Part shown: piece by piece, positions 1 to 64,000 of the stretch
Numbering within the stretch: position 1 is the first letter of the stretch
Layout: each line of letters opens with the position of its first letter
From: an uncultured Mycoplasma sp.
GTDB taxonomy: Bacteria > Bacillota_I > Bacilli_A > RF39 > UBA660
Reading direction: 5' to 3'
NCBI GenBank assembly: GCA_945947035.1
Contig: CAMEXD010000001.1
Span: forward strand, 1-64,000
DNA: 64,000 nt
Notes under the pieces: generated by a model
What the model was told of the DNA's origin: nothing
Seen by the model: the letters and a program-made list of their open reading frames with translations, nothing else
The model's database searches: none
Made by a program: the position numbers and the translations under genes

Positions 1-1261
<1,261 letters not shown>

Positions 1262-1335
1262 TTATGTTTAATTTTGTAAGGTTACTATTTTGATTTATGC
1301 ATTATCTTAGTTTTCAGAGAATAATTTCTTTACTT

Positions 1336-1441
1336 TCTCAGTGATAATAGCGAAGTGGATACACCTGGTCCCATCCCGAACCCAGTAGTTAAGCACTTCA
1401 GCGCCGACGATAGTGTATGCGAAAATAGGACGTTGCTGAGA
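1336..1441 (+). rRNA. 5S ribosomal RNA
   Basis: The sequence has the typical Bacillota 5S core GATAATAGCGAAG, CCCATCCCGAACC, AGTTAAGCACTTCAGCGCCGA and GTAGGACGT-like end. The ends TCTCA (1336) and TGAGA (1441) pair to form helix I. A run of eight T follows at once, so the closing helix probably doubles as the terminator of the rRNA operon. Spacing from 23S is 75 bases with no tRNA in between. Confidence 0.95.
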
Positions 1442-1461
1442 TTTTTTTTGTCTTAAAATAA

Positions 1462-1490
1462 TTGAAAAATAGATTCATATACTGTATAAT
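1462..1490 (+). promoter_or_regulatory. tyrS promoter with dyad over the -10 box
   Basis: TTGAAA (1462-1467) and TATAAT (1485-1490) are 17 bases apart. The dyad ACTGTA-N7-TACAGT (1481-1499) overlaps the -10 box and could be an operator or a short hairpin. The leader is only about 30 bases, so there is no room for the T-box often found before tyrS. Confidence 0.6.
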
Positions 1491-1524
1491 AAGTACAGTA
1501 TTATTTTTTTGAGGTGAAATAACT

Positions 1525-2739
1525 ATGAATTTATATGATGATTTATTATACAGAGGTTTAATTAAAGATATAAGTAGTGATGAATTAAAAAATAAACTTA
1601 ATAATGAAAAACTTGTATTTTATATTGGAACAGACCCTACTGCTGATTCTATGCATATCGGTCACTTTAGTTCTTTTTTGATTGCAAATAGACTTGCTAA
1701 ATATGGACATAAACCAATTTTATTAATCGGAGGAGCAACTGGTTTAATTGGTGATCCAAAACCATCTAAGGAACGTCAAATGATATCAAAAGAACAAGTT
1801 TTACATAATGTATCATGTTTAACAAAACAAGCAAAAGACATTTTTGGATTTGAAGTTGTTAATAATTATGATTGGGCTAAAGAAATTAATTTTGTTGATT
1901 TTTTTAGGGATTATGGTAAATATATCAGTGTAAACTATATGCTTGATAAAGACATTATAAGAAGAAGAATGGATTCTGGTATAACTTATTGTGAATTTTC
2001 TTATATGATGATGCAAGCAATGGATTTTGTTCATTTATATGAAACCAAAGGTGTTACTCTTCAAGTAGCAGGATCTGATCAGTGGGGCAATATAACAACA
2101 GGTATTGAGCTTGCTAGAAAAAAATATGATGTAGAATTATATGGATTTACTATGCCATTAATTTTAGATTCTAATGGAGTTAAATTTGGCAAGACTGAAG
2201 GAAATGCACTTTGGCTTGATAAGAATAAGACAAGTTCTTATGAATTATATCAATATTTAGTAAATACATCTGATGATATTATAATAGATTATTTAAAAAA
2301 ATTAACTTTTTATACAAAAGAAGAAATTGAAGACATAGAAAAAAAACATTTTGAGGAGCCAGAAAATAGATATGCTCAAAAAAAACTTGCAGAAAGCGTA
2401 ATTACATTTATTCATGGTAAAGATGAATATGATAAAGCTTTAAATATATCTAATTGTCTATTTTCAGGTAATATTAAAGATTTAACAGTTCAAGAAATAG
2501 AAGAAGTTTTTAAAGACTTACCTGTTAATAACTTAGAAGATAAACCATTAATTGATTTATTAGTTGATAATAAAATTGCTTTATCAAAAAGAGAAGCAAG
2601 AGAATTTATAAATAATAATGCAATATCAGTAAATGGTGAAATTATAAATGATCCGATGTATATAATAAATAATGATCGCAAATATAATATTATAAGACGA
2701 GGAAAGAAAAAATATTATTTATTTAAAAAGATAGACTAA
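1525..2739 (+). CDS. tyrS: tyrosine--tRNA ligase
   Basis: Charges tRNA-Tyr with tyrosine in the cytoplasm. The 404-residue protein has the class I signature HIGH at residues 44-47 (normally HxGH), the second ATP-binding motif as KFGKT at 220-224, the tyrosine-pocket region GSDQWGN near 189, and a C-terminal S4 RNA-binding domain from about 345. Length is normal for the TyrS family of Bacillota. GAGGTG lies 9 bases before the ATG. It is monocistronic: its own promoter precedes it and a hairpin terminator overlaps its stop. It lies directly behind an rRNA operon. Confidence 0.97.
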   Translation: MNLYDDLLYRGLIKDISSDELKNKLNNEKLVFYIGTDPTADSMHIGHFSSFLIANRLAKYGHKPILLIGGATGLIGDPKPSKERQMISKEQVLHNVSCLTKQAKDIFGFEVVNNYDWAKEINFVDFFRDYGKYISVNYMLDKDIIRRRMDSGITYCEFSYMMMQAMDFVHLYETKGVTLQVAGSDQWGNITTGIELARKKYDVELYGFTMPLILDSNGVKFGKTEGNALWLDKNKTSSYELYQYLVNTSDDIIIDYLKKLTFYTKEEIEDIEKKHFEEPENRYAQKKLAESVITFIHGKDEYDKALNISNCLFSGNIKDLTVQEIEEVFKDLPVNNLEDKPLIDLLVDNKIALSKREAREFINNNAISVNGEIINDPMYIINNDRKYNIIRRGKKKYYLFKKID

Positions 2740-2758
2740 AATAATGTCTATCTTTTTT
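2728..2758. terminator. bidirectional terminator between tyrS and the convergent membrane gene
   Basis: Perfect 9-bp stem AAGATAGAC / GTCTATCTT with a 9-base loop followed by a T run; on the minus strand A runs upstream give the matching T run. It includes the stop codon of tyrS and the last bases of the minus-strand gene. Confidence 0.85.
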
Positions 2759-3269
2759 CTTCATATTGCTCTTTTTGTTTTTTCACATTTGGAATTTTTA
2801 ATACAATTAATGAATGCAGTATTAATATAAAAATCATTCCAACAATTGATATTATATATTCAATATTATCTAATTTAATAAATGGGTTCGATTTTAAAAT
2901 CATATATGAAACACTTTGTCCAAGTATTGTTGCAATAATAATTGATATAACATCTATGAATTTACTTTCTTTTTTTAATATAAGATAAAACCCGTATTTT
3001 ATTTCATAAATAATTGAACATGATACCAATATATTTAGCAATATAGATAAAATAAAATTATCATTGCTACCTAAAATTGGAAGTTCAATAAATCCCCAAA
3101 TAATTATAGGTAAAACTGTAATATTGATTTCATTAATAATACTTTTTCCATCTGTTGGATAAAGATAATTTGTTATCTTATTTATAGAAAAAATTTTATA
3201 GATATAATTTATTAAAATAGATGAAATAACTATAAATAAAAAGCCAAATATAGTAAAAAATACATACAC
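2748..3269 (-). CDS. polytopic membrane protein of unknown function
   Basis: About 173 residues with five hydrophobic segments (roughly residues 3-25, 45-62, 72-90, 104-123, 140-160) and a lysine/glutamate-rich C-terminal tail. I do not recognise the family with confidence; the NEIN...LPIIIWGFIE stretch is faintly like DUF6512 membrane proteins. A longer frame opens with TTG at 3275, but that codon touches the ribosome site GAGGTGG, so GTG at 3269, six bases downstream of it, is the better start. It is convergent with tyrS and divergent from the AAA+ gene. Confidence 0.6.
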   Translation of the reverse strand: MYVFFTIFGFLFIVISSILINYIYKIFSINKITNYLYPTDGKSIINEINITVLPIIIWGFIELPILGSNDNFILSILLNILVSCSIIYEIKYGFYLILKKESKFIDVISIIIATILGQSVSYMILKSNPFIKLDNIEYIISIVGMIFILILHSLIVLKIPNVKKQKEQYEEKR

Positions 3270-3379
3270 AAACAACCACCTCTACTATAATTATATTATA
3301 TAATAATATACTAATATTTACAAATAAAAATATTGAATTAATTTTATATATAAGTTATACTAATTATAGGTGACTGAAT

Positions 3380-4312
3380 ATGGATAATTCTTATAGTATT
3401 ATAGATAGATATGGTGATAATTTTACCAATAAAAATTATATAACAAATCCTGCTATAGGTAGAGATGAAGAAATAAAAAATTTGATTCTTGTTTTATTAA
3501 CACCTGATAAATCAGTAATATTAACAGGTAAACCTGGTATAGGTAAAACTGCAATAGTTGAAGGTCTTGCTTATAAAATAATAAATGATGATGTTCCTGA
3601 TGCTTTAAAAGGATATACTGTTGTTAAAATAGATGTTCAATCTCTTATGGGTACAGTAAAAGATACTGGTGATACAAGAATTCAAACTCTTATAGATGAA
3701 ATAAAAACCAAAGAAAAATTTATTCTTTTTATTGATGAAATACATACTTTAGTTAATTCAACAAGTGAAAGTTCATTGGATTTTGCAAACATGTTTAAAA
3801 CAGGTTTAGGAAGAGGAGACATAAAAGTAGTTGGAGCAACAACAACAGCTGAATATGAAAGATATATATTAAGAGATAAGGCTTTTGCAAGAAGATTCAC
3901 AAGAATAGAAGTTGAAGAACCAAATAAAGAGCATACAATAAGAATTCTTATGGGAACACTTCCAAAAATAGAAGCAAATGCTAATGCAAAACTTGCTTAT
4001 ACTCCATACATTCAAGAAAAAATAATGACATTTATCGTTGATTTAACTAAAGAATATAATAGAGTATATGAAACATCAGGAAGATATCCAGATGTACCTT
4101 TAACAATGCTTGCTCAAGCTTTTTCTGAAGCAGTATTTGAAAATAAAAGTATTGTAACTATTGAACATATAGAAAAAGCAATTATTAATTCAAAAGCGAT
4201 CTATCCTGACATAATAAAAAAAGGTGTTGAAGATTTAAGAATACAGTTTAAAGAATTATTTGATCAAGAAGAACAGATAAGAAGGGATTTTTTAAAAAGT
4301 AATGATGAATAA
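3380..4312 (+). CDS. single-domain AAA+ ATPase related to the first ATPase domain of ClpC/ClpB
   Basis: The 310-residue protein aligns by eye with NBD1 of Hsp100 proteins: AIGRDEE at 25-31, Walker A GKPGIGKT at 50-57, Walker B FILFIDE at 114-120, sensor 1 GATTTAEY and arginine finger AFARRF near 170. There is no N domain, middle domain or second ATPase domain, so it is about 40 percent of a ClpC. It therefore cannot be a normal two-ring unfoldase; it could be a remodelling partner of the membrane protein encoded next, with which it overlaps by 11 bases. The window also holds a two-domain ClpB at 40.2 kb. Partner and substrate are unknown. Confidence 0.8.
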   Translation: MDNSYSIIDRYGDNFTNKNYITNPAIGRDEEIKNLILVLLTPDKSVILTGKPGIGKTAIVEGLAYKIINDDVPDALKGYTVVKIDVQSLMGTVKDTGDTRIQTLIDEIKTKEKFILFIDEIHTLVNSTSESSLDFANMFKTGLGRGDIKVVGATTTAEYERYILRDKAFARRFTRIEVEEPNKEHTIRILMGTLPKIEANANAKLAYTPYIQEKIMTFIVDLTKEYNRVYETSGRYPDVPLTMLAQAFSEAVFENKSIVTIEHIEKAIINSKAIYPDIIKKGVEDLRIQFKELFDQEEQIRRDFLKSNDE

Positions 4313-4679
4313 AATTATATATTGGATAAAAAATATCTTTTATTTATTATATATGTTTGGATATATCAAACTAATTCCTAACATATATGATGCTGGTTTT
4401 GTTGGATTTTTATTTTTAATCTTTGGAATAGTATATATGTTATTAATATATTATTTTATGTTTTTGAAAAATGAAAATTTAAATAATAATATTCCTCAAA
4501 ATATTTTATCAATTTTTTTGTATTTATATGTGTTTTTAATTAGTTGTAAGTATAGTGAAATATCAAATCTTAACATTATTGTAAATATGTTTTATTTTAA
4601 GGTGAATTACTTAATAATTATTATCTCAACCTTTGGGGTTATAATGAATAATTATTTAATAAGTAGAAGTAATAAATAA
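4302..4679 (+). CDS. small polytopic membrane protein, unknown function
   Basis: About 125 residues with four hydrophobic segments (roughly 8-20, 28-52, 64-82, 95-118). The frame starts with two successive ATG codons (4302, 4305) inside the end of the AAA+ gene, so the two are translationally coupled. I recognise no domain. The pairing suggests a membrane protein served by the ATPase, which is inference from overlap only. Confidence 0.7.
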   Translation: MMNKIIYWIKNIFYLLYMFGYIKLIPNIYDAGFVGFLFLIFGIVYMLLIYYFMFLKNENLNNNIPQNILSIFLYLYVFLISCKYSEISNLNIIVNMFYFKVNYLIIIISTFGVIMNNYLISRSNK

Positions 4680-4701
4680 GTTTCTAAAACTAGTTCTTTT
4701 A

Positions 4702-6030
4702 TTACTTCTTTTCTATTTCTACACCATTATAATAATGATTAATTATTTCTTTGTAATTTTTTCCATTTTTTGCCATTTCATTCGCACCATATTGACTCAT
4801 ACCAACACCATGTCCAAATCCGTATGTCGTTATAGAAACATTATTTTCATCTAATGACAGTGCAAAATCAGTTGATCTAAGACCAAGTTTTGTTCTAAAT
4901 TCGGTTCCTTTAAAAACAGTTCCATCAATTGAGATGTAGTTTACTCTGTTACTATCATTTCTTTTATATTCAATTATTGAATCTTTATTTATATTTATTT
5001 TTAATTTTTTTGATAAATCATCATAACTAAAATTAACAGTTCTTTTGTAGCTTGAAACGTTTTTATCATAAGGACTTTCAACTGTAGTTAAATATGGATA
5101 ACTATTTCCCCAAACATTTGCTGAATCTTCTGTACATCCGTTACTTGTTGAATGATACATTGCTTCAATATATTTACCATTATACGTAATAACAAGACCC
5201 TTTGTTTCATTTACTGCTTTTTTTATTTTATTATAGTAAGTGTTGTAATCATTTTTCCATAATGCTTTTAATTGATTATTATCCTTATATACTTGAGTTG
5301 TAGTAGTATCAGTTAACTTTTTATTATTAGAAATTGATTTTAAGGCATAAGTTCTAGCTAAAATACTTTGGGCTTTTAAAGCTTCAATATTAAAAGATGC
5401 TGGCATTTCACCTGCAACAACCCCAATAACATATTCTTCAAGTTCAATTTTTAGTACTTCACCATTACTTCTATAAACTTCAACATAAGTTTTTTCTTCT
5501 TTAATGTCTTTTTTATTTTTGCTTTCTGTTTTATTAGTAGCAGTTTTATTATTAGTTTTTGTGTTTGTTTGTTTTTTATTTGTAGTTGTTTTGTTATTAC
5601 TATTTGTGTTGGAATTAGTATTGAAATTAATTTTATTATTATTAACATCTTTATTTTCTTCAATAGGTGTTTTTATTTGATTTTTTTCAGTACTATTTTT
5701 ATTTGTTTCATATTCTGTAGAAGAAATAATTTTATTATTATCATTGTAATCATTTAATATAATATTTGAAACGTATTTATAATCAGAGTTTTTTATATTA
5801 TTATTATCTATAATTGGTTTTGTAAGTAATAATGTAGCAAGAGCAATACCAGATACTGTTATTACTATTTTTTTACCAGAAAATTTAATTTTATTTTTAT
5901 TTAAAACTTTTTCTATATCTTTAAATAAACTTATTTTACTAAACTCATAATTAAAGTTAATTTCAATATAAAGTACTTCTTCATTATTTTCTTTTTTTAT
6001 CTCATATCTTTCTATCATATTATTCTCCAT
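4702..6030 (-). CDS. SpoIID/LytB-domain protein, membrane anchored
   Basis: The 442-residue protein has a cytoplasmic N-terminal segment, one membrane helix near 54-72, a long Asn/Lys/Thr-rich linker (about 95-180) and a C-terminal SpoIID domain (about 182-440) with the hallmarks LEEYVIGVVAGEMP, EALKAQSILARTYA and YGFGHGVGMSQYGA. SpoIID is a lytic transglycosylase that cuts glycan strands already stripped of stem peptides and acts in spore engulfment; LytB-type relatives modify amidases. The N-terminal cytosolic extension and the low-complexity linker differ from B. subtilis SpoIID, so a sporulation role is likely but not certain. It lies just downstream of the spore coat cotJ operon on the same strand, separated by a terminator. 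Confidence 0.85.
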   Translation of the reverse strand: MENNMIERYEIKKENNEEVLYIEINFNYEFSKISLFKDIEKVLNKNKIKFSGKKIVITVSGIALATLLLTKPIIDNNNIKNSDYKYVSNIILNDYNDNNKIISSTEYETNKNSTEKNQIKTPIEENKDVNNNKINFNTNSNTNSNNKTTTNKKQTNTKTNNKTATNKTESKNKKDIKEEKTYVEVYRSNGEVLKIELEEYVIGVVAGEMPASFNIEALKAQSILARTYALKSISNNKKLTDTTTTQVYKDNNQLKALWKNDYNTYYNKIKKAVNETKGLVITYNGKYIEAMYHSTSNGCTEDSANVWGNSYPYLTTVESPYDKNVSSYKRTVNFSYDDLSKKLKININKDSIIEYKRNDSNRVNYISIDGTVFKGTEFRTKLGLRSTDFALSLDENNVSITTYGFGHGVGMSQYGANEMAKNGKNYKEIINHYYNGVEIEKK

Positions 6031-6082
6031 TAATTTCTTTTTATGTTAATATTATTTGAATAAAAAAAAGAATTATACAAAA

Positions 6083-6110
6083 TAAAAAATGTGTTTTTAT
6101 GCACATTTTA
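6083..6110 (-). terminator. terminator of the cotJ operon
   Basis: Stem AAAATGTG / CACATTTT with a short loop; on the minus strand a T run follows. It lies just after the cotJC stop. Confidence 0.75.
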
Positions 6111-6115
6111 AATTC

Positions 6116-6679
6116 TTATTTATTTTTAAATCTTTTTTTATACTCGTCATATAATTCTTTAAATCTAGTAAAGTGTACTATTTCTCTTTGTCTTAAAAAT
6201 AATAATGGACCAACAATATCAGGATCATCTGTTAAATCAATTAAATTTTCATATACAGCCCTTGCTTTTTCTTCAGCAGCCATATCTTCTGATAAATCTG
6301 CTAAAGGATCACCAGTTGTTGCAAAATATGCTGCGGTAAATGGAACTCCATTAGCATCTGTTGGAAATAATGATCTATTATGTTCTGCATAATGTGGATC
6401 AAGTCCTTCCTTTTTTAATTCTTCAATAGTAGCATCTTTTAATAGTTGATATACCATAGTGGAAATCATTTCAACATGACCTAATTCTTCTGTTCCAATA
6501 TCAGTTAAAAGAGCTTTTCCTTTATCATCTGGCATAGTATATCTTTGATTTAAATAACGAAGAGCAGCAGCAAGTTCTCCATTTGCTCCACCATATTGAG
6601 TAACTAAAACTTTTGCCATTTTAAGATTTTTTTTCTTTATATCAACAGGATAATTAAGTGTTTTTTGATATCTAAACAT
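6116..6679 (-). CDS. cotJC: spore coat protein CotJC, manganese-catalase family
   Basis: The 187-residue protein is a ferritin-like four-helix protein of the Mn-catalase family. Metal ligands are visible as GGANGELAAALRY (Glu of helix A), TEELGHVEM (ExxH, helix B) and EEKARAVYENL / REIVHFTRF (ExxH, helix D). In B. subtilis CotJC is part of the spore coat and is made in the mother cell. The start codon overlaps the stop of the upstream CotJA-CotJB gene (TAATG), so translation is coupled. Strong support for a spore-forming ancestry of the organism. Confidence 0.95.
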   Translation of the reverse strand: MFRYQKTLNYPVDIKKKNLKMAKVLVTQYGGANGELAAALRYLNQRYTMPDDKGKALLTDIGTEELGHVEMISTMVYQLLKDATIEELKKEGLDPHYAEHNRSLFPTDANGVPFTAAYFATTGDPLADLSEDMAAEEKARAVYENLIDLTDDPDIVGPLLFLRQREIVHFTRFKELYDEYKKRFKNK

Positions 6680-7095
6680 TAGTTATTTACCTCCCATGGA
6701 AAAGTAGAATCCCAACCCCAAGGTGTTTTATCAAGAACACTGCTATTAACACCTAGTGCCCCATATTTATTTTCATATTGATTAAAAGCATCTTGGTATT
6801 CTTTTAAAAATCTACTTCTTAAATTAATCATTTCAGTATCATTAGGATTAATATCCAAATATAAATTTAAATCATTTAGAGCAAAACCATACATTTGGAC
6901 TTGATACATTAAATATTCTTTTTCAGTTTTTGGATTTAAATCAACTGGTTTATAATTTTTATAAGGTTCATATAAATTATCAAAAAGATTTCCTCTTTCA
7001 AAACCAACAGATGGATTGGTATTATCTATTTTTTTATTTAAGGCATTACTTTGATTATCATTTGAAGTAAATCCATAATTATAATAATTATTCAT
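6679..7095 (-). CDS. cotJB: CotJA-CotJB fusion spore coat protein
   Basis: The 138-residue product has two parts. Residues about 20-52 carry GFERGNLFDNLYEPYKNYKP, which matches the C-terminal signature of CotJA (xFxRGTxFPxLYxPY). Residues about 58-138 match CotJB: LMYQVQMYGFALNDLNLYLD, NPNDTEM and the end PWGWDSTFPWEVNN. In most sporeformers cotJA and cotJB are separate genes. GGAGG stands 7 bases before the ATG at 7095; a longer frame to 7143 has no ribosome site. The octamer CATACTAT upstream (7121-7114, minus strand) resembles a sigma-E -10 box, but I see no good -35. Confidence 0.85.
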   Translation of the reverse strand: MNNYYNYGFTSNDNQSNALNKKIDNTNPSVGFERGNLFDNLYEPYKNYKPVDLNPKTEKEYLMYQVQMYGFALNDLNLYLDINPNDTEMINLRSRFLKEYQDAFNQYENKYGALGVNSSVLDKTPWGWDSTFPWEVNN

Positions 7096-7204
7096 AAAAA
7101 TTCCTCCTAGAATATAGTATGAAATACCTAAAAAAAGGTTCAAATGTTTTAAAAATACTTGTCAAATGTACAAAAAAATGTTAGTATATAAGTACAAGTT
7201 TTAT

Positions 7205-7281
7205 GGCGATATTGGTGAAGTGGTTAACACGCTAGTCTGTGGAACTAGTATGCAAGAGTTCGATCCTCTTATATCGCCCCA
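7205..7281 (+). tRNA. tRNA-His (anticodon GTG)
   Basis: Cloverleaf with the extra 5' G typical of tRNA-His (eight-pair acceptor GGCGATAT / ATATCGCC), anticodon loop CTGTGGA with GTG, T loop GTTCGATC and encoded CCA. Confidence 0.95.
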
Positions 7282-7294
7282 AAATATTTAATAT

Positions 7295-7324
7295 AATGGA
7301 GTTAAAGTTAACTTCATTTTTTTG
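7295..7324 (+). terminator. terminator after tRNA-His
   Basis: Stem AATGGAGTT / AACTTCATT followed by seven T. Confidence 0.75.
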
Positions 7325-7409
7325 TTTGAATAATTATTTTATTAATAAATTTTTATGTTATAATGATATTATAAATTAATTAATAATTGTAAAAAAGAGG
7401 TATAGAATA

Positions 7410-7871
7410 ATGAAAAAAACTTGTTTTATTATAATATTTATGTTAATTATTTTAGCTACTACTGGATGTGTAAAGGATAAAGAAACATCAAAGACTTGTA
7501 CTACAATAAGTGATAATATAACTTATATATATAAATATAATGCTACAAATGATATTATTGACAAATTTGAGATGAATTTATTATTTGATAATTCATTATT
7601 TGGAGTGGATAGTCTTGATGTATTAACAGATAATCAAAAAGAACAAATAAAACTTAATATATTAAATACTTTAGGATTACAAAATACTAATTACGATGGT
7701 ATTTCAATTAATATAGATATAAATGATAAAATTAATGTGTCTATAGTTGCAGATTTAAAAATAGCAGATAAAGATTTTTTAAAAAAACTTGGTTTTAATT
7801 TTTCTAATACAGATATGAGTTTAAAAAATACTGTTAAAATTATAGAAGAAAATGGAGCAGTTTGCAACTAA
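7410..7871 (+). CDS. lipoprotein of unknown function
   Basis: The 153-residue protein starts with a lipoprotein signal (MKKTCFIIIFMLIILATTGC) whose lipobox cysteine is residue 20. The mature part is a compact alternating strand/helix domain (KYNATNDIIDKFEMN..., YDGISINIDIND) that resembles the DUF1307/YehR family of small lipoproteins, by eye only. A rhodanese-like lipoprotein follows on the same strand 77 bases later. GAGG precedes the ATG. Confidence 0.75.
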   Translation: MKKTCFIIIFMLIILATTGCVKDKETSKTCTTISDNITYIYKYNATNDIIDKFEMNLLFDNSLFGVDSLDVLTDNQKEQIKLNILNTLGLQNTNYDGISINIDINDKINVSIVADLKIADKDFLKKLGFNFSNTDMSLKNTVKIIEENGAVCN

Positions 7872-7948
7872 TTTATTTCTATTTTATAATAGTAATCTTG
7901 TAAAATACTATTTATTATTGTTTTAATTTATATATAGGAAGTGTATTT

Positions 7949-8284
7949 ATGACTAAATTTTTAACTATTTTTATAATTATTTTATTTATGTGTGGATGTC
8001 AAAATGTGAAAAATGAGAGGACTTTAGAAGAAATTATAGCAAGTGAATCTTATATAATAGTAGATGTAAGAACAAAAGAAGAATATGATGAATCTCATGT
8101 TGTTGGATCAATTAATATACCATATGATGAAATAGAAAATTATTCTTTAGATAAAGATAAAACTATAATTGTTTATTGTAGAAGTGGAAATAGAAGTAAA
8201 ATTGCCTATGATACTTTAATTTCATTAGGATATGATGTATATGATTTAGGAGCTTTTTCATCTATTACGTTAGAAAAAGAGTAG
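7949..8284 (+). CDS. rhodanese-like lipoprotein
   Basis: The 111-residue protein has a short lipoprotein signal (FIIILFMCGC, acylated Cys17 probable) and one rhodanese domain: VDVRTKEEYDESHVVGSINIP at 39-58 region and the active-site loop CRSGNRS with Cys77. Single-domain rhodaneses move sulfane sulfur from persulfide donors to acceptors; as a lipoprotein this one would act outside the membrane. It precedes a CadC-like regulator and a cation exporter, but the latter have their own promoter. Confidence 0.9.
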   Translation: MTKFLTIFIIILFMCGCQNVKNERTLEEIIASESYIIVDVRTKEEYDESHVVGSINIPYDEIENYSLDKDKTIIVYCRSGNRSKIAYDTLISLGYDVYDLGAFSSITLEKE

Positions 8285-8345
8285 TAAAGATATTATTTAT
8301 TAAAAGATAATAAAAAGTAAAAATAACTTTTTATTATTTTTTTAA

Positions 8346-8375
8346 TTGACAATTGAATATATATTCAACTATAAT
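8346..8375 (+). promoter_or_regulatory. promoter of the metal-resistance operon with ArsR/CadC-type operator
   Basis: TTGACA (8346-8351) and TATAAT (8370-8375) are 18 bases apart. The spacer holds the perfect palindrome TTGAATATATATTCAA (8353-8368), which fits the 12-2-12 operator type of SmtB/CadC/ZiaR regulators (TGAA-N6-TTCA core). A repressor bound here would block RNA polymerase, so the operon is probably autorepressed and released by metal. Confidence 0.85.
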
Positions 8376-8414
8376 AAAATTATAAAATATTTAAATAGAG
8401 AGGTATAAAAATTT

Positions 8415-8777
8415 ATGGCTAAAAACGAATTTATATGTGATTGTAATATAATTCATTATGATGCAGTTAAAAAAGCATTGAGTAAAATTCCAGATGATGA
8501 GACTTTTAATAAATTAGCTAAATTTTATAGCATTTTAGGTGATATAACAAGATGTAAAATTTTATTTGCAATAGATAATCACGAAATGTGCGTTTGTGAT
8601 ATATCGAATGTTTTATCAATGTCAAAATCATCTGTTTCTCATCAACTTGCAACACTTAGAAAAAGTGGTATTGTAAAATGTCGTAGAGTTGGGAAAGAGG
8701 TTTATTATACTTTAGATGATTTTCATATTTCTAAAGTATTTGAAATTGGTTTAGAGCATATCAATCATAAAAATTAG
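8415..8777 (+). CDS. ArsR-family metal sensor repressor, CadC/ZiaR-like
   Basis: The 120-residue winged-helix repressor contains both metal sites known for the family. The alpha3N-type site is visible as Cys8 and Cys10 in the N-terminal arm (ICDC) plus Cys59 and Cys61 in HEMCVCDI. The alpha5 site is complete: Asp102, His104, His115 and His118 fit D-x-H-x10-H-x2-H. This combination is that of CadC and ZiaR, sensors of Cd/Pb/Zn. It lies behind a palindromic operator and 11 bases before a CDF exporter gene, so it most likely represses the exporter until zinc or cadmium binds. Confidence 0.93.
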   Translation: MAKNEFICDCNIIHYDAVKKALSKIPDDETFNKLAKFYSILGDITRCKILFAIDNHEMCVCDISNVLSMSKSSVSHQLATLRKSGIVKCRRVGKEVYYTLDDFHISKVFEIGLEHINHKN

Positions 8778-8788
8778 GAGGATATTTT

Positions 8789-9670
8789 ATGAAAACAGAA
8801 AAAAATATATTTGTAGCATTTATTTTAAATTCATTTTTTAGTATTTTTGAATTTATTGGTGGCATAATTACAAATAGTGTTGCTATAACAAGTGATGCTA
8901 TTCATGATTTAGGAGATAGTTTAAGTATTGGAATATCTTATATTTTGGAAAAGAAAAGTAATAAAAAACCTGATGAAAATTATAGCTATGGTTATATAAG
9001 ATATTCAATTATTGGAAGTATAATAACAACAACAATTTTATTGGTTGGTTCAATTATTGTTATTTTTAACTCAATAAAACGAATTATTAATCCAGTAGTC
9101 ATTAATTATAATGGCATGATTATCATTGCAATTTTTGGGTTTATTATTAACTTTTTGGCTGCATATTTTACAAAAGATGGCAATTCACTTAATCAAAGGT
9201 CAGTTAATTTACATATGTTGGAAGATGTATTAGGATGGATTGTAGTTTTAATTGGTTCAATTGTAATGAAATTTACTGACATTTCTTTATTGGATCCCAT
9301 CTTATCAATTGTAGTAGCATTGTTTATTTTTATCTCCGCTATAAATAATTTGAAAGAAGTATTAGATTTATTTTTAGAGAAAGTTCCTAAGGAAATAAGC
9401 ATTGAAAAAGTAAAAGAAGAAATATTAAAATTAGAAAAAGTATATGATGTTCATCATGTTCATATAAGAAGTATCGATGGTGTAAATAATTATGCTACTA
9501 TGCATGTTGTTACTGATAGAAATAGTTTAGATGTAAAAAATAAAATTAGAAAAATTTTAAGTCACATAGGTATAAAACATGTTACAATAGAATTAGAAAC
9601 AAAAGATGAAAAATGTTTGGAACATGAATGTAATATTAATAACAATAAAGTTATTAAACATCATCATTAA
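8789..9670 (+). CDS. cation diffusion facilitator, probable zinc exporter
   Basis: The 293-residue membrane protein has six hydrophobic segments and the CDF transport site: SDAIHDLGDSLS (His39, Asp43) in TM2 and LHMLEDVLGW (HxxxD) in TM5. The C-terminal cytosolic domain (about 205-280) shows VYDVHHVHIRSIDG and MHVVTDR typical of CDF dimerisation domains, and the tail ends in HHH. The His/Asp site is that of zinc/cadmium CzcD-type exporters rather than the DxxxD Mn/Fe group. Cotranscribed with the CadC-like sensor. Confidence 0.95.
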   Translation: MKTEKNIFVAFILNSFFSIFEFIGGIITNSVAITSDAIHDLGDSLSIGISYILEKKSNKKPDENYSYGYIRYSIIGSIITTTILLVGSIIVIFNSIKRIINPVVINYNGMIIIAIFGFIINFLAAYFTKDGNSLNQRSVNLHMLEDVLGWIVVLIGSIVMKFTDISLLDPILSIVVALFIFISAINNLKEVLDLFLEKVPKEISIEKVKEEILKLEKVYDVHHVHIRSIDGVNNYATMHVVTDRNSLDVKNKIRKILSHIGIKHVTIELETKDEKCLEHECNINNNKVIKHHH

Positions 9671-9684
9671 AGGAAGTATTAGTT

Positions 9685-11214
9685 ATGAAAAAAATATTTA
9701 ATATATTATCTTCTAGATTTTTTATTTCAGGAATAATCATTTTATTACAATTTTTACAATTAATTATTGTGTTTAGTCTTTTATATCACTATTCTACAAT
9801 AATTGCAATTTTAGCATATATATTTTATATTGGAGTATTTTTATATATTATAAACAAGTATGAAAGTCCTGAATTTAAACTGCCTTGGCTTATAATTGTG
9901 ATTGTACTTTTTGTAATGGGAGCTTTTATATTTTTAATAGTATCAAGTAATAAAGCAAGTGAAAAAATAATAGCTAAATTTAAGAAAGAAAAACAAAAAC
10001 AAAAATCATATTTAAAACAAGATAATACTTTAAATGATTTAAAACTTATTAATATGGATGCATATTTGCAAGCTAATTATATTAAAAATGCAACTTCATT
10101 ACCATGTTATAAAAATACTAAAGTTTCTTACTATAAAATAGGTGAAGAATTTTATGATGATCTTATAAAAACATTAAAACAAGCTGAAAAATTTATTTTT
10201 ATGGAGTATTTTATTATTGAAGAAGGAAAAATGTGGAATTCAATTCATGAAATATTAAAAGAAAAAGTAAAAAATGGTGTTAGTGTTTATATAATTTACG
10301 ATGATTTTGGTTGTATGACAACACTTGATGAAAAATATTATAAAAAATTAAGTAAAGAAGGTATTAATTGTGTCTTATCAAATAAGTTTAAACCTATAAT
10401 GTCAAAGATTCATAACAATAGAGATCATAGAAAAATAACGGTTGTTGATGGCAAAATCGGTTTTACTGGGGGTATAAATATTGCTGATAGATATATAAAT
10501 GAAGAAGTAAAATATGGACATTGGAAAGATACTGCAGTAAAAATTGAAGGTGAAGCAGTAAAAAATTTGACAGCAATATTTTTAGAAATATGGAATACTC
10601 AAAGTAATGATATATTAAATTATGATGAATTTATTAATATAAAATATAATTCTCTTAAAACAGAAGGAATAGTTATGCCTTTTGGTGATGGTCCTGAAGA
10701 ATTTTACAAAGAAAATGTTGGCAAAAATGTTTACTTAAATATGATAAATAGCGCTAAAAAGTATATTTATATTACAACTCCTTATCTAATTTGTGATTAT
10801 GAAATCTTAAATGCTTTATGTATTAGTGCAAAAAAAGGTGTTGATGTAAGAATTATTACTCCTCATATACCTGATAAAAAAACAGTATTTCTTATGACTA
10901 GATCAAATTATGAAAATTTAATAAAAAATGGAGTAAAAATTTATGAATACAAACCAGGTTTTATTCATGCTAAAAATTTTGTTTGTGATGATATGTTTGC
11001 TACTTGTGGAACAATAAACTTAGATTATCGTTCTTTAGTTCATCATTTTGAATGTGCTGTTTTTATGTATAATACAAAATCTATTAAAAAGATGAAAAAG
11101 GATTTTTTAGATACAGAAAAAATATCAATTGAAATGACTCTTGAAAAGTCAAAATTAAAAGGTTTTGATAGATTAGTAGCAGAAACATTAAAAGTTTTTT
11201 CACCATTATTTTAA
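9685..11214 (+). CDS. cls: cardiolipin synthase
   Basis: The 509-residue protein has two to three N-terminal membrane helices (about 12-95) and two phospholipase D motifs: HNNRDHRKITVVDG with His248/Lys250 and HAKNFVCDD with His428/Lys430. It joins two phosphatidylglycerol molecules into cardiolipin and glycerol at the membrane. Length is normal. It starts 14 bases after the CDF gene and may share its transcript. A 54-residue membrane protein gene follows 10 bases after the stop. Confidence 0.95.
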   Translation: MKKIFNILSSRFFISGIIILLQFLQLIIVFSLLYHYSTIIAILAYIFYIGVFLYIINKYESPEFKLPWLIIVIVLFVMGAFIFLIVSSNKASEKIIAKFKKEKQKQKSYLKQDNTLNDLKLINMDAYLQANYIKNATSLPCYKNTKVSYYKIGEEFYDDLIKTLKQAEKFIFMEYFIIEEGKMWNSIHEILKEKVKNGVSVYIIYDDFGCMTTLDEKYYKKLSKEGINCVLSNKFKPIMSKIHNNRDHRKITVVDGKIGFTGGINIADRYINEEVKYGHWKDTAVKIEGEAVKNLTAIFLEIWNTQSNDILNYDEFINIKYNSLKTEGIVMPFGDGPEEFYKENVGKNVYLNMINSAKKYIYITTPYLICDYEILNALCISAKKGVDVRIITPHIPDKKTVFLMTRSNYENLIKNGVKIYEYKPGFIHAKNFVCDDMFATCGTINLDYRSLVHHFECAVFMYNTKSIKKMKKDFLDTEKISIEMTLEKSKLKGFDRLVAETLKVFSPLF

Positions 11215-11224
11215 AGAGGTTTTT

Positions 11225-11389
11225 ATGAAGAAGAATATATGGTTAATTATTGGTTTTATAATTTATATTTTATTATTGGTAGTAGATAGATTAATATATA
11301 AAATTCCAGATTATATTTATATAATTATTGGTTTAATTATAATAATTTTAATTTTCATTGGATTAATAAAAGAAAGAAAAAGATATTAA
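11225..11389 (+). CDS. 54-residue membrane protein
   Basis: Short frame with AGAGG 5 bases before the ATG, directly behind cls and ended by a hairpin that overlaps its stop. The product begins MKKNIWLIIGFIIYILLLVV and has two hydrophobic helices (about 5-20 and 29-47) with a basic tail KERKRY. It resembles a small two-helix membrane microprotein. No function can be assigned; its position suggests a partner of cardiolipin synthase. Confidence 0.6.
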   Translation: MKKNIWLIIGFIIYILLLVVDRLIYKIPDYIYIIIGLIIIILIFIGLIKERKRY

Positions 11390-11411
11390 CAAAAAAGTTG
11401 ATATCTTTTTT
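11378..11411 (+). terminator. terminator of the cls operon
   Basis: Stem AAGATATTAAC / GTTGATATCTT (one T-G pair), loop of six A, then a T run. Confidence 0.8.
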
Positions 11412-11458
11412 ACATAATTACTTATTTTTTAAATCATAATAAAAACGGAGGAACTTTT

Positions 11459-11893
11459 ATGATAGAAAATGTAGAGGTCTTACAAGATATTTATAGATTT
11501 TCAGAAATGGGTTATTATTCTACTAATAAAATGTTAAATAATATAAAACCATGTAAGAGTAAGTTGAAATCTGTTCTTTACCAAGAAAAAAAGAAATATA
11601 AAGAGTATAAAGAACAATGCGAATATTTACTTGAAGTTTATGATACAGAAGTTGAAAAAGTAAATTTTTTTACAAAATTAAGTAGTGGTTTAGAAATAAA
11701 TGTAAAAGTTAGTTGTGATGATTTATCTTGGGTTTCTAAGATACTTTTAAAATCAATAAACGAAAATATTTCAAAGCTTAATAAAAAGCAAAAAGAATTA
11801 GAAGATAAACTTGATGATAGAGTAAATGATGTGATGAATACATTTTTAGACTTTCAACATCATGAAAAAGAAGTGTTAAAAGAATATATGTAA
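11459..11893 (+). CDS. helical cytosolic protein of unknown function
   Basis: The 144-residue product is almost entirely helical with heptad-like Lys/Glu/Leu patterning (KKYKEYKEQCEYLLEVYDTE; ISKLNKKQKELEDKLDDRVN), no signal and no membrane segment. It may form a helical bundle of the ferritin-like or DUF2383 kind, but I see no complete ExxH metal set. CGGAGG lies 8 bases before the ATG. It is flanked by hairpins on both sides, so it is monocistronic. Confidence 0.65.
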   Translation: MIENVEVLQDIYRFSEMGYYSTNKMLNNIKPCKSKLKSVLYQEKKKYKEYKEQCEYLLEVYDTEVEKVNFFTKLSSGLEINVKVSCDDLSWVSKILLKSINENISKLNKKQKELEDKLDDRVNDVMNTFLDFQHHEKEVLKEYM

Positions 11894-11938
11894 AAAATAG
11901 AGATTATAATTAAATTTATTAATCTTTATTTTTTTTTA
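11893..11938 (+). terminator. terminator after the helical protein gene
   Basis: Stem AAATAGAGATTA / TAATCTTTATTT followed by nine T. Confidence 0.7.
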
Positions 11939-11978
11939 AAATTATGTTAATCTTGATATACAAAGAAAGGTAAAGATT

Positions 11979-14120
11979 ATGAGTGAAGATGTATTAAAAA
12001 AAGTAAGTAATGAATTAAATATTAATTATAATGGAGTAAAAAATGTAATAAAGTTATTACAAGAAGATTGTACTATTCCATTTATTGCAAGATATAGAAA
12101 AGAAGTAACAGGAAATTTAAATGAAGATGAATTAAGAAAGATAGAATCTTTATATAAATATAATGTTAATTTAGAAGAGAGAAAAGCATCTGTTTTAAAG
12201 TTAATTGATGAAAAAGGAATGTTAACAGATGAAATAAAAACTGCTGTTAATAATGCAACTAAATTAAGTGAAGTTGAAGATATTTATGCACCATTTAAAG
12301 AAAAGAAAAAAACTAAAGGAACTGAAGCCATAAAATTAGGTCTAGAACCACTTGCTAAACTTATTATGACTTTTCCAAATAATGGTATAGAAATAGCTGA
12401 TAAATTTTTAAATGACAAAGTAAAAACAAGGGAAGATGCAATAATTAATGCTGGTTATATAATTGCAGATACAATATCAGATAATCCAAAATATCGTAAA
12501 TGGATTAAAGATTATATGGTAAATAAAGGTTATGTTGTTTCTAAAAAGAAAAAAGATGCAATAGATGATTTAAAAACTTATGAAAACTACTATGATTTTA
12601 GAGAAAAGGTTAGTTCAATTAAAAGTTATCGTATTTTTGCTATAGCAAGAGCAGAAAAAGAAAAAGTAGTAAGTTATTCTATTGAAGCTGATAAAGATGT
12701 AATTCTAAATTATTTAGAAAGACAAATTATTAAAGGTAAAGAATTTCCTTTAAAATCTTATGTCTTAAGTTTTATTGAAGATAGTTATAAAAGACTTATA
12801 AAACCACAAATAGAAAGAAGTATAAAAAATGATTTATTTGATGCTGCTAGTAGTATTGGTATAGAAGAATTTGGTAATAATCTTGAGAATTTACTTTTAA
12901 CTCCACCAATAAAAGAAAGAGTAGTAATGGGATTTGATCCAGCATTTAGAACAGGTTGTAAGCTTGCAATTGTTAATAAATTTGGTGATCTTTTAGAAAT
13001 TGGTGTTATTTATCCTCATGAACCTAAAAAAGAAGTTGAAGAAGCAAAGAAAATTATGCTTGACTTGATAAAAAAATACGATGTAAAGATAATTTCAATA
13101 GGAAATGGTACAGCATCTCGTGAAAGTGAAGCATTTGTTTCAAATTTAATTAAAGAATATAATTTAGATGTAAAATATATTATCGTAAGTGAAGCAGGAG
13201 CCAGTGTTTATTCTGCAAGTGAAGTTGCCAAACGTGAATTTCCAGATTTTTCTGTTGAACAAAGAAGTGCTGTTTCAATAGCAAGAAGACTTCAAGATGC
13301 TTTAAGTGAACTTGTTAAAATTGATCCAAAAAGTATTGGGGTTGGTCTTTATCAACATGACTTAAAACAAAAAGAATTAGAAGAACAACTTGATTTTATA
13401 GTAAGTAAGGTAGTTAATAAAGTTGGAGTAAACATTAATTCAGCATCTGAACAAATATTACTTCGTATATCAGGACTTGATAAAAAAATAGTTAAAGCAA
13501 TTTTAGCTTATCGTAAAAAACATGGTAAGATAAATTCAAGAAATGAACTTCATAGTATAAAAGAAATGACAGATAAATCATTTGAACAAAGTGCAGGATT
13601 TTTAAGAATATTAGATGGTATTAATCCTTTAGATAAAACCAATATCCATCCTGAAGATTATTTACTTGTTGATGATATTTTAAATGATTACAATATTGAT
13701 AAAACTTTGGTTGGAAATCAAAAAATGACAGATTTACTATCTACAATAAACGATGATGAAGTTGTAAAAAAATATAATATTACTTTTGAAAAACTTAATA
13801 TGATTAAAGATAATTTGATTAATGGTATAATTGATCCAAGAGATAGTTTAGAACAAGTAAAATTAAAAAGTGATATTTTAACAATTGATGATTTAGAAGA
13901 AGGTATGGAAATTGATGGTGTTGTAAGAAATGTTACTTCGTTTGGTGCCTTTGTTGACATTGGCCTTCATGATGATGCTTTAATTCATATATCTAAAATA
14001 TCAAAAGATTTTATAAAACACCCAAGTGAAGTTTTAAAAGTTGGCGATATTAAAACATTTTATGTTTGTAAAATAGAAAAAGATAAACAAAGAGTATCAT
14101 TATCTCTAATTAAAGAATAA
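11979..14120 (+). CDS. Tex-family S1 RNA-binding protein
   Basis: The 713-residue protein shows the full Tex architecture: N-terminal helical region with TIPFIARYRKEVTGNLNE (about 32-50), YqgF-like RNase H fold from VVMGFDPAFRTGCKLAIV (about 316), helix-hairpin-helix region NSASEQILLRISGLDKKI (about 488), and C-terminal S1 domain GVVRNVTSFGAFVDIGLHDD (about 645-713). Tex is a conserved nucleic-acid-binding factor linked to transcription; its exact role is unsettled. Length is normal. AAAGG precedes the ATG and a terminator hairpin shared with the convergent gene follows the stop. Confidence 0.95.
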   Translation: MSEDVLKKVSNELNINYNGVKNVIKLLQEDCTIPFIARYRKEVTGNLNEDELRKIESLYKYNVNLEERKASVLKLIDEKGMLTDEIKTAVNNATKLSEVEDIYAPFKEKKKTKGTEAIKLGLEPLAKLIMTFPNNGIEIADKFLNDKVKTREDAIINAGYIIADTISDNPKYRKWIKDYMVNKGYVVSKKKKDAIDDLKTYENYYDFREKVSSIKSYRIFAIARAEKEKVVSYSIEADKDVILNYLERQIIKGKEFPLKSYVLSFIEDSYKRLIKPQIERSIKNDLFDAASSIGIEEFGNNLENLLLTPPIKERVVMGFDPAFRTGCKLAIVNKFGDLLEIGVIYPHEPKKEVEEAKKIMLDLIKKYDVKIISIGNGTASRESEAFVSNLIKEYNLDVKYIIVSEAGASVYSASEVAKREFPDFSVEQRSAVSIARRLQDALSELVKIDPKSIGVGLYQHDLKQKELEEQLDFIVSKVVNKVGVNINSASEQILLRISGLDKKIVKAILAYRKKHGKINSRNELHSIKEMTDKSFEQSAGFLRILDGINPLDKTNIHPEDYLLVDDILNDYNIDKTLVGNQKMTDLLSTINDDEVVKKYNITFEKLNMIKDNLINGIIDPRDSLEQVKLKSDILTIDDLEEGMEIDGVVRNVTSFGAFVDIGLHDDALIHISKISKDFIKHPSEVLKVGDIKTFYVCKIEKDKQRVSLSLIKE

Positions 14121-14148
14121 AAAAATAGGAATTTTTCCTATTTTTTTT
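14121..14148. terminator. bidirectional terminator between tex and the pyrophosphatase gene
   Basis: Stem AAAAAATAGGAA / TTCCTATTTTTT with a short T loop; T runs on both strands. Confidence 0.85.
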
Positions 14149-15757
14149 CTTGATCTATAATTGCTGGTATTATTTGTAATTTTCTAGATACAACACCTTT
14201 TAAAAATTGAGCAGGTTTTAAATCTTTAAGATTAAATCCATTTTCTAAAATATTTTTAGCATCTTCATTATAGAAGATAAATGATCCATGATTTAAAATA
14301 TCAGTTACAAAAAGTGCTAATACTTGGTATCCATTATTTTTTGCAATATTATTTAGTAATTCTTGATATTCATTAGTATCTTTAGTAAATAATTCTGGAT
14401 CAGTTGTTGAAATTTGTCCAATTCCAATTTTACTATCGTTAAATGGATATGTTTTAAAATCTTGATAAATTAATTCTTCTTTAGTTTTTCCATCAATTGA
14501 TGCACCTTTTTTCAACATCTCAAGTCCATAAGCTTTATAATCTATTTCTGCTATATTAGCTAATTCATCTAGTGTTTTTCTATCTAAATCAGTTGTAGTA
14601 GGTGAAGTTAAAAGTAGTGTGTCTGAAATTATACCAGAAGCCATAAGCCCTGCGATTTCTCTTGGTATTTTTATATTATTTTCTTTATATATTTGATAAA
14701 TTATAGTATTACTACTTCCAACAGTCATGTTTCTAAAATTAATTGGCATTGATGTACCAATTGATCCTAAATTATGATGATCGACAATCTCTAAAATATC
14801 TGCTTCTTCAATACCTTCAACACTTTGTCTGTAAGAATTATGATCAACTAATATAACTTTTTTTCTTTTTTTAGTAGCAATATCAGCCATTTTTAAAAGT
14901 CCTAGACATTTATTATGTTTATTAACAACTGGATAATAACTATATTTTGTTTTATTTGAAATATCAGTAAAATTATCTAGAGTTTCTGTTTCTTGAATAC
15001 ATAAAATATTTTTATTAGTTAACATGCTAGATATAGTATTTGTTAAATTTATTTTTTGTGCTGTTTCTATAGTTGATAGATTAGTTCTTATAATATTAAC
15101 ATTATTTTTTTTAGCAGTAGCTAAATGTTTTTTCTTAATATCAGAATTACCAGTTAAAATAAGTAATTTAATTTTATTATTAATTGCATATTCAATAATA
15201 CTATGTCTATCTCCCACGATTAAGATATTACTATTATCAAGTTTTATATTATCCATAAAAGTAGTACTTTTATATGATGCTACTAAAGTTTTTCCTTTTA
15301 TATCATCATCAAATTTTAAAAGTTCTGTTCCATTTATAGTTTTTAAAATATTATCATAGGTTGTATCTAAATTATTATCTTCATTGATAATTAAATATTT
15401 TGCAATATCTTTCATAGCTAAAACACCTACAAAAGTGTTTTTTAAAGATACAACTGGTATTTTACTAATGTCTTCTTCGATCATTTTATTATAAGCTTCA
15501 AGAATAGATTTATTTTCATCGATAAAATAGTTTTTTCTATAGTTTACATCTTTAATTTTTAATTTAACATCATTTAAAAACATTGGAGTATTTACATTAA
15601 AATAATCAAGTGCATATTTTGTTTCATTATTAATATTACTTAATATCGCAGGTATAGTTCTAAATCCTAATTGTCTTTTTAAATATGAAAGTGCTATAGC
15701 TCCACATACACTATCTGTGTCTGGATTTCTATGCCCAAAAACATAAATATTTTCCAT
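14138..15757 (-). CDS. CBS/DRTGG-type manganese-dependent inorganic pyrophosphatase
   Basis: Hydrolyses pyrophosphate in the cytosol with Mn. The 539-residue form starts MENIYVFGHRNPDTDSVCGA: the N-terminal DHH motif GHRNPDTDS, then a pair of CBS domains split by a DRTGG domain (about 65-295), then the remaining DHH part with DHHNLGS and the DHHA2 domain. Such CBS-PPases are inhibited by AMP/ADP and activated by ATP or diadenosine polyphosphates through the CBS pair. A frame four codons longer opens at 15769, but GAGGTG sits 8 bases before the ATG at 15757. A TGTGGTATAAT extended -10 box lies upstream on the minus strand. Confidence 0.93.
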   Translation of the reverse strand: MENIYVFGHRNPDTDSVCGAIALSYLKRQLGFRTIPAILSNINNETKYALDYFNVNTPMFLNDVKLKIKDVNYRKNYFIDENKSILEAYNKMIEEDISKIPVVSLKNTFVGVLAMKDIAKYLIINEDNNLDTTYDNILKTINGTELLKFDDDIKGKTLVASYKSTTFMDNIKLDNSNILIVGDRHSIIEYAINNKIKLLILTGNSDIKKKHLATAKKNNVNIIRTNLSTIETAQKINLTNTISSMLTNKNILCIQETETLDNFTDISNKTKYSYYPVVNKHNKCLGLLKMADIATKKRKKVILVDHNSYRQSVEGIEEADILEIVDHHNLGSIGTSMPINFRNMTVGSSNTIIYQIYKENNIKIPREIAGLMASGIISDTLLLTSPTTTDLDRKTLDELANIAEIDYKAYGLEMLKKGASIDGKTKEELIYQDFKTYPFNDSKIGIGQISTTDPELFTKDTNEYQELLNNIAKNNGYQVLALFVTDILNHGSFIFYNEDAKNILENGFNLKDLKPAQFLKGVVSRKLQIIPAIIDQEKK

Positions 15758-15846
15758 AAATTTCATCACCTCAAATTTATAACTTTGTTATTATACCACA
15801 TTTTACCATAAAAATATATAAATTTAAATGGATTTGTAATAAAATG

Positions 15847-15874
15847 TTGCAAATTAGATATAAAATGGTATAAT
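15847..15874 (+). promoter_or_regulatory. promoter of a short plus-strand transcript
   Basis: TTGCAA and TATAAT are 16 bases apart and the -10 is extended by TGG. The only thing downstream on this strand is about 60 bases ended by the hairpin at 15905-15936; no gene follows until 16191. Confidence 0.5.
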
Positions 15875-15904
15875 TATTTTACTTGTTTTTACTATATAAA
15901 TAAA

Positions 15905-15936
15905 AAATAAGCAAGATTTTTTAGTCTTACTTATTT
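15905..15936. terminator. bidirectional terminator
   Basis: Stem AAATAAGCAAGA / TCTTACTTATTT (one G-T pair) with T runs on both sides. On the minus strand it ends the 45-residue gene; on the plus strand it would end a transcript from the promoter at 15847. Confidence 0.75.
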
Positions 15937-16064
15937 TTTTCTTTATTATTTTTTTTCTTTTTATCTTTTAAATATAAAGTATTAACTAATTTAACCTTAA
16001 CACCTTTATCACGAGCAAATTGTTTTTTTACTCCTTCAGGTAATTCTCTTTTATAAACTTTCAT
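15927..16064 (-). CDS. 45-residue basic protein, unknown function
   Basis: Small frame with GGAGGAAG 5 bases before the ATG and a terminator over its stop. The product begins MKVYKRELPEGVKKQFARDK and ends in a lysine/asparagine-rich tail (KKKKNNKEKNK). Charge and size suggest a nucleic-acid or ribosome associated peptide, but I recognise no family. The good ribosome site and terminator make it a real gene. Confidence 0.6.
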   Translation of the reverse strand: MKVYKRELPEGVKKQFARDKGVKVKLVNTLYLKDKKKKNNKEKNK

Positions 16065-16190
16065 AATCTTCCTCCACGTATAAATTATATCATAAATTTT
16101 TATTCTTTCAATATTTTTCTTTATAAAATATGGTATAAATGTTATAATTTAGTTATAAATACAAGATATATATTATAAAATGGAGTAGTT

Positions 16191-16754
16191 ATGAAAATAG
16201 GAATAGATATTGATGATACAATTTGTGATAATTTTAATATTATTTTACCATATATATGTAAATATTATGGATATACTATAAAAGATTTTGAAAATTTATA
16301 TAGTAAAGATGATATGATAATATCTAAGTTGCCTGATTATAATAATTTTGCTAGAGAATATTATCCAAAATTAATACCTAATTTACCACTTTTTAATGAT
16401 GTTAAAGAAGTAATAGATAAACTAAAAGATAATAATGAAATTATTTTTATAACATCAAGAAGTACATTGGGATTTGATGATTCATATAAAATAAGTTATG
16501 ATTTTTTAAAGAAAAATAACATATATTTTGATAAATTAATCGTTGGTTCTTCTAATAAATATGAGACTTGTAAAAAAAATAATATAGATATATTTATAGA
16601 TAATAGTATTTATAATTGTAGTTGTGTATCAAAACTTAAAAATGTTGATGTATTATTATTTTCTAATAAATATAATAAAGATTGTAATAATTTTAAGAAA
16701 GTTAAATCATGGCAGGAAGTATATGATTATATTTCATCTAAATATTTAATTTGA
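16191..16754 (+). CDS. HAD-family 5'-nucleotidase of the NT5C type
   Basis: The 187-residue protein opens with the HAD motif I GIDIDDTICDN (Asp6 and Asp8), has motif II ITSR and a C-terminal DIFIDNS motif IV. This matches the 5'(3')-deoxyribonucleotidase type C family, which dephosphorylates nucleoside monophosphates in the cytosol. GGAG lies 7 bases before the ATG. It ends with TGA at 16752-16754 and the next gene's long frame overlaps it. Confidence 0.85.
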   Translation: MKIGIDIDDTICDNFNIILPYICKYYGYTIKDFENLYSKDDMIISKLPDYNNFAREYYPKLIPNLPLFNDVKEVIDKLKDNNEIIFITSRSTLGFDDSYKISYDFLKKNNIYFDKLIVGSSNKYETCKKNNIDIFIDNSIYNCSCVSKLKNVDVLLFSNKYNKDCNNFKKVKSWQEVYDYISSKYLI

Positions 16755-16798
16755 TTTTATTTATAGATATTGTTATAATAAATTACATTGAGGTAATT

Positions 16799-17440
16799 AT
16801 GTTAAGAAAAGTAAAAAAGATATTGATAATTGTTTTAGCATTTATGATTTTATTGCTTGCTATAATATCATATTTTGCTTATATAAAATATAGTGATAAA
16901 GAAAAAATGCTTCTAAAAGAAGAATTACAAAATAAAATAAGTTTAAATATTGAAATTCCAGATGAAAATAAAAAAATAGATTGGGAAGCAACTGAAAATG
17001 GGATATCTGTTTTTAATGAAGTTGTTTTTGATGGTTTAACTATGGATGAATTAGCAAATAAACTTGATAAATCATTAACTTCAACTTTGACGGGAACAGG
17101 AAAAATTTATGCAGAAACATCTATTAAATATGGAGTTGATCCTTATCTTATGGTATCAATTTCACTTTTAGAAACTGGTTGTAAATGGGGATGTAGTTAT
17201 TTAACAAGAGAATGTAATAATGTTGGGGGAATGAAAGGTTATCCAACTTGTCCTGGAACAAGTTTTAGACAATTTGATTCTTTAGAAGATGGTATTGAAG
17301 CATTTATAGCAAATATTTCTAATAACTATTATAAAAAAGGATTAACAACAGCTGAACTTATGGCAAATAAATATGCTAATGGAAGTACAACTTGGGCTTC
17401 TAAAGTTAATAATTATTTTAATTCTGTAAAAGCAAAATAA
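16799..17440 (+). CDS. membrane-anchored glucosaminidase-domain protein
   Basis: The 213-residue protein has an N-terminal membrane anchor (about 7-28) and a C-terminal glucosaminidase domain (about 95-210): AETSIKYGVDPYLMVSISLLETG with the probable catalytic Glu, then CNNVGGMKG, FDSLEDGIEAFIANIS. This fold is that of FlgJ/LytG-type N-acetylglucosaminidases that cut peptidoglycan. Four cysteines (GCKWGC, ECNN, TCPG) may form disulfides. A longer frame opens at 16751, but GAGG sits 5 bases before the ATG at 16799. Confidence 0.88.
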   Translation: MLRKVKKILIIVLAFMILLLAIISYFAYIKYSDKEKMLLKEELQNKISLNIEIPDENKKIDWEATENGISVFNEVVFDGLTMDELANKLDKSLTSTLTGTGKIYAETSIKYGVDPYLMVSISLLETGCKWGCSYLTRECNNVGGMKGYPTCPGTSFRQFDSLEDGIEAFIANISNNYYKKGLTTAELMANKYANGSTTWASKVNNYFNSVKAK

Positions 17441-17444
17441 AATT

Positions 17445-17472
17445 AAAATGTTATGATTATTAACATTTTTTT
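17445..17472 (+). terminator. terminator after the glucosaminidase gene
   Basis: Stem AAAATGTT / AACATTTT and T run. Confidence 0.75.
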
Positions 17473-17532
17473 CATGATAAAAATATTTTGTTTTAAAAAA
17501 CAAATAAACTTCTTTATTTTTATATAAACAAA

Positions 17533-17541
17533 TGGTATAAT
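17533..17541 (+). promoter_or_regulatory. extended -10 promoter element of the large surface protein gene
   Basis: TGGTATAAT, 68 bases before the ATG. No clear -35 box at 17 bases. Confidence 0.4.
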
Positions 17542-17608
17542 GTCAATATAGAATTATAATAGATAGGTATAGTATTATGAATATATTTTTTTGTAAGGAG
17601 GTTAAAAA

Positions 17609-20341
17609 ATGGAAAATGTAGGTAAACTTAAACTTACAAGTACGATAAAAATATTAATATATATAGGTATTGCTTTTATTTTAGTAGGTGGTGCTTCTTT
17701 TGCTTATTTGAATTTCTTTTTTGAAGGAGAAGAAACAAATTTAGTTAAAGCGGGTTGTTTGGAAGTTAGTTTAACTGAAAAAAATAATTTAAATTTGACT
17801 GATCAAGCTCCAATGTCTGATGAAGAAGGTAAAGAAGGCGTTCCTTATACTTTTACATTAACTAATACATGTGATTTAGAAGCTTATTATGAAACAACTT
17901 TTAATACACTTACAACTTCAACATCAGATAATGATGCTAAAGTAAAACTTTATTTAACAGGAGATAATTATTTTGAACCTAGCTTAGTTAATAGTTTTAG
18001 GATAGTTAATTTAGTTAATAAACCAAGTGATATTTCAACTAGTTATGTAATAGATTCTGGTTATTTGAAACAAGGGCAAAGTAAGACATTTAATTTAAGA
18101 ATGTGGATAGATTATGATGTTACAAGTTTTGATGGTAGTTTTGATGCTAGAGTAATTGTAACTTCTGTTGCAGATAAAAGCCCAAGTTTTAAAGAACAAA
18201 CAACGGGTTACCAAGTTTTAGGTAGAAATGGCGTTACTAGTAGTACTTTGGTAAATCCAAATTATAGTTTAACCTCACCAAATGGTACTAATCAAACTAG
18301 TGGTTTATATAAAATTCAAGGTATAAATGGTGATTATACTTATTATTTTAGAGGAAATGTTAATAATTATTTTAAATTTGGTAAATATAAAGAAGATACA
18401 ACAGTAAATTATAAAGATGCAACAGGTTCTAATGTTATGATAAATCATAGTGCTGGAGAAGATATTTTATGGAGAATAGTTAGAATAAATGAAGATGGAA
18501 GTTTAAGACTTATTTTAGATGATGTTATTGGTACAAGTGCATTTAATAATGATACAAGTATTAAATATTATGATGATAGTATTATAAAAACAAGTATTGA
18601 TACTTGGTATGAAAAAAATTTAAAAGATGATTATGAACAATATATTGTTAATACTAATTTCTGTTTAAATAAAACATCTAGAATGATAAATAATGTTACT
18701 TATTATGATTCTTATATAAGAAATATAACAAGTAATACTCCAAATCTAAATTGTGATTCAAGTGATATTTATGTAAGTAAAATTGGATTATTAAGTGCTG
18801 ATGAACTTGCTTTAGCAGGTAATGTCTATAATACTAAAAATGTAAATAATTATTTATATAAAAATGTTAATGGTTGGTATACATTAAGTCCTGGAAGCTT
18901 GCCTAACAATGAACTTAATAATATAGTTTCAATGGCAAATAGTTCAATTAATACTTCTAGTGTAACAGAAGAATTAGCTATAAGACCAGTAATAAGTATT
19001 GGGAGCAATTATTTATTAAAAGGTAATGGAACAAGTAGTAATCCATTTGAAATAAATGGTAAGATAAAAGATAGTACTTTATTAACAATAGATACTAATG
19101 GTGGTACTTATGATGGATTAACAAATCCAAAATATACTTTAATTGAAGGAGAAAAAATGATTTTAAGTACTCCTATAAAAGATGGTTATGAATTATCTGG
19201 ATGGACTCTTGTAAGTGGTGATGGTAGTATTTCTGGCAATATATTTACAGGAGGCAAAACATCTTCTTTAATTCAAGCAAATTGGATAGTATCTGCAAAA
19301 ACTCTAACTCTTAATTTAGATGGTGGAACAACGACTGATAATACTACTATGTCTGTTAAAAAAGGAAATACTGTAACTCTTGCTGTTCCAACAAAAAATA
19401 GTTATACTTTTGCAGGATGGGATGTTTCAGGAACAGATTTAACAACAAGTGGTGATACAATAACAATGGGTGAAACTGATGCAACAGCAAAAGCAAAGTG
19501 GGTATTAACAACTAATACTTATAGTTATACTGGAAGTTATGCAACGTATAATGCTATACCTGGATCATATAAACTCGAAGTATATGGTGCACAAGGTGGA
19601 TATAGGACAAGTTCAACGTATGGCGGAAAAGGTGGATATGCAACAGGTGTCTTAACTCTTACAGACAGTAGTACTCTTTACGTTTATGTTGGAGGATTTG
19701 GTGGAAATGGTTCAACAGGATGTGGAAGTACAATTTGCGTTGGAGGTTTTAATGGTGGTGGATATCGTTATAAATACTATGGTGGCGGTGGAGGAACTGA
19801 CATTAGAATAAATAATGCTAGTCTTTATGCAAGAGTAATTGTTGCAGGTGGTGGAGGTTCCGATGGGGCATCTAGTAAAAAAGGAATGTCCGGTGGAGGA
19901 ACAACAGGCGCTTCATCAACAGAAAATTATACAGCTAATTCAAGTTATTGTGGAAAAGGTGGAAATACTACATATTCTGGTTATTCTTCTGCTTATACAG
20001 TTGCTTCTCAAGCAACATCTGGTTTAAATAGTAATAGTCTCGCTTATTATGGTGGTGGTTTTGGCTTTGGTGGCGGTGGAGTATACTTAAGTAGTGGTTA
20101 TGGTGGTGCTGGCGGCGGAGGCTGGTACGGTGGCTCTGGTACAGTTCCAGATGGTTCTGGCGATGATGATCGTGGCGGCGGTGGTGGCTCTGGATATGTT
20201 TATACATCATCAACAGCTTCACAATATCCATCAGGATGTTTATTAAATAGTTCACATTACTTAACAAGTACGTCTATGACATCTGGTTCTCGTTCAGGAA
20301 ATGGATACGCAATAATAACAGTTGTATCAATAAATTATTAA
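17609..20341 (+). CDS. large secreted surface protein: TasA/CalY-like start, InlB-type repeats, glycine-rich end
   Basis: The 910-residue protein has (1) a SipW-type signal with hydrophobic core and GGASFAYL (about 12-35); (2) a TasA/CalY-like beta domain (about 45-190); (3) a domain about 230-480 with WRIVRINEDGSLRLI and ELAIRPVISIG, like DUF6273 in Bacillota surface proteins; (4) two Listeria-Bacteroides repeats (about 490-630: DTNGGTYDGL...YELSGW and NLDGGTTTDN...YTFAGW); (5) a Cys- and Gly-rich domain (about 634-910) with YSYTGSYATYNAIPGSYKLE and many GGGG runs, like the glycine-rich region of ALK-type receptors found in some bacterial adhesins. AAGGAGG lies 8 bases before the ATG. No LPxTG sorting signal is present. 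Probably a fibre or adhesin released by the S26 peptidase at 25.2 kb. Confidence 0.8.
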   Translation: MENVGKLKLTSTIKILIYIGIAFILVGGASFAYLNFFFEGEETNLVKAGCLEVSLTEKNNLNLTDQAPMSDEEGKEGVPYTFTLTNTCDLEAYYETTFNTLTTSTSDNDAKVKLYLTGDNYFEPSLVNSFRIVNLVNKPSDISTSYVIDSGYLKQGQSKTFNLRMWIDYDVTSFDGSFDARVIVTSVADKSPSFKEQTTGYQVLGRNGVTSSTLVNPNYSLTSPNGTNQTSGLYKIQGINGDYTYYFRGNVNNYFKFGKYKEDTTVNYKDATGSNVMINHSAGEDILWRIVRINEDGSLRLILDDVIGTSAFNNDTSIKYYDDSIIKTSIDTWYEKNLKDDYEQYIVNTNFCLNKTSRMINNVTYYDSYIRNITSNTPNLNCDSSDIYVSKIGLLSADELALAGNVYNTKNVNNYLYKNVNGWYTLSPGSLPNNELNNIVSMANSSINTSSVTEELAIRPVISIGSNYLLKGNGTSSNPFEINGKIKDSTLLTIDTNGGTYDGLTNPKYTLIEGEKMILSTPIKDGYELSGWTLVSGDGSISGNIFTGGKTSSLIQANWIVSAKTLTLNLDGGTTTDNTTMSVKKGNTVTLAVPTKNSYTFAGWDVSGTDLTTSGDTITMGETDATAKAKWVLTTNTYSYTGSYATYNAIPGSYKLEVYGAQGGYRTSSTYGGKGGYATGVLTLTDSSTLYVYVGGFGGNGSTGCGSTICVGGFNGGGYRYKYYGGGGGTDIRINNASLYARVIVAGGGGSDGASSKKGMSGGGTTGASSTENYTANSSYCGKGGNTTYSGYSSAYTVASQATSGLNSNSLAYYGGGFGFGGGGVYLSSGYGGAGGGGWYGGSGTVPDGSGDDDRGGGGGSGYVYTSSTASQYPSGCLLNSSHYLTSTSMTSGSRSGNGYAIITVVSINY

Positions 20342-20344
20342 TTT

Positions 20345-20368
20345 AGATGCTAATTAGCATCTTTTTTG
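20345..20368 (+). terminator. terminator after the large surface protein gene
   Basis: Perfect stem AGATGCTA / TAGCATCT with minimal loop, then six T. Confidence 0.85.
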
Positions 20369-20534
20369 TAACTTATTACTGATAATTATGTAGTTGCTAA
20401 TAATACAATAAATAATATTTATAAAATAGTTTGAATAATTCGGATCATATGGATTGATAATAAAAATCAAATAAAATTTAATAATAAATATCACAAAAAA
20501 ATAGGTAATACATACAATAATTTAGGTGATAAAT

Positions 20535-22064
20535 ATGTTTTTTAGACAAAGTATAAAAGGTGTTGTAATCGATCCGGGACATGGTGGAGAAGATCCAGGA
20601 GCAAGTGCAAATGGAATTGTTGAGAAGGATTATAATTTAAATAATTCATTATATATGTACAATAGATTAAAAGAATTGGGAGTACCAGTAAAAATAACTA
20701 GAACAACAGATGAAACTTTATCAAGAGAAGAAAGAATAAGCAGAATATTAAATGCTTTTGGTAATAATAGTAATGTTATAGCAGTATCTAATCACATAAA
20801 TGCAGGAGGTGGTGATGGTGCTGAAGTAGTCTATGCTCTTAGAAATAATGATAAACTTGCTAAGTCTGTATTGGAATCAATTGGTAATGCAGGGCAAAAT
20901 ATGAGAAAGTATTATCAAAGAAGATTACCTAGTGATCCTTCTAAAGATTACTATTATATAATGAGAGATAGTGGAAATCTTGAAACTATTTTAATAGAGT
21001 ATGGATTCTTAGATTCTCCTGGAGATGATGTTACACAGTTGAAAAATAATAATTTAGATTATGTAGAAGCAGCAGTAAAAGCTATAGTAGAATATGCTGG
21101 TTATACTTATGTACCCCCTGCAGGATCAAATTTATATGTTGTTAAAAAAGGTGATAGTTTATGGTCAATTGCTAATTCATATGGTATAACTGTTGATGAA
21201 TTAGTAAAAGCAAATAATTTACAAAGCAATTTACTAAATATTGGACAAACTCTTACTATTCCAACTAAAGAAATTGAAGTTCCATCAGAAGAATTTGAAG
21301 TGTACATAGTACAAAAAGGCGATAGTCTATATAAAATAGCTAATATGTTTGATGTTTCAGTTGATGATATAATTAAACTTAATAATCTTGGTACAACAAG
21401 TCTTTCTATTAACCAACAATTATTAATTCCAAAAACTAGTCTTGAACAAGGAAATATCTATACAGTAAAAAGTGGTGATAGTTTATATAATATTGCATTA
21501 AAATATGGTGTAACTGTTGATGAAATAAAAAAAGCAAATAATTTAACAAGTAATAACTTAAGTATAGGTCAAAAGTTAATAATTCCAACTGAAGAAGAAC
21601 AGCCAACCGGGGAAGTGACATACACTGTAAAAAGTGGCGATAGCTTATATAGCATTGCATCAAAATATGGTTTGACTGTTGATGAATTAAAGAAAGCTAA
21701 CAATCTAACAAGCAATACATTAAGTGTAGGTCAAGTATTAACAATTCCTACAAAGGAAGAACCAGGAACGAGTGAAGTTGTCTATATAGTACAAAAAGGC
21801 GATAGTTTATGGTCTATTGCCAAAAAATACAATATAACTGCTAATCAATTAAAAGAATATAATAATTTAAAAGACAATACTCTTTCAATAAATCAAAAAC
21901 TTGTTATTCCACAAACAGGAGATTATGAAACTTATGTTGTAAAAAGTGGCGATAGCTTGTGGTCTATTGCTAATGCTAACAATACAACAGTAGATGAAAT
22001 AAAAAAAGTAAACAATTTAACAAGTAATAACTTAAGCGTAGGTCAAGTACTTTTAATACCTTAA
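20535..22064 (+). CDS. N-acetylmuramoyl-L-alanine amidase with six LysM domains
   Basis: The 509-residue protein begins almost at once with the Amidase_3 catalytic domain: VVIDPGHGGEDPGA (zinc His), the Glu in GIVEKDYNLN, SNHINAGGG (zinc His) and LIEYGFLDSP. Six LysM repeats of about 45 residues follow from residue 198 (each with KxGDSLxxIA and ends LxIP), separated by short linkers. It cleaves the muramoyl-alanine bond of peptidoglycan, LysM binding glycan. There is no signal peptide, as in CwlC-type mother-cell lysis amidases, so release on lysis is likely. The frame opens at GTG 20526; AGGTG before ATG 20535 favours the latter. Confidence 0.93.
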   Translation: MFFRQSIKGVVIDPGHGGEDPGASANGIVEKDYNLNNSLYMYNRLKELGVPVKITRTTDETLSREERISRILNAFGNNSNVIAVSNHINAGGGDGAEVVYALRNNDKLAKSVLESIGNAGQNMRKYYQRRLPSDPSKDYYYIMRDSGNLETILIEYGFLDSPGDDVTQLKNNNLDYVEAAVKAIVEYAGYTYVPPAGSNLYVVKKGDSLWSIANSYGITVDELVKANNLQSNLLNIGQTLTIPTKEIEVPSEEFEVYIVQKGDSLYKIANMFDVSVDDIIKLNNLGTTSLSINQQLLIPKTSLEQGNIYTVKSGDSLYNIALKYGVTVDEIKKANNLTSNNLSIGQKLIIPTEEEQPTGEVTYTVKSGDSLYSIASKYGLTVDELKKANNLTSNTLSVGQVLTIPTKEEPGTSEVVYIVQKGDSLWSIAKKYNITANQLKEYNNLKDNTLSINQKLVIPQTGDYETYVVKSGDSLWSIANANNTTVDEIKKVNNLTSNNLSVGQVLLIP

Positions 22065-22069
22065 TAAAA

Positions 22070-22104
22070 GGGAGCATGTAGATTAATAAATTTGTCTACA
22101 TACT
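22070..22104. terminator. hairpin between convergent wall-hydrolase genes
   Basis: Stem GGAGCATGTAGA / TCTACATACTCC; lies between the two stops and partly inside the minus-strand gene. T tracts are short. Confidence 0.55.
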
Positions 22105-22511
22105 CCTTCATTTGGTATATAAAAACAATGATTTTTATATCGCCCTGAATTTCTCTGATTGTACCATAAATTTACACATGATTCTCCAGTTTTAGGAGCA
22201 TAAAACCATAAAGCATGAGTTGCAGGATGATAATATTCACCTCTTAATATTCTTTCAGCAAGTTGATTTTCTTTAGTTGTTGGACTTCCAATAAACAAAG
22301 AAGAATTAACGCCAGAAAATCCTCCAGGAGATTGATATATTGCATCATATATACTTCTGATATCTTTAAAATCAAGACAATCTCCAATAACCCTATTAAT
22401 AACAACATTACCAACCATTAGCATTCCAAGATCTCCTTCACCTAAGGCTTCCGCTCTCATAAGTCTTGCTAATAATTCTTTTTCTTTAGTATTATATTGT
22501 ACTATAGCCAT
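22083..22511 (-). CDS. cell-wall hydrolase of the SleB/CwlJ family
   Basis: The 142-residue protein is a bare Hydrolase_2 domain: ELLARLMRAEALGEGD with the catalytic Glu, GNVVINRVIG, YQSPGGFSGV and HPATHALWFYAP. The family comprises spore-cortex lytic enzymes (SleB, CwlJ). Like CwlJ it lacks both signal peptide and peptidoglycan-binding domain, which fits synthesis in the mother cell and loading on the spore. GGAGG stands 5 bases before the ATG at 22511; the longer frame start at 22523 overlaps that site. Confidence 0.9.
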   Translation of the reverse strand: MAIVQYNTKEKELLARLMRAEALGEGDLGMLMVGNVVINRVIGDCLDFKDIRSIYDAIYQSPGGFSGVNSSLFIGSPTTKENQLAERILRGEYYHPATHALWFYAPKTGESCVNLWYNQRNSGRYKNHCFYIPNEGVCRQIY

Positions 22512-22603
22512 AAATACCTCCATAAAATATATTTATTAAATTATATGTCAGTACTTGATTTTTTTTCAAAATTCATATAGAATATAATTATCACATGTTA
22601 TTT

Positions 22604-22677
22604 AGGGGCATAGTTCAACGGTAGAATGTCGGTCTCCAAAACCGCTGATGTGGGTTCGATTCCTACTGCCCCTGCCA
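22604..22677 (+). tRNA. tRNA-Trp (anticodon CCA)
   Basis: Acceptor AGGGGCA / TGCCCCT, D-arm GTTCAACGGTAGAA, anticodon loop CTCCAAA, T-loop GTTCGATT, discriminator G and encoded CCA. Confidence 0.95.
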
Positions 22678-22713
22678 TTTAGAATTATTTGAACCAATGC
22701 GTTCGTTAAATAT

Positions 22714-22743
22714 AAACTTGGTACGATTTGTATCAAGTTTTAT
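22714..22743 (+). terminator. terminator after tRNA-Trp
   Basis: Stem AAACTTGGTAC / GTATCAAGTTT with one G-T pair, then T-rich. Confidence 0.75.
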
Positions 22744-22858
22744 TATAAATATTTTTATAGAAGTTTTATGAAAAAAATAATTAATTTTGATAGACTTAAT
22801 CTCAGTAATTTGGTACAATTATATATATTAAAAATACCAAAGGTCTGGGGTGAATAAG

Positions 22859-25141
22859 ATGTTTAAAAATATTGGTTTTAACAAATTTAAATCATCTGTA
22901 ATTATTGGTTATACAATTTTAATATTTGTGGTATTTTTATCAATTGGATTTTCTGCATTTAATAATCAATTAAATATTAAAGATATAAGCGTATCAGTAA
23001 GAGTTAAAACTGATATAAGAATAACTTCTGTTAGTTTATCAGAAGCACATAGTGATGCTTATTCTACAAGTTTAAATTATAATAAAACCAATATAAATGG
23101 AACAGCTATTTTACCTAATGAAGATTCTTATATAGATTATGCAGTTAATATAACTAATTTAGGCAAAGTTGAAATGGGAATAAAAGACATTACTCTAAGT
23201 AATGAAAATTTAGATTATGAATTAGTTGATTATAATTTAGAAGATAAATTATGTACTTTAGAAGAAGAAACTTTAAAGTGTACTTTAGGAATTGAAAAAC
23301 AAATTATTGTAAGAGTTAAATGGAAAGATGGAAGTTATGATTCAAGCAATACTGAAAATAATTTTGTTTTAAATTTTAATTTTCAAAATTATCAAAAGGT
23401 TTATATTGAAGATACCATTAAAGAAAATATAGTTGATTGTCCAAGCGAAGTAATAAATGGTGGTGATTTGACATTTAGGTATACTGGAGAAAAATTTGAT
23501 ATAAGACTTTATATGGGTAGTAAAAGAATAAATGATTATACTTTTGAAAATGGATTAGTAACCATCAAAAATGTAACCGATCCAGTTTATATAAAATATA
23601 TTTCATATAACATTGAAAATGGCAGCTTCGAAACACCAACTATAAATTCAAGTTATTCATACGTTTCTTCAGAAAAAGTTGCATCTTGGAATACTACTTC
23701 AGTATCAAATCAAATAGAGGTAGCTAAAATCAATAATAATAATAATGAACATCTTAATTTAACTTCAACCAATATAGTAGATTCCACTCTTCCAGATGGA
23801 AATCAATTTGCTGAAATAAATGCTAATGAAAAAGCCAGTTTATTTCAAAATTTTTCAGTGACATCTGGTGAAACATATACTTGGAATTTATATCATAGAG
23901 GTAGAGGTGGACAAGAGGTAATGGCACTTATAATTGGTAATAAACAGGAAAACGAACCAAAAAAAGCAAATGTCTCAAGTGATGACCAATTTAATGCTAT
24001 GATTAAGTGGTTACTTAATAACAACACTCTTGATTTAAAAGTTCCAACTAAAAAAGTAAAATATAAAATATATTCTCCTACTTTTGATTCATCTGGTGGT
24101 TTTTCTGGTGATACAGATGATTTATTTAGTTATCATTATGATAGTTTTCATACACAAGAGTGGGATATTTGGATTATATCAAGTAATAATTCAAAATGGT
24201 TTTCTTATAGTGACAGTTATACACCAACCTCAAATGAAATAGTATTTGCACTTTGTTCAGTATTATCTGTTAAATCAGATTTATCATATGGTAATTTAAT
24301 TGATAAAGTTTCATTTAGTATAAATGATAATGAACAAGTAGTTAATGGTTCCTTTGAAGATATAGATATTTCAGTCAAAGCCTATGCGCATTTTTATGCT
24401 GAAAATAGTAGTAATCATAGTGTTGGAATTGGTTGGTCAACAACGGCTATTGATAAAAAGGTAGAAATTGGAAATTTTGAAAAAGGTAAAAATACTTATT
24501 TGATTTCTAAAGATATGATAAATCCTTATACATATGTTAAAGATGGTAACAATTTTATTGAGTTAAATGCAACAGAAACTGGTACAGTATATCAAAATTT
24601 TCTTTCTAAAAAAGATAAAACAAATGAATGGTCTTTTGCTCATAGAGGAAGAGAAGGAATTGACTATATGGCTATTTTTATAGGTCCTGCTCAGTCACTT
24701 AATCCAGGTAAACAAAAAGCTAGTACAAAAGACCAATTTATGAAAATGATCGATTGGATTAAAAATAATATTGATATTAAGAATTATAATTTAGATTTTG
24801 CAAATGAAGCTACTGGATGTAGTGATAAAATAACTATATATTCTGCAAAGTTTTCTTCTTTAGGTTCTTTTGAAGTGGATGATTCTGATGCTATATCTTT
24901 AAATAAAGATGATATTCATACAGAAAAGTGGAATATATGGATTGTGGGAAGCAATAATGATGATTGGTATAGTTATGGTTTTAATGATGAAAATTTAAAT
25001 TATGACAACACTTATATAAACATTTATGAAAAAGAAGAAACAATTATAGCATTTACAAATTATTCAACTATGGGTCAAAGAAATAATGGAAAAAGCCCTG
25101 CAGAAACTGGTAATTTATTAGATTATGTAAATTGGAGATAA
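22859..25141 (+). CDS. SipW-type secreted protein with duplicated jelly-roll-like domains
   Basis: The 760-residue protein begins with a SipW-type signal (hydrophobic core and SIGFSAFNNQL, about 12-40) and a TasA/CalY-like beta domain (about 40-185). A region at about 200-250 follows, then two related units of about 245 residues. Each starts with NGSFE, contains YQNF/FQNFS, HRGRxG and M(A)LIIG/MAIFIG, then TEKWNIWI/TQEWDIWI, and ends near GNLIDKVSFS / GNLLDYVNW. NGSFE-type domains resemble carbohydrate-binding jelly rolls. GGGGTG lies 6 bases before ATG 22859; GTG 22850 overlaps it. It heads the cluster containing the signal peptidase 50 bases downstream and is probably its substrate. Confidence 0.8.
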   Translation: MFKNIGFNKFKSSVIIGYTILIFVVFLSIGFSAFNNQLNIKDISVSVRVKTDIRITSVSLSEAHSDAYSTSLNYNKTNINGTAILPNEDSYIDYAVNITNLGKVEMGIKDITLSNENLDYELVDYNLEDKLCTLEEETLKCTLGIEKQIIVRVKWKDGSYDSSNTENNFVLNFNFQNYQKVYIEDTIKENIVDCPSEVINGGDLTFRYTGEKFDIRLYMGSKRINDYTFENGLVTIKNVTDPVYIKYISYNIENGSFETPTINSSYSYVSSEKVASWNTTSVSNQIEVAKINNNNNEHLNLTSTNIVDSTLPDGNQFAEINANEKASLFQNFSVTSGETYTWNLYHRGRGGQEVMALIIGNKQENEPKKANVSSDDQFNAMIKWLLNNNTLDLKVPTKKVKYKIYSPTFDSSGGFSGDTDDLFSYHYDSFHTQEWDIWIISSNNSKWFSYSDSYTPTSNEIVFALCSVLSVKSDLSYGNLIDKVSFSINDNEQVVNGSFEDIDISVKAYAHFYAENSSNHSVGIGWSTTAIDKKVEIGNFEKGKNTYLISKDMINPYTYVKDGNNFIELNATETGTVYQNFLSKKDKTNEWSFAHRGREGIDYMAIFIGPAQSLNPGKQKASTKDQFMKMIDWIKNNIDIKNYNLDFANEATGCSDKITIYSAKFSSLGSFEVDDSDAISLNKDDIHTEKWNIWIVGSNNDDWYSYGFNDENLNYDNTYINIYEKEETIIAFTNYSTMGQRNNGKSPAETGNLLDYVNWR

Positions 25142-25192
25142 AACTTTATAATGTTTGATAAACTTTTATAAATTAGGAAAGGAACTGATAAA

Positions 25193-26347
25193 ATGAAAAA
25201 ACAAAGAATAAAAAGTTATTATATAATATTTTTATTTGAAACACTCATTATGTTTTTAGTGACATTAAGTAATTTTAATTCCAGTTTATCAAATGTTTAT
25301 GTATTACCATTTATTCTATTTATATGTGATTTTATATTTTTTTTCGTATTAGGTTTTGAAAAAAAGAATAAGCGTTTAAACAAAATCGTCGCATTTGATG
25401 TATTTATGTTTTCAATGATATTTTTAATATTATTCTATTTGTTTGGAATTATAATTGGTTTTGCTGAAAGTAATAATTATTTAACGTTATATGGATTAAC
25501 GGTGTTTGTAATTCCAACTATATTAAAAATATTCTTTAAAGAACATTTAAGAAATTCACTTTTAACTAAATCTGGGAATAATAAATTTTTAATTATATAT
25601 ACATTTTTATTATTTATTATGATTGACATATTGCCAGCTTTAAGTATATCAAAAATGTCAAATATACACGATATATTTATTTTTGCCGCTCTTGTATTAC
25701 TACCTAGTATAGCTGTTAATATTTTCGCAACATATGTTAATATAAAAGTTGGATTTATGCCGGTTATTATTTATTTGTTAATCTTTTCATTATATCAGTA
25801 TATAGTTCCAATAGTGCCTGATCCAAACGAATATTTAAAAGCTATAATAGACTTTGTCCTACCAATATTTATTTTATTTAAAGTAAGAAAAATTGTAAAT
25901 AAATATTCTGATGAAGATCAAGAAATTGATAGAAATTACAATAAATCAGCAATTATTTTATTAATAATTCCTATAATATTAACAATTATTATAATTTATT
26001 TTGTTTCTGGATATTTTAGATATTATGCTCTTGCAATTGCAAGTGGTTCAATGCATCCAGTATTTGACAGAGGTAGTGTTGTAATCATTGAACAAGTAAA
26101 TGACAAATACGATAATTATAAAAAGTTAAAAGAAGGCGAAATAATTGCATTTAAAGCCGAAAAAAATATTGTTGTACATAGATTAATTAGAATAGTTAAT
26201 ATTAATGATGACTTGTATTTTTATACTAAAGGCGATGCAAATAAAGATGAAGATGATTATTTAATAAAAAAAGAAAATATAATCGGTATAGTAAGATTTG
26301 AAATTCCATACATAGGTTATCCTACTGTTTGGTTTAGTGAAATATAG
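25193..26347 (+). CDS. SipW-like (S26B) signal peptidase fused to a polytopic membrane domain
   Basis: Residues about 10-250 form seven or so membrane helices of no recognised family. Residues about 260-384 are an S26 signal peptidase: the nucleophile Ser286 lies in ASGSMHPVFDRGS, and the base position is His329 in VVHRLIRI, where ordinary bacterial type I enzymes have Lys. Ser/His is the SipW/ER-archaeal type (S26B), which in Bacillus processes TasA and TapA. GDANKDED near 349 is the third box. SipW enzymes are usually about 190 residues, so the N-terminal half is extra. It lies between two TasA-like genes and next to a DUF5305-like gene. Confidence 0.9.
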   Translation: MKKQRIKSYYIIFLFETLIMFLVTLSNFNSSLSNVYVLPFILFICDFIFFFVLGFEKKNKRLNKIVAFDVFMFSMIFLILFYLFGIIIGFAESNNYLTLYGLTVFVIPTILKIFFKEHLRNSLLTKSGNNKFLIIYTFLLFIMIDILPALSISKMSNIHDIFIFAALVLLPSIAVNIFATYVNIKVGFMPVIIYLLIFSLYQYIVPIVPDPNEYLKAIIDFVLPIFILFKVRKIVNKYSDEDQEIDRNYNKSAIILLIIPIILTIIIIYFVSGYFRYYALAIASGSMHPVFDRGSVVIIEQVNDKYDNYKKLKEGEIIAFKAEKNIVVHRLIRIVNINDDLYFYTKGDANKDEDDYLIKKENIIGIVRFEIPYIGYPTVWFSEI

Positions 26348-26356
26348 GAGGAGATT

Positions 26357-27412
26357 ATGAAAAAAAAGAATGAAAGAAAATATTATTTAAAAGCAATTGT
26401 TTTAATTTTATTATTTACTTTATTTATTGGATTGTCATTTTTATGTTTTAAAAAATCAATAATTATTCAAAAAGAGCAAAATGTCTTTTATGAAGAATCT
26501 GGTAGCCCTAATTATAAAATATATTTAAAAGATAACGATTATTATAAACAAAATTATCTTGATAAAGATATGAGCTATATTGCTAATTTAATTGACTATA
26601 TTTCGATAGATTATAATTATAAATTTATTTCTGATACAGAACTAAATGGTGAATATTATTATAAAATAGTAGCTGATTTAGAAATAAGAAATCCAAAAAA
26701 CAATTCACTATTTTACGTAGAAAGATATGATTTATCTGAAGAAAAAAAATTCCCTATAAAAGATGAAAAAGAGTATATAGTTAATGAAATAGTAGATATT
26801 AATTATGGCTATTATAATGCAATTGCAAATAATTTTGAAGCATCATATGGAGTAGATACTGAAAGCAATTTAATAATAAGCCTAGAACTTCATAGAAAAA
26901 TTGATGGAACGTTAGTTAGTAATTCAGATATTAACAGTGATGAAAAAATTAATTTAATAATTCCATTATCTGAAAAAACTATTAATATAAAAGCAGAATC
27001 ATTAGAATATAAAAATAAAAATGTCGTAGTATCTTTAAATCATTATAAAATTGATGATATAAGATTTTTAATACTTGCTTTATTATTTTTAGGTCTTGCT
27101 TTAATAATATTTATATATATTACAAAAAAAACAATGTCATTAAATTCTAAAATGAATTCTTATGATAAAATGTTAAGAAAAATATTAAGACAATATGACA
27201 GATTAATAGTAAATGTAAATACAATGCCAAATTTTAAAGAAAGTAACACAATAGAAGTTGATAGTTTCTATGAATTGCTAGATGCTAAGGATAATATTCA
27301 TAATGCAATATTCTACTATGAAGTAATACCTCATCAAAAATGCTATTTTTATATTAATAATGATAATAACTTTATTGTATATACATTAAAAAATAGTGAT
27401 TTAAAAAGATAA
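26357..27412 (+). CDS. two-helix membrane protein, DUF5305-like
   Basis: The 351-residue protein has one N-terminal helix (about 9-30), a large outer beta-rich domain (about 35-230) and a second helix (about 236-255, LILALLFLGLALIIFIYI), then a cytosolic tail. This topology and content (VVADLEIRNPKNNSLFYVE; INYGYYNAIANNFEASYGV) fit DUF5305 proteins, which in archaea and clostridia sit next to S26 signal peptidases. Only 9 bases separate it from the peptidase gene, so a working complex is plausible. Family assignment is by eye. Confidence 0.7.
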   Translation: MKKKNERKYYLKAIVLILLFTLFIGLSFLCFKKSIIIQKEQNVFYEESGSPNYKIYLKDNDYYKQNYLDKDMSYIANLIDYISIDYNYKFISDTELNGEYYYKIVADLEIRNPKNNSLFYVERYDLSEEKKFPIKDEKEYIVNEIVDINYGYYNAIANNFEASYGVDTESNLIISLELHRKIDGTLVSNSDINSDEKINLIIPLSEKTINIKAESLEYKNKNVVVSLNHYKIDDIRFLILALLFLGLALIIFIYITKKTMSLNSKMNSYDKMLRKILRQYDRLIVNVNTMPNFKESNTIEVDSFYELLDAKDNIHNAIFYYEVIPHQKCYFYINNDNNFIVYTLKNSDLKR

Positions 27413-27511
27413 AAAATATTTTCTAAAAATAATTTATATGATATAATCGAGTTATAATAGAAATGGATGATAGAAATATTTTCTATTGCTATTTTAAGAA
27501 AGGAGGAAAAA

Positions 27512-28159
27512 ATGGAAAGAGATCGTAGTGCAAAGATTATTGCAATTGTTGCTTTATGTGTTGCAATTGTTGGTTTATCAATAGGTTTTGCCGCATTTTC
27601 AAATAACCTAACAATTAAATCTAATGCAACAGTTTCACCAAATCAAAATGATTTTGATGTAAACTTTTCAACTTCAAATACTAGTGAGTTAGATGGTACT
27701 GTAAGTGGAGTTGGAACTAATTCAGCAACAGCTGAAGATGCAACTATTGATAATTCAGATTCTCCTACAATTACTGGCTTAAAAGCAAATTTTACAGAAC
27801 CTGGACAAAAAGTAACATATAGTTTTTATGCTCACAATGCTGGTAAATATAAAGCATATTTGAATAATGTTACATATGCTAATGTAAATGGTGAAACAGC
27901 TACAAAAGTATGTACTGCTGGTGTTGGTACTGATGCTACAATGGTAGATGCTGCTTGTACTGGAATTAGTGTGTCTGTAAAAGTTGGAAATGATACATAT
28001 ACTGGTTCTATGGATAGTATTACAAATCATTTATTAGGACTTGATTCTTATGAAGAAGTTGTAGTAACTATAGAATATAATAATAGTGCATCAAGAGCCG
28101 ATGGAGATTTTGAAGTAGCATTTGGAGACATTATATTAACTTATGATTCAGTAGATTAA
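27512..28159 (+). CDS. TasA/CalY-like secreted protein
   Basis: The 215-residue protein has a SipW-type signal (RSAKIIAIVALCVAIVGLSIGFAAF, cleavage expected near AAFSNN) and a beta-rich mature part typical of TasA/camelysin-like fibre proteins (FDVNFSTSNTSEL, VTYSFYAHNAGKYKAYLNNV, DGDFEVAFGDIILTYD). AAAGGAGG lies 6 bases before ATG 27512; the frame opens earlier at 27467 without a site. A TATAAT box at about 27439 suggests its own promoter, which would allow high expression of the fibre subunit. Two cysteines (VCTAG, ACTG) may form a disulfide. Confidence 0.8.
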   Translation: MERDRSAKIIAIVALCVAIVGLSIGFAAFSNNLTIKSNATVSPNQNDFDVNFSTSNTSELDGTVSGVGTNSATAEDATIDNSDSPTITGLKANFTEPGQKVTYSFYAHNAGKYKAYLNNVTYANVNGETATKVCTAGVGTDATMVDAACTGISVSVKVGNDTYTGSMDSITNHLLGLDSYEEVVVTIEYNNSASRADGDFEVAFGDIILTYDSVD

Positions 28160-28206
28160 TAATTTAAGTATTTACTAAATATTTGTTTTAGATAAATAAA
28201 CTAATT

Positions 28207-28231
28207 GAAGTGTAGAAATATACTTCTTTTT
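28207..28231 (+). terminator. terminator after the TasA-like gene
   Basis: Stem GAAGTGTA / TATACTTC, GAAA loop, then T run. Confidence 0.8.
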
Positions 28232-28381
28232 GTTTTTGTTTAAATATTATATATTCTTTTTTTAAATTTTAGAATCTATGCATCTATTGTTGTGCTTGAT
28301 ATGTAATATTCTTTAACCAAAGAAAGAATTATAATCATCAAAATATTTTTTAATAATTAAATTTTTGTCCTTTTTTACTAT

Positions 28382-28415
28382 AAAATAGCACCTCATTTTT
28401 GAGATGCTATTTTAG
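28382..28415. terminator. hairpin between convergent genes, likely terminator of the U32 gene
   Basis: Stem AAAATAGCA-C-CTCA / TGAG-A-TGCTATTTT with T loop. The rest of 28160-28469 holds no gene that I can support. Confidence 0.6.
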
Positions 28416-28469
28416 TTTAAAAACATTTTTTATTAAATTGTCCAAAGTGGATTTACTTCAATTATTAAG

Positions 28470-30635
28470 TCATTTTTCTATGTTTTCATCTAAATAATTA
28501 TATCTAACATTATTTATACCAATTTTAAAATAATCGTCTTTTTCTAAATTCCTTGGTTTATAATTGTATATTTTCATAAGATCATTAGTTTCTTCTATTT
28601 TAAATTTATTGTTAAATCTGTCAACTAAATAACAATTATTTGTATTGTACAATTTATTAAGATTAAATTTACATATCATTGCTTCTTCATATCCGTAAAC
28701 AATAACTTCCAAATTAGGATGTTTTTTATATCTTTTATGATAAGAATCAATTATCATACTAATCTGTGTCTTTGTTAGTTCATATGATAAAGTTATTTTT
28801 TTTACACCCATACTATGTAAAAAAGCAACACTATAAGAATTTACAACATTAAATGAAAAGTCTGTATCGATATCTTTATATCTTAAACTGCCCATTTCTC
28901 CTACTAATAAATGATTATTGTATTCTTCATAATTGTTAATAACTCGTTCTAATTTTAATACTTTTCTGTCATCATCAATTTCTTTATACAATGTTTTATC
29001 CATATAAATATATTTTATATCTCTATTTTTAATTTTTTCATATTGTTCTTTAGTTTTTATGTAATAATTAACATTTTGTTCTTTCTTAAAATCAGGTAAA
29101 GAAATATCATAATTTTTTTTGACATAATCATATTTATATAATCTTTTTTCATTAAGAATATCTATAGCTTTATTTTTAATATCGTTAAGTTCTTTTACTT
29201 GGATAAAAATATTATCATCACTTATACATTCAAGATTTTTAAATTCATAAATAGTATTACCAAGCCTTGATATTTGCTTTTTTATTCTTTCATTACTGGT
29301 AGGACTATTTATAGCTTTACAAACTACATTACCAACAACTTTAACCTTATTTTTACCATCATCTATTTCTAAAACTAAAGCTTCATTAAGTTTTGCTGTT
29401 AGTTTTCCCGTTATAAAAACTTTTCTTTCACTTTTGTTAATAATACTATCTATTTCTTTATTTAAATTATAATCTGTTGTTTTAACAACTTTAGAATTAA
29501 TTGATATTTTCTTATTGCAAGGAATAGAAACTATATCATTAATATTAGCTTTTTCTATTCTTTTTTTATTTTTAAACATACTAGTTACAATAAAACCATA
29601 GTCATTTAAAACAAATCTTATTCCATCATTAATACTTAAATTATCAGAAAGCTTTACTTCAACAAAATTATTTTTATAATTAATAACAGTTCCTATTTCT
29701 ATACCTAAATGATTTGGTCTAAATGAATTAGTAATATTGTTATTTTCTTCATTAAATAAAAATCCTTTAGTATAACAACGATTAAAAATTGTTTTTAACT
29801 TTTTAAGTTTATCATGATCTATCATAACTTTTTTATCTTTTAAATAAGAATCAACAGCTTCACGATATAATTTTGTTACCATATAAACATATTCTTTTGA
29901 TTTCATTCTACCTTCTATTTTAAAACTATCAATTCCAACATCAATTAATTTATCGATGTTTTCTAAACTATTTAAATCTTTCATACTTAAAAGATAATTA
30001 TCAGTATTTAATTTTTTATTATCTTTAATTAAATCATATTTAAGCCTACATGAGCCCACACAACTGCCTCTGTTGCCGCTTCTATTTCCAATTAAACTAG
30101 AAAGCAAACATTGACCAGAGTAACTTACACATAAAGCACCATGAACAAATACTTCTATTTCAATTTCTGTATTATCTTTAATCTTTTTAATAGTATCAAT
30201 ATCTGTTTCTCTTGCTAATACAATTCTTTTTAATCCTAAACTTTCAATAAGTTTTACACCCTCTAAATTATGAATATGCATTTGAGTTGAAGCATGTAGT
30301 TCTAATTTTGGATATGTTTTTCTTATTAGATCCATCATACCGATATCTTGAATAATTAAAGCATCAACATTATTTTTATATAAAAAATCAACATATTCTA
30401 AAAATGCATCAACTTCACGTTCATAAATTATAGTATTAACTGTAACATATACTTTAACTCCATAAAGATGAGCATATTTTATTGCCAAAACTATTTCATC
30501 ATTACTAAAATTATCAGAAAAAGCTCGTGCTCCAAATAATTTACCACCAATATATACAGCATCACATCCTGCTTCAATTGCAGCTTTTAAACATTCCATA
30601 TTTCCTGCAGGAGATAAGATTTCAACTTTTTTCAT
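28470..30635 (-). CDS. U32-family peptidase-like protein, RlhA type
   Basis: The 721-residue protein has the U32 start EILSPAGNMECLKAAIEAGCDAVYIGG, HASTQMHIHN, the region IEVFVHGALCVSYSGQC and four cysteines in CVSYSGQC...GSCVGSC that bind an Fe-S cluster, then GIDSFKIEGRMKS. The C-terminal half (about 380-721) is the DUF3656-type extension. The long form matches RlhA, which with this layout hydroxylates 23S rRNA C2501 (established for E. coli). ATG at 30635 is preferred over TTG at 30641. Monocistronic. Confidence 0.9.
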   Translation of the reverse strand: MKKVEILSPAGNMECLKAAIEAGCDAVYIGGKLFGARAFSDNFSNDEIVLAIKYAHLYGVKVYVTVNTIIYEREVDAFLEYVDFLYKNNVDALIIQDIGMMDLIRKTYPKLELHASTQMHIHNLEGVKLIESLGLKRIVLARETDIDTIKKIKDNTEIEIEVFVHGALCVSYSGQCLLSSLIGNRSGNRGSCVGSCRLKYDLIKDNKKLNTDNYLLSMKDLNSLENIDKLIDVGIDSFKIEGRMKSKEYVYMVTKLYREAVDSYLKDKKVMIDHDKLKKLKTIFNRCYTKGFLFNEENNNITNSFRPNHLGIEIGTVINYKNNFVEVKLSDNLSINDGIRFVLNDYGFIVTSMFKNKKRIEKANINDIVSIPCNKKISINSKVVKTTDYNLNKEIDSIINKSERKVFITGKLTAKLNEALVLEIDDGKNKVKVVGNVVCKAINSPTSNERIKKQISRLGNTIYEFKNLECISDDNIFIQVKELNDIKNKAIDILNEKRLYKYDYVKKNYDISLPDFKKEQNVNYYIKTKEQYEKIKNRDIKYIYMDKTLYKEIDDDRKVLKLERVINNYEEYNNHLLVGEMGSLRYKDIDTDFSFNVVNSYSVAFLHSMGVKKITLSYELTKTQISMIIDSYHKRYKKHPNLEVIVYGYEEAMICKFNLNKLYNTNNCYLVDRFNNKFKIEETNDLMKIYNYKPRNLEKDDYFKIGINNVRYNYLDENIEK

Positions 30636-30817
30636 AAACAATCAACTCTTTTTCATATTATAAACTATTATTTAAATTTTTTTCTAGTTATATTTAAAAA
30701 CATAAAAATATGTCAAAACATATGCATCTTATAACAATATATTTACTTAAATTTTATTTCATTGTATGCCAATTGTAATAAATAGATAAAAGCTATTTAT
30801 TAAGGACGATATAAAAT

Positions 30818-31075
30818 ATGATGGATGCCTATTATTAAGATGAAAAACTAAGTTTTGTTGCAGCAACTGTATTTGATGATGAACATTTTGATAAAGCACT
30901 TACAGAATAAGAATTTGATTCAAGAATGGATTTACTTGATGACTATAAAGATGAAATAGAACTAGCAAAATTAATGGTTGTTAACAATCCAGAATTTCAA
31001 AAATTATCTTATGAAGATAAAATCAATTATACAGCTAATTTACTTTTAAAATTAAGAGAAAAAAACAAAAAATAA
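30818..31075 (+). pseudogene. small gene with two in-frame TAA codons
   Basis: AAGGA precedes ATG 30818. A single frame runs 86 codons to TAA 31073-31075 with protein-like sequence throughout (DEKLSFVAATVFDDEHFDKA; EFDSRMDLLDDYKDEIELAK; FQKLSYEDKINYTANLLLKL), but codons 7 (30836-30838) and 31 (30908-30910) are TAA. Each is one C-to-T change from CAA (Gln). No frameshift is needed. Read as a recently decayed gene of unknown function; an internal ATG at 30926 could still give a 49-residue C-terminal part, though I see no ribosome site before it. A strong terminator follows. Confidence 0.6.
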
Positions 31076-31126
31076 AAATTATGCTAAATAAATTATTACT
31101 ATTAAAAAGCAAAGTAAAAAACATAC

Positions 31127-31164
31127 AAAAAACAATTGTAAATCTTTATGACAATTGTTTTTTT
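31127..31164 (+). terminator. strong terminator before the nrd operon
   Basis: Perfect stem AAAACAATTGT / ACAATTGTTTT with 11-base loop and T run. Confidence 0.85.
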
Positions 31165-31302
31165 ATGTCCTGTAAAGCGAACAAATTCCAATTGATTAAC
31201 AAAAAACATTGACAGATAACAATAAAATGTTTTTTTTATAAAAAAATAAAAAAATTGAGTTTACAACAAAATTGAAAAATAAAAAAATAAACAAAAAAAA
31301 CA

Positions 31303-31331
31303 TTGCTTTTATAAAACTTATTTGCTATGAT
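31303..31331 (+). promoter_or_regulatory. promoter of the anaerobic ribonucleotide reductase operon
   Basis: TTGCTT (31303-31308) and TATGAT (31326-31331), 17 bases apart, 28 bases before the first ATG. I looked for NrdR boxes upstream and saw none that are convincing. Confidence 0.65.
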
Positions 31332-31358
31332 TTATTCATATGATAAAAGGAGGTGCAT

Positions 31359-33248
31359 ATGAATAATAATTTATTTAATGACCTTGTTGTAGTTAAAAGA
31401 AGTGGACAAAGAGTTGGTTTTAATGAAGCTAAAATAGGACTTGCAATAAAATATGCATTTAATGATGTTGGGAATAAATACAACGAAAAAGAAATAAATA
31501 AAGTATATCAAGAAGTATTACAATATATTAAAGATAACTATAGAGATAGAAAAACAATTAATATTGAAGATATTCAAGATATCATTGAACTTATTTTAAA
31601 AGAAAAAAAATATTTAGATGTTTATGAATCATTTTATAACTATAGAACAAAACGAAGTGAATCAAGAAAAGCTTTTTCTTTAAAGAAAGAACATAAATTT
31701 GTTAAAGTAATTGAAAAAATAAATTCATCAACAGATTTTTCTAAAATTAATCCTGAAGAAGCATTATTAGATTTTGGTAAAATAATATCTGAAGAATACA
31801 CAAAATCATTTATTATTGATAATAAATATTTAAAAGCTTTTGAAGAAGGAAAAATATATATTCATGATTTATCATACTTTAATTTAGGATATATTTCTAA
31901 TGCTCATTTAATTCTTGATAAAGATAAAGAATTGAGTTTAAAAAGCATAACAAGTGAATTGTTAAATGCTAAAAAAGAAATAAATGGTGAAATAAATCTT
32001 GGAGATATTGATATTATCTTAAATAAATATCTAATAAATATATATAAACAAAAATTTGTTAATAACTTGGAAAAATATTTGAATTTGTATGGTTTTAATG
32101 ATTTTATAAATATAAAGAAAATAAATGATATAATTTTAAAACAAAATGAAATTCCAAATGAATTATCAATATTAAGTGATTATTTTATAAATGATCAAGT
32201 AAAAAGAATTATAACTCTTGCTCACTCTGATAGTAAAAAAGAAGCAGAAACAGAATTAGAAAAAGAAACTTTTGAATTCCTAAATACCTTAAATGAAAAT
32301 TATTTATCTAATAATAGTAAATATTCTATGTCTTTAGGACATGAAAAATCAGATTCTGGTATTTATATAATAAACATGGTATTTAATATTTTAGAAAATA
32401 TGGACTATTTAAAAAATGTAACAGTTATTTATAAAGCAAATAAAGAAATACCATCAAAGGTTTTAGAATTAATAGAAAAATGTAAAAATATAAAAATATC
32501 TAATAATAATTTTTCTTTAAATAATAATGGCAATATTTCATATTTTTCAGAAGGAGAAAGAGTATTTAGTTATGATGATAATACATCTTTAGGTAAAATG
32601 ATTATTAGTAAAACATCAATTAATATGGCAAGACTTGGACTTAAATACAAAAGTCTAAATGATGATTTTTTTAAAGAACTTGACGAGATTACAGAACTTG
32701 TTAAAAATGAATTATTATTTGTTTTTGAAGAAATAGGTGATAAAAAAACTGACAATTATAAAGTATTGTTTAAAAGAAATATTTTAGATGATGAAAAACT
32801 AGAAGAAGGTCAAAAAATTAGAAAAGTAATAAAAAATAGTACTTTAAATATTAATTTAATTGGTTTAATTGAATGTGCTTTAGTAATTGATAAAGAAAAT
32901 ATAAATGAAGTGATAGAAAAGATTCTTAAACATTTAAACAATAAAATCTATGATTTTTATCAAGAAACTAAACTTAATTTTTCACTTAGTGCCATAAATT
33001 ATGAAGAAGCTTCAAAAAACTTTATAGAAATTGATAAAGCACTTTATGGGGTTATAAATAAAATTACAAATAAAAATACTTATGAAGAATTATCAGTTGC
33101 GAAAAACATAAAAGACTTAGAAAATATAAGTAAATATCAAAAATATTTAAATGGTGGCAATAGTTGTGTTATAAATAATAAAAAATTATTAAAAGATGTT
33201 TTAAATTATGATATTTCTTTTATAAGTTTTGATGAGGATAGCTTATGA
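31359..33248 (+). CDS. NrdD-like protein without glycyl-radical site
   Basis: The 629-residue protein begins with an ATP-cone (about 8-100: VVKRSGQRVGFNEAKIGLAI). The rest follows the class III reductase fold: GKIYIHDLSYFNLGY (cf. MHIHDLSMLSGY in the active NrdD), FEFLNTLNENY, SKTSINMARLGL (cf. VVTINIPRIAYLA), NLIGLIECAL (cf. GLVGMNEACL). However the Cys-Cys active-site segment (MCCRLRLD in the partner) has no counterpart, and the C-terminus ends NGGNSCVINNKK with no RxxGY radical loop and no CxxC zinc site. It should be catalytically dead. It is first in an operon with nrdG and the intact nrdD, so a regulatory or assembly role is likely. ATG 31359 with AGGAGG 5 bases upstream. Confidence 0.8.
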   Translation: MNNNLFNDLVVVKRSGQRVGFNEAKIGLAIKYAFNDVGNKYNEKEINKVYQEVLQYIKDNYRDRKTINIEDIQDIIELILKEKKYLDVYESFYNYRTKRSESRKAFSLKKEHKFVKVIEKINSSTDFSKINPEEALLDFGKIISEEYTKSFIIDNKYLKAFEEGKIYIHDLSYFNLGYISNAHLILDKDKELSLKSITSELLNAKKEINGEINLGDIDIILNKYLINIYKQKFVNNLEKYLNLYGFNDFINIKKINDIILKQNEIPNELSILSDYFINDQVKRIITLAHSDSKKEAETELEKETFEFLNTLNENYLSNNSKYSMSLGHEKSDSGIYIINMVFNILENMDYLKNVTVIYKANKEIPSKVLELIEKCKNIKISNNNFSLNNNGNISYFSEGERVFSYDDNTSLGKMIISKTSINMARLGLKYKSLNDDFFKELDEITELVKNELLFVFEEIGDKKTDNYKVLFKRNILDDEKLEEGQKIRKVIKNSTLNINLIGLIECALVIDKENINEVIEKILKHLNNKIYDFYQETKLNFSLSAINYEEASKNFIEIDKALYGVINKITNKNTYEELSVAKNIKDLENISKYQKYLNGGNSCVINNKKLLKDVLNYDISFISFDEDSL

Positions 33249-33925
33249 AAATTGCAGGTTTTCAAAAATTATCATTATTAGATTATCCAAATCATATTTC
33301 ATGTATTATTTTTACTAAAGGTTGTAATTTTAAATGTCCATTTTGTCAAAATTCAAATCTTATAGGTATAGATAGCGATGATTTGATAAGTGAAGAAGAA
33401 ATATTTTGCTATTTAAATAAAAGAAAAAACATTTTAGATGGTGTTGTTATAACTGGAGGAGAACCAACAGTTCAAAAGGATTTAAAAGAATTTATTAAAA
33501 AAATAAAAAGTTTAGGGTTAAAGGTTAAACTTGATACCAATGGTTATAATCCTTATATTTTAAAGGAATTAATAGATGATAGTTTAGTTGATTATGTTGC
33601 AATGGATATAAAACATAGTATAGAAAATTATCATTTAATTGTTGGTAAAAACATAAATACAGATTACATTTTAGAAAGTATAAAAATACTTGAAGAAAGT
33701 AATATTGATCATGAATTTAGAACTACTATTATAAAAGAATATCACGATATAGATGACATTATAAATATAACTAAATTAATAAGTTTAGATACTAAATATT
33801 ATCTACAAAATTTTAGAAATAGTAGTAATGTTTTGGATAAAAGGTTACATGGATTTACAAGTGAAGAATTAGATTATATAAATTTATGTATTAAAGATGT
33901 TAGAAATAAAATAAAAATACGTTAA
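33245..33925 (+). CDS. nrdG: anaerobic ribonucleoside-triphosphate reductase activating protein
   Basis: Radical-SAM activase that installs the glycyl radical on NrdD. The 226-residue protein shows the Fe4S4 motif CNFKCPFC with Cys27, Cys31, Cys34 (CX3CX2C), then VVITGGEPTVQ and LDTNGYNP. Its length and start MKIAGFQKLSLLDYPN fit the NrdG2 type (TIGR02495-like) rather than the shorter E. coli NrdG. The start overlaps the stop of the upstream gene by 4 bases (ATGA), and nrdD follows 18 bases after the stop. Confidence 0.95.
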   Translation: MKIAGFQKLSLLDYPNHISCIIFTKGCNFKCPFCQNSNLIGIDSDDLISEEEIFCYLNKRKNILDGVVITGGEPTVQKDLKEFIKKIKSLGLKVKLDTNGYNPYILKELIDDSLVDYVAMDIKHSIENYHLIVGKNINTDYILESIKILEESNIDHEFRTTIIKEYHDIDDIINITKLISLDTKYYLQNFRNSSNVLDKRLHGFTSEELDYINLCIKDVRNKIKIR

Positions 33926-33943
33926 GATAAAGGAGTAAAAAAT

Positions 33944-36265
33944 ATGTATAAGGTAAGAAAAAGAAATGGAAAAATTGTTCAATTTGATATTGAAAAAATA
34001 AGTAACGCAATTAAAAAAGCATTTGAGGCAGAAAGTGTTAATTATGATGATAACATAATTGATTTTCTAGCTTTAAAGGTAACTGCAGAATTCTCTTCTA
34101 AGGTGGAAGATAACATTATTAATGTTGAAGACATTCAAGATGCAGTAGAAAAAACGCTAATAAAAGCAGGTTATGATAAAGTTGCTAAAGCTTATATTTT
34201 ATATCGTAAGTTACACGATAAAATGCGTAATATGAAATCAACTATGTTAGATTATAAAGAAGTTGTTAATAGTTATGTTAATGTAACAGATTGGAGAGTT
34301 AAGGAAAATTCAACTGTAACTTATTCAATTGGTGGACTTATTTTAAGTAATAGTGGTGCTATAACTGCTAATTACTGGTTAAGTGAAATATATGATGAAG
34401 AAATAGCTAATGCTCATCGTGACTGTAGTATGCATATTCATGATTTATCAATGCTTTCAGGATATTGTGCTGGATGGAGCCTTAAACAACTTATAAAAGA
34501 AGGACTTGGAGGAGTTCCAGGAAAAATTACAAGTGCTCCTGCGAAACATTTATCAACTTTATGTAATCAAATGGTAAATTTCTTAGGAATTATGCAAAAC
34601 GAATGGGCTGGAGCTCAAGCTTTCTCATCATTTGATACTTATCTTGCACCATTTGTAAAAATTGATAATTTAACTTATGAACAAGTAAAACAATCAATTC
34701 AATCATTTGTTTATGGAGTTAATACTCCAAGTAGATGGGGAACTCAAGCACCATTTACCAATATAACTCTTGATTGGGTTGTTCCAAATGATTTAAGCGA
34801 ATTAAATTGTATCATCGGTGGAAAAGAAGTGGATTTTAAATACAAAGATTGTCAAAAAGAAATGGATATGGTAAACAAAGCATTTATTGAAATAATGATC
34901 GAAGGAGATGCTAATGGTAGAGGTTTCCAATATCCAATTCCTACTTATTCTATAACAAAAGATTTTGACTGGGGTGAAACAGAAAATAACAAATTATTAT
35001 TTGAAATGACTGCCAAATATGGTACACCATACTTTTCAAATTATATCAATTCTGATATGGAACCAAGTGATGTTAGAAGTATGTGTTGTAGATTAAGACT
35101 TGACTTAAGAGAATTAAGAAAAAAATCAGGTGGATACTTTGGAAGTGGAGAAAGCACAGGATCAGTTGGTGTTGTTACAATTAATATTCCGAGAATAGCA
35201 TATCTTGCCAAAGATGAAAAAGATTTCTATGAAAGACTAGAAAAAATTATGAACATTGCTGCTCGTAGTTTAAAAATAAAAAGAAATGTTATTTCAAAAC
35301 TTTTAGATGAAGGTTTATATCCATATACTAAAAGATATCTTGGAACATTTAACAATCACTTTTCAACAATTGGTCTTGTTGGTATGAATGAAGCATGTTT
35401 AAATGCTAAATGGATTAAAGAAGATTTAACAAAAGAAAAAGCTCAAAAGTTTACTAAAGAAGTTTTAAATTATATGAGAGAAAAATTATCTGATTATCAG
35501 GAAGAATATGGAGACCTTTACAATCTTGAAGCAACTCCTGCTGAATCAACTTCATATCGTTTGGCTAAAAAAGATAAAGAAAAATATCCAGATATTATAA
35601 CAGCATCAGATGATGAAACACCATATTATACTAACAGTTCACATTTACCTGTTGGATATACTGATGATATTTTTGAAGCTTTAGATATTGAAGATGAATT
35701 ACAAACTCTTTATACATCAGGTACAGTATTCCATGCTTTTTTAGGAGAAAGACTAGATGATTGGCAAAGCGCTGCATCATTAGTTAGAAAAATAGCAGAA
35801 AATTATAAACTTCCATATTATACATTATCTCCAACTTATTCTGTATGTAAAAATCATGGCTATATAACTGGTGAAGTTTACAAATGCCCAAAATGTGGTG
35901 CAGAAACAGAAGTTTACAGTAGAATAACTGGTTATTATCGTCCAATTAAAAACTGGAATGCTGGTAAAACAAAAGAATTTGAAATGAGAAAAGAATATGA
36001 TTTAAATTGTCATCATGAAAAAAAATGTAAAGATGCAGTTATGTTATTTGGTACAAAAACTTGTCCAAATTGTAAAGTGGCTAAAAGCTTGCTAGATAAA
36101 GCAAATGTAAAATATACATTTATTGACGCTGAAGAAAATATTGATTTGACAAAAGAATGTGAAGTAAAAGAAGCTCCAACATTAGTTGTTATAAAAAATG
36201 GTGAGAGATGTAATATCAAAAATTTGTCAAACATCAAAAAATATATTGAGGATTTAAAAAAGTAG
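33944..36265 (+). CDS. nrdD: anaerobic ribonucleoside-triphosphate reductase with C-terminal thioredoxin-like domain
   Basis: Reduces ribonucleoside triphosphates to deoxy forms without oxygen. The 773-residue protein has an N-terminal ATP-cone (about 1-95, allosteric site), the ten-stranded barrel with MHIHDLSML, active-site MCCRLRLD, VVTINIPRIAYLA, a zinc site CKNH...CPKC, and the radical loop SRITGYYRP with Gly663. After about residue 690 comes a redoxin domain: VMLFGTKTCPNCKVAK with Cys707/Cys710 and EAPTLVVIKNG (cis-Pro). Known NrdD enzymes use either formate or a redoxin as reductant; the fused redoxin and the trxB gene 3 bases downstream point to the latter. AAAGGAG precedes the ATG. 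Confidence 0.95.
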   Translation: MYKVRKRNGKIVQFDIEKISNAIKKAFEAESVNYDDNIIDFLALKVTAEFSSKVEDNIINVEDIQDAVEKTLIKAGYDKVAKAYILYRKLHDKMRNMKSTMLDYKEVVNSYVNVTDWRVKENSTVTYSIGGLILSNSGAITANYWLSEIYDEEIANAHRDCSMHIHDLSMLSGYCAGWSLKQLIKEGLGGVPGKITSAPAKHLSTLCNQMVNFLGIMQNEWAGAQAFSSFDTYLAPFVKIDNLTYEQVKQSIQSFVYGVNTPSRWGTQAPFTNITLDWVVPNDLSELNCIIGGKEVDFKYKDCQKEMDMVNKAFIEIMIEGDANGRGFQYPIPTYSITKDFDWGETENNKLLFEMTAKYGTPYFSNYINSDMEPSDVRSMCCRLRLDLRELRKKSGGYFGSGESTGSVGVVTINIPRIAYLAKDEKDFYERLEKIMNIAARSLKIKRNVISKLLDEGLYPYTKRYLGTFNNHFSTIGLVGMNEACLNAKWIKEDLTKEKAQKFTKEVLNYMREKLSDYQEEYGDLYNLEATPAESTSYRLAKKDKEKYPDIITASDDETPYYTNSSHLPVGYTDDIFEALDIEDELQTLYTSGTVFHAFLGERLDDWQSAASLVRKIAENYKLPYYTLSPTYSVCKNHGYITGEVYKCPKCGAETEVYSRITGYYRPIKNWNAGKTKEFEMRKEYDLNCHHEKKCKDAVMLFGTKTCPNCKVAKSLLDKANVKYTFIDAEENIDLTKECEVKEAPTLVVIKNGERCNIKNLSNIKKYIEDLKK

Positions 36266-36268
36266 TTT

Positions 36269-37165
36269 ATGTATGATTGTATAATAATTGGTGCTGGAAT
36301 TTCTGGAATGACTGCAGCGATTTATCTAAAAAGAGCAGGTAAAAAAGTTTTAGTTTTAGAAAAAGAAACCATTGGAGGACAGATTTCTTCTTCCTTAATG
36401 GTTTCTAACTATCCTGGTTTTATCTGTATTTCAGGACCAGAACTTATATCTAATATTTATGATCAATTAGTAAATTTAGATATTCCTCTTGAAATAGAAG
36501 AAGTAAAAAGTATTACCACTGACAAAATTAAAAAGGTAGCAACTGACTATAATACTTATGAAACAAAAACAATTATAATTTCAACTGGAGCAAGATATAG
36601 ACTTCTTAATTTACCTAACGAAGAAAACTTAATTGGCAATGGAATTCACTTTTGTGTAGCTTGTGATGGTGCTTTTTATAAAGACAAAGATGTTGCTGTA
36701 GTAGGAGGAGGAAATACTGCACTTGTAAATGCTTTATCTTTATCTGATATTTGTAAAACAGTTTACATAGTTCAAAATTTAGAAAAATTAACTGGCGAAA
36801 TTGCTTTACAAGAAAAGATAAAAGAAAAAGATAATATCATAGTTTTAACAAGTTCTATTGTAAAAAAAATAAATGGTGAAGAATCTTTAGAATCTGTTAC
36901 AATAGAAAAAGAAAAGAGTGAAGAAGAACTAAAACTAGATGGTATGTTTATATCAATTGGACTTGTTCCTCAAAATGAAATATTTAAAGATATAATAAAA
37001 CTTGATGAAAATAATTATATTGATTCAAATGATTGTAACACAAATGTAGAAGGCATTTTTACAGCAGGTGATTGTAGGACTAAAAAGTTTAGACAATTAA
37101 CAACAGCATCAGGAGACGGTACAACATCAGCACTTCTTGCAATAGATTATTTAAATAACAATTAG
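36269..37165 (+). CDS. trxB: thioredoxin reductase
   Basis: The 298-residue flavoprotein has the FAD motif IIGAGISGMTAAIYL, GGQISSS, the redox centre CVACDGAF with Cys129 and Cys132, the NADPH motif VVGGGNTA and the C-terminal FAD box GIFTAGDCR. It passes electrons from NADPH to a thioredoxin-like CxxC; here the obvious acceptor is the redoxin domain fused to NrdD, whose gene ends 3 bases before this start. No free thioredoxin gene is in the operon. Confidence 0.95.
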   Translation: MYDCIIIGAGISGMTAAIYLKRAGKKVLVLEKETIGGQISSSLMVSNYPGFICISGPELISNIYDQLVNLDIPLEIEEVKSITTDKIKKVATDYNTYETKTIIISTGARYRLLNLPNEENLIGNGIHFCVACDGAFYKDKDVAVVGGGNTALVNALSLSDICKTVYIVQNLEKLTGEIALQEKIKEKDNIIVLTSSIVKKINGEESLESVTIEKEKSEEELKLDGMFISIGLVPQNEIFKDIIKLDENNYIDSNDCNTNVEGIFTAGDCRTKKFRQLTTASGDGTTSALLAIDYLNNN

Positions 37166-37173
37166 ATAAAAAA

Positions 37174-37210
37174 TTAATAGATAGATTTTATTTTATTTCT
37201 ATCTATTTTT
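37174..37210 (+). terminator. terminator of the nrd operon
   Basis: Stem AATAGATAGA / TCTATCTATT, T-rich loop, then T run. Confidence 0.8.
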
Positions 37211-37253
37211 ATTATTTTGTGATATAATAAACCCATTAAAAAGAGGTGTTGTT

Positions 37254-37991
37254 ATGGAAAGAAAAGTAGTGTTAATAACTGGTGCATCAAGTGGTATAGG
37301 AAAATCATGTGCAAGAATTTTTGCAAGTAACAACTATGATGTTATTATTAATTATAATAAAAATGAAGTTAGCGCAACTAAACTTAAAGAAGAATTAACA
37401 AGTACTTATAATGTTAGTGTTGATACAATAAAATGTGATATATCTGTGGAAAGTGATGTGAAAAATATGGTGGATTTTGTTTTATCTAAGTATGGTAAAA
37501 TAGACTCATTAATAAATAATGCTGGTATATCATATGATACTTTGTTTTTTGATAAGAGCGTAGAAACATTTAGAAAAGTAATTGATGTTAACTTAACAGG
37601 TACATTTATTGTTAGTAAATATGTTGGTGAAATATTAAAAAATCAAGGATATGGCAGTATTGTTAATATCTCAAGTAGTAATGCAATAAATACTTATTAT
37701 CCAGAAAGCGTTGATTATGATGCATCTAAAGCAGGAATTATATCACTTACCCATAATTTGGCAAAATGTCTTGCTCCAAATATCAGAGTAAATTGTATTG
37801 CTCCAGGTTGGGTTGATACACCTATGAATAAAGAAATAGATGAAAAACAAAAAGAAGAACTTTGTAAAAATGTTTTACTAAATAGATTTGCAAGTGCTGA
37901 TGAAATTTCTAAGGTAATATTTTTTGTTTCTCATGATGCAACTTATATAAATAATAGTGTTATAACAGTAGATGGAGGTAGTTTATGTTAG
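37254..37991 (+). CDS. short-chain dehydrogenase/reductase, FabG-like
   Basis: The 245-residue Rossmann protein shows TGASSGIG (residues 9-16, NADP binding), LINNAGISYD, the catalytic Ser in NISSSNA, YDASKAG (Tyr/Lys) and CIAPGWVDTPM. Length and motifs fit 3-oxoacyl-ACP reductases (FabG) but no fatty-acid genes are near. It overlaps by 7 bases with a PLP-enzyme gene, which suggests a shared, unknown pathway rather than lipid synthesis. Confidence 0.85.
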   Translation: MERKVVLITGASSGIGKSCARIFASNNYDVIINYNKNEVSATKLKEELTSTYNVSVDTIKCDISVESDVKNMVDFVLSKYGKIDSLINNAGISYDTLFFDKSVETFRKVIDVNLTGTFIVSKYVGEILKNQGYGSIVNISSSNAINTYYPESVDYDASKAGIISLTHNLAKCLAPNIRVNCIAPGWVDTPMNKEIDEKQKEELCKNVLLNRFASADEISKVIFFVSHDATYINNSVITVDGGSLC

Positions 37992-39211
37992 ATTTAGAAA
38001 AATTAAGCAAAGAAGTTGAAGACCAACTACAAGAAAAATTTAAACAAATAGATGATTTATGTTATTTTAATAGTAAAAAAGTCATAGATGCTTTTAATAA
38101 AGAAAGCGTTTCAGAAATACATTTTAATACTACAACAGGATATGGTTATAATGATATAGGAAGAGATACAATTGAAAAAGTATTTGCTAGAATATTTAAT
38201 TGTGAAGATGCACTTGTTAGAAATCAATTCATTTCAGGAAGTCATGCTCTAACAGTTTGTTTATTTGGACTTTTAAGACCAAATGATGTACTACTTAGTA
38301 TCTGTGGTAAACCTTATGATACTTTAGATTCAGTAATTGGTATAACTCCTAATGAAAGTTCTTTAATGTCATTTGGAGTAAACTATGAACAAATTGATTT
38401 AGTTGATAATGATTTTAATTACGAACAAATAGAAGAAAGATTAAAAAAATCTTTTGTTAAGGTTATAGAGATTCAAAGATCAAAAGGTTATTCAACTAGA
38501 AAAAGTATAGGCATTGATAAAGTTTCAAAAGTTATCTCATTAATAAAAAAAGTAAGTCCAAATACAATTGTTATGATAGATAATTGTTATTGTGAATTTG
38601 TAAATAAAAAAGAACCAACTGAAGTAGGAGCGGATATAGTAGTAGGCTCTCTTATTAAAAACTTAGGTGGAGGTATTGCTTTAAATGGTGCTTATATAGT
38701 AGGTAAAAAAGATTTAGTAAAGCTTTGCGCTGAAAGATTAACAGTACCAGGAGAAGGAAAAGAAGTTGGACCAAGTTTAGGAGCAAATAGAAATATATTA
38801 CAAGGATTATTTATGGCACCAAGTGTTGTTTCTAGTAGTTTAAAAACATCTATATTTGCAAGTTGTATGATGGAAAAATTAGGATATGAAGTTGAACCAA
38901 AATGGAACGAAGAAAGAGCAGACATAGTTCAAAATATTATATTTAATGATCCAGAAAAATTAATAAAATATTGTGAAGGAATTCAAGCAGGTTCACCAAT
39001 TGATTCAAATGCTTTGCCAATTCCAGATGATATGCCAGGTTATGATGATAAAGTAATTATGGCTGCAGGATGCTTTACTAATGGTTCTTCAATTGAATTA
39101 TCTTGTGATGGACCATTAAGAAGTCCATACATTGCTTATCAACAAGGTGGACTTACCTATGAATATGGAAAAATTGGTGTAATAAGTGCAATAGAAAGAT
39201 TGATAAAATAA
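37985..39211 (+). CDS. PLP-dependent enzyme of the methionine gamma-lyase/aluminium-resistance family (YnbB-like)
   Basis: The 408-residue protein matches the family annotated as aluminium resistance protein or cystathionine beta-lyase-like YnbB: ALVRNQFISGSHALTVCLFG, the PLP-site DNCYCEF and the Schiff-base lysine in GSLIKNLGGGIA, plus GFxx-type end GPLRSPYIAYQQGGLTYEY. Substrate is not established; sulfur amino acids are likely. The family is nearly always present in Bacillota. Start overlaps the SDR gene. Confidence 0.9.
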   Translation: MLDLEKLSKEVEDQLQEKFKQIDDLCYFNSKKVIDAFNKESVSEIHFNTTTGYGYNDIGRDTIEKVFARIFNCEDALVRNQFISGSHALTVCLFGLLRPNDVLLSICGKPYDTLDSVIGITPNESSLMSFGVNYEQIDLVDNDFNYEQIEERLKKSFVKVIEIQRSKGYSTRKSIGIDKVSKVISLIKKVSPNTIVMIDNCYCEFVNKKEPTEVGADIVVGSLIKNLGGGIALNGAYIVGKKDLVKLCAERLTVPGEGKEVGPSLGANRNILQGLFMAPSVVSSSLKTSIFASCMMEKLGYEVEPKWNEERADIVQNIIFNDPEKLIKYCEGIQAGSPIDSNALPIPDDMPGYDDKVIMAAGCFTNGSSIELSCDGPLRSPYIAYQQGGLTYEYGKIGVISAIERLIK

Positions 39212-39230
39212 ATTATTGGTAAACAAAATA

Positions 39231-39259
39231 TTGACATAATATTTAATTTATGATAATAT
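39231..39259 (+). promoter_or_regulatory. promoter of small-RNA copy 1
   Basis: TTGACA (39231-39236), 17 bases, TAATAT (39254-39259). Same layout as copy 2. Confidence 0.7.
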
Positions 39260-39425
39260 CAAAGACGTAGAGGAATATTATATTATTTTATAAATATAAT
39301 AAAAAAGAAACATACTAATTTGGTTTGTTAGTACTTGTTTCTGTTCTACATTATGTTTATGTATATTGTAAAAAAAGCACCTTTTCAAAGATGAATTGGT
39401 ACTTTTTTTGTTATGTTCTATTTTT
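39246..39425 (+). repeat. direct repeat, copy 1 of a ~180-bp unit
   Basis: Nearly identical to 39636-39812, about 390 bases apart. The repeat spans the -10 region, the transcribed hairpins and the terminator; differences are clustered in the loop region 39355-39375. Confidence 0.9.
39266..39409 (+). ncRNA. putative small RNA, copy 1
   Basis: A stretch with its own promoter and terminator and no plausible plus-strand frame. Predicted fold: outer stem GTAGA (39267-39271) / TCTAC (39345-39349) enclosing a hairpin GAAACATACTAA / TTAGTACTTGTTTC, then the terminator stem GCACC / GGTAC with flanking A and T runs (39370-39409). About 145 nt. Family not recognised. Confidence 0.55.
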
Positions 39426-39499
39426 TTGCTTCTTTTAAAATAAGTAAAAGGAGTATGCAAAATACAATAATTTGCTCCACAACTAATCCTTTCTAACAT
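39278..39499 (-). CDS. possible small cysteine-containing protein antisense to small-RNA copy 1
   Basis: A 73-codon frame starting MLERISCGANYCILHTPFTY with a very good site GGAGGTGG 8 bases before ATG 39499. The site lies in the loop of a perfect 7-bp hairpin. The frame runs into the bidirectional terminator of small-RNA copy 1 (39370-39409), so on most transcripts only about 30-40 codons may be read. Coding potential is uncertain: the C-terminal half simply reads the reverse of the repeat. Could be a small toxin-like or regulatory peptide, or a remnant. Confidence 0.35.
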   Translation of the reverse strand: MLERISCGANYCILHTPFTYFKRSKKIEHNKKSTNSSLKRCFFYNIHKHNVEQKQVLTNQISMFLFYYIYKII

Positions 39500-39520
39500 A
39501 GAACACCACCTCCGTTCTAT
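39498..39520 (-). promoter_or_regulatory. hairpin presenting the Shine-Dalgarno in its loop
   Basis: ATAGAAC / GTTCTAT, perfect 7-bp stem on the minus strand, with GGAGGTGGT as loop; the start codon of the 73-codon frame is in the 3' arm. Confidence 0.6.
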
Positions 39521-39531
39521 GAATAATTTGT

Positions 39532-39605
39532 AGAACAGAAAGTTTAAGTACCAACAATTAGTATGCCTCAAGTTAAATTTTATCATATAAATATATATTA
39601 ATCAA
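39532..39605 (-). promoter_or_regulatory. minus-strand promoter and leader resembling the small RNA
   Basis: TTGATT (39605-39600), 17 bases, TAAAAT (39582-39577) on the minus strand. The transcript start would read GAGGCATACTAATTGTTGGT and then ACTT...TTTCTGTTCTAC, which follows the small-RNA hairpin (CATACTAATT...GTTAGTACTT...TTTCTGTTCTAC) in the same sense. Confidence 0.5.
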
Positions 39606-39620
39606 TAGTTTAATACATTG

Positions 39621-39649
39621 TTGACAAAAAACTTTATTTATGATAATAT
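39621..39649 (+). promoter_or_regulatory. promoter of small-RNA copy 2
   Basis: TTGACA (39621-39626), 17 bases, TAATAT (39644-39649). Confidence 0.7.
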
Positions 39650-39812
39650 CAAAGACGTAGAGGAATATTATATTATTTTATAAATATAATAAAAAAGAAA
39701 CATACTAATTTGGTTTGTTAGTACTTGTTTCTATTCTACGTTATATTTTAGTAGATAAAAAAAGTACCTTTTCAAAGATGAATTGGTACTTTTTTTGTTA
39801 TGTTCTATTTTT
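39636..39812 (+). repeat. direct repeat, copy 2 of the ~180-bp unit
   Basis: Matches 39246-39425 almost base for base; ends with the same TTATGTTCTATTTTT. Confidence 0.9.
39656..39796 (+). ncRNA. putative small RNA, copy 2
   Basis: Same structure as copy 1. The outer stem is longer here (ACGTAGA / TCTACGT) because the base after TCTAC is G, and the terminator stem is perfect (AAAAAAAGTACC / GGTACTTTTTTT, 39757-39796), whereas copy 1 has a C-A mismatch. This makes copy 2 the better-preserved one. Confidence 0.55.
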
Positions 39813-39866
39813 GTAATATATTTATAAATTTATACATATATTTATAAAGTATATCGGAGGAAATAT

Positions 39867-40145
39867 ATGATAAATAATGAAAAAATTAATAATTTAAAAT
39901 GGTTAATAATAAATGAAAGAAAAACAAAAGAAGATAATTATATACTTGAAAAATATGAACAAGAAATTTTAATGTTAAATAGTCCATCACTTTCTTTATG
40001 GTTTATTTCTTTTTTTGATACAAAAAATTTACCTAATCATATAGAAATAATAATAAATAGTAGTAATAAAGATTTAATAAATAAATGTGTTGAAATTGTT
40101 AATATTATAAAAGATGATAAAAGAAAAGTTAGAAAATTAGTATAG
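39867..40145 (+). CDS. hypothetical protein, 92 residues
   Basis: Short cytosolic protein (MINNEKINNLKWLIINERKT...) with no motif I recognise; mixed helix and a strand IEIIINSS. CGGAGG lies 8 bases before the ATG. The next gene has its own CIRCE-controlled promoter, so this is probably monocistronic. Confidence 0.6.
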   Translation: MINNEKINNLKWLIINERKTKEDNYILEKYEQEILMLNSPSLSLWFISFFDTKNLPNHIEIIINSSNKDLINKCVEIVNIIKDDKRKVRKLV

Positions 40146-40166
40146 AATTCTTAATTTTAAATTTTT

Positions 40167-40193
40167 TTAGCACTCACTATTGACAAGTGCTAA
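40167..40193 (+). promoter_or_regulatory. CIRCE operator (HrcA binding site)
   Basis: TTAGCACTC-N9-AAGTGCTAA; consensus is TTAGCACTC-N9-GAGTGCTAA, so one base differs. It overlaps the -35 box TTGACA (40180-40185) of the promoter whose -10 is TATAAT (40202-40207). HrcA bound here would block transcription until heat shock. Confidence 0.92.
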
Positions 40194-40227
40194 AATAGTG
40201 ATATAATATATATTCGAGGTGATAAAT

Positions 40228-42318
40228 ATGAATAATTTTAATGAGGAAGAAAATGTTAATGTCCTTGAAAAATATGGACGTAATATAACTGAAGCAGTTA
40301 AAAATAGAAAAGTTGATCCAGTAATTGGTAGAGATGAAGAAATAAGAAGCATTACTCGTATTCTATCACGTAAAACCAAAAATAATCCAGTTTTGATTGG
40401 AGAACCTGGAGTTGGTAAAACTGCAATAGTGGAAGGACTTGCATCTCGTATTGTAAAAGGGGATGTTCCAGAAAGCTTAAAAAATAAAACAATATGGGAA
40501 CTTGATATGGCAAGCTTAATTGCAGGTGCTAAATATCGTGGGGAATTCGAAGAAAGACTTGAAAAAGTTTTAAGTGAAATAAAAAAATCAGATGGTAATA
40601 TTATTATGTTTATTGATGAAATCCATACAATTGTATCATCTGCTTCTGAAGGCATGATGGATACTAGTAATATTCTAAAACCAATGCTTGCAAGAGGTGA
40701 AATAAAACTAATTGGAGCAACTACTTTAAATGAATATAGAAAATATATTGAAAAAGATGGCGCTCTTGAAAGACGTTTTCAAAAAATAATCGTTCATGAA
40801 CCAACTATAGAAGATACAATAACAATTCTTCGTGGTTTAAAAGAAAGATTTGAAATTCATCATGGAGTATCAATTCAAGATAAAGCTCTAATCGCTGCAG
40901 CAAATATGTCAAATAGATATATAACAGATAGATATTTACCAGATAAAGCAATTGATTTGGTTGATGAAGCTTGTGCAACAATTAGGGTCCAAATGGATTC
41001 AGTTCCAACATCTCTTGATGAACTTACAAGAAAAATAATGAAACTTGAGATAGAACAAGAAGCAATAAAAAAAGAAAAAGATGAATTATCTAAAAAAAGA
41101 AAAGCTGAAATAGAAGAAGAATTGATAACTTTAAAACAAGAACAAAAAGTTTTACAAGATTCTTGGGATAAAGAAAAAAGCATTAATGATGATATTAAAA
41201 AGAAAAAATCAGAAATAGAAAAAGCTAACTTTGATTTAGAACAAGCAGAAAATAGATATGATTTAGAAACTGCAGCCAGATTAAAACATGGTGTTATACC
41301 TAGTTTAGAAAAAGAACTTGAAGAATTAAACAATAAAGAAAAAAATAAATTATTAAGTAATGTTGTAACAAGCGATGATATTGCAAATGTTATATCAAAA
41401 TGGACTTCAATTCCTATTACAAAACTTATAAGTAGTGAAAAGGAAAAATTATTAAACCTTTATGATAATTTGTCTAAAAACGTTATGGGTCAAAGTGAAG
41501 CTTTAAAACTTGTAAGCGATGCGATTATAAGAAGTAGAAGTGGAATAAAAGATCCAAATCGTCCAATAGGTTCATTCATCTTTTTAGGACCAACTGGAGT
41601 AGGTAAAACAGAAGTTGCAAAATCTCTTGCTTATGAATTATTTGATGATTACAAACACATGATAAGAATTGATATGAGTGAGTATATGGAAAAGTTTTCA
41701 GTATCAAGACTTATTGGAAGTCCTCCAGGATATGTTGGTTATGAAGAAGGAGGACAACTTACTGAAGCAGTAAGAAGAAATCCATATAGTATTATTCTAT
41801 TTGATGAAATAGAAAAAGCACATCCAGAAGTTCTTAATTTGTTACTTCAAATTCTTGATGATGGTAGATGTACTGATTCTAATGGAAGAACTGTTGATTT
41901 TAAAAATACTATAATTATTATGACATCAAATGTTGGTAGTGAACATATTTTAGAAGGACATGATGAACTTGTATTAAAAGAGTTAACTAATTACTTTAAA
42001 CCTGAGTTTATAAATAGAATAGATGAAGTTATCGTATTTAACAAATTAACCAAAGATGTTCTATATCAAATTTTAGATAAAATAATTAAAGAAATAGAAC
42101 TTCGTTTAAAAGACTTGAATGTTAAAATAAATTTAGATGAATCTGCTAAAAAGTATTTTATAGATAACGGCTATAGTGAATCTTATGGTGCGAGACCATT
42201 AAAAAGATTAGTATCAAAAGAACTTGAAACAGTACTTGCTAAAAAAATTATTAATAATGAAATAAAAGAAAATAGCATTATAAAAGTTTCATATCATGAT
42301 AGAATTATTATAGAATAA
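40228..42318 (+). CDS. clpB: ClpB-like disaggregase without N-terminal domain
   Basis: Hsp100 ATPase that threads aggregated proteins. The 696-residue protein starts directly before NBD1: Walker A GEPGVGKT 58-65, Walker [10 protein letters not shown], then a coiled-coil middle domain (about 270-380, many Lys/Glu, ending with ETAARLKHG as in ClpB), NBD2 Walker A GPTGVGKT 454-461, [12 protein letters not shown], and a D2-small domain. The Clp_N repeats (about 150 residues) are absent; E. coli makes a similar short form from an internal start. No ClpP-binding loop is evident. GTG 40219 opens the frame, but GAGGTG fits ATG 40228. CIRCE control fits a heat-shock gene. Confidence 0.92.
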
Positions 42319-42367
42319 ATTTCTAAATTAAATTTTTAATTATAATATGTTTTAAAAACATTTAATT

Positions 42368-42406
42368 GCATCTGAATTTAAAAGTGTTTAAAATCAGGTG
42401 CTTTTA
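42368..42406 (+). terminator. terminator after clpB
   Basis: Stem GCATCTGA / TCAGGTGC (one T-G pair) followed by TTTTA. The remainder of the gap up to 42525 holds only AT-rich sequence with a -10-like TATAAT at about 42484. Confidence 0.6.
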
Positions 42407-42525
42407 TTATAAACTTATATATAAATAACATATAAACAATGCTGGTTTCTCTAAAAATTTTATAAAAATTTAATTATTGCATAATATAATAAGTAGTGAT
42501 ATATTATTTTTAGGAGGATAATTAT

Positions 42526-43737
42526 ATGAAAAAATTTAAAAAATTATTTTTAGTTTTTGTTTTAGCACTTCTTTTTATTCCTTGTGTTAAAGCAGAAGAA
42601 ATTAAAACTTATGATACTTTATTAACTAGTGAACCAACTAATGTTGAATATCGTAAAGACAATATGAAAGCAGAAGATGACCTAAATTTAACAGGAAATT
42701 ACAATAGTAGTACTTTTTTTGCAGGAAATAGTGTATATGATGCAACTAATGTAGATGGAATAAGCTTTGTTGCTGGTAATGATGTTAATATTAATGGTAA
42801 TTATGAATATGGATTTGTTGCTGGTAATATCGTTGATGTTAAAGGAAAATATCAAAAAGATGTATTTGTTTTTGGTAATATGGTTTCTTTTTCAAATGAA
42901 TTTTCAGTAGCAAATGATATGTATTTATTTGGAGCAACAGTTACATTAAATGGAAATATTGGTAGAAATTTATTTGTTGCAGCAGATAGACTTGTTTTAG
43001 AAAACGTAACAATAAATGGAGATGTAAATGTTTCAGCATCATCTATTACTTTTGGTGATAATGTTTTAGTAAATGGTACTTTTAAGTACAATGAAGATGC
43101 AAATTTAAACAACATGGAAAAAGCATCAATTTCAACTATTTTAACTTACGAAATTGAAAATGATTTAAAAGATGTAAATAAATTTGCTGCATATCAAGAC
43201 TTTTTATTATCAGTGGTTGGTCTTATTCTTTTAGGAGTTGTTTTATATGCATTATGTCCAAGTGCATTTGAAAAATTAAAAGAAAAAACAAATAATTATA
43301 CTTTTGTTGAAGGTTTAAAAGATTCTGCAGCAGGACTTTTAACATTAATTGGATATCCAATCTTTATGCTAATATTATTATTTACAGTTATATGTATACC
43401 TATTTCAATTATTGGACTTATTTTATATGGTATAGCAATTTATATGACAACTTTATTTGTTGGCTATTTAGTTGGAGATTTATTATTTAGAAAAGCTATG
43501 GGTAAAGAAGTAAGTGGTTTCTATTCTATAATTATAGGTGTATTAATTGTTAAAATACTAAAATTAATACCATTTATCGGAGGATTTATTTCATTTATTG
43601 TTCTATGTTTAGGACTTGGTTTAATAGTAAAATTATTATTTTCTAAAAGAAATAAGGAAGTAGCATCAGAAAACATAATTGAAGCAGAAGTTAAAGAAAA
43701 AAAGACAACTAAAAAAATAAAAAAAGAAGAAAAATAA
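42526..43737 (+). CDS. secreted bactofilin-like beta-helix domain with C-terminal membrane helices
   Basis: The 403-residue protein has a signal peptide (KKLFLVFVLALLFIPCVKAEE), then a repetitive beta-helix region (about 45-195: NDVNINGNYEYGFVAGNIVDVKG, NISGxx-like repeats DxxINGDVNVSASSI) as in bactofilins/polymer-forming proteins, then at least four membrane helices (about 222-240, 265-290, 296-320, 338-372) and a Lys/Glu-rich tail. Annotated relatives are often called polymer-forming cytoskeletal protein, but here the helix lies outside the membrane. Function unknown; envelope organisation is likely. Confidence 0.75.
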   Translation: MKKFKKLFLVFVLALLFIPCVKAEEIKTYDTLLTSEPTNVEYRKDNMKAEDDLNLTGNYNSSTFFAGNSVYDATNVDGISFVAGNDVNINGNYEYGFVAGNIVDVKGKYQKDVFVFGNMVSFSNEFSVANDMYLFGATVTLNGNIGRNLFVAADRLVLENVTINGDVNVSASSITFGDNVLVNGTFKYNEDANLNNMEKASISTILTYEIENDLKDVNKFAAYQDFLLSVVGLILLGVVLYALCPSAFEKLKEKTNNYTFVEGLKDSAAGLLTLIGYPIFMLILLFTVICIPISIIGLILYGIAIYMTTLFVGYLVGDLLFRKAMGKEVSGFYSIIIGVLIVKILKLIPFIGGFISFIVLCLGLGLIVKLLFSKRNKEVASENIIEAEVKEKKTTKKIKKEEK

Positions 43738-43754
43738 AATATATTTAAAAAATA

Positions 43755-43797
43755 AAAAATGTGTTAATTCTAAATTAGACGAATAACACATTTTTTT
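43755..43797 (+). terminator. terminator after the bactofilin-like gene
   Basis: Stem AAAAATGTGTTA / AACACATTTTT and T run. Confidence 0.75.
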
Positions 43798-43858
43798 ATC
43801 TTGTCTGAAGTTATATTTTATTATATAATATTTATAGAATAAAGGGAGTGGATTAAAG

Positions 43859-46177
43859 ATGAAATCATTAACAAAAAAAGAATTAGAAATTATGGATGCT
43901 TATTATAGAGCAGCAAATTATTTATCAGTAGGACAATTATATTTACTTAATAATCCACTTTTAGAAAGACCACTTACAATAAGTGATGTTAAACCTCGTG
44001 TTGTTGGACATTTTGGAACAACGTCTGGACAAAATTTTATTTACGTTCATTTAAATAGAATTATAAAAAAATATGATTTAAATATGATTTATATATCAGG
44101 TCCTGGTCATGGTGGCAATGCACTTACTTCAAATACTTATCTTGAGGGATCTTTTACTTTAAAGTATAATGATGTAACAGAAGATAAAAAAGGTATGCAA
44201 AAATTATTTAAAATGTTTAGTTTTCCATATGGTTTATCTTCACATGCTTCTTGTGAAATACCAGGAAGTATTCATGAAGGAGGAGAACTTGGATATAGTT
44301 TAAGTCATGCTTATGGATCAGTACTTGATAATAAAGATTTAATTGCAGCTTGTGTTATAGGAGATGGCGAAGCAGAAACAGGTCCTCTTAGTACATCATG
44401 GTTTTTAAATAGAATAATAAATCCAAAAACAGATGGAATAGTTTTACCAATTCTTAATTTAAATGGTTATAAAATATCTAATCCTACGGTATTTGGAAGA
44501 ATGACTAATGATGAGTTATATCACTTTTTCGTAGGACATGGTTATAAACCTTATTTAGTTTCAGGAACTGATCCATCATATTTACACGAAAGAATGGCAA
44601 AAGTTCTTGACATGGTTGTAAAAGATATAAAAGAAATAAAAAAATGTAAAACTGAAGAAAAAATAATGTATCCAGTTATTATTGTAAAAACTCCAAAAGG
44701 CTTTATGGGACCAAAAAGAGTAGATGAAAAAGAAATTGAAGGAACATTTAGAGCACATCAAGTTCCTATTGCTGTAGATGATAAACATATTGAAAATATA
44801 AAATTACTTGAAGATTGGCTTAGAAGTTATAAACCAGAAGAATTATTTGATGATAATGGTAGATTTAAAGAAGAATATCGAAAATTTATTCCTAATACTA
44901 ATAAATGCATGGGAAATAATCCAGTTTGTAATGGAGGAAATCTATTAAAGGATTTAATACTTCCTGATTTTAGAAATTATGAGTTTAAATTTAAAAAACG
45001 TGGAGCTGAAAAAGCAAGTGATATGATGGAACTTGGTAATTTTATAAGGGATATTATTGCCCTTAATAAAGATAATTTTCTTGTTTTATCTCCAGATGAA
45101 GCTTTATCAAATAGATTAAATCATATATTTGAAGCAACAAACAGAAAGTGGAACGATAAAATTTTACCAAATGATGAATTTTTAAGTAAAGATGGTAGAG
45201 TAATTGATTCACTTTTATCAGAACATATCTGTGAAGGTCTTTTAGAAGGATATCTATTAACAGGAAGACATGGTGTTATAAGTAGTTATGAAGCATTTAT
45301 TAAAGTAGTTGATTCAATGTGTCATCAACATGCTAAATGGTTAAAAATGTCAAAAGAAGTGCCATGGAGAAGTCCTATTTCTAGTTTAAATTATCTGTTA
45401 ACATCACATGCTTGGCAACAAGACCATAATGGTTATACTCATCAAAATCCAGGATTTTTAAATGAACTTGTTGATATGAAAGATGATATAGCAAGAATTT
45501 ATCTTCCAATAGATGCGAATAGTTTAATTTGTAGTTATAACAAAGTATTAAATACTAAAAATAATATCAATGTAATTGTTGCATCAAAACATCAAACTTA
45601 TCAGTGGTTAACTATGAAAGAAGCAATAGATCTTGTAGAAAAAGGAATATCTACTTTAGATTTTGTAAGTAATTGTAAAAAAAATCCAGATGTTATTTTA
45701 GTAGGAGCTGGAGATACTCCAACATATGAAGTTATTTTAGCAGCAAAAATACTAAAGGATAATATTAAAGGTATTAAAGTAAAAGTAATAAATGTAATAG
45801 ATTTAATGAAATTAAGAAATAAAAATGAACTTTCTGACAAAGAATTTGATAATTTATTTACTAAAGAAAATCATGTTATATTTGCATTCCATGGTTATAA
45901 AAGTTTAATTCATGAACTAATTTTTGATAGAACAAATAAAAATTTTCATGTTTTTGGATATAATGAAGAAGGTTCAATTACAACTCAATTTGATTTAAAA
46001 TCAAGAAATAAAATTGATAGATATAGCTTAGTTTTAGAAAGTTTAAAATACATTAAAGGTCATGATAAAGAAAAAAAATCTTTAGAAAATTATTGTAATA
46101 ATATTTTAAAAGAAAATATAAAACATGTTAAAGAATACGGCGATGACTTAGAAGAAATAAAAAAATTTAAATTTTAA
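43859..46177 (+). CDS. phosphoketolase (xylulose-5-P/fructose-6-P)
   Basis: Thiamine-diphosphate enzyme that splits xylulose 5-phosphate (and often fructose 6-phosphate) with phosphate to acetyl phosphate and a shorter sugar phosphate. The 772-residue protein shows VVGHFGTTSGQNFIYVHL, GPGHGGNALTSNTYLEGS, the ThDP motif GDGEAETGPL and the C-terminal half GYTHQNPGF. Length is normal. It indicates heterofermentative carbon flow with acetyl phosphate made without pyruvate oxidation. Monocistronic; GGGAG precedes the ATG. Confidence 0.96.
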   Translation: MKSLTKKELEIMDAYYRAANYLSVGQLYLLNNPLLERPLTISDVKPRVVGHFGTTSGQNFIYVHLNRIIKKYDLNMIYISGPGHGGNALTSNTYLEGSFTLKYNDVTEDKKGMQKLFKMFSFPYGLSSHASCEIPGSIHEGGELGYSLSHAYGSVLDNKDLIAACVIGDGEAETGPLSTSWFLNRIINPKTDGIVLPILNLNGYKISNPTVFGRMTNDELYHFFVGHGYKPYLVSGTDPSYLHERMAKVLDMVVKDIKEIKKCKTEEKIMYPVIIVKTPKGFMGPKRVDEKEIEGTFRAHQVPIAVDDKHIENIKLLEDWLRSYKPEELFDDNGRFKEEYRKFIPNTNKCMGNNPVCNGGNLLKDLILPDFRNYEFKFKKRGAEKASDMMELGNFIRDIIALNKDNFLVLSPDEALSNRLNHIFEATNRKWNDKILPNDEFLSKDGRVIDSLLSEHICEGLLEGYLLTGRHGVISSYEAFIKVVDSMCHQHAKWLKMSKEVPWRSPISSLNYLLTSHAWQQDHNGYTHQNPGFLNELVDMKDDIARIYLPIDANSLICSYNKVLNTKNNINVIVASKHQTYQWLTMKEAIDLVEKGISTLDFVSNCKKNPDVILVGAGDTPTYEVILAAKILKDNIKGIKVKVINVIDLMKLRNKNELSDKEFDNLFTKENHVIFAFHGYKSLIHELIFDRTNKNFHVFGYNEEGSITTQFDLKSRNKIDRYSLVLESLKYIKGHDKEKKSLENYCNNILKENIKHVKEYGDDLEEIKKFKF

Positions 46178-46193
46178 TATAGGAAAATAAAAG

Positions 46194-46237
46194 ATAGTAT
46201 GTTATAATTTTTGTGTAAAATAAGCATACTTTTTTTA
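46194..46237 (+). terminator. terminator after phosphoketolase
   Basis: Stem AGTATG / CATACT with long loop, then seven T. Confidence 0.55.
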
Positions 46238-46301
46238 TAAAATTTTTTAGTAATATAAAAGTAATATACGATTATTCAGTTTGATATCATAAGAGGTGCA
46301 T

Positions 46302-48143
46302 ATGAAAAAAATAAAAATAGATAAAATAAGGATATCATTTATAATATCAATAATGGGAGTAGTTGCACTTATTGTTGGAACAAGTTATGCTATATTTAAT
46401 ACAGTATTAGAATCAAGTAAAGAACAAGTAATAAAAGTTGGTTCTATTGCATTAAAATATACAGATTTAACAGAAAAGGATTTAATAGGATTAGAAGAAC
46501 TAACAGATGAAGAAGGAATAGTAAGTGACAATTATTATAGTTTTAGTATTGAAAATATTGGAACAGAAAAAGCTTATTATGAGGTAATGTTAATAAGTGA
46601 TGAAGAATCAAATAATAGTTTAGAAAAAGTATTAGATGATAAATATATAAGAGCGAGTATCGAAGTAGATGAAGTAGTAAAACCTGTTATAGATATAGAA
46701 GAAGTAGGAAGAATAATCTATCAAGATACCATAAATGCAGGAATAACAAAAAATTATAAACTAAGATTATGGCTTAATTTTGATGGTTTAACAACTGAAG
46801 AAAAACAAACTTTATTAAAACAGGCAATTTATTTTAAAATAAAAGTTACTGCAAGTCAAATAACAGAATTGCCAAACTTAGATGAAAGTGGAGCTAGTAT
46901 TCCAGAATTGGCAACAGGAATGATACCAGTATATTATGATGAAACAGCAAACACATGGAAAAAAGCAAGTTCAAAAAATAATGATGAAAATAATAGATGG
47001 TACGATTATGATAATAAGATGTGGGCCAATGCAGTAACAGTAAGTGATACAAATAGAACTACTTATTTAAACGCTAGTTTAGGAACACCAATATCTATGG
47101 ATGATATAAATACCATGTGGGTATGGATACCAAGGTTTAGTGCTACAGGTGATACCGTAAATTATAATGGAGGAACACAAGCAAATCCTGGAGCATTTAA
47201 TATAACATTTGTTGATAATAAAAAAGTAGCCCATGATGCATTTACATTTGGAACAAATAAACTTAATGGTTTTTGGGTAGGAAAATTTGAAAATTCAAGT
47301 AATATAACTTGTACAGTATCAGATAATTCGGTAGTAGAATTAGGTTGTAATTTAACAACCATAAGACCAAATATAAAACCAGATGCAATTAGTTGGAGAG
47401 GAGTACAAGTATCAACAATTTATATAGATATATCATTAATGACAGAAACAAATAATCATTATGGTTTAAATAAATTAAAAAATACAACACTAGATACACA
47501 TATGATGAAGAATAATGAGTGGGGAGCAGTAGCATATCTAACCCAAAGTATTTATGGCAGATGTATATCAAGTACAAATTGTACTGAAGTAGGGATAAAT
47601 AACAATAGTAGTTATATAACAGGATATGGTGCACCCGATGGAAGTAATAGTTCAGCAACAAATGGTACTTACGAAACAGATTTAGGAAAGAATGCCTCAA
47701 CAACAGGTAATATCTATGGTGTATATGACATGAGTGGTGGATCTTTTGAATATGTTATGGGAGTATACACAGATGGAATAAAAAATTGGTCTGGTTATTC
47801 AACTTCAAATAATAATCACTCAGGATTTAGTGGATGTTTAGGAAGTAGTTGTAGTAGTACCTATAGTGGATTAACATATCCAGAAAGTAAATACTATAAT
47901 AGCTATACGAATACAGGAACTATCTCATCACCTATAACGAATTATACAAGTAATATGCAACATGCTTTAATAGAAATAGCAGGATGGTATAATGACAGAC
48001 CTAATTTTGTTAATGGTGATTATCCTTGGTTTTTACGTGGTGGTTATTACGATTCTGGAATTTATGCTGGTATTTTTCATTATAACTATGATGGTGGATT
48101 AGCAAATAAAATTTATTCATCCCGCTCTGTTTTAGTTAAATAA
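46302..48143 (+). CDS. SipW-type secreted protein with C-terminal FGE/C-type-lectin-like domain
   Basis: The 613-residue protein has a SipW-type signal (VALIVGTSYAIFNT, about 15-40), a TasA/CalY-like domain (about 40-190) and a long C-terminal domain (about 205-613) of the formylglycine-generating-enzyme/C-type-lectin kind: MWVWIPRFSA, FWVGKFE, NNEWGAVAYL, GNIYGVYDMSGGSFEYVMGV and the end WFLRGGYYDSGIYAGIFHYN. The end follows the variable-protein pattern FxRGGxxxxGxxAGxFxxxxxxGxAxxxxSxRxVL of diversity-generating retroelement targets. No reverse transcriptase is in the window. AGAGGTG lies before ATG 46302 (GTG 46296 is inside the site). Confidence 0.75.
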   Translation: MKKIKIDKIRISFIISIMGVVALIVGTSYAIFNTVLESSKEQVIKVGSIALKYTDLTEKDLIGLEELTDEEGIVSDNYYSFSIENIGTEKAYYEVMLISDEESNNSLEKVLDDKYIRASIEVDEVVKPVIDIEEVGRIIYQDTINAGITKNYKLRLWLNFDGLTTEEKQTLLKQAIYFKIKVTASQITELPNLDESGASIPELATGMIPVYYDETANTWKKASSKNNDENNRWYDYDNKMWANAVTVSDTNRTTYLNASLGTPISMDDINTMWVWIPRFSATGDTVNYNGGTQANPGAFNITFVDNKKVAHDAFTFGTNKLNGFWVGKFENSSNITCTVSDNSVVELGCNLTTIRPNIKPDAISWRGVQVSTIYIDISLMTETNNHYGLNKLKNTTLDTHMMKNNEWGAVAYLTQSIYGRCISSTNCTEVGINNNSSYITGYGAPDGSNSSATNGTYETDLGKNASTTGNIYGVYDMSGGSFEYVMGVYTDGIKNWSGYSTSNNNHSGFSGCLGSSCSSTYSGLTYPESKYYNSYTNTGTISSPITNYTSNMQHALIEIAGWYNDRPNFVNGDYPWFLRGGYYDSGIYAGIFHYNYDGGLANKIYSSRSVLVK

Positions 48144-48213
48144 AAAATTTTAAATACCATTTATAATTTTATTAACAAATTGATTTTTTATAAAATAAGA
48201 AAGGTACATAAAA

Positions 48214-49356
48214 ATGAAAAAATATATAGATTTTAAGACAAACAAAATAAAAAATTTATTATTATCTGATATTAAAATTATAAATAAGTACTTATTAACA
48301 ATGATAGTATTTGTAATATTAATGGTTGCAGGTAGTATATCGTACGCCTTATTTGTTTTTGAATTCGAATCAGATAGTATTATGCTATTATATGATGATA
48401 TAAAAGGACCAATATGTGTAATAAATGGACCTGATGTATCAGAAATTGGAGTAAATAGTAATACAACATATATAATGAATTGTACAGATAATTTTGGTGT
48501 AGTTGATACTATTTTAACAAGTGATAATTTTACTATAACTGGTGATATAACAATAAGTAATATAACAAAAGAACAAATAGATAATGGTTATAAATATAAT
48601 ATAACAATTTTATCTGGAACAACAAATACAACGGGTAATATAAAGTTAAATAGTAATGTAATACAAGATATAAATGGCAATTATAACAAAGAATCTAATG
48701 TAAGTAATAATGTTGTTGTTACATCATATAAAAATTTTTATATAGTTTATGGTGGACAAACTCTAGAATATCATTTTGATGAAGGAATGACATTTAATGA
48801 TTTTATATCAAGTAAGTATAATGATGGAAATATATCAAATGATAGTGGTTATCTTGCTTATAATACGGAATATGAAGTTTATAGTGGTTCAACAAGATTA
48901 ACACCAGATAAATCAATAACAATAAATGCTACTTATACTACCAAAGATACACTTGCTAAATTGGTTATATCTGGAGGACGTCTTAAGGAAACAAGTAACA
49001 TTTCATATGATGGTAAAGATGGTGCATGCGATGAAAAAATAGAAATAACAAACTATTATGGTGCTGGATATGTGACAGTAAATGGAACAAATTATGTTTC
49101 AACAACTCTTTGGATAAATAAAAACACAACTATAAAAATATACTATAGTAATGATTATACTACAGCAAAATCATCTTCTGGATGGGTTTATTATAAACCA
49201 AGATATACAACTCAAAATTATACTGTTAGCAAAAATACATATGTTAGATTAAATTCAACTGGAAAAAGTGTAAATTCTCCTAGTGTATGTGATGCGGGAT
49301 TAGTATATAGTGATTATTACGATTATTGTTCTTATTTTACTGTAACGATATCGTAA
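48214..49356 (+). CDS. SipW-type secreted surface protein
   Basis: The 380-residue protein has an N-terminal helix with SipW-type end (ILMVAGSISYALFVFE, about 28-52), an Ig-like beta region (about 65-175: GPICVINGPDVSEIGVNSNT, cf. Ig-like fold repeats of Bacillota surface proteins), a region resembling InlB-type repeats (about 176-235) and a C-terminal beta domain with cysteines (GACDEKIEI, SVCDAG, YDYCSYF). AAAGG lies before the ATG. It follows the DGR-like protein by 70 bases on the same strand and may be coexpressed. Confidence 0.7.
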   Translation: MKKYIDFKTNKIKNLLLSDIKIINKYLLTMIVFVILMVAGSISYALFVFEFESDSIMLLYDDIKGPICVINGPDVSEIGVNSNTTYIMNCTDNFGVVDTILTSDNFTITGDITISNITKEQIDNGYKYNITILSGTTNTTGNIKLNSNVIQDINGNYNKESNVSNNVVVTSYKNFYIVYGGQTLEYHFDEGMTFNDFISSKYNDGNISNDSGYLAYNTEYEVYSGSTRLTPDKSITINATYTTKDTLAKLVISGGRLKETSNISYDGKDGACDEKIEITNYYGAGYVTVNGTNYVSTTLWINKNTTIKIYYSNDYTTAKSSSGWVYYKPRYTTQNYTVSKNTYVRLNSTGKSVNSPSVCDAGLVYSDYYDYCSYFTVTIS

Positions 49357-49491
49357 ATGATAGATATATTATAAATTTTAAAATTTAATTAACATTTTTC
49401 AATAAATTAACAAAATAACTTTATTTTTTATAATTAAATGTGTTAAAATCATATTAAGGATAATAATCTATAATTCAATAGGAGTAAGAAT

Positions 49492-51069
49492 ATGGATAAT
49501 GATATAAATATAGTTGAAGAAAAAAGAAAGTTTTTTAATAGATTACAAAGAAAAAATAAAGTTAATAAGTCAAAAATAGAAGAACTTGACATAGATTCTA
49601 TTGGTATTTCATTAAACTATCAACAAATAGATTTAATGAATTATTCTTGGAGTGATAACATAAAGTATGAAAGTTATCAGAATAAATTACTACCATTCAG
49701 TGATTTTTCTAAAAAAAATGAAAGAAAAAGACATTTGATGATTTTAGATGATTTAAGAAAAGATACTAAACTACCTGAGAAAATAAGAGATGTTTTTGAT
49801 AAAATTTATGATCAAACTGTAAATAATAAAAATATAACTGATGGTGTTTTAACATCAACACTTGATAAACTAACAACTAGATTGTCAACAGATTTACAAC
49901 ATCATATTTTTAAAAAAGTGAATGAGTTATTTAGAGTTTCATACATCGGTATAAAAGATATGAAAATTGAAGAAGCAAGAAAATTATATTCTTATGTTAA
50001 TAATGATTTCACATCAATTACAATTAAAGATTTATGTGATTATAAAAATTATGTTAATTACAATGGTAGTTACAATAGAGATGATTTAGAAAGAGCATTA
50101 AAATTTTGCTATGATAATGATAAACAAGTAAGAATTAAAGATTTAATTAGTTATGATAGTTTTCCTTCTTACTTAAAAGAAGAACCAAAAGAAGTAGTAA
50201 AACAAAAATTACTTACTTATATTGATGATTTAACTAGATATATTAAAAATTATAATGTTATTCATACAAGAATAGATAGAAAGAATTTTATAAGAAGTAT
50301 TGATATAATATCATCATTAATTACAGATGATGTTCCATATAAATATCGTGGTAATTTAAGTGATTATAATGAATCTGGTATTTTATCTGTTTTATCACTT
50401 GAAGATATACTTGATGTTATAAAAGTTGCTAGAAATAATTTACCAACAGTATCATTTGTCTATAATGAAGATGGATTAGAAAATGTTGATAAGCGTAAAA
50501 AAGTTAAAGAAATTATAAAAGCTATAAATGAATATGAAAAGAAAAATAATCTAAAATTAATTGATGTATTAGGAATAAAAATGCATGTTAGTTTAGATGT
50601 TTTAAATGATTCTTTACTTGATATGTTTAATGATCTTAGTGAACTTAATCTTCCTATTGCTATAACAGAATTTGATCTTCATGCAACAACTGATATGTTA
50701 GAAAATAATACAAGTAATGAAATTGAAATTTTAAGAGAAAGATTTATTAGTGATTTATGTAATATGATTACTAATTTGCAAATTTCTAAAGTTATAAAAT
50801 TTGACTCTTTTACTATTGATAGTGTTAATAATAAACAAAATGAAATGTTAGAAATTATTAATGAAAAAAGAAGAGAAAATAATTTGCCACAATTGTTAAC
50901 AATTTATGGTGGATATTATGATGATAATATGGAAAAAAAAGAAATACCTGATTTTGGTTTGAAATATAGCGAAAGTGGTGGAGTGGATTTCTTCTATGGT
51001 GCGATTATAATAGTTTCTTTAGCTTTAATTATTGCGGCAGTTTGTTTTGTATTTATAAAATTTATATAA
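49492..51069 (+). CDS. tail-anchored protein with GH10-like (xylanase-type) region
   Basis: The 525-residue protein lacks a signal peptide and ends in a single membrane helix (about 500-522, AIIIVSLALIIAAVCFVFI). Residues about 320-470 resemble the C-terminal half of family-10 glycoside hydrolases: VSFVYNEDG (cf. fyNDYN), LIDVLGIKMHVSLD (cf. iDGIGxQxH) and LPIAITEFDLH with Glu393 at the nucleophile position (cf. ITExD). The N-terminal half is helical and unfamiliar; the usual acid/base NE motif is not evident. The enzyme activity is therefore unproven, and without a signal the domain should face the cytosol. Confidence 0.5.
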   Translation: MDNDINIVEEKRKFFNRLQRKNKVNKSKIEELDIDSIGISLNYQQIDLMNYSWSDNIKYESYQNKLLPFSDFSKKNERKRHLMILDDLRKDTKLPEKIRDVFDKIYDQTVNNKNITDGVLTSTLDKLTTRLSTDLQHHIFKKVNELFRVSYIGIKDMKIEEARKLYSYVNNDFTSITIKDLCDYKNYVNYNGSYNRDDLERALKFCYDNDKQVRIKDLISYDSFPSYLKEEPKEVVKQKLLTYIDDLTRYIKNYNVIHTRIDRKNFIRSIDIISSLITDDVPYKYRGNLSDYNESGILSVLSLEDILDVIKVARNNLPTVSFVYNEDGLENVDKRKKVKEIIKAINEYEKKNNLKLIDVLGIKMHVSLDVLNDSLLDMFNDLSELNLPIAITEFDLHATTDMLENNTSNEIEILRERFISDLCNMITNLQISKVIKFDSFTIDSVNNKQNEMLEIINEKRRENNLPQLLTIYGGYYDDNMEKKEIPDFGLKYSESGGVDFFYGAIIIVSLALIIAAVCFVFIKFI

Positions 51070-51095
51070 AAGGTATAATTAATTATATCTTTTTT
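51067..51095 (+). terminator. terminator after the GH10-like gene
   Basis: Stem AAAAGGTATAATT / AATTATATCTTTT and T run. Confidence 0.8.
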
Positions 51096-51143
51096 AACAT
51101 TTTTAATAAGAAATAATGTATAATAGTTAATTGAGGTGGGATT

Positions 51144-51989
51144 ATGGATAAGATAATTGATGGAAAATTGGTAAGTGGTATTATAAAAGAAAATTTAAAA
51201 AAAGAAATAGCTACTTTAGATGAAAAATTAACTCTTGTAGTTATTCAAGTTGGTAATAATGAAGCATCTAATATTTATGTAAATAATAAGATAAAATTAT
51301 GTAATGAAATAGGAATTAATTCTATTTATAAAAAATATGAAGATATAGATGAAAAAAGCTTAATAAAAGAAATAGAAAAATTTAACAATGATTCTAGTAT
51401 TAATGGTATTTTAGTACAACTCCCTTTACCAGATTCTTTTAATACTAAAAAAGTTATTAATTCTATCTCATATAAAAAAGATGTTGATGGTCTTACAAGT
51501 ATTAATCTTGGAAAATTATATAATAATGAAGAAAGTATAATACCTTGTACTGCTAAAGGGGTTATGAAATTATTAGATTATTATAACGTATTATTAGAAA
51601 GCAAAAAAGTATCAATTGTTGGAAGAAGTACTCTTGTTGGAATTCCTCTTTTTAAACTTTTATTAGACAGAAATTGTACTGTTGTTATGTGTCATTCTAA
51701 AACTAAGGATTTAAAAAGTATTCTAAAAGAAAGCGATATCATAATCTCTGCAACAGGGAAAAAAGGTTTAATAACTCGTGATATGGTAAAAGAAGGTTCT
51801 GTTGTTATTGATGTTGGAATAAGCAGAATTGAAAATAAAATCTATGGCGATGTTTGTTTTGATGAAGTCTTAGAAAAAGCTTCTTTAATTACTAAAGTTC
51901 CTGGTGGAGTAGGACCTATGACTGTTATTTGTCTAATGGAAAATACATTAGATTGTTATAAAATACAAAAAAATATGAGAAATTTATAA
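51144..51989 (+). CDS. folD: bifunctional methylenetetrahydrofolate dehydrogenase/cyclohydrolase
   Basis: Interconverts methylene-, methenyl- and formyl-tetrahydrofolate. The 281-residue protein shows YVNNKIKLC (YxxxK, catalytic Lys), GILVQLPLPDSF, KDVDGLTSINLG, PCTAKGVMKLL, the NADP loop VGRSTLVGIPL and the end PGGVGPMTV. Length is normal. GAGGTGG precedes the ATG. It is followed by tRNA-Ser. Confidence 0.97.
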   Translation: MDKIIDGKLVSGIIKENLKKEIATLDEKLTLVVIQVGNNEASNIYVNNKIKLCNEIGINSIYKKYEDIDEKSLIKEIEKFNNDSSINGILVQLPLPDSFNTKKVINSISYKKDVDGLTSINLGKLYNNEESIIPCTAKGVMKLLDYYNVLLESKKVSIVGRSTLVGIPLFKLLLDRNCTVVMCHSKTKDLKSILKESDIIISATGKKGLITRDMVKEGSVVIDVGISRIENKIYGDVCFDEVLEKASLITKVPGGVGPMTVICLMENTLDCYKIQKNMRNL

Positions 51990-52051
51990 AAAAGTGTTGA
52001 AAAAAATAGTTATCTATCATATAATAAGATTACGTTTTTAAAACATTTCTT

Positions 52052-52144
52052 GGAGTGGTACTCAAGAGGCTGAAGAGGCGCCCCTGCTAAGGGTGTAGAT
52101 CGGATAAAACTGGTGCGAGGGTTCAAATCCCTCCCGCTCCGCCA
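52052..52144 (+). tRNA. tRNA-Ser (anticodon GCT)
   Basis: Class II tRNA of 93 nt with long variable arm; acceptor GGAGTGG / CCGCTCC, anticodon loop CTGCTAA, T loop GTTCAAATC, encoded CCA. Confidence 0.95.
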
Positions 52145-52156
52145 TATTAGAAAAGT

Positions 52157-52184
52157 AAGTTCTGATTAGTTCGGGACTTTTTTT
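52157..52184 (+). terminator. terminator after tRNA-Ser
   Basis: Stem AAGTTCTGA / TTCGGGACTT with G-T pairs, then seven T. Confidence 0.75.
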
Positions 52185-52250
52185 AATTTAATTATAGAAA
52201 TTTTGTGTAAAAATATTTCATATAATATATTAATTTTTTTTAAAATTATC

Positions 52251-52281
52251 TTGACTCTCCCCTTAGAGTAGGTTGTATAAA
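52251..52281 (+). promoter_or_regulatory. MerR-type promoter with 19-bp spacer
   Basis: TTGACT (52251-52256) and TATAAA (52276-52281) are 19 bases apart, the over-long spacer typical of MerR-controlled promoters. The spacer holds the dyad ACTCT-CCCCT-TAGAGT, close to the CTCCCCTTAGGGGAG type operator of BmrR/Mta-like activators. The regulator encoded next is the obvious ligand. Confidence 0.85.
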
Positions 52282-52300
52282 TAATTTAGGAGGCGAAAAT

Positions 52301-53098
52301 ATGTATAAAATTGGAGATTTTTCTAGCATGTCAAAAACTACTATAAAAACACTTAGATATTACGAAAAAGAAGAATTATTAAAACCTGTTTATGTAGATC
52401 CAAAAACAGGTTATAGATACTATGAAACAAGTCAATTAGTTGAAATATCTAAGATTATTTCTTTAAGACAAATCGGATTATCAATTAAAGATATAAAAAA
52501 GATATTAGATGGATATGATATGGAAGAAATACTAAACAAAAGAAAAAAAGAGATAGAAGAAAATCTTGTTAATTACAATACCTCGCTTTCTAAAATTAAT
52601 TATTTATTGGAGGAAAACAATATGAAAAATGAAATATTTATTAAAGAAATACCAAGTTATGTAATATATTATCGTGATGGAGTAATATCTGATTTTAGTA
52701 AAATTCCAGAATTTGTTTTACAAGCTGGGACAGAATGTACTAAGAAAAATCCTAATTTAAAATGTGTAACACCAGATTATTGCTATATTAGTTATTTGGA
52801 TGGTGAATATAAGGAAAAAGATATTAAAATTAGATATGCCGAAGCTGTTGAAAAAATTGGAGTAGAAACTGAAAAAGTAAAATTTATGAAAACTAATCCT
52901 ATAACAGCCGTATGTATTTATCATAAAGGATCATATGACACTTTAAGAGATTCATATAATATTATTTTAAAATACATTGAAGATAATGGCTATGAAATAA
53001 TAGATAATGTTCGTGAATGTTATATTGATGGTTGTTGGAATAAAGATAATGTTTCTGATTATTTAACAGAAATACAATTTCCAGTTAAAAAAAGATAA
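52301..53098 (+). CDS. MerR-family activator with GyrI-like effector domain
   Basis: The 265-residue protein has an N-terminal MerR winged helix (YKIGDFSSMSKTTIKTLRYY, 1-70), a dimer coiled coil (about 75-108) and a C-terminal GyrI-like domain (about 112-262: CIYHKGSYDTLRDSYNIIL, ENGYEIIDNVRECYIDG). This is the BmrR/BltR-type layout in which a lipophilic drug bound by the GyrI fold triggers transcription from a 19-bp spacer promoter. The gene is preceded by such a promoter and followed by an ABC-2 exporter, so drug-induced efflux is the likely system, with a terminator in between. Confidence 0.93.
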   Translation: MYKIGDFSSMSKTTIKTLRYYEKEELLKPVYVDPKTGYRYYETSQLVEISKIISLRQIGLSIKDIKKILDGYDMEEILNKRKKEIEENLVNYNTSLSKINYLLEENNMKNEIFIKEIPSYVIYYRDGVISDFSKIPEFVLQAGTECTKKNPNLKCVTPDYCYISYLDGEYKEKDIKIRYAEAVEKIGVETEKVKFMKTNPITAVCIYHKGSYDTLRDSYNIILKYIEDNGYEIIDNVRECYIDGCWNKDNVSDYLTEIQFPVKKR

Positions 53099-53103
53099 TT
53101 GTT

Positions 53104-53132
53104 AAAGCAAATTATACATTAATTTGCTTTTT
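53104..53132 (+). terminator. terminator after the MerR gene
   Basis: Stem AAAGCAAATTA / TAATTTGCTTT followed by TT; the ABC genes have a TGCTATAAT extended -10 at 53137-53145. Confidence 0.75.
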
Positions 53133-53198
53133 ATGTGCTATAATTTTTGTATAAGTAGTTTATATTCTGATAAAAAAAAAATAATTGAGGTGAATTAT

Positions 53199-54074
53199 AT
53201 GAAAAATCCAATTTTAGAAATTAAAAATTTAACAAAATACTATGGTAAAGTATTAGGAGTAAAAGATTTATCACTTACTTTAAATGAAGGTGAAATATTT
53301 GGTTTTATTGGACCAAATGGTGCAGGAAAATCAACAACAATTAAATCTATTATGAATTTAATAAACAAAACTAATGGAGTTGTTTTACTAAATGGAAAAG
53401 AATTTACTAAAGATGATATTTTATTAAAAGAAATAGTTGGTTATCTTCCTAGTGAAATTCATCTATATGATGATTTGACAGTTAAAGAAATGTTAGATTA
53501 TCATGAAAAGTTTTATAAAAAAAATATTCATCAAAGAAGATTGGAATTAGTTAAAAGACTAAAACTTGATGAATCAAAAAAAATAGAGGATTTATCTTTA
53601 GGTAATTTAAAAAAATTAGGAATTATTTTAGCTTTTATGCATGAACCTAAATTAGTAATTTTAGATGAACCAACAAGTGGACTTGACCCTATTATGCAAC
53701 AAGAATTTTATGAATTATTACAAGAAGAAAAAGAAAAAGGAACAACTATATTTTACTCAACTCATATTTTAAATGAAGTTTCTAAAATCTGTGATAGAGT
53801 TGGAATAATTAAAGATGGAGTTTTATTAAAAATAGAAAAAGTAGAAGAAATGAAAAAAAACACTTTGAATTTTGTCACAATAGAATCAGAAGAAATAGAT
53901 AAAATAATTAAAGATTTAAAACTAGATGCAAATTTGAAAAATAATAATGTGATTCGTTTTAAAAATAGTTTATCATCAGATATGCTAATTAAATCTTTAG
54001 CAAAATATAAGATAGATAAAATATTAATTGAAGAAGCAACTTTAGAAGATATATTTTTACATTATTATAAGTAG
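53199..54074 (+). CDS. ABC transporter ATP-binding protein
   Basis: The 291-residue ATPase has Walker A GPNGAGKS (38-45), Q-loop region, signature LSLGNLKKLG, Walker B LVILDEPTSGLDP and switch His in YSTHIL. The C-terminal extension of about 75 residues is typical of drug or bacitracin-type ABC-2 exporters. A longer frame opens at 53124, but GAGGTG stands 8 bases before ATG 53199. The permease gene begins 10 bases after the stop. Confidence 0.95.
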   Translation: MKNPILEIKNLTKYYGKVLGVKDLSLTLNEGEIFGFIGPNGAGKSTTIKSIMNLINKTNGVVLLNGKEFTKDDILLKEIVGYLPSEIHLYDDLTVKEMLDYHEKFYKKNIHQRRLELVKRLKLDESKKIEDLSLGNLKKLGIILAFMHEPKLVILDEPTSGLDPIMQQEFYELLQEEKEKGTTIFYSTHILNEVSKICDRVGIIKDGVLLKIEKVEEMKKNTLNFVTIESEEIDKIIKDLKLDANLKNNNVIRFKNSLSSDMLIKSLAKYKIDKILIEEATLEDIFLHYYK

Positions 54075-54084
54075 GAGGAATTTT

Positions 54085-54876
54085 ATGTTTAAAAGAGAAA
54101 TGAAAGTAAATTTTAAAAATTTTATTATCTGGTTATCTATTTTAATTGGTTTATTTTTAGTTGTATTTTTAATTTATCCATCAATTGTAAATAGTGAAAA
54201 TATAAAGATGCTTGATGAAATGATGTCCTTATTTCCAAAAGAATTATTAATAGCTTTTAATATGGATATAACAACAATTGATAGTTGTTATGGTTGGTTA
54301 AAAACCGAAGGATTTGTTTTTGTTTTATTAATTATTGGTTGTTATTCAGGAATTCTTGGTTCAAATATTTTGTTAAAAGAAGAAAACGATAAAACAATTG
54401 AATACTTAAATAGTTTACCTATTACTAGAAATAAAATTATTTTTAATAAAGTAATCGTAGGTTTAATATATATATTTTTAATGGTTATAAGTCTTGGAAT
54501 CTTTAATTTTATTGGTTTATCAATAAGTGGTGATTTTGATAAATTACAATATATTTTACTTAGCATAACTCCTTTATTTTCTTCAATTCCAATTTATTTT
54601 ACTTGTATGTTTTTATCAACATTTACTAATAAAACAAAAAAAATCTTTGGAATTAGTTTAGAAATAGTATTTATAAGTTATGTTTTTCAAACATTATCTA
54701 GTATTTCAAGTAATGTAGAATTTTTAAAATATGTATCTTTCTTTACTTTAGCAGATATTAGAAATGTTATTATAGATATTTCTATTAATCCATTAATTGT
54801 TATAGTAAGTATTCTTATTTCTAGTTTGTTTTTAATATTAGTAGTTATTAATTATAATAAAAAAGAATTAGTATAA
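54085..54876 (+). CDS. ABC-2 type permease
   Basis: The 263-residue protein has six hydrophobic segments (about 12-34, 72-95, 115-135 and later), with an N-terminal helix and a short cytosolic EENDKTIEYLNSLPITR element typical of ABC-2 permeases (the ExKxxxxL(x)SLPxxR box). It forms an exporter with the ATPase 10 bases upstream; substrate unknown, but the MerR/GyrI regulator upstream suggests a drug-like compound. GGAGG precedes the ATG. Confidence 0.9.
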   Translation: MFKREMKVNFKNFIIWLSILIGLFLVVFLIYPSIVNSENIKMLDEMMSLFPKELLIAFNMDITTIDSCYGWLKTEGFVFVLLIIGCYSGILGSNILLKEENDKTIEYLNSLPITRNKIIFNKVIVGLIYIFLMVISLGIFNFIGLSISGDFDKLQYILLSITPLFSSIPIYFTCMFLSTFTNKTKKIFGISLEIVFISYVFQTLSSISSNVEFLKYVSFFTLADIRNVIIDISINPLIVIVSILISSLFLILVVINYNKKELV

Positions 54877-54980
54877 ATGATTTTTATAAAATGTTAAAAA
54901 GCTTTGACAAATTTATAAAACTATTTGGTAGATTTTAATCAAGTAAAAATCTATAATGGATTTCGAAAGGAGAAAAATTT

Positions 54981-55523
54981 ATGCTAGGAGAAAAAATTTA
55001 TAATTTAAGAAAACAAAAAGGTTTTTCACAAGAAGAATTAGGAAGTAAAATTAATGTTTCAAGACAGACAATTTCTAATTGGGAATTAAATGAAACAACA
55101 CCTAATATAGAACAATTAAAACTTTTATCTAAGGTTTTTAATGTTAGTATTGATGATCTTTTAGATAATGATGTCAAAAGTGTTTTAGTTGAAAGAGTAA
55201 GTAATACAGAAAAATTAGCAGGTATTATTATTAAAATATTAAAAATAATGGGAATAGTACTTATCGCTTTTGTATTAATAGATGTAATTGCTTTTATTTT
55301 TTTCACTACATCTAAAAGAATAGAAAGCAGTGCCCAAGTAGTATGTACACTTGAAGAAGAAAAATATTTAATAGAAATTAGTTCAAAAAAGTATTTCAAT
55401 TGTGATAATTGCTCTTTAGAAATGGAACATGAATTAGAAAAGTTAGTTGATTTTAATCATATAGATAAAAGCATTAATAGTATTGAAGATTATTTTACAT
55501 CTAATAATGGTTATTGTGAGTAA
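54981..55523 (+). CDS. XRE-type DNA-binding protein with membrane helix
   Basis: The 180-residue protein has an N-terminal XRE helix-turn-helix (IYNLRKQKGFSQEELGSKIN... VSRQTISNWELNETTP, 1-62), one membrane helix (about 83-110) and an extracytoplasmic C-terminal part with four cysteines (VVCTL, FNCDNCS, GYCE). A membrane-bound repressor that could sense outer signals or redox state. AAAGGAG lies 8 bases before the ATG. Same strand as the ABC exporter but with a 104-base gap. Confidence 0.85.
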   Translation: MLGEKIYNLRKQKGFSQEELGSKINVSRQTISNWELNETTPNIEQLKLLSKVFNVSIDDLLDNDVKSVLVERVSNTEKLAGIIIKILKIMGIVLIAFVLIDVIAFIFFTTSKRIESSAQVVCTLEEEKYLIEISSKKYFNCDNCSLEMEHELEKLVDFNHIDKSINSIEDYFTSNNGYCE

Positions 55524-55608
55524 AATAATAGTAATAATATTTACACTCTACAAAAAATAGAGTTAAATTCCATTTTTACATGTTAAAATATATATGTAAG
55601 GAGGAAAT

Positions 55609-56328
55609 ATGGTTACTTTAGGTGAAAAAATAAAAAAAATAAGAATTTCAAACAATCTCAAACAAAGTGAATTAGCAGAAATACTTTTCGTTTCTGAAAA
55701 AACAATTTCTAGTTGGGAAAATAATAGAACAATCCCAGATTTAAATATGATTTATAAAATATCAGATTATTTTAAAAAAAGCTTTTATTATTTAATCAAC
55801 AATGATTGTGATACTGATAATACAGATGAAATTGAAATTAAATTAAAGGTTGATGATAATGAATATAATCGAATATTAAATTTGATAAGAAAATGTTCTA
55901 TTAATAAACGAAATGTTAACCAAATTGATACTTATTATTTAACAGATAGAGAAATTAATAAAGAATGGTTAAGAATAAGAAATGAAAATGGAAAATACAT
56001 ATTTAATTATAAAAAGAAAATAGATAACTCCCATTATGAAAAATACGATGTATTAATAGATAATTTTAATAATTTAAATAAAATTTTATTGTCATTAGGA
56101 ATTAAAAAAATTGGAACTATAAATAAAAATAGGACAAGTTACTTATATAAAGATAAATATGAATTTTCATTTGATAATGTAAAAGACATAGGTATGTTTA
56201 TAGAAATAGAACTAATTAATAAAAGTGAAGATGATGAAACAGATTTTTGTGATTTGTTAAAAATTATGGAAAATTTAAAAATAGATTTAAATATGATTGA
56301 ACAAAAAAAATATATCGATTATATATAA
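55609..56328 (+). CDS. XRE helix-turn-helix fused to a CYTH (triphosphate-tunnel) domain
   Basis: Residues 1-64 form an XRE domain (LKQSELAEILFVSEKTISSW). Residues about 72-235 form a CYTH domain: ExExK motif as EIEIK with Glu74, Glu76, Lys78; NQIDTYYLTDREI; WLRIRNENGKYIFNYKKK; and IEIELI on the last strand. CYTH proteins (CyaB adenylate cyclase, ThTPase) bind triphosphates and metal in a beta tunnel. The fusion would let a triphosphate control DNA binding, or bring an enzyme to DNA. AAGGAGG lies 7 bases before the ATG. A 208-residue protein follows 11 bases after the stop. Confidence 0.85.
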   Translation: MVTLGEKIKKIRISNNLKQSELAEILFVSEKTISSWENNRTIPDLNMIYKISDYFKKSFYYLINNDCDTDNTDEIEIKLKVDDNEYNRILNLIRKCSINKRNVNQIDTYYLTDREINKEWLRIRNENGKYIFNYKKKIDNSHYEKYDVLIDNFNNLNKILLSLGIKKIGTINKNRTSYLYKDKYEFSFDNVKDIGMFIEIELINKSEDDETDFCDLLKIMENLKIDLNMIEQKKYIDYI

Positions 56329-56339
56329 TTGGAGGATAT

Positions 56340-56966
56340 ATGAAAAAAACAGAGCTTATTATGTTAAAAAGACTACTACAGCAAGAAATTGAAAGAAGAA
56401 ATAGAATCAATACTCTTTTATCAAATGGTTTAATTCAAGAATTTTTGTCATTAAATAGTTTAGATATTCATGAATTACCATTAGATGATAAGTGGATTAT
56501 ATTGGAAGAACTACTAAAAAAATTTATAATTACTGAATCCAATGGAATCCTTGTGTGTACAAATAATTATATAGTTGATTGTATTATATGTTATCAAGAA
56601 ACTAATTATTATGTAAAGGAGGTTCCTTTTGATAGTCAGTATATAGAATATCAAAAGTTTAAAGACATTGAAACTAGTAAAACATATATCGCATATTTGG
56701 ATAGTTATATCCAAGACTTAATAGATAAAGAAAATAAATATTCAACTAGAATAAAGATGACACCAAGCGAATTTTGCCATACTCGATATAGAGGATATTT
56801 AATTAGTGAATTAAAAGAAAAATATACGATATTAAATCCTTGTAATTCTTCAAAAAATGATAATGGATTTAAAGAAGTTCAAAAAGATTTCTTTGAAACA
56901 GCAATAGAAAAAGGTCAACCTAAAGCTAAGAAATTGATATTAGAAAAATATCAACTTATGAATTAA
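56340..56966 (+). CDS. hypothetical protein cotranscribed with the XRE-CYTH gene
   Basis: The 208-residue cytosolic protein has a helical start (LIMLKRLLQQEIERRNRINT) and a mixed C-terminal part; I recognise no domain. GGAGG lies 5 bases before the ATG and the gap to the upstream gene is 11 bases, so it is translated from the same transcript and may be the output of that regulator. Confidence 0.65.
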   Translation: MKKTELIMLKRLLQQEIERRNRINTLLSNGLIQEFLSLNSLDIHELPLDDKWIILEELLKKFIITESNGILVCTNNYIVDCIICYQETNYYVKEVPFDSQYIEYQKFKDIETSKTYIAYLDSYIQDLIDKENKYSTRIKMTPSEFCHTRYRGYLISELKEKYTILNPCNSSKNDNGFKEVQKDFFETAIEKGQPKAKKLILEKYQLMN

Positions 56967-57041
56967 CTTGTTAATAAAAAAATGTATGTAAAATTATGTG
57001 ATTCCCATTTAGGGGACATAAAATGAAAAATACATTATATT

Positions 57042-57077
57042 AAAAAGAGAAAATTTTGTTATATTTTCTCTTTCTTT
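57042..57077 (+). terminator. terminator after the XRE-CYTH operon
   Basis: Stem AAAGAGAAAAT / ATTTTCTCTTT and T-rich tail. Confidence 0.8.
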
Positions 57078-57164
57078 ATGGCTTTATATTACCATAAAAT
57101 TGTTATTTTTTCAAGACTTGTATTAAGTTATAAATAGGTGTATTAAAAATTAGAGGTGAAAAAA

Positions 57165-58058
57165 ATGGTAGAAAAAAATATGACTGCTTTAGTAAGTTGT
57201 TTTGCAAGATGTTATCATTATAAGAATAATGATTATAGAATTTTTAGTGATAATATTGCAGAAAAAATTTTAAGTAATGAAGAATATAATGCTATTTCAA
57301 GTAATATGTCAAGTGGAATTAAATTTTTCAATCCCAACTTTGTTGGAAAAAAAGAAGATGCATTAAGATGGATAGTTGATAATCAACTTTCTCCATCTGT
57401 TTTAGGAAGAAGTGCTTTTTGTGAAAAATCATTGTTAACTGCAATTAAATTTGGATGCATGGAATATCTAATTTTTGCATCTGGTTATGATACTTTTGCT
57501 TATAGAAAAAATATTAATGGTTTAAAAGTATTTGAAATCGATAAAAGTGAAATGATTGATGATAAAATTAGAAAATTAAAAAATAATAAACAAGATTATT
57601 CAAAAGTTGATTTTATTAAATGTGATTTTACAAAAAAGAATTGGATTAACAATATTATTAATAGTAATTATGATAAAAATAAAATATCATTTAGTAGTTT
57701 ATTAGGTATTAGCTATTACTTGACAAAACAGGAATTTATTGAGATGATTCAAAATATTTCTAGTATAATATGTAGTGGAAGTAGTATTGTTTTTGATTAT
57801 CCAACTTATGAAGGTAGTAAAGAAACGATAATAAATGAGAAATTAGCAAGTGGTGCCAATGAACATATGAAAGCAAAATATTCATATAAAGAAATAGAAA
57901 AAATATTAGAAGAAAATGGATTATTAATTTATGAACATTTAAACAATGAAGAAATGACTAGTATTTATTTTGAAAAATATAATACTTTAAATCCAAATAA
58001 TAAAATAATTGCACCTAAAGGAGTATGTTATTGTTTAGCAATTAAAAAAAACAAATAG
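57165..58058 (+). CDS. SAM-dependent methyltransferase, leucine-carboxyl-methyltransferase-like family
   Basis: The 297-residue protein matches the LCM/PPM family: LGRSAFCEKSLLTAIKFG, YLIFASGYDTFAYR (SAM-binding, cf. LGAGLDTRAYR), KVFEIDKSEMI (cf. EVDxP), ISYYLTKQEF (cf. GLxxYL) and the C-terminal IEKILEENG. Bacterial relatives methylate carboxyl or hydroxyl groups of varied small molecules; substrate unknown. GAGGTG lies 8 bases before ATG 57165, while GTG 57156 is inside it. Confidence 0.85.
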   Translation: MVEKNMTALVSCFARCYHYKNNDYRIFSDNIAEKILSNEEYNAISSNMSSGIKFFNPNFVGKKEDALRWIVDNQLSPSVLGRSAFCEKSLLTAIKFGCMEYLIFASGYDTFAYRKNINGLKVFEIDKSEMIDDKIRKLKNNKQDYSKVDFIKCDFTKKNWINNIINSNYDKNKISFSSLLGISYYLTKQEFIEMIQNISSIICSGSSIVFDYPTYEGSKETIINEKLASGANEHMKAKYSYKEIEKILEENGLLIYEHLNNEEMTSIYFEKYNTLNPNNKIIAPKGVCYCLAIKKNK

Positions 58059-58080
58059 GTTAATTCTATTTGCTTTTTTA
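58050..58080 (+). terminator. terminator overlapping the methyltransferase stop
   Basis: Stem CAAATAG / CTATTTG and six T. Confidence 0.75.
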
Positions 58081-58104
58081 ATAATAACTAATATTTTAAG
58101 ATTA

Positions 58105-59196
58105 TTAATCAGTTTCAATTGGACAATTAACTATTTCAGTTTTTTTACAATTTGTTCCATCTTTAGTATATCCAGAAGGACAATTTTTAGAAGCAATTTT
58201 ATCAGTCTGTTTTAAACAATATGCAATAACTCCACCACCAATTATCTCATCATATCTATAATCATTACCTTTACATCCAGTCCATGATTTATCACTACTT
58301 TGGTTTTCTGATAAATATTTATTATTAAAATTTAAACATTTTCCATTAAATAAAGTGTATCCAGAAGGGCAAGTATAAGTAGTTACGAGATTTGTTGTTT
58401 TTTCTCTTTTACAAGTACTTCCATCACCAATAGGTGTACAATCTTTTGGGCATACATATGGTTTTTTCCAGATTGCTATTAACACAAGATCGTTTGTTAT
58501 TATCGTATCTTTATCTATAATGTTTCCAAATTGGTCTTGCCATCCTTTAAATATATATCCATCTTTTACTGGTGCTACTGGCAATATAATATTTTTATTG
58601 CTTTCAACAAGTAATTCTTCAATATTATTTCCACCATCAGTATTAAAAGTAATTTTATTTGTTGTTTTGTTTTTTTCTCTCCAAAGTGCTTTAACAGTAA
58701 TATTTTCTTTTATATAAGATCCAATTTGAATTATTTCATTATTTTCATTTGCCCATCCAACAAATACATATCCTTCTTTTTTAGGAGTTTTAGGAAGTCT
58801 TGTAATATAATTATCTTCAACTACTATTTTACCAATAGTTTCTCCATCTCCAGAATTAAAAGTTATTGTATACATTTTTTTGTCTTTCTTAATCCAAACA
58901 GCTTTTAATGTCATATTTTCAGTAAATTTCGTTCCACTTAAAACATAATTATCATCTTTATCTGTCCAACCTGCAAACACATAATCATCCTTTGTAGGTT
59001 CATCAGGTAATTTTACTATTTCATTATTTTTAACTTTGATACTTTCAATTACTGTTCCACCATCCGTGTCAAATAATATTGTATAACTTCTCGTTTTTAA
59101 AAATATAAAGCATATTATTACAATAATAACAATTAGTAATAAAATACATCCAACCAATAATCCCACATTTTTTTTCTTTTTATTTTCACTATTCAT
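58105..59196 (-). CDS. membrane-anchored InlB-repeat protein with cysteine-rich end
   Basis: The 363-residue protein has an N-terminal anchor (about 10-33), three Listeria-Bacteroides (Flg_new) repeats of about 65 residues (FDTDGGTVIES...YVFAGW, FNSGDGETIGK...YVFVGW, FNTDGGNNIEE...YIFKGW) and a C-terminal cysteine-rich region with ten Cys (CPKDC, GSTC, TCPSGYTLFNGKC, NCPSGYTKDGTNC), two copies of a CPSGYT...C mini-repeat. Likely an outer-surface protein stabilised by disulfides. AGGAGG lies 7 bases before the ATG. Confidence 0.85.
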   Translation of the reverse strand: MNSENKKKKNVGLLVGCILLLIVIIVIICFIFLKTRSYTILFDTDGGTVIESIKVKNNEIVKLPDEPTKDDYVFAGWTDKDDNYVLSGTKFTENMTLKAVWIKKDKKMYTITFNSGDGETIGKIVVEDNYITRLPKTPKKEGYVFVGWANENNEIIQIGSYIKENITVKALWREKNKTTNKITFNTDGGNNIEELLVESNKNIILPVAPVKDGYIFKGWQDQFGNIIDKDTIITNDLVLIAIWKKPYVCPKDCTPIGDGSTCKREKTTNLVTTYTCPSGYTLFNGKCLNFNNKYLSENQSSDKSWTGCKGNDYRYDEIIGGGVIAYCLKQTDKIASKNCPSGYTKDGTNCKKTEIVNCPIETD

Positions 59197-59291
59197 AGTT
59201 ACCTCCTAACCTGATTATATCACGTATATTTTAATGAGTAAATCTAATAAATATTTATGAAAAAAACTAATCCATAAATGAATTATTTGTA

Positions 59292-59317
59292 TAAAAAAGC
59301 TCGAAAATTTCGAGCGT
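59292..59317 (-). terminator. terminator of the KAP NTPase gene
   Basis: Stem GCTCGAAA / TTTCGAGC, with six T on the minus strand. The gap 59197-59447 has nothing else. Confidence 0.8.
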
Positions 59318-59447
59318 ATTTTCTTATGAAGCAAAGGCATGGGACATTTGCGAAAAATAGAAACAAGTAATTGATTAAATCAACTGAATAAATTATATCA
59401 GTTTTTGAAATTATTTCAAGATGTATGTACAAATAAATATTATAGTG

Positions 59448-61391
59448 TTATAGATTTGTAATTACATCTTCTAAAAATTCAGTAATCTTATTTATTACAA
59501 ATAATTTTACTTTATCAACATCTTTGATACCGGTTAATTTAGTTTTCAACTCCATTAACTTATCTTTATCATTGGTATAATAATCTTTTATATTAGAGTA
59601 ATTATATATTTTTTGCAGTGCATACCAAAATTCATAAATTTGTTCAATACTTTTATTTTTTATGTTTGATATTATTGAGTTTATACTTAAAATTTCAGCA
59701 AAATTTTTATTTTGCATAAATTTATAATTGTTAGTTTCACAATATTCTTTTAATTTGCTTCCCCAATCATCACTTGTAAAAATAATATTAATCTGTGTTT
59801 CATGATCTCGTTTTTCCTTTTGATTTACTAATTTTTTAATATTATCTATATTTTTATGATATATTTCGGAAGTTTTTGGAGTCCCATCAAAAAGTCTATC
59901 TTCATTATATTTTCCATTTACAATACCCTTATCAATGTTTCTTTCTAATCCATTAATTGCCTTATCTATCTTTGTTTTACATACATCCATTTCTTCGATA
60001 CGTGACAAATAATTTACTATTTTTGAATACAATTCCAAATCATAATCATTATTTTCAATTTTTGTTATTAATTCGTCAATAATTGTATTTAATTCTTTCT
60101 CTGGTATAAGCCACCAAGTTTTTAATTTATATAATGGATCGTTTGGGTTGTTTATTTCATTTAAAACCATATTTTTATAATCATTTAGAGTAATTTTTAT
60201 TCTATCTTTATCTAAATATGAGTTTTCTATATAATCATCTACAAATCTAAATCCTACAACAAAATTTTTATATATATAATCTGCTAGTTGATTTCCTAAA
60301 TAAACGGTACCAAATTCTTGATTTGGTTCCCAATTATACGATTTTTTTCCTTGCTTTATGTGTAAAGATTTAATAGTACAATATGAAAACAAATCATTCA
60401 AATAAATGTTTTCTACATCTTTATTTTTAATAATATTTTTTGTTTCTTCAACTAATCTATTAAAACACTGAAAAATGAATTGTACTGTTCTCAAATTATA
60501 ATATTTTTCATCTTCTAACTGTTTTAAAAATTTTCCCTTATTATTTTTTGCTGTTTTATTAGCATCATTATTTGTTATAATGGTATCTACAAATTTATCA
60601 TATATGTCACAAATGTTAGCTCTGTAATAAATAACTTTTCCAATTAACTTTTCCTTTATTTCACTATATATGCTATCTTCACTAAAAAGGTATTTAGTTC
60701 TTTCAATAATTTCATCTTTTGTAAATTGAATAGCAGTACTTTGATTTGTTTCATTTGATGGCAACCAAGAATCCTTTTTTTTAAGTTTATCTTCAATTTT
60801 AATATTATTAGAAAGTGCAGTTAAGTATTTTAATTCCAAATTATTTTGATAATTAACTTTTCCAATTTTATTTTCATCAGCAACTATTATAACTTTTATA
60901 TTGTTGTGTTCCACCAATTCATTTATATATCCTAATATGGAATTTATATTTATGTTGCATCGTTCTAAATCATCAAAAAAAATAATTAAATTATCAATTT
61001 TATATAACGAACTAATAATTTTACTTATCTTACTATTTGAACTTTGAATAAATGTTTTATTAGCAATAAATTTACTTCCAATTTCTAGTCCAAGATCAAC
61101 AAATGGCAATATCTGTTTAACTTTTTCATTCTTAATTAATGATAATGCTATTTTGTTTTTTATTTCTGATACACTATTTAACCCATATAAAGAAACATAT
61201 ATTGGCTTTTTATATTTATTATTTTCTTTATTTTTTTGATATTCATCTTCTAATTCTTTAATATATGCTTTAACAAAATAAGTTTTACCGTTTCCCCAGC
61301 TTCCATTAAGAAGTGTGGCATACTTTATATTTACATTATAAATGTAATCATTTAATTCATTTTTAATTTCCTCTTCACTCAAATATTTCAA
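59448..61391 (-). CDS. KAP-family P-loop NTPase
   Basis: The 647-residue protein has Walker A LNGSWGNGKTYFV (Gly30-Thr37), Walker B LIIFFDDLERC (Asp140-Asp141) and VIIVADENKI as expected for KAP P-loop proteins. The rest is largely helical and Lys/Asp-rich with no second enzymatic motif visible. KAP proteins are common in accessory islands, and several are known or suspected anti-phage factors. It is divergent from a DUF3800 gene across a 198-base region, which suggests one island. AT content is like the neighbours. Confidence 0.85.
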   Translation of the reverse strand: MKYLSEEEIKNELNDYIYNVNIKYATLLNGSWGNGKTYFVKAYIKELEDEYQKNKENNKYKKPIYVSLYGLNSVSEIKNKIALSLIKNEKVKQILPFVDLGLEIGSKFIANKTFIQSSNSKISKIISSLYKIDNLIIFFDDLERCNININSILGYINELVEHNNIKVIIVADENKIGKVNYQNNLELKYLTALSNNIKIEDKLKKKDSWLPSNETNQSTAIQFTKDEIIERTKYLFSEDSIYSEIKEKLIGKVIYYRANICDIYDKFVDTIITNNDANKTAKNNKGKFLKQLEDEKYYNLRTVQFIFQCFNRLVEETKNIIKNKDVENIYLNDLFSYCTIKSLHIKQGKKSYNWEPNQEFGTVYLGNQLADYIYKNFVVGFRFVDDYIENSYLDKDRIKITLNDYKNMVLNEINNPNDPLYKLKTWWLIPEKELNTIIDELITKIENNDYDLELYSKIVNYLSRIEEMDVCKTKIDKAINGLERNIDKGIVNGKYNEDRLFDGTPKTSEIYHKNIDNIKKLVNQKEKRDHETQINIIFTSDDWGSKLKEYCETNNYKFMQNKNFAEILSINSIISNIKNKSIEQIYEFWYALQKIYNYSNIKDYYTNDKDKLMELKTKLTGIKDVDKVKLFVINKITEFLEDVITNL

Positions 61392-61492
61392 TATACATCA
61401 CCAATAATATTTTAACACTAAAATTGAAAAAAAGGTTATATTCTTGCGACATTTGTTACGCTTTCTTACTGCATTTCTTATTACATTATTTT

Positions 61493-61524
61493 ATTAGGAA
61501 TAATATTAGGAAATTTATTAGGAA
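61493..61524 (+). repeat. three 12-bp-spaced direct repeats ATTAGGAA
   Basis: ATTAGGAA starts at 61493, 61505 and 61517, a strict 12-base period, followed by a degenerate ATTATAAT that holds a -10-like TATAAT at 61531-61536. They cover the -35 position of the DUF3800 promoter, so they could be an operator. Confidence 0.6.
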
Positions 61525-61589
61525 AGTTATTATAATCTTATTGGGGAATAAAAGAAGGTGTGATAAAATATCTTTTTAGTGGTGATATA

Positions 61590-62429
61590 ATGAAAAAACA
61601 ATATTTAATTTATGCAGATGAATCACATAGAAAAGGTAAATACTATAGCAATTTTTATGGTGGTGCTTTAGTTAATTATATTGAACTTGAAAAAATAAGT
61701 AAAAAACTTAATAATAAAAAGGCAGAATTAGGATTATTTCAAGAAGTTAAATGGACAAAAGTAACTGAACAATATTTAGATAAGTATTTAGAGTTAATTG
61801 ATTATTTCTTTGAGTTTGTTAAATCTAATAAAATTAAGATAAGAATAATGTTTAGGCAAAATGCACAAGTGCCACAAAATTTAACTAGAGAACATGAAGA
61901 AAAAGAATATTTCCTTTTATACTATCAATTTATTAAACATGCTTTTGGTATAGATTATTGCAATCCAAAAGAAAAAGATCAAGTAATATTAAAACTATAT
62001 TTTGATAAATTACCTGATACTAAAAAGAAAAATAAAGAGTTTAAGGGTTATATTTATGCACTTAATGACTTTTTTTGTATTAATAATGTTCATATTTATA
62101 ATGAAGATATAGCAGAAGTAGATTCTAAAAATCACGTAATATTACAATGTATGGATATTATTTTAGGGGCAATGAACTTTAAATTAAATAATATGGATAA
62201 GGAGAAAATACCAGATAGTAATAGACGCGCTAAAAGAACTATTGCTAAAGAAAAGTTATATAAAAATATTTTAAGAAACATCAAAACTATCTATCCTAAT
62301 TTTAATATAGGTGTATCAACTAGTAGTCGTGGTGACTTTACTAACAATTGGGAAGATCCTTATAGACATTGGTGTTTTAAATCTAAAAATAGTGTATTTG
62401 ATTCATCATTAACTAAAAATTCAAAATAA
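61590..62429 (+). CDS. DUF3800 protein (RNase H-like fold)
   Basis: The 279-residue protein starts YLIYADESHRKGKYYSNFYG, the DUF3800 signature (normally D-E-S-G), and carries VILQCMDIILGAMNFKLN as the second conserved acidic block (cf. QxxDxxxG). DUF3800 is an RNase H-like family, often in mobile and defence regions; nuclease activity is inferred from fold. The third G of DESG is His here. GTGGTGA lies before ATG 61590; GTG 61560 is less likely. Confidence 0.85.
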   Translation: MKKQYLIYADESHRKGKYYSNFYGGALVNYIELEKISKKLNNKKAELGLFQEVKWTKVTEQYLDKYLELIDYFFEFVKSNKIKIRIMFRQNAQVPQNLTREHEEKEYFLLYYQFIKHAFGIDYCNPKEKDQVILKLYFDKLPDTKKKNKEFKGYIYALNDFFCINNVHIYNEDIAEVDSKNHVILQCMDIILGAMNFKLNNMDKEKIPDSNRRAKRTIAKEKLYKNILRNIKTIYPNFNIGVSTSSRGDFTNNWEDPYRHWCFKSKNSVFDSSLTKNSK

Positions 62430-62500
62430 AAAACTCCATTCTTCCTACATAAACCTTTCACGTACTAAACGTGAAGCTTCGGATTGAACAGAGTTCTTAT
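62427..62500 (-). ncRNA. putative ~70-nt structured RNA
   Basis: Minus-strand promoter TTGACA (62535-62530), 17 bases, TATTAT (62512-62507). The transcript would fold as an outer stem AACTCTGTTC / GAATGGAGTT (G-T pairs), enclosing a hairpin CTTCACG / CGTGAA, and ends with a T run over the DUF3800 stop. No coding frame. Family not recognised. Confidence 0.5.
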
Positions 62501-62506
62501 ATGACA

Positions 62507-62535
62507 ATAATACTATTTTTAATGGTATTTGTCAA
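62507..62535 (-). promoter_or_regulatory. promoter of the putative ~70-nt RNA
   Basis: TTGACA - 17 bases - TATTAT on the minus strand. Confidence 0.65.
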
Positions 62536-62581
62536 TACTAGTATATTCTACTAATATTTTTTTATACTTAAATTTTGAATA

Positions 62582-62874
62582 TTAAGTTATTTTATCTTCA
62601 TTAAATAATTCTTTTATATCAATATTTAACACTAAAGCTAATCTCCATAAAGTTCCGAGTGAAAATGTTTGATGATTTCTACTTTCGATATTTGATATAA
62701 ATTGTGTAGAATATGACATCATTTCAGCAAGTATTTTAGTTTGTTTTTTATTAGTTTTTGCTCTGTTGTATCTTTTCAAAAAATTTTCCCTTGTACCTTT
62801 TAATTCACTTAATTCTTTATAGTTATTTTTAATAAAATTATCTAAATCTTCTTTTGTAATGTAATTTCAAACAT
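62582..62874 (-). pseudogene. XRE repressor gene frameshifted by a 5-bp tandem duplication
   Basis: The ATG at 62874 opens MFEIT but meets a stop after ten codons. Two adjacent copies of GTAAT (plus strand, 62856-62865) follow; removing one restores a single 95-residue frame through MFEITKEDLD... to TAA at 62582. The downstream part is an XRE helix-turn-helix (KKQTKILAEMMSYSTQFISN, ISNIESRNHQTFSLGTLWRL). Without repair, a shorter 65-residue frame from TTG 62779 keeps the whole helix-turn-helix. Upstream GGAAGGAG at about 62893-62886 is 11 bases from the ATG and lies in a hairpin. Confidence 0.7.
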
Positions 62875-62882
62875 AAAAAGGT

Positions 62883-62905
62883 GTTCTCCTTCCTAGAAAG
62901 AGAAC
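62883..62905 (-). promoter_or_regulatory. hairpin covering the Shine-Dalgarno of the XRE pseudogene
   Basis: GTTCTC-T-TTC / GAA-G-GAGAAC on the minus strand, the second arm being the ribosome site. A second hairpin CGTAGA / TCTACG sits upstream at 62921-62949. Confidence 0.5.
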
Positions 62906-62954
62906 GCTAAATTTATATTTCGTAGAACAAGTCTTCAAGTCTATCTACGGACAA

Positions 62955-62988
62955 AATAAAAACTCACAAACCATAATAGTTAGTGAGC
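62955..62988 (-). terminator. terminator of tRNA-Gly
   Basis: Stem CTCAC-TAAC.../...GTT-GTGAG followed by five T on the minus strand. Confidence 0.75.
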
Positions 62989-63000
62989 TATTTTCATAAA

Positions 63001-63074
63001 TGGAGCGGATGAGGAGAATCGAACTCCCGTGGTCAGCTTGGAAGGCTGAAGTTCTACCACTAAACTACATCCGC
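63001..63074 (-). tRNA. tRNA-Gly (anticodon TCC)
   Basis: Acceptor GCGGATG / CATCCGC, D arm TTTAGTGGTAGAA, anticodon loop CTTCCAA, T loop GTTCGATTC, discriminator T and encoded CCA. Minus-strand promoter TTGACT (63137-63132), 18 bases, TATAAT (63113-63108). Confidence 0.95.
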
Positions 63075-63249
63075 ATCTAAACTACAAGAATCTTGTAGGC
63101 ACTTTTAATTATATATTAATTATATTCAAAAAGTCAAGAAAAAATTAATAATAATTAGTAAAAAGTTGCTAATTTATTAAAAAATGTTTACTTTAATTGT
63201 TATAAATGGTAGAATTATCTTGGAAAATGTTTATTATGGGAGGTATTTT

Positions 63250-64000
63250 ATGGAAACATTAAAGAAATTTTTTAAAAAATATTGTAATTTAATTATAACT
63301 CTATTAGTTGTAGTAGCAGTTATTGTTGGAATATTTTTTCTTTCAAAATTAGGTGAGGATAAATATTTCAAAGAAATGTCATATGAAGATTATACTACAT
63401 CTTCAAAAAATAATTCAGATACATTTGTATATTTTGGATCAAAAGAAGATACTGAAACATTTGAAATGCTTAAACAATTTGCAAATGAAAATTCATTAAA
63501 ATTTGGATACGTTTATACAGATGAATTAACTGATGAACAAAAAGAAGAAGTTCTTGGTGATAATGATAAAATATTATCTTATGGAGAAGAATCATATGAA
63601 GGTTCATTTACATCAGCTAATATTCAACAATTTTTAATTGATGAGGGTGTTTTACCAAAAACATTTGTTACAATATCAATGGATGATTATGTTGAACTTA
63701 TGAAAAAAGATTATTTTGTTGTAGTAATAGGAAGAACTGGATGTAGTTTCTGTTCTAAGTATCAACCAGTTATGAATGAAATTATTAAAGAACAAAAAAT
63801 TGATATGTATTATGTTGATATAGCATATTTTGATGATGGAGATTATGATACTCTTATTAACTCTTCAAAATATTTAAAAGAAAATGAATGGGGTACTCCA
63901 ACTACTTTAGTATTTAAGAAAGGAAAATTTGTTGAAGCATTCTCAGGTTATGCTGAAAAACAAACAATTGTTGACTTCTTAAAATCAACTGGAGTAATTA
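63250..64000 (+). CDS. membrane-anchored thioredoxin-like protein, C-terminus outside window
   Basis: About 250 residues are visible, starting METLKKFFKKYCNLIITLLV with one membrane helix (about 12-32). A first region (about 40-130) is thioredoxin-fold-like without CxxC. The second has VVVIGRTGCSFCSKYQPVMN with a CxxC (GCSFC) and NEWGTPTTLVFKKGK (cis-Pro), so it is a thioredoxin-like domain outside the membrane. GGGAGG lies 7 bases before the ATG. The frame is open at the window end. Confidence 0.85.
   Translation, partial: METLKKFFKKYCNLIITLLVVVAVIVGIFFLSKLGEDKYFKEMSYEDYTTSSKNNSDTFVYFGSKEDTETFEMLKQFANENSLKFGYVYTDELTDEQKEEVLGDNDKILSYGEESYEGSFTSANIQQFLIDEGVLPKTFVTISMDDYVELMKKDYFVVVIGRTGCSFCSKYQPVMNEIIKEQKIDMYYVDIAYFDDGDYDTLINSSKYLKENEWGTPTTLVFKKGKFVEAFSGYAEKQTIVDFLKSTGVI

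Follow-up and report, generated by a model that had tools for sequence, protein, structure and literature searches.

A catalytically dead NrdD at the head of an anaerobic RNR operon, a candidate trans-acting ATP/dATP sensor in uncultured Bacilli

What does an NrdD that has lost its catalytic residues do at the head of an operon that also encodes a complete NrdD? The question is raised by a stretch of 64,000 nucleotides (the window; contig CAMEXD010000001.1 of assembly GCA_945947035.1, an uncultured Mycoplasma sp. of GTDB lineage RF39; UBA660), which comes from a draft genome of 1.17 Mb that is about 71 % complete. Four codirectional genes lie in it in the order dead nrdD, nrdG2, active nrdD and a thioredoxin-reductase-like gene (Table 1). 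The initial annotation of the window had described the first as a catalytically dead NrdD paralog leading the operon, and had offered three guesses at its function: allosteric control, sequestration of NrdG or stabilization of NrdD.

The active NrdD of the operon is of the PRK08270 type, a subclass other than that of the dead NrdD, and is complete, with an ATP-cone, an MCCR finger loop (finger-loop classes MGCR and MCCR as in PMC9669993), zinc cysteines, a RITGY glycyl loop and a C-terminal glutaredoxin (Grx) domain. The thioredoxin-reductase-like flavoprotein is the probable electron supply for this Grx domain. No class I or class II RNR large subunit was found in the draft genome (about 71 % complete), in which the dead NrdD and the active NrdD are the only carriers of an ATP-cone.

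Table 1. Features of the nrd operon, with positions in the window
Feature	Position	Strand	Evidence
Shine-Dalgarno AAGGAGG of dead nrdD	31347..31353	+	sequence
Catalytically dead NrdD, 629 aa, ATG start, frame open	31359..33248	+	ORF, profiles, predicted structure
ATP-cone of dead NrdD	31386..31661	+	54.7 bits; ligands K13, R14, Y95, R99, R103 kept
RNR barrel core without NxN flap, beta-A Cys, loop 2, zinc site and glycyl radical loop	31677..33245	+	profiles, alignment, AlphaFold
Degenerate finger loop YFSEGERV (active relatives: YMGCRTR; thiyl Cys416 to E)	32541..32564	+	alignment
ATGA stop/start overlap of dead nrdD and nrdG2, translational coupling	33245..33248	+	sequence; same overlap in 22/44 relatives
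nrdG2, radical-SAM activase, 226 aa	33245..33925	+	TIGR02495 229.5 bits, cut-off 131
Active NrdD, 773 aa	33944..36265	+	NF006126 1146.8 bits; PF00462; residue table
Thioredoxin-reductase-like flavoprotein	36269..37165	+	PF07992 149.8 bits; gene order conserved

Fold and missing catalytic parts of the first gene product

The ATP-cone and the NrdD landmarks quoted in the initial annotation (IHDLSYFNLGY, SINMARLGL and NLIGLIECAL) are present. Profile PF03477 placed the cone on residues 10–101 (49.3 bits, cut-off 25.8), and the NRDD profile PF13597 gave 110.7 bits over profile positions 204–475 of 562; since the match ends at 475, the C-terminal part of the protein is missing. The score against the NrdD equivalog TIGR02487 was 85.5 bits, with a cut-off of 326. 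The structure prediction suggested at the outset gave a full barrel fold (AlphaFold2, 72-sequence alignment; pLDDT 89.4, pTM 0.87). Foldseek matched this model to class III RNR structures, with P. copri NrdD on top (E 5e-28, TM 0.68), which is consistent with an RNR/GRE barrel.

Residues were mapped onto P. copri NrdD (PcNrdD, 8P23; SEQRES number = paper number + 4), with residue roles taken from PMC11226230 and with the intact NrdD of a sister genus (L036; 647 bits to P. copri NrdD across its entire length) as a bridge. In the dead protein the beta-A cysteine, Cys171, corresponds to Asn and the thiyl cysteine, Cys416, to Glu, with neither MGCR nor MCCR in the finger loop. The NxN substrate flap and loop-2 Arg305 are absent, as are the zinc site (no CxxC; the C-terminal domain is missing) and the glycyl radical loop R-x-x-G-Y, which carries Gly711 and Tyr712 in PcNrdD (8P23/8P28). 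The reported absence of the active-site cysteine pair, the zinc CxxC and the radical loop was therefore borne out. T. maritima NrdD is active though no cysteine is seen at the finger-loop tip in its crystal structure (PMC4493059), and finger-loop variation by itself would not prove inactivity. It is the loss of the glycyl radical domain together with the active-site cysteines that, under the established mechanism, leaves the protein inactive, and on this mapping the first gene encodes a catalytically dead NrdD, a pseudoenzyme.

The ATGA overlap with nrdG was confirmed, the activase being of the NrdG2 type (TIGR02495). A frameshift or assembly error concealing a radical loop, against which the initial annotation had cautioned, was looked for and rejected: nrdG starts inside the stop codon, the orthologues are of similar length and no radical loop lies downstream. 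The other dead genes that were checked likewise have no R-x-x-G-Y after them.

A different arrangement was observed in sister genera, where the native formate-type NrdD appears from its reading frames to be a natural split glycyl radical enzyme. There, 50 of 63 intact-MGCR proteins stop just past the zinc site (12 are unsplit and one is unassigned), and the glycyl radical loop (GEGVxFERIRRITGYL...) lies on its own ORF of 47–64 aa, 1–51 nt downstream. These small ORFs occur in all three frames, usually with a purine-rich Shine-Dalgarno-like stretch, and nrdG generally comes next (loci include L039, L041, L043, L048, L144, L145, L196, L214 and L234). GrcA/YfiD, the spare part of PFL (PMC8683613), is comparable only to these split enzymes; the dead protein has no glycyl loop and the comparison is inapplicable to it. 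The dead NrdD does not resemble the large subunit of a split NrdD, having no MGCR and no zinc site, and nrdG2 overlaps its stop codon. Rescue by a separate glycyl-loop peptide is unlikely, as the thiyl cysteine is gone too; a search for such a peptide in the window's own genome, run without a positive control, gave no match.

Origin and gene neighbourhood of dead NrdDs

The survey took in 386 genomes belonging to the family, and GTDB contigs were scanned as well; nearly all sequences come from metagenome-assembled genomes. Record titles of the GTDB contigs name uncultured Bacilli, Mycoplasmatota, Tenericutes and Erysipelotrichaceae; rumen and gut are the source of many. In a mixture-model tree of 97 proteins (L281, identical to L242, was removed), the window-type dead proteins and their Clostridia relatives (dead-I) grouped together within the P. 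copri-like subclass, and a separate set (dead-II) fell inside another NrdD subclass, with an RTCGY loop. The branches separating dead-I from dead-II were well supported; placement within the groups is uncertain, with long branches and biased composition. A further protein, from a record titled Clostridia (L242:5980-8337), has Gly711 replaced by Ser (RKITSYLV) and Cys171 by Thr with Cys416 and the zinc site intact, and its genome holds an intact NrdD elsewhere. This is apparently a third, early case of the same loss. The label 'dead' required four changes on the tree, and well-supported branches force three of these, which indicates that catalysis was lost independently at least three times.

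Identity between the dead NrdD and the active NrdD of its operon is about 30 % over the cone and undetectable over the whole length. It is not a recent duplicate of that enzyme, since it falls in the P. copri-like subclass instead, and its sequence places its origin in a formate-type (MGCR, P. copri-like) NrdD. The initial description is thus upheld as to 'dead' and 'leading', while 'paralog' needs qualification: the gene is a formate-type remnant beside an NrdD of another subclass.

Window-type orthologues comprised 45 distinct ORFs from related uncultured Bacilli. In 44 of these nrdG2 follows directly (spacing −38 to +7 nt), and after the pair comes a Grx-fused MCCR-type NrdD, usually then TrxB. 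Close relatives that share this operon therefore have the gene as well, and the order dead nrdD–nrdG2–nrdD, which the initial annotation had proposed to check, is kept. By our count, 49 genomes have a Grx-fused NrdD at 71 % identity or more. The window-type dead protein occurs in 37 of them, and in two (L170 and L171) a dead-II gene stands immediately after trxB of an nrdG2-nrdD-trxB cassette. Of the others, three carry a truncated NrdD of a different subclass that stops short of the glycyl loop, six a second intact NrdD, and one, at a contig end, allows no assignment.

In six further genomes (L031, L110, L112, L114, L117 and L141) a window-type dead gene and an RMNGY-type NrdD stand head-to-head. 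At one locus (L138:2130-5256), where the contig ends, the place of the nrdG2 cassette is taken by a fragment of a native P. copri-like NrdD, 46 nt beyond the window-type dead gene. The dead-I genes of Clostridia lie apart from nrd genes, and most of those genomes have a full-length NrdD elsewhere. Dead NrdDs outside nrd operons were seen in Clostridia metagenome-assembled genomes L212, L216, L217, L220, L221, L232, L239, L247, L249, L251 and L257, with spo0A, an M23 peptidase, a pseudouridine synthase and DUF4116 proteins among their neighbours.

Selection and the ATP-cone

For close pairs, dN/dS of the dead NrdD was 0.10–0.22, like that of nrdG2 and trxB and higher than that of nrdD. The value for the window and a same-genus genome (G001/L024), 0.355, was left out because synonymous distances between them show recombination: dS was about 0.6 for dead nrdD and nrdG2, in contrast to 0.10–0.21 for nrdD, trxB and U32. 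The block of dead nrdD and nrdG2 (31359–33925) was probably exchanged by recombination between the window and G001 lineages.

Conservation was distributed differently in dead and active proteins. Mean pairwise identity of active native NrdD was lowest in the cone (60 %) and highest in loop 2 (95 %), with 68–79 % in the core. This pattern was inverted in dead-I (cone 64 %, core 30–44 %), and the same inversion was found in dead-II, of separate origin (cone 66 %, core 36–47 %). Active RTCGY-type NrdD had a cone (62 %) about level with the core (62–73 %). Purifying selection on dead NrdDs is centred on the cone.

Lys7, Arg8, Tyr83, Arg87 and Arg91 of the PcNrdD cone bind ATP/dATP (PMC11226230), and correspond in that order to the five ligands listed for the dead NrdD in Table 1. 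All five were invariant in the 81 dead NrdDs examined, every one of which lacks Cys416 and the zinc site. Of the 100 columns in the cone, ten were invariant, and the chance of all five named ligand columns being among them is about 3e-6. This suggests that the dead NrdD binds ATP/dATP through its cone.

The cones of active NrdDs are altered in places, with Arg87 replaced by His in most MCCR/Grx types and KKYKV or KRYKV in RMNGY types (for example L054, L110, L172 and L226). Judged from these changes, their own dATP control is possibly weakened. The idea that the dead protein makes good its partner's degenerate cone was not supported, as the same changes also occur without dead-I. No NrdR-sized ATP-cone gene was found in 40 genomes of the family or in the window's genome, so that RNR seems to be regulated in this family by means other than NrdR. 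The idea that dead NrdDs stand in for NrdR specifically in the lineages that carry them was rejected, since NrdR is missing from all 40 genomes, with or without a dead NrdD.

A sensor in trans and its rivals

Most simply, the dead NrdD can be read as a protein whose cone does the work. Allosteric control is favoured among the three initial guesses because none of the 81 dead proteins departs from the five ligands and selection falls mainly on the cone. The interpretation preferred here, to which a rough probability of 0.58 is given, is a trans-acting ATP/dATP-sensing pseudo-subunit, a former formate-type NrdD kept as a sensor beside a Grx-coupled NrdD. The MGCR enzyme would have lost its radical and substrate machinery as dNTP synthesis passed to the Grx-coupled MCCR NrdD with its nrdG2 and trxB, and the remnant would have been kept as an ATP/dATP-sensing subunit. 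It may associate with the active NrdD or with an NrdD–NrdG complex, contributing in trans its cone and possibly one half of a dimer, and may thereby shift the activity of the active NrdD with the dATP/ATP ratio. For example, the dead cone could pair with the cone of the active subunit and keep the substrate flap away. In S. thermophilus NrdD (9D3X; PMC12662201), which likewise consists of ATP-cone and barrel and is a model for cone dimers blocking the flap, dATP pairs the cones and keeps the substrate-binding connector off the active site; there, however, cone and catalysis are in one chain, whereas the dead chain would act in trans. In P. copri NrdD, tetramers are driven by dATP through cone–core contacts (PMC11226230).

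The evidence counted in favour consists of the cone ligands in 81 proteins, the conservation inversion, dN/dS, coupling to nrdG2, the dead-II gene beside the same cassette, the repeated losses, the absence of NrdR and two precedents, an ATP-cone on a non-catalytic RNR subunit (PMC5794259) and cone dimers that keep off the substrate flap (PMC12662201). Given that dead copies have at least three origins and were kept under selection beside a working enzyme, a separate regulatory subunit is probable. The biological setting fits a sensor, since an MGCR enzyme was replaced by a Grx-coupled MCCR enzyme in a family in which no NrdR was found. Counted against it are the active NrdD's own ATP-cone, usually with Arg87 to His even where dead-I is absent, the Clostridia dead-I genes unlinked to nrd, cassettes that have a second intact or truncated NrdD and no dead protein, a mirror-tree signal that leans to NrdG2 rather than NrdD, and the metagenome-assembled origin of nearly all genomes.

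Those unlinked Clostridia genes would also suit a nucleotide-sensing homodimer acting outside RNR, on transcription, replication or another enzyme, with the operon merely providing co-regulation, and so would a family without NrdR and a fast-evolving barrel core. However, nearly all Bacilli dead-I genes (44/45) are coupled to nrdG2, a dead-II gene joined the same cassette independently and no DNA-binding domain was found in the dead NrdD by domain search, which makes this unlikely. A chaperone or decoy for NrdG that governs NrdD activation is more doubtful still. Translational coupling to nrdG2 and exchange of the two genes as a unit between the window and G001 are consistent with it, as is a mirror-tree partial r of 0.47 with NrdG2 against 0.32 with NrdD, values confounded by adjacency and recombination; partner inference from this weak signal was abandoned. 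NrdG sequestration is made less likely by the loss of the glycyl radical domain, the part of NrdD on which NrdG acts, and would leave the cone-centred conservation unexplained.

Yeast Rnr4, a dead RNR subunit that pairs with an active partner, is a precedent and, with the predicted full barrel, lends something to a structural partner that stabilizes the active NrdD dimer and senses nucleotides only secondarily. This is improbable, however, given a fast-evolving core under a constrained cone and the low identity to the operon's active NrdD. A decaying pseudogene or artefact, which fast evolution and a 31 % amino-acid difference from G001 might suggest, is rejected, because decay cannot yield cone-centred conservation with ligands kept in 81/81, and the frame is open and of similar length in more than 50 genomes from many assemblies, with the low dN/dS given above and no downstream radical loop.

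The putative pseudo-subunit has partial likenesses among known systems. An activity master switch carried by a non-reducing subunit is known in class I, in the ATP-cone NrdB of L. blandensis (PMC5794259); this is a radical-generating subunit, not a dead catalytic one. The inactive R1 homologues of cytomegaloviruses (UL45, PMC5469499; M45) are relatives of the RNR large subunit in which catalysis gave way to regulation, but are viral, of class I fold and directed at host signalling rather than RNR. NrdR also uses an ATP-cone as ATP/dATP sensor to govern RNR supply; unlike the dead NrdD, which has 629 aa and no zinc ribbon, it is a short zinc-ribbon DNA-binding protein. No description of a dead or split NrdD was found in the open PMC set.

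More tentatively, at a little under even odds, catalytic-subunit pseudoenzymes (alpha-prime) may have evolved repeatedly when one anaerobic RNR subclass displaced another, and been kept only as trans ATP/dATP sensors governing an NrdD of another subclass. This would be a previously undescribed kind of RNR control. Control of RNR activity has been taken to reside in cones that form part of a working subunit or, in rare cases, of NrdB; the recurrent, selected dead NrdDs with perfectly kept ligands suggest that a sensor can survive the loss of its enzyme and act in trans. As dead NrdDs pass the Pfam NRDD cut-off, NrdD gene counts in gut, rumen and biogas genomes overstate the number of functional enzymes.
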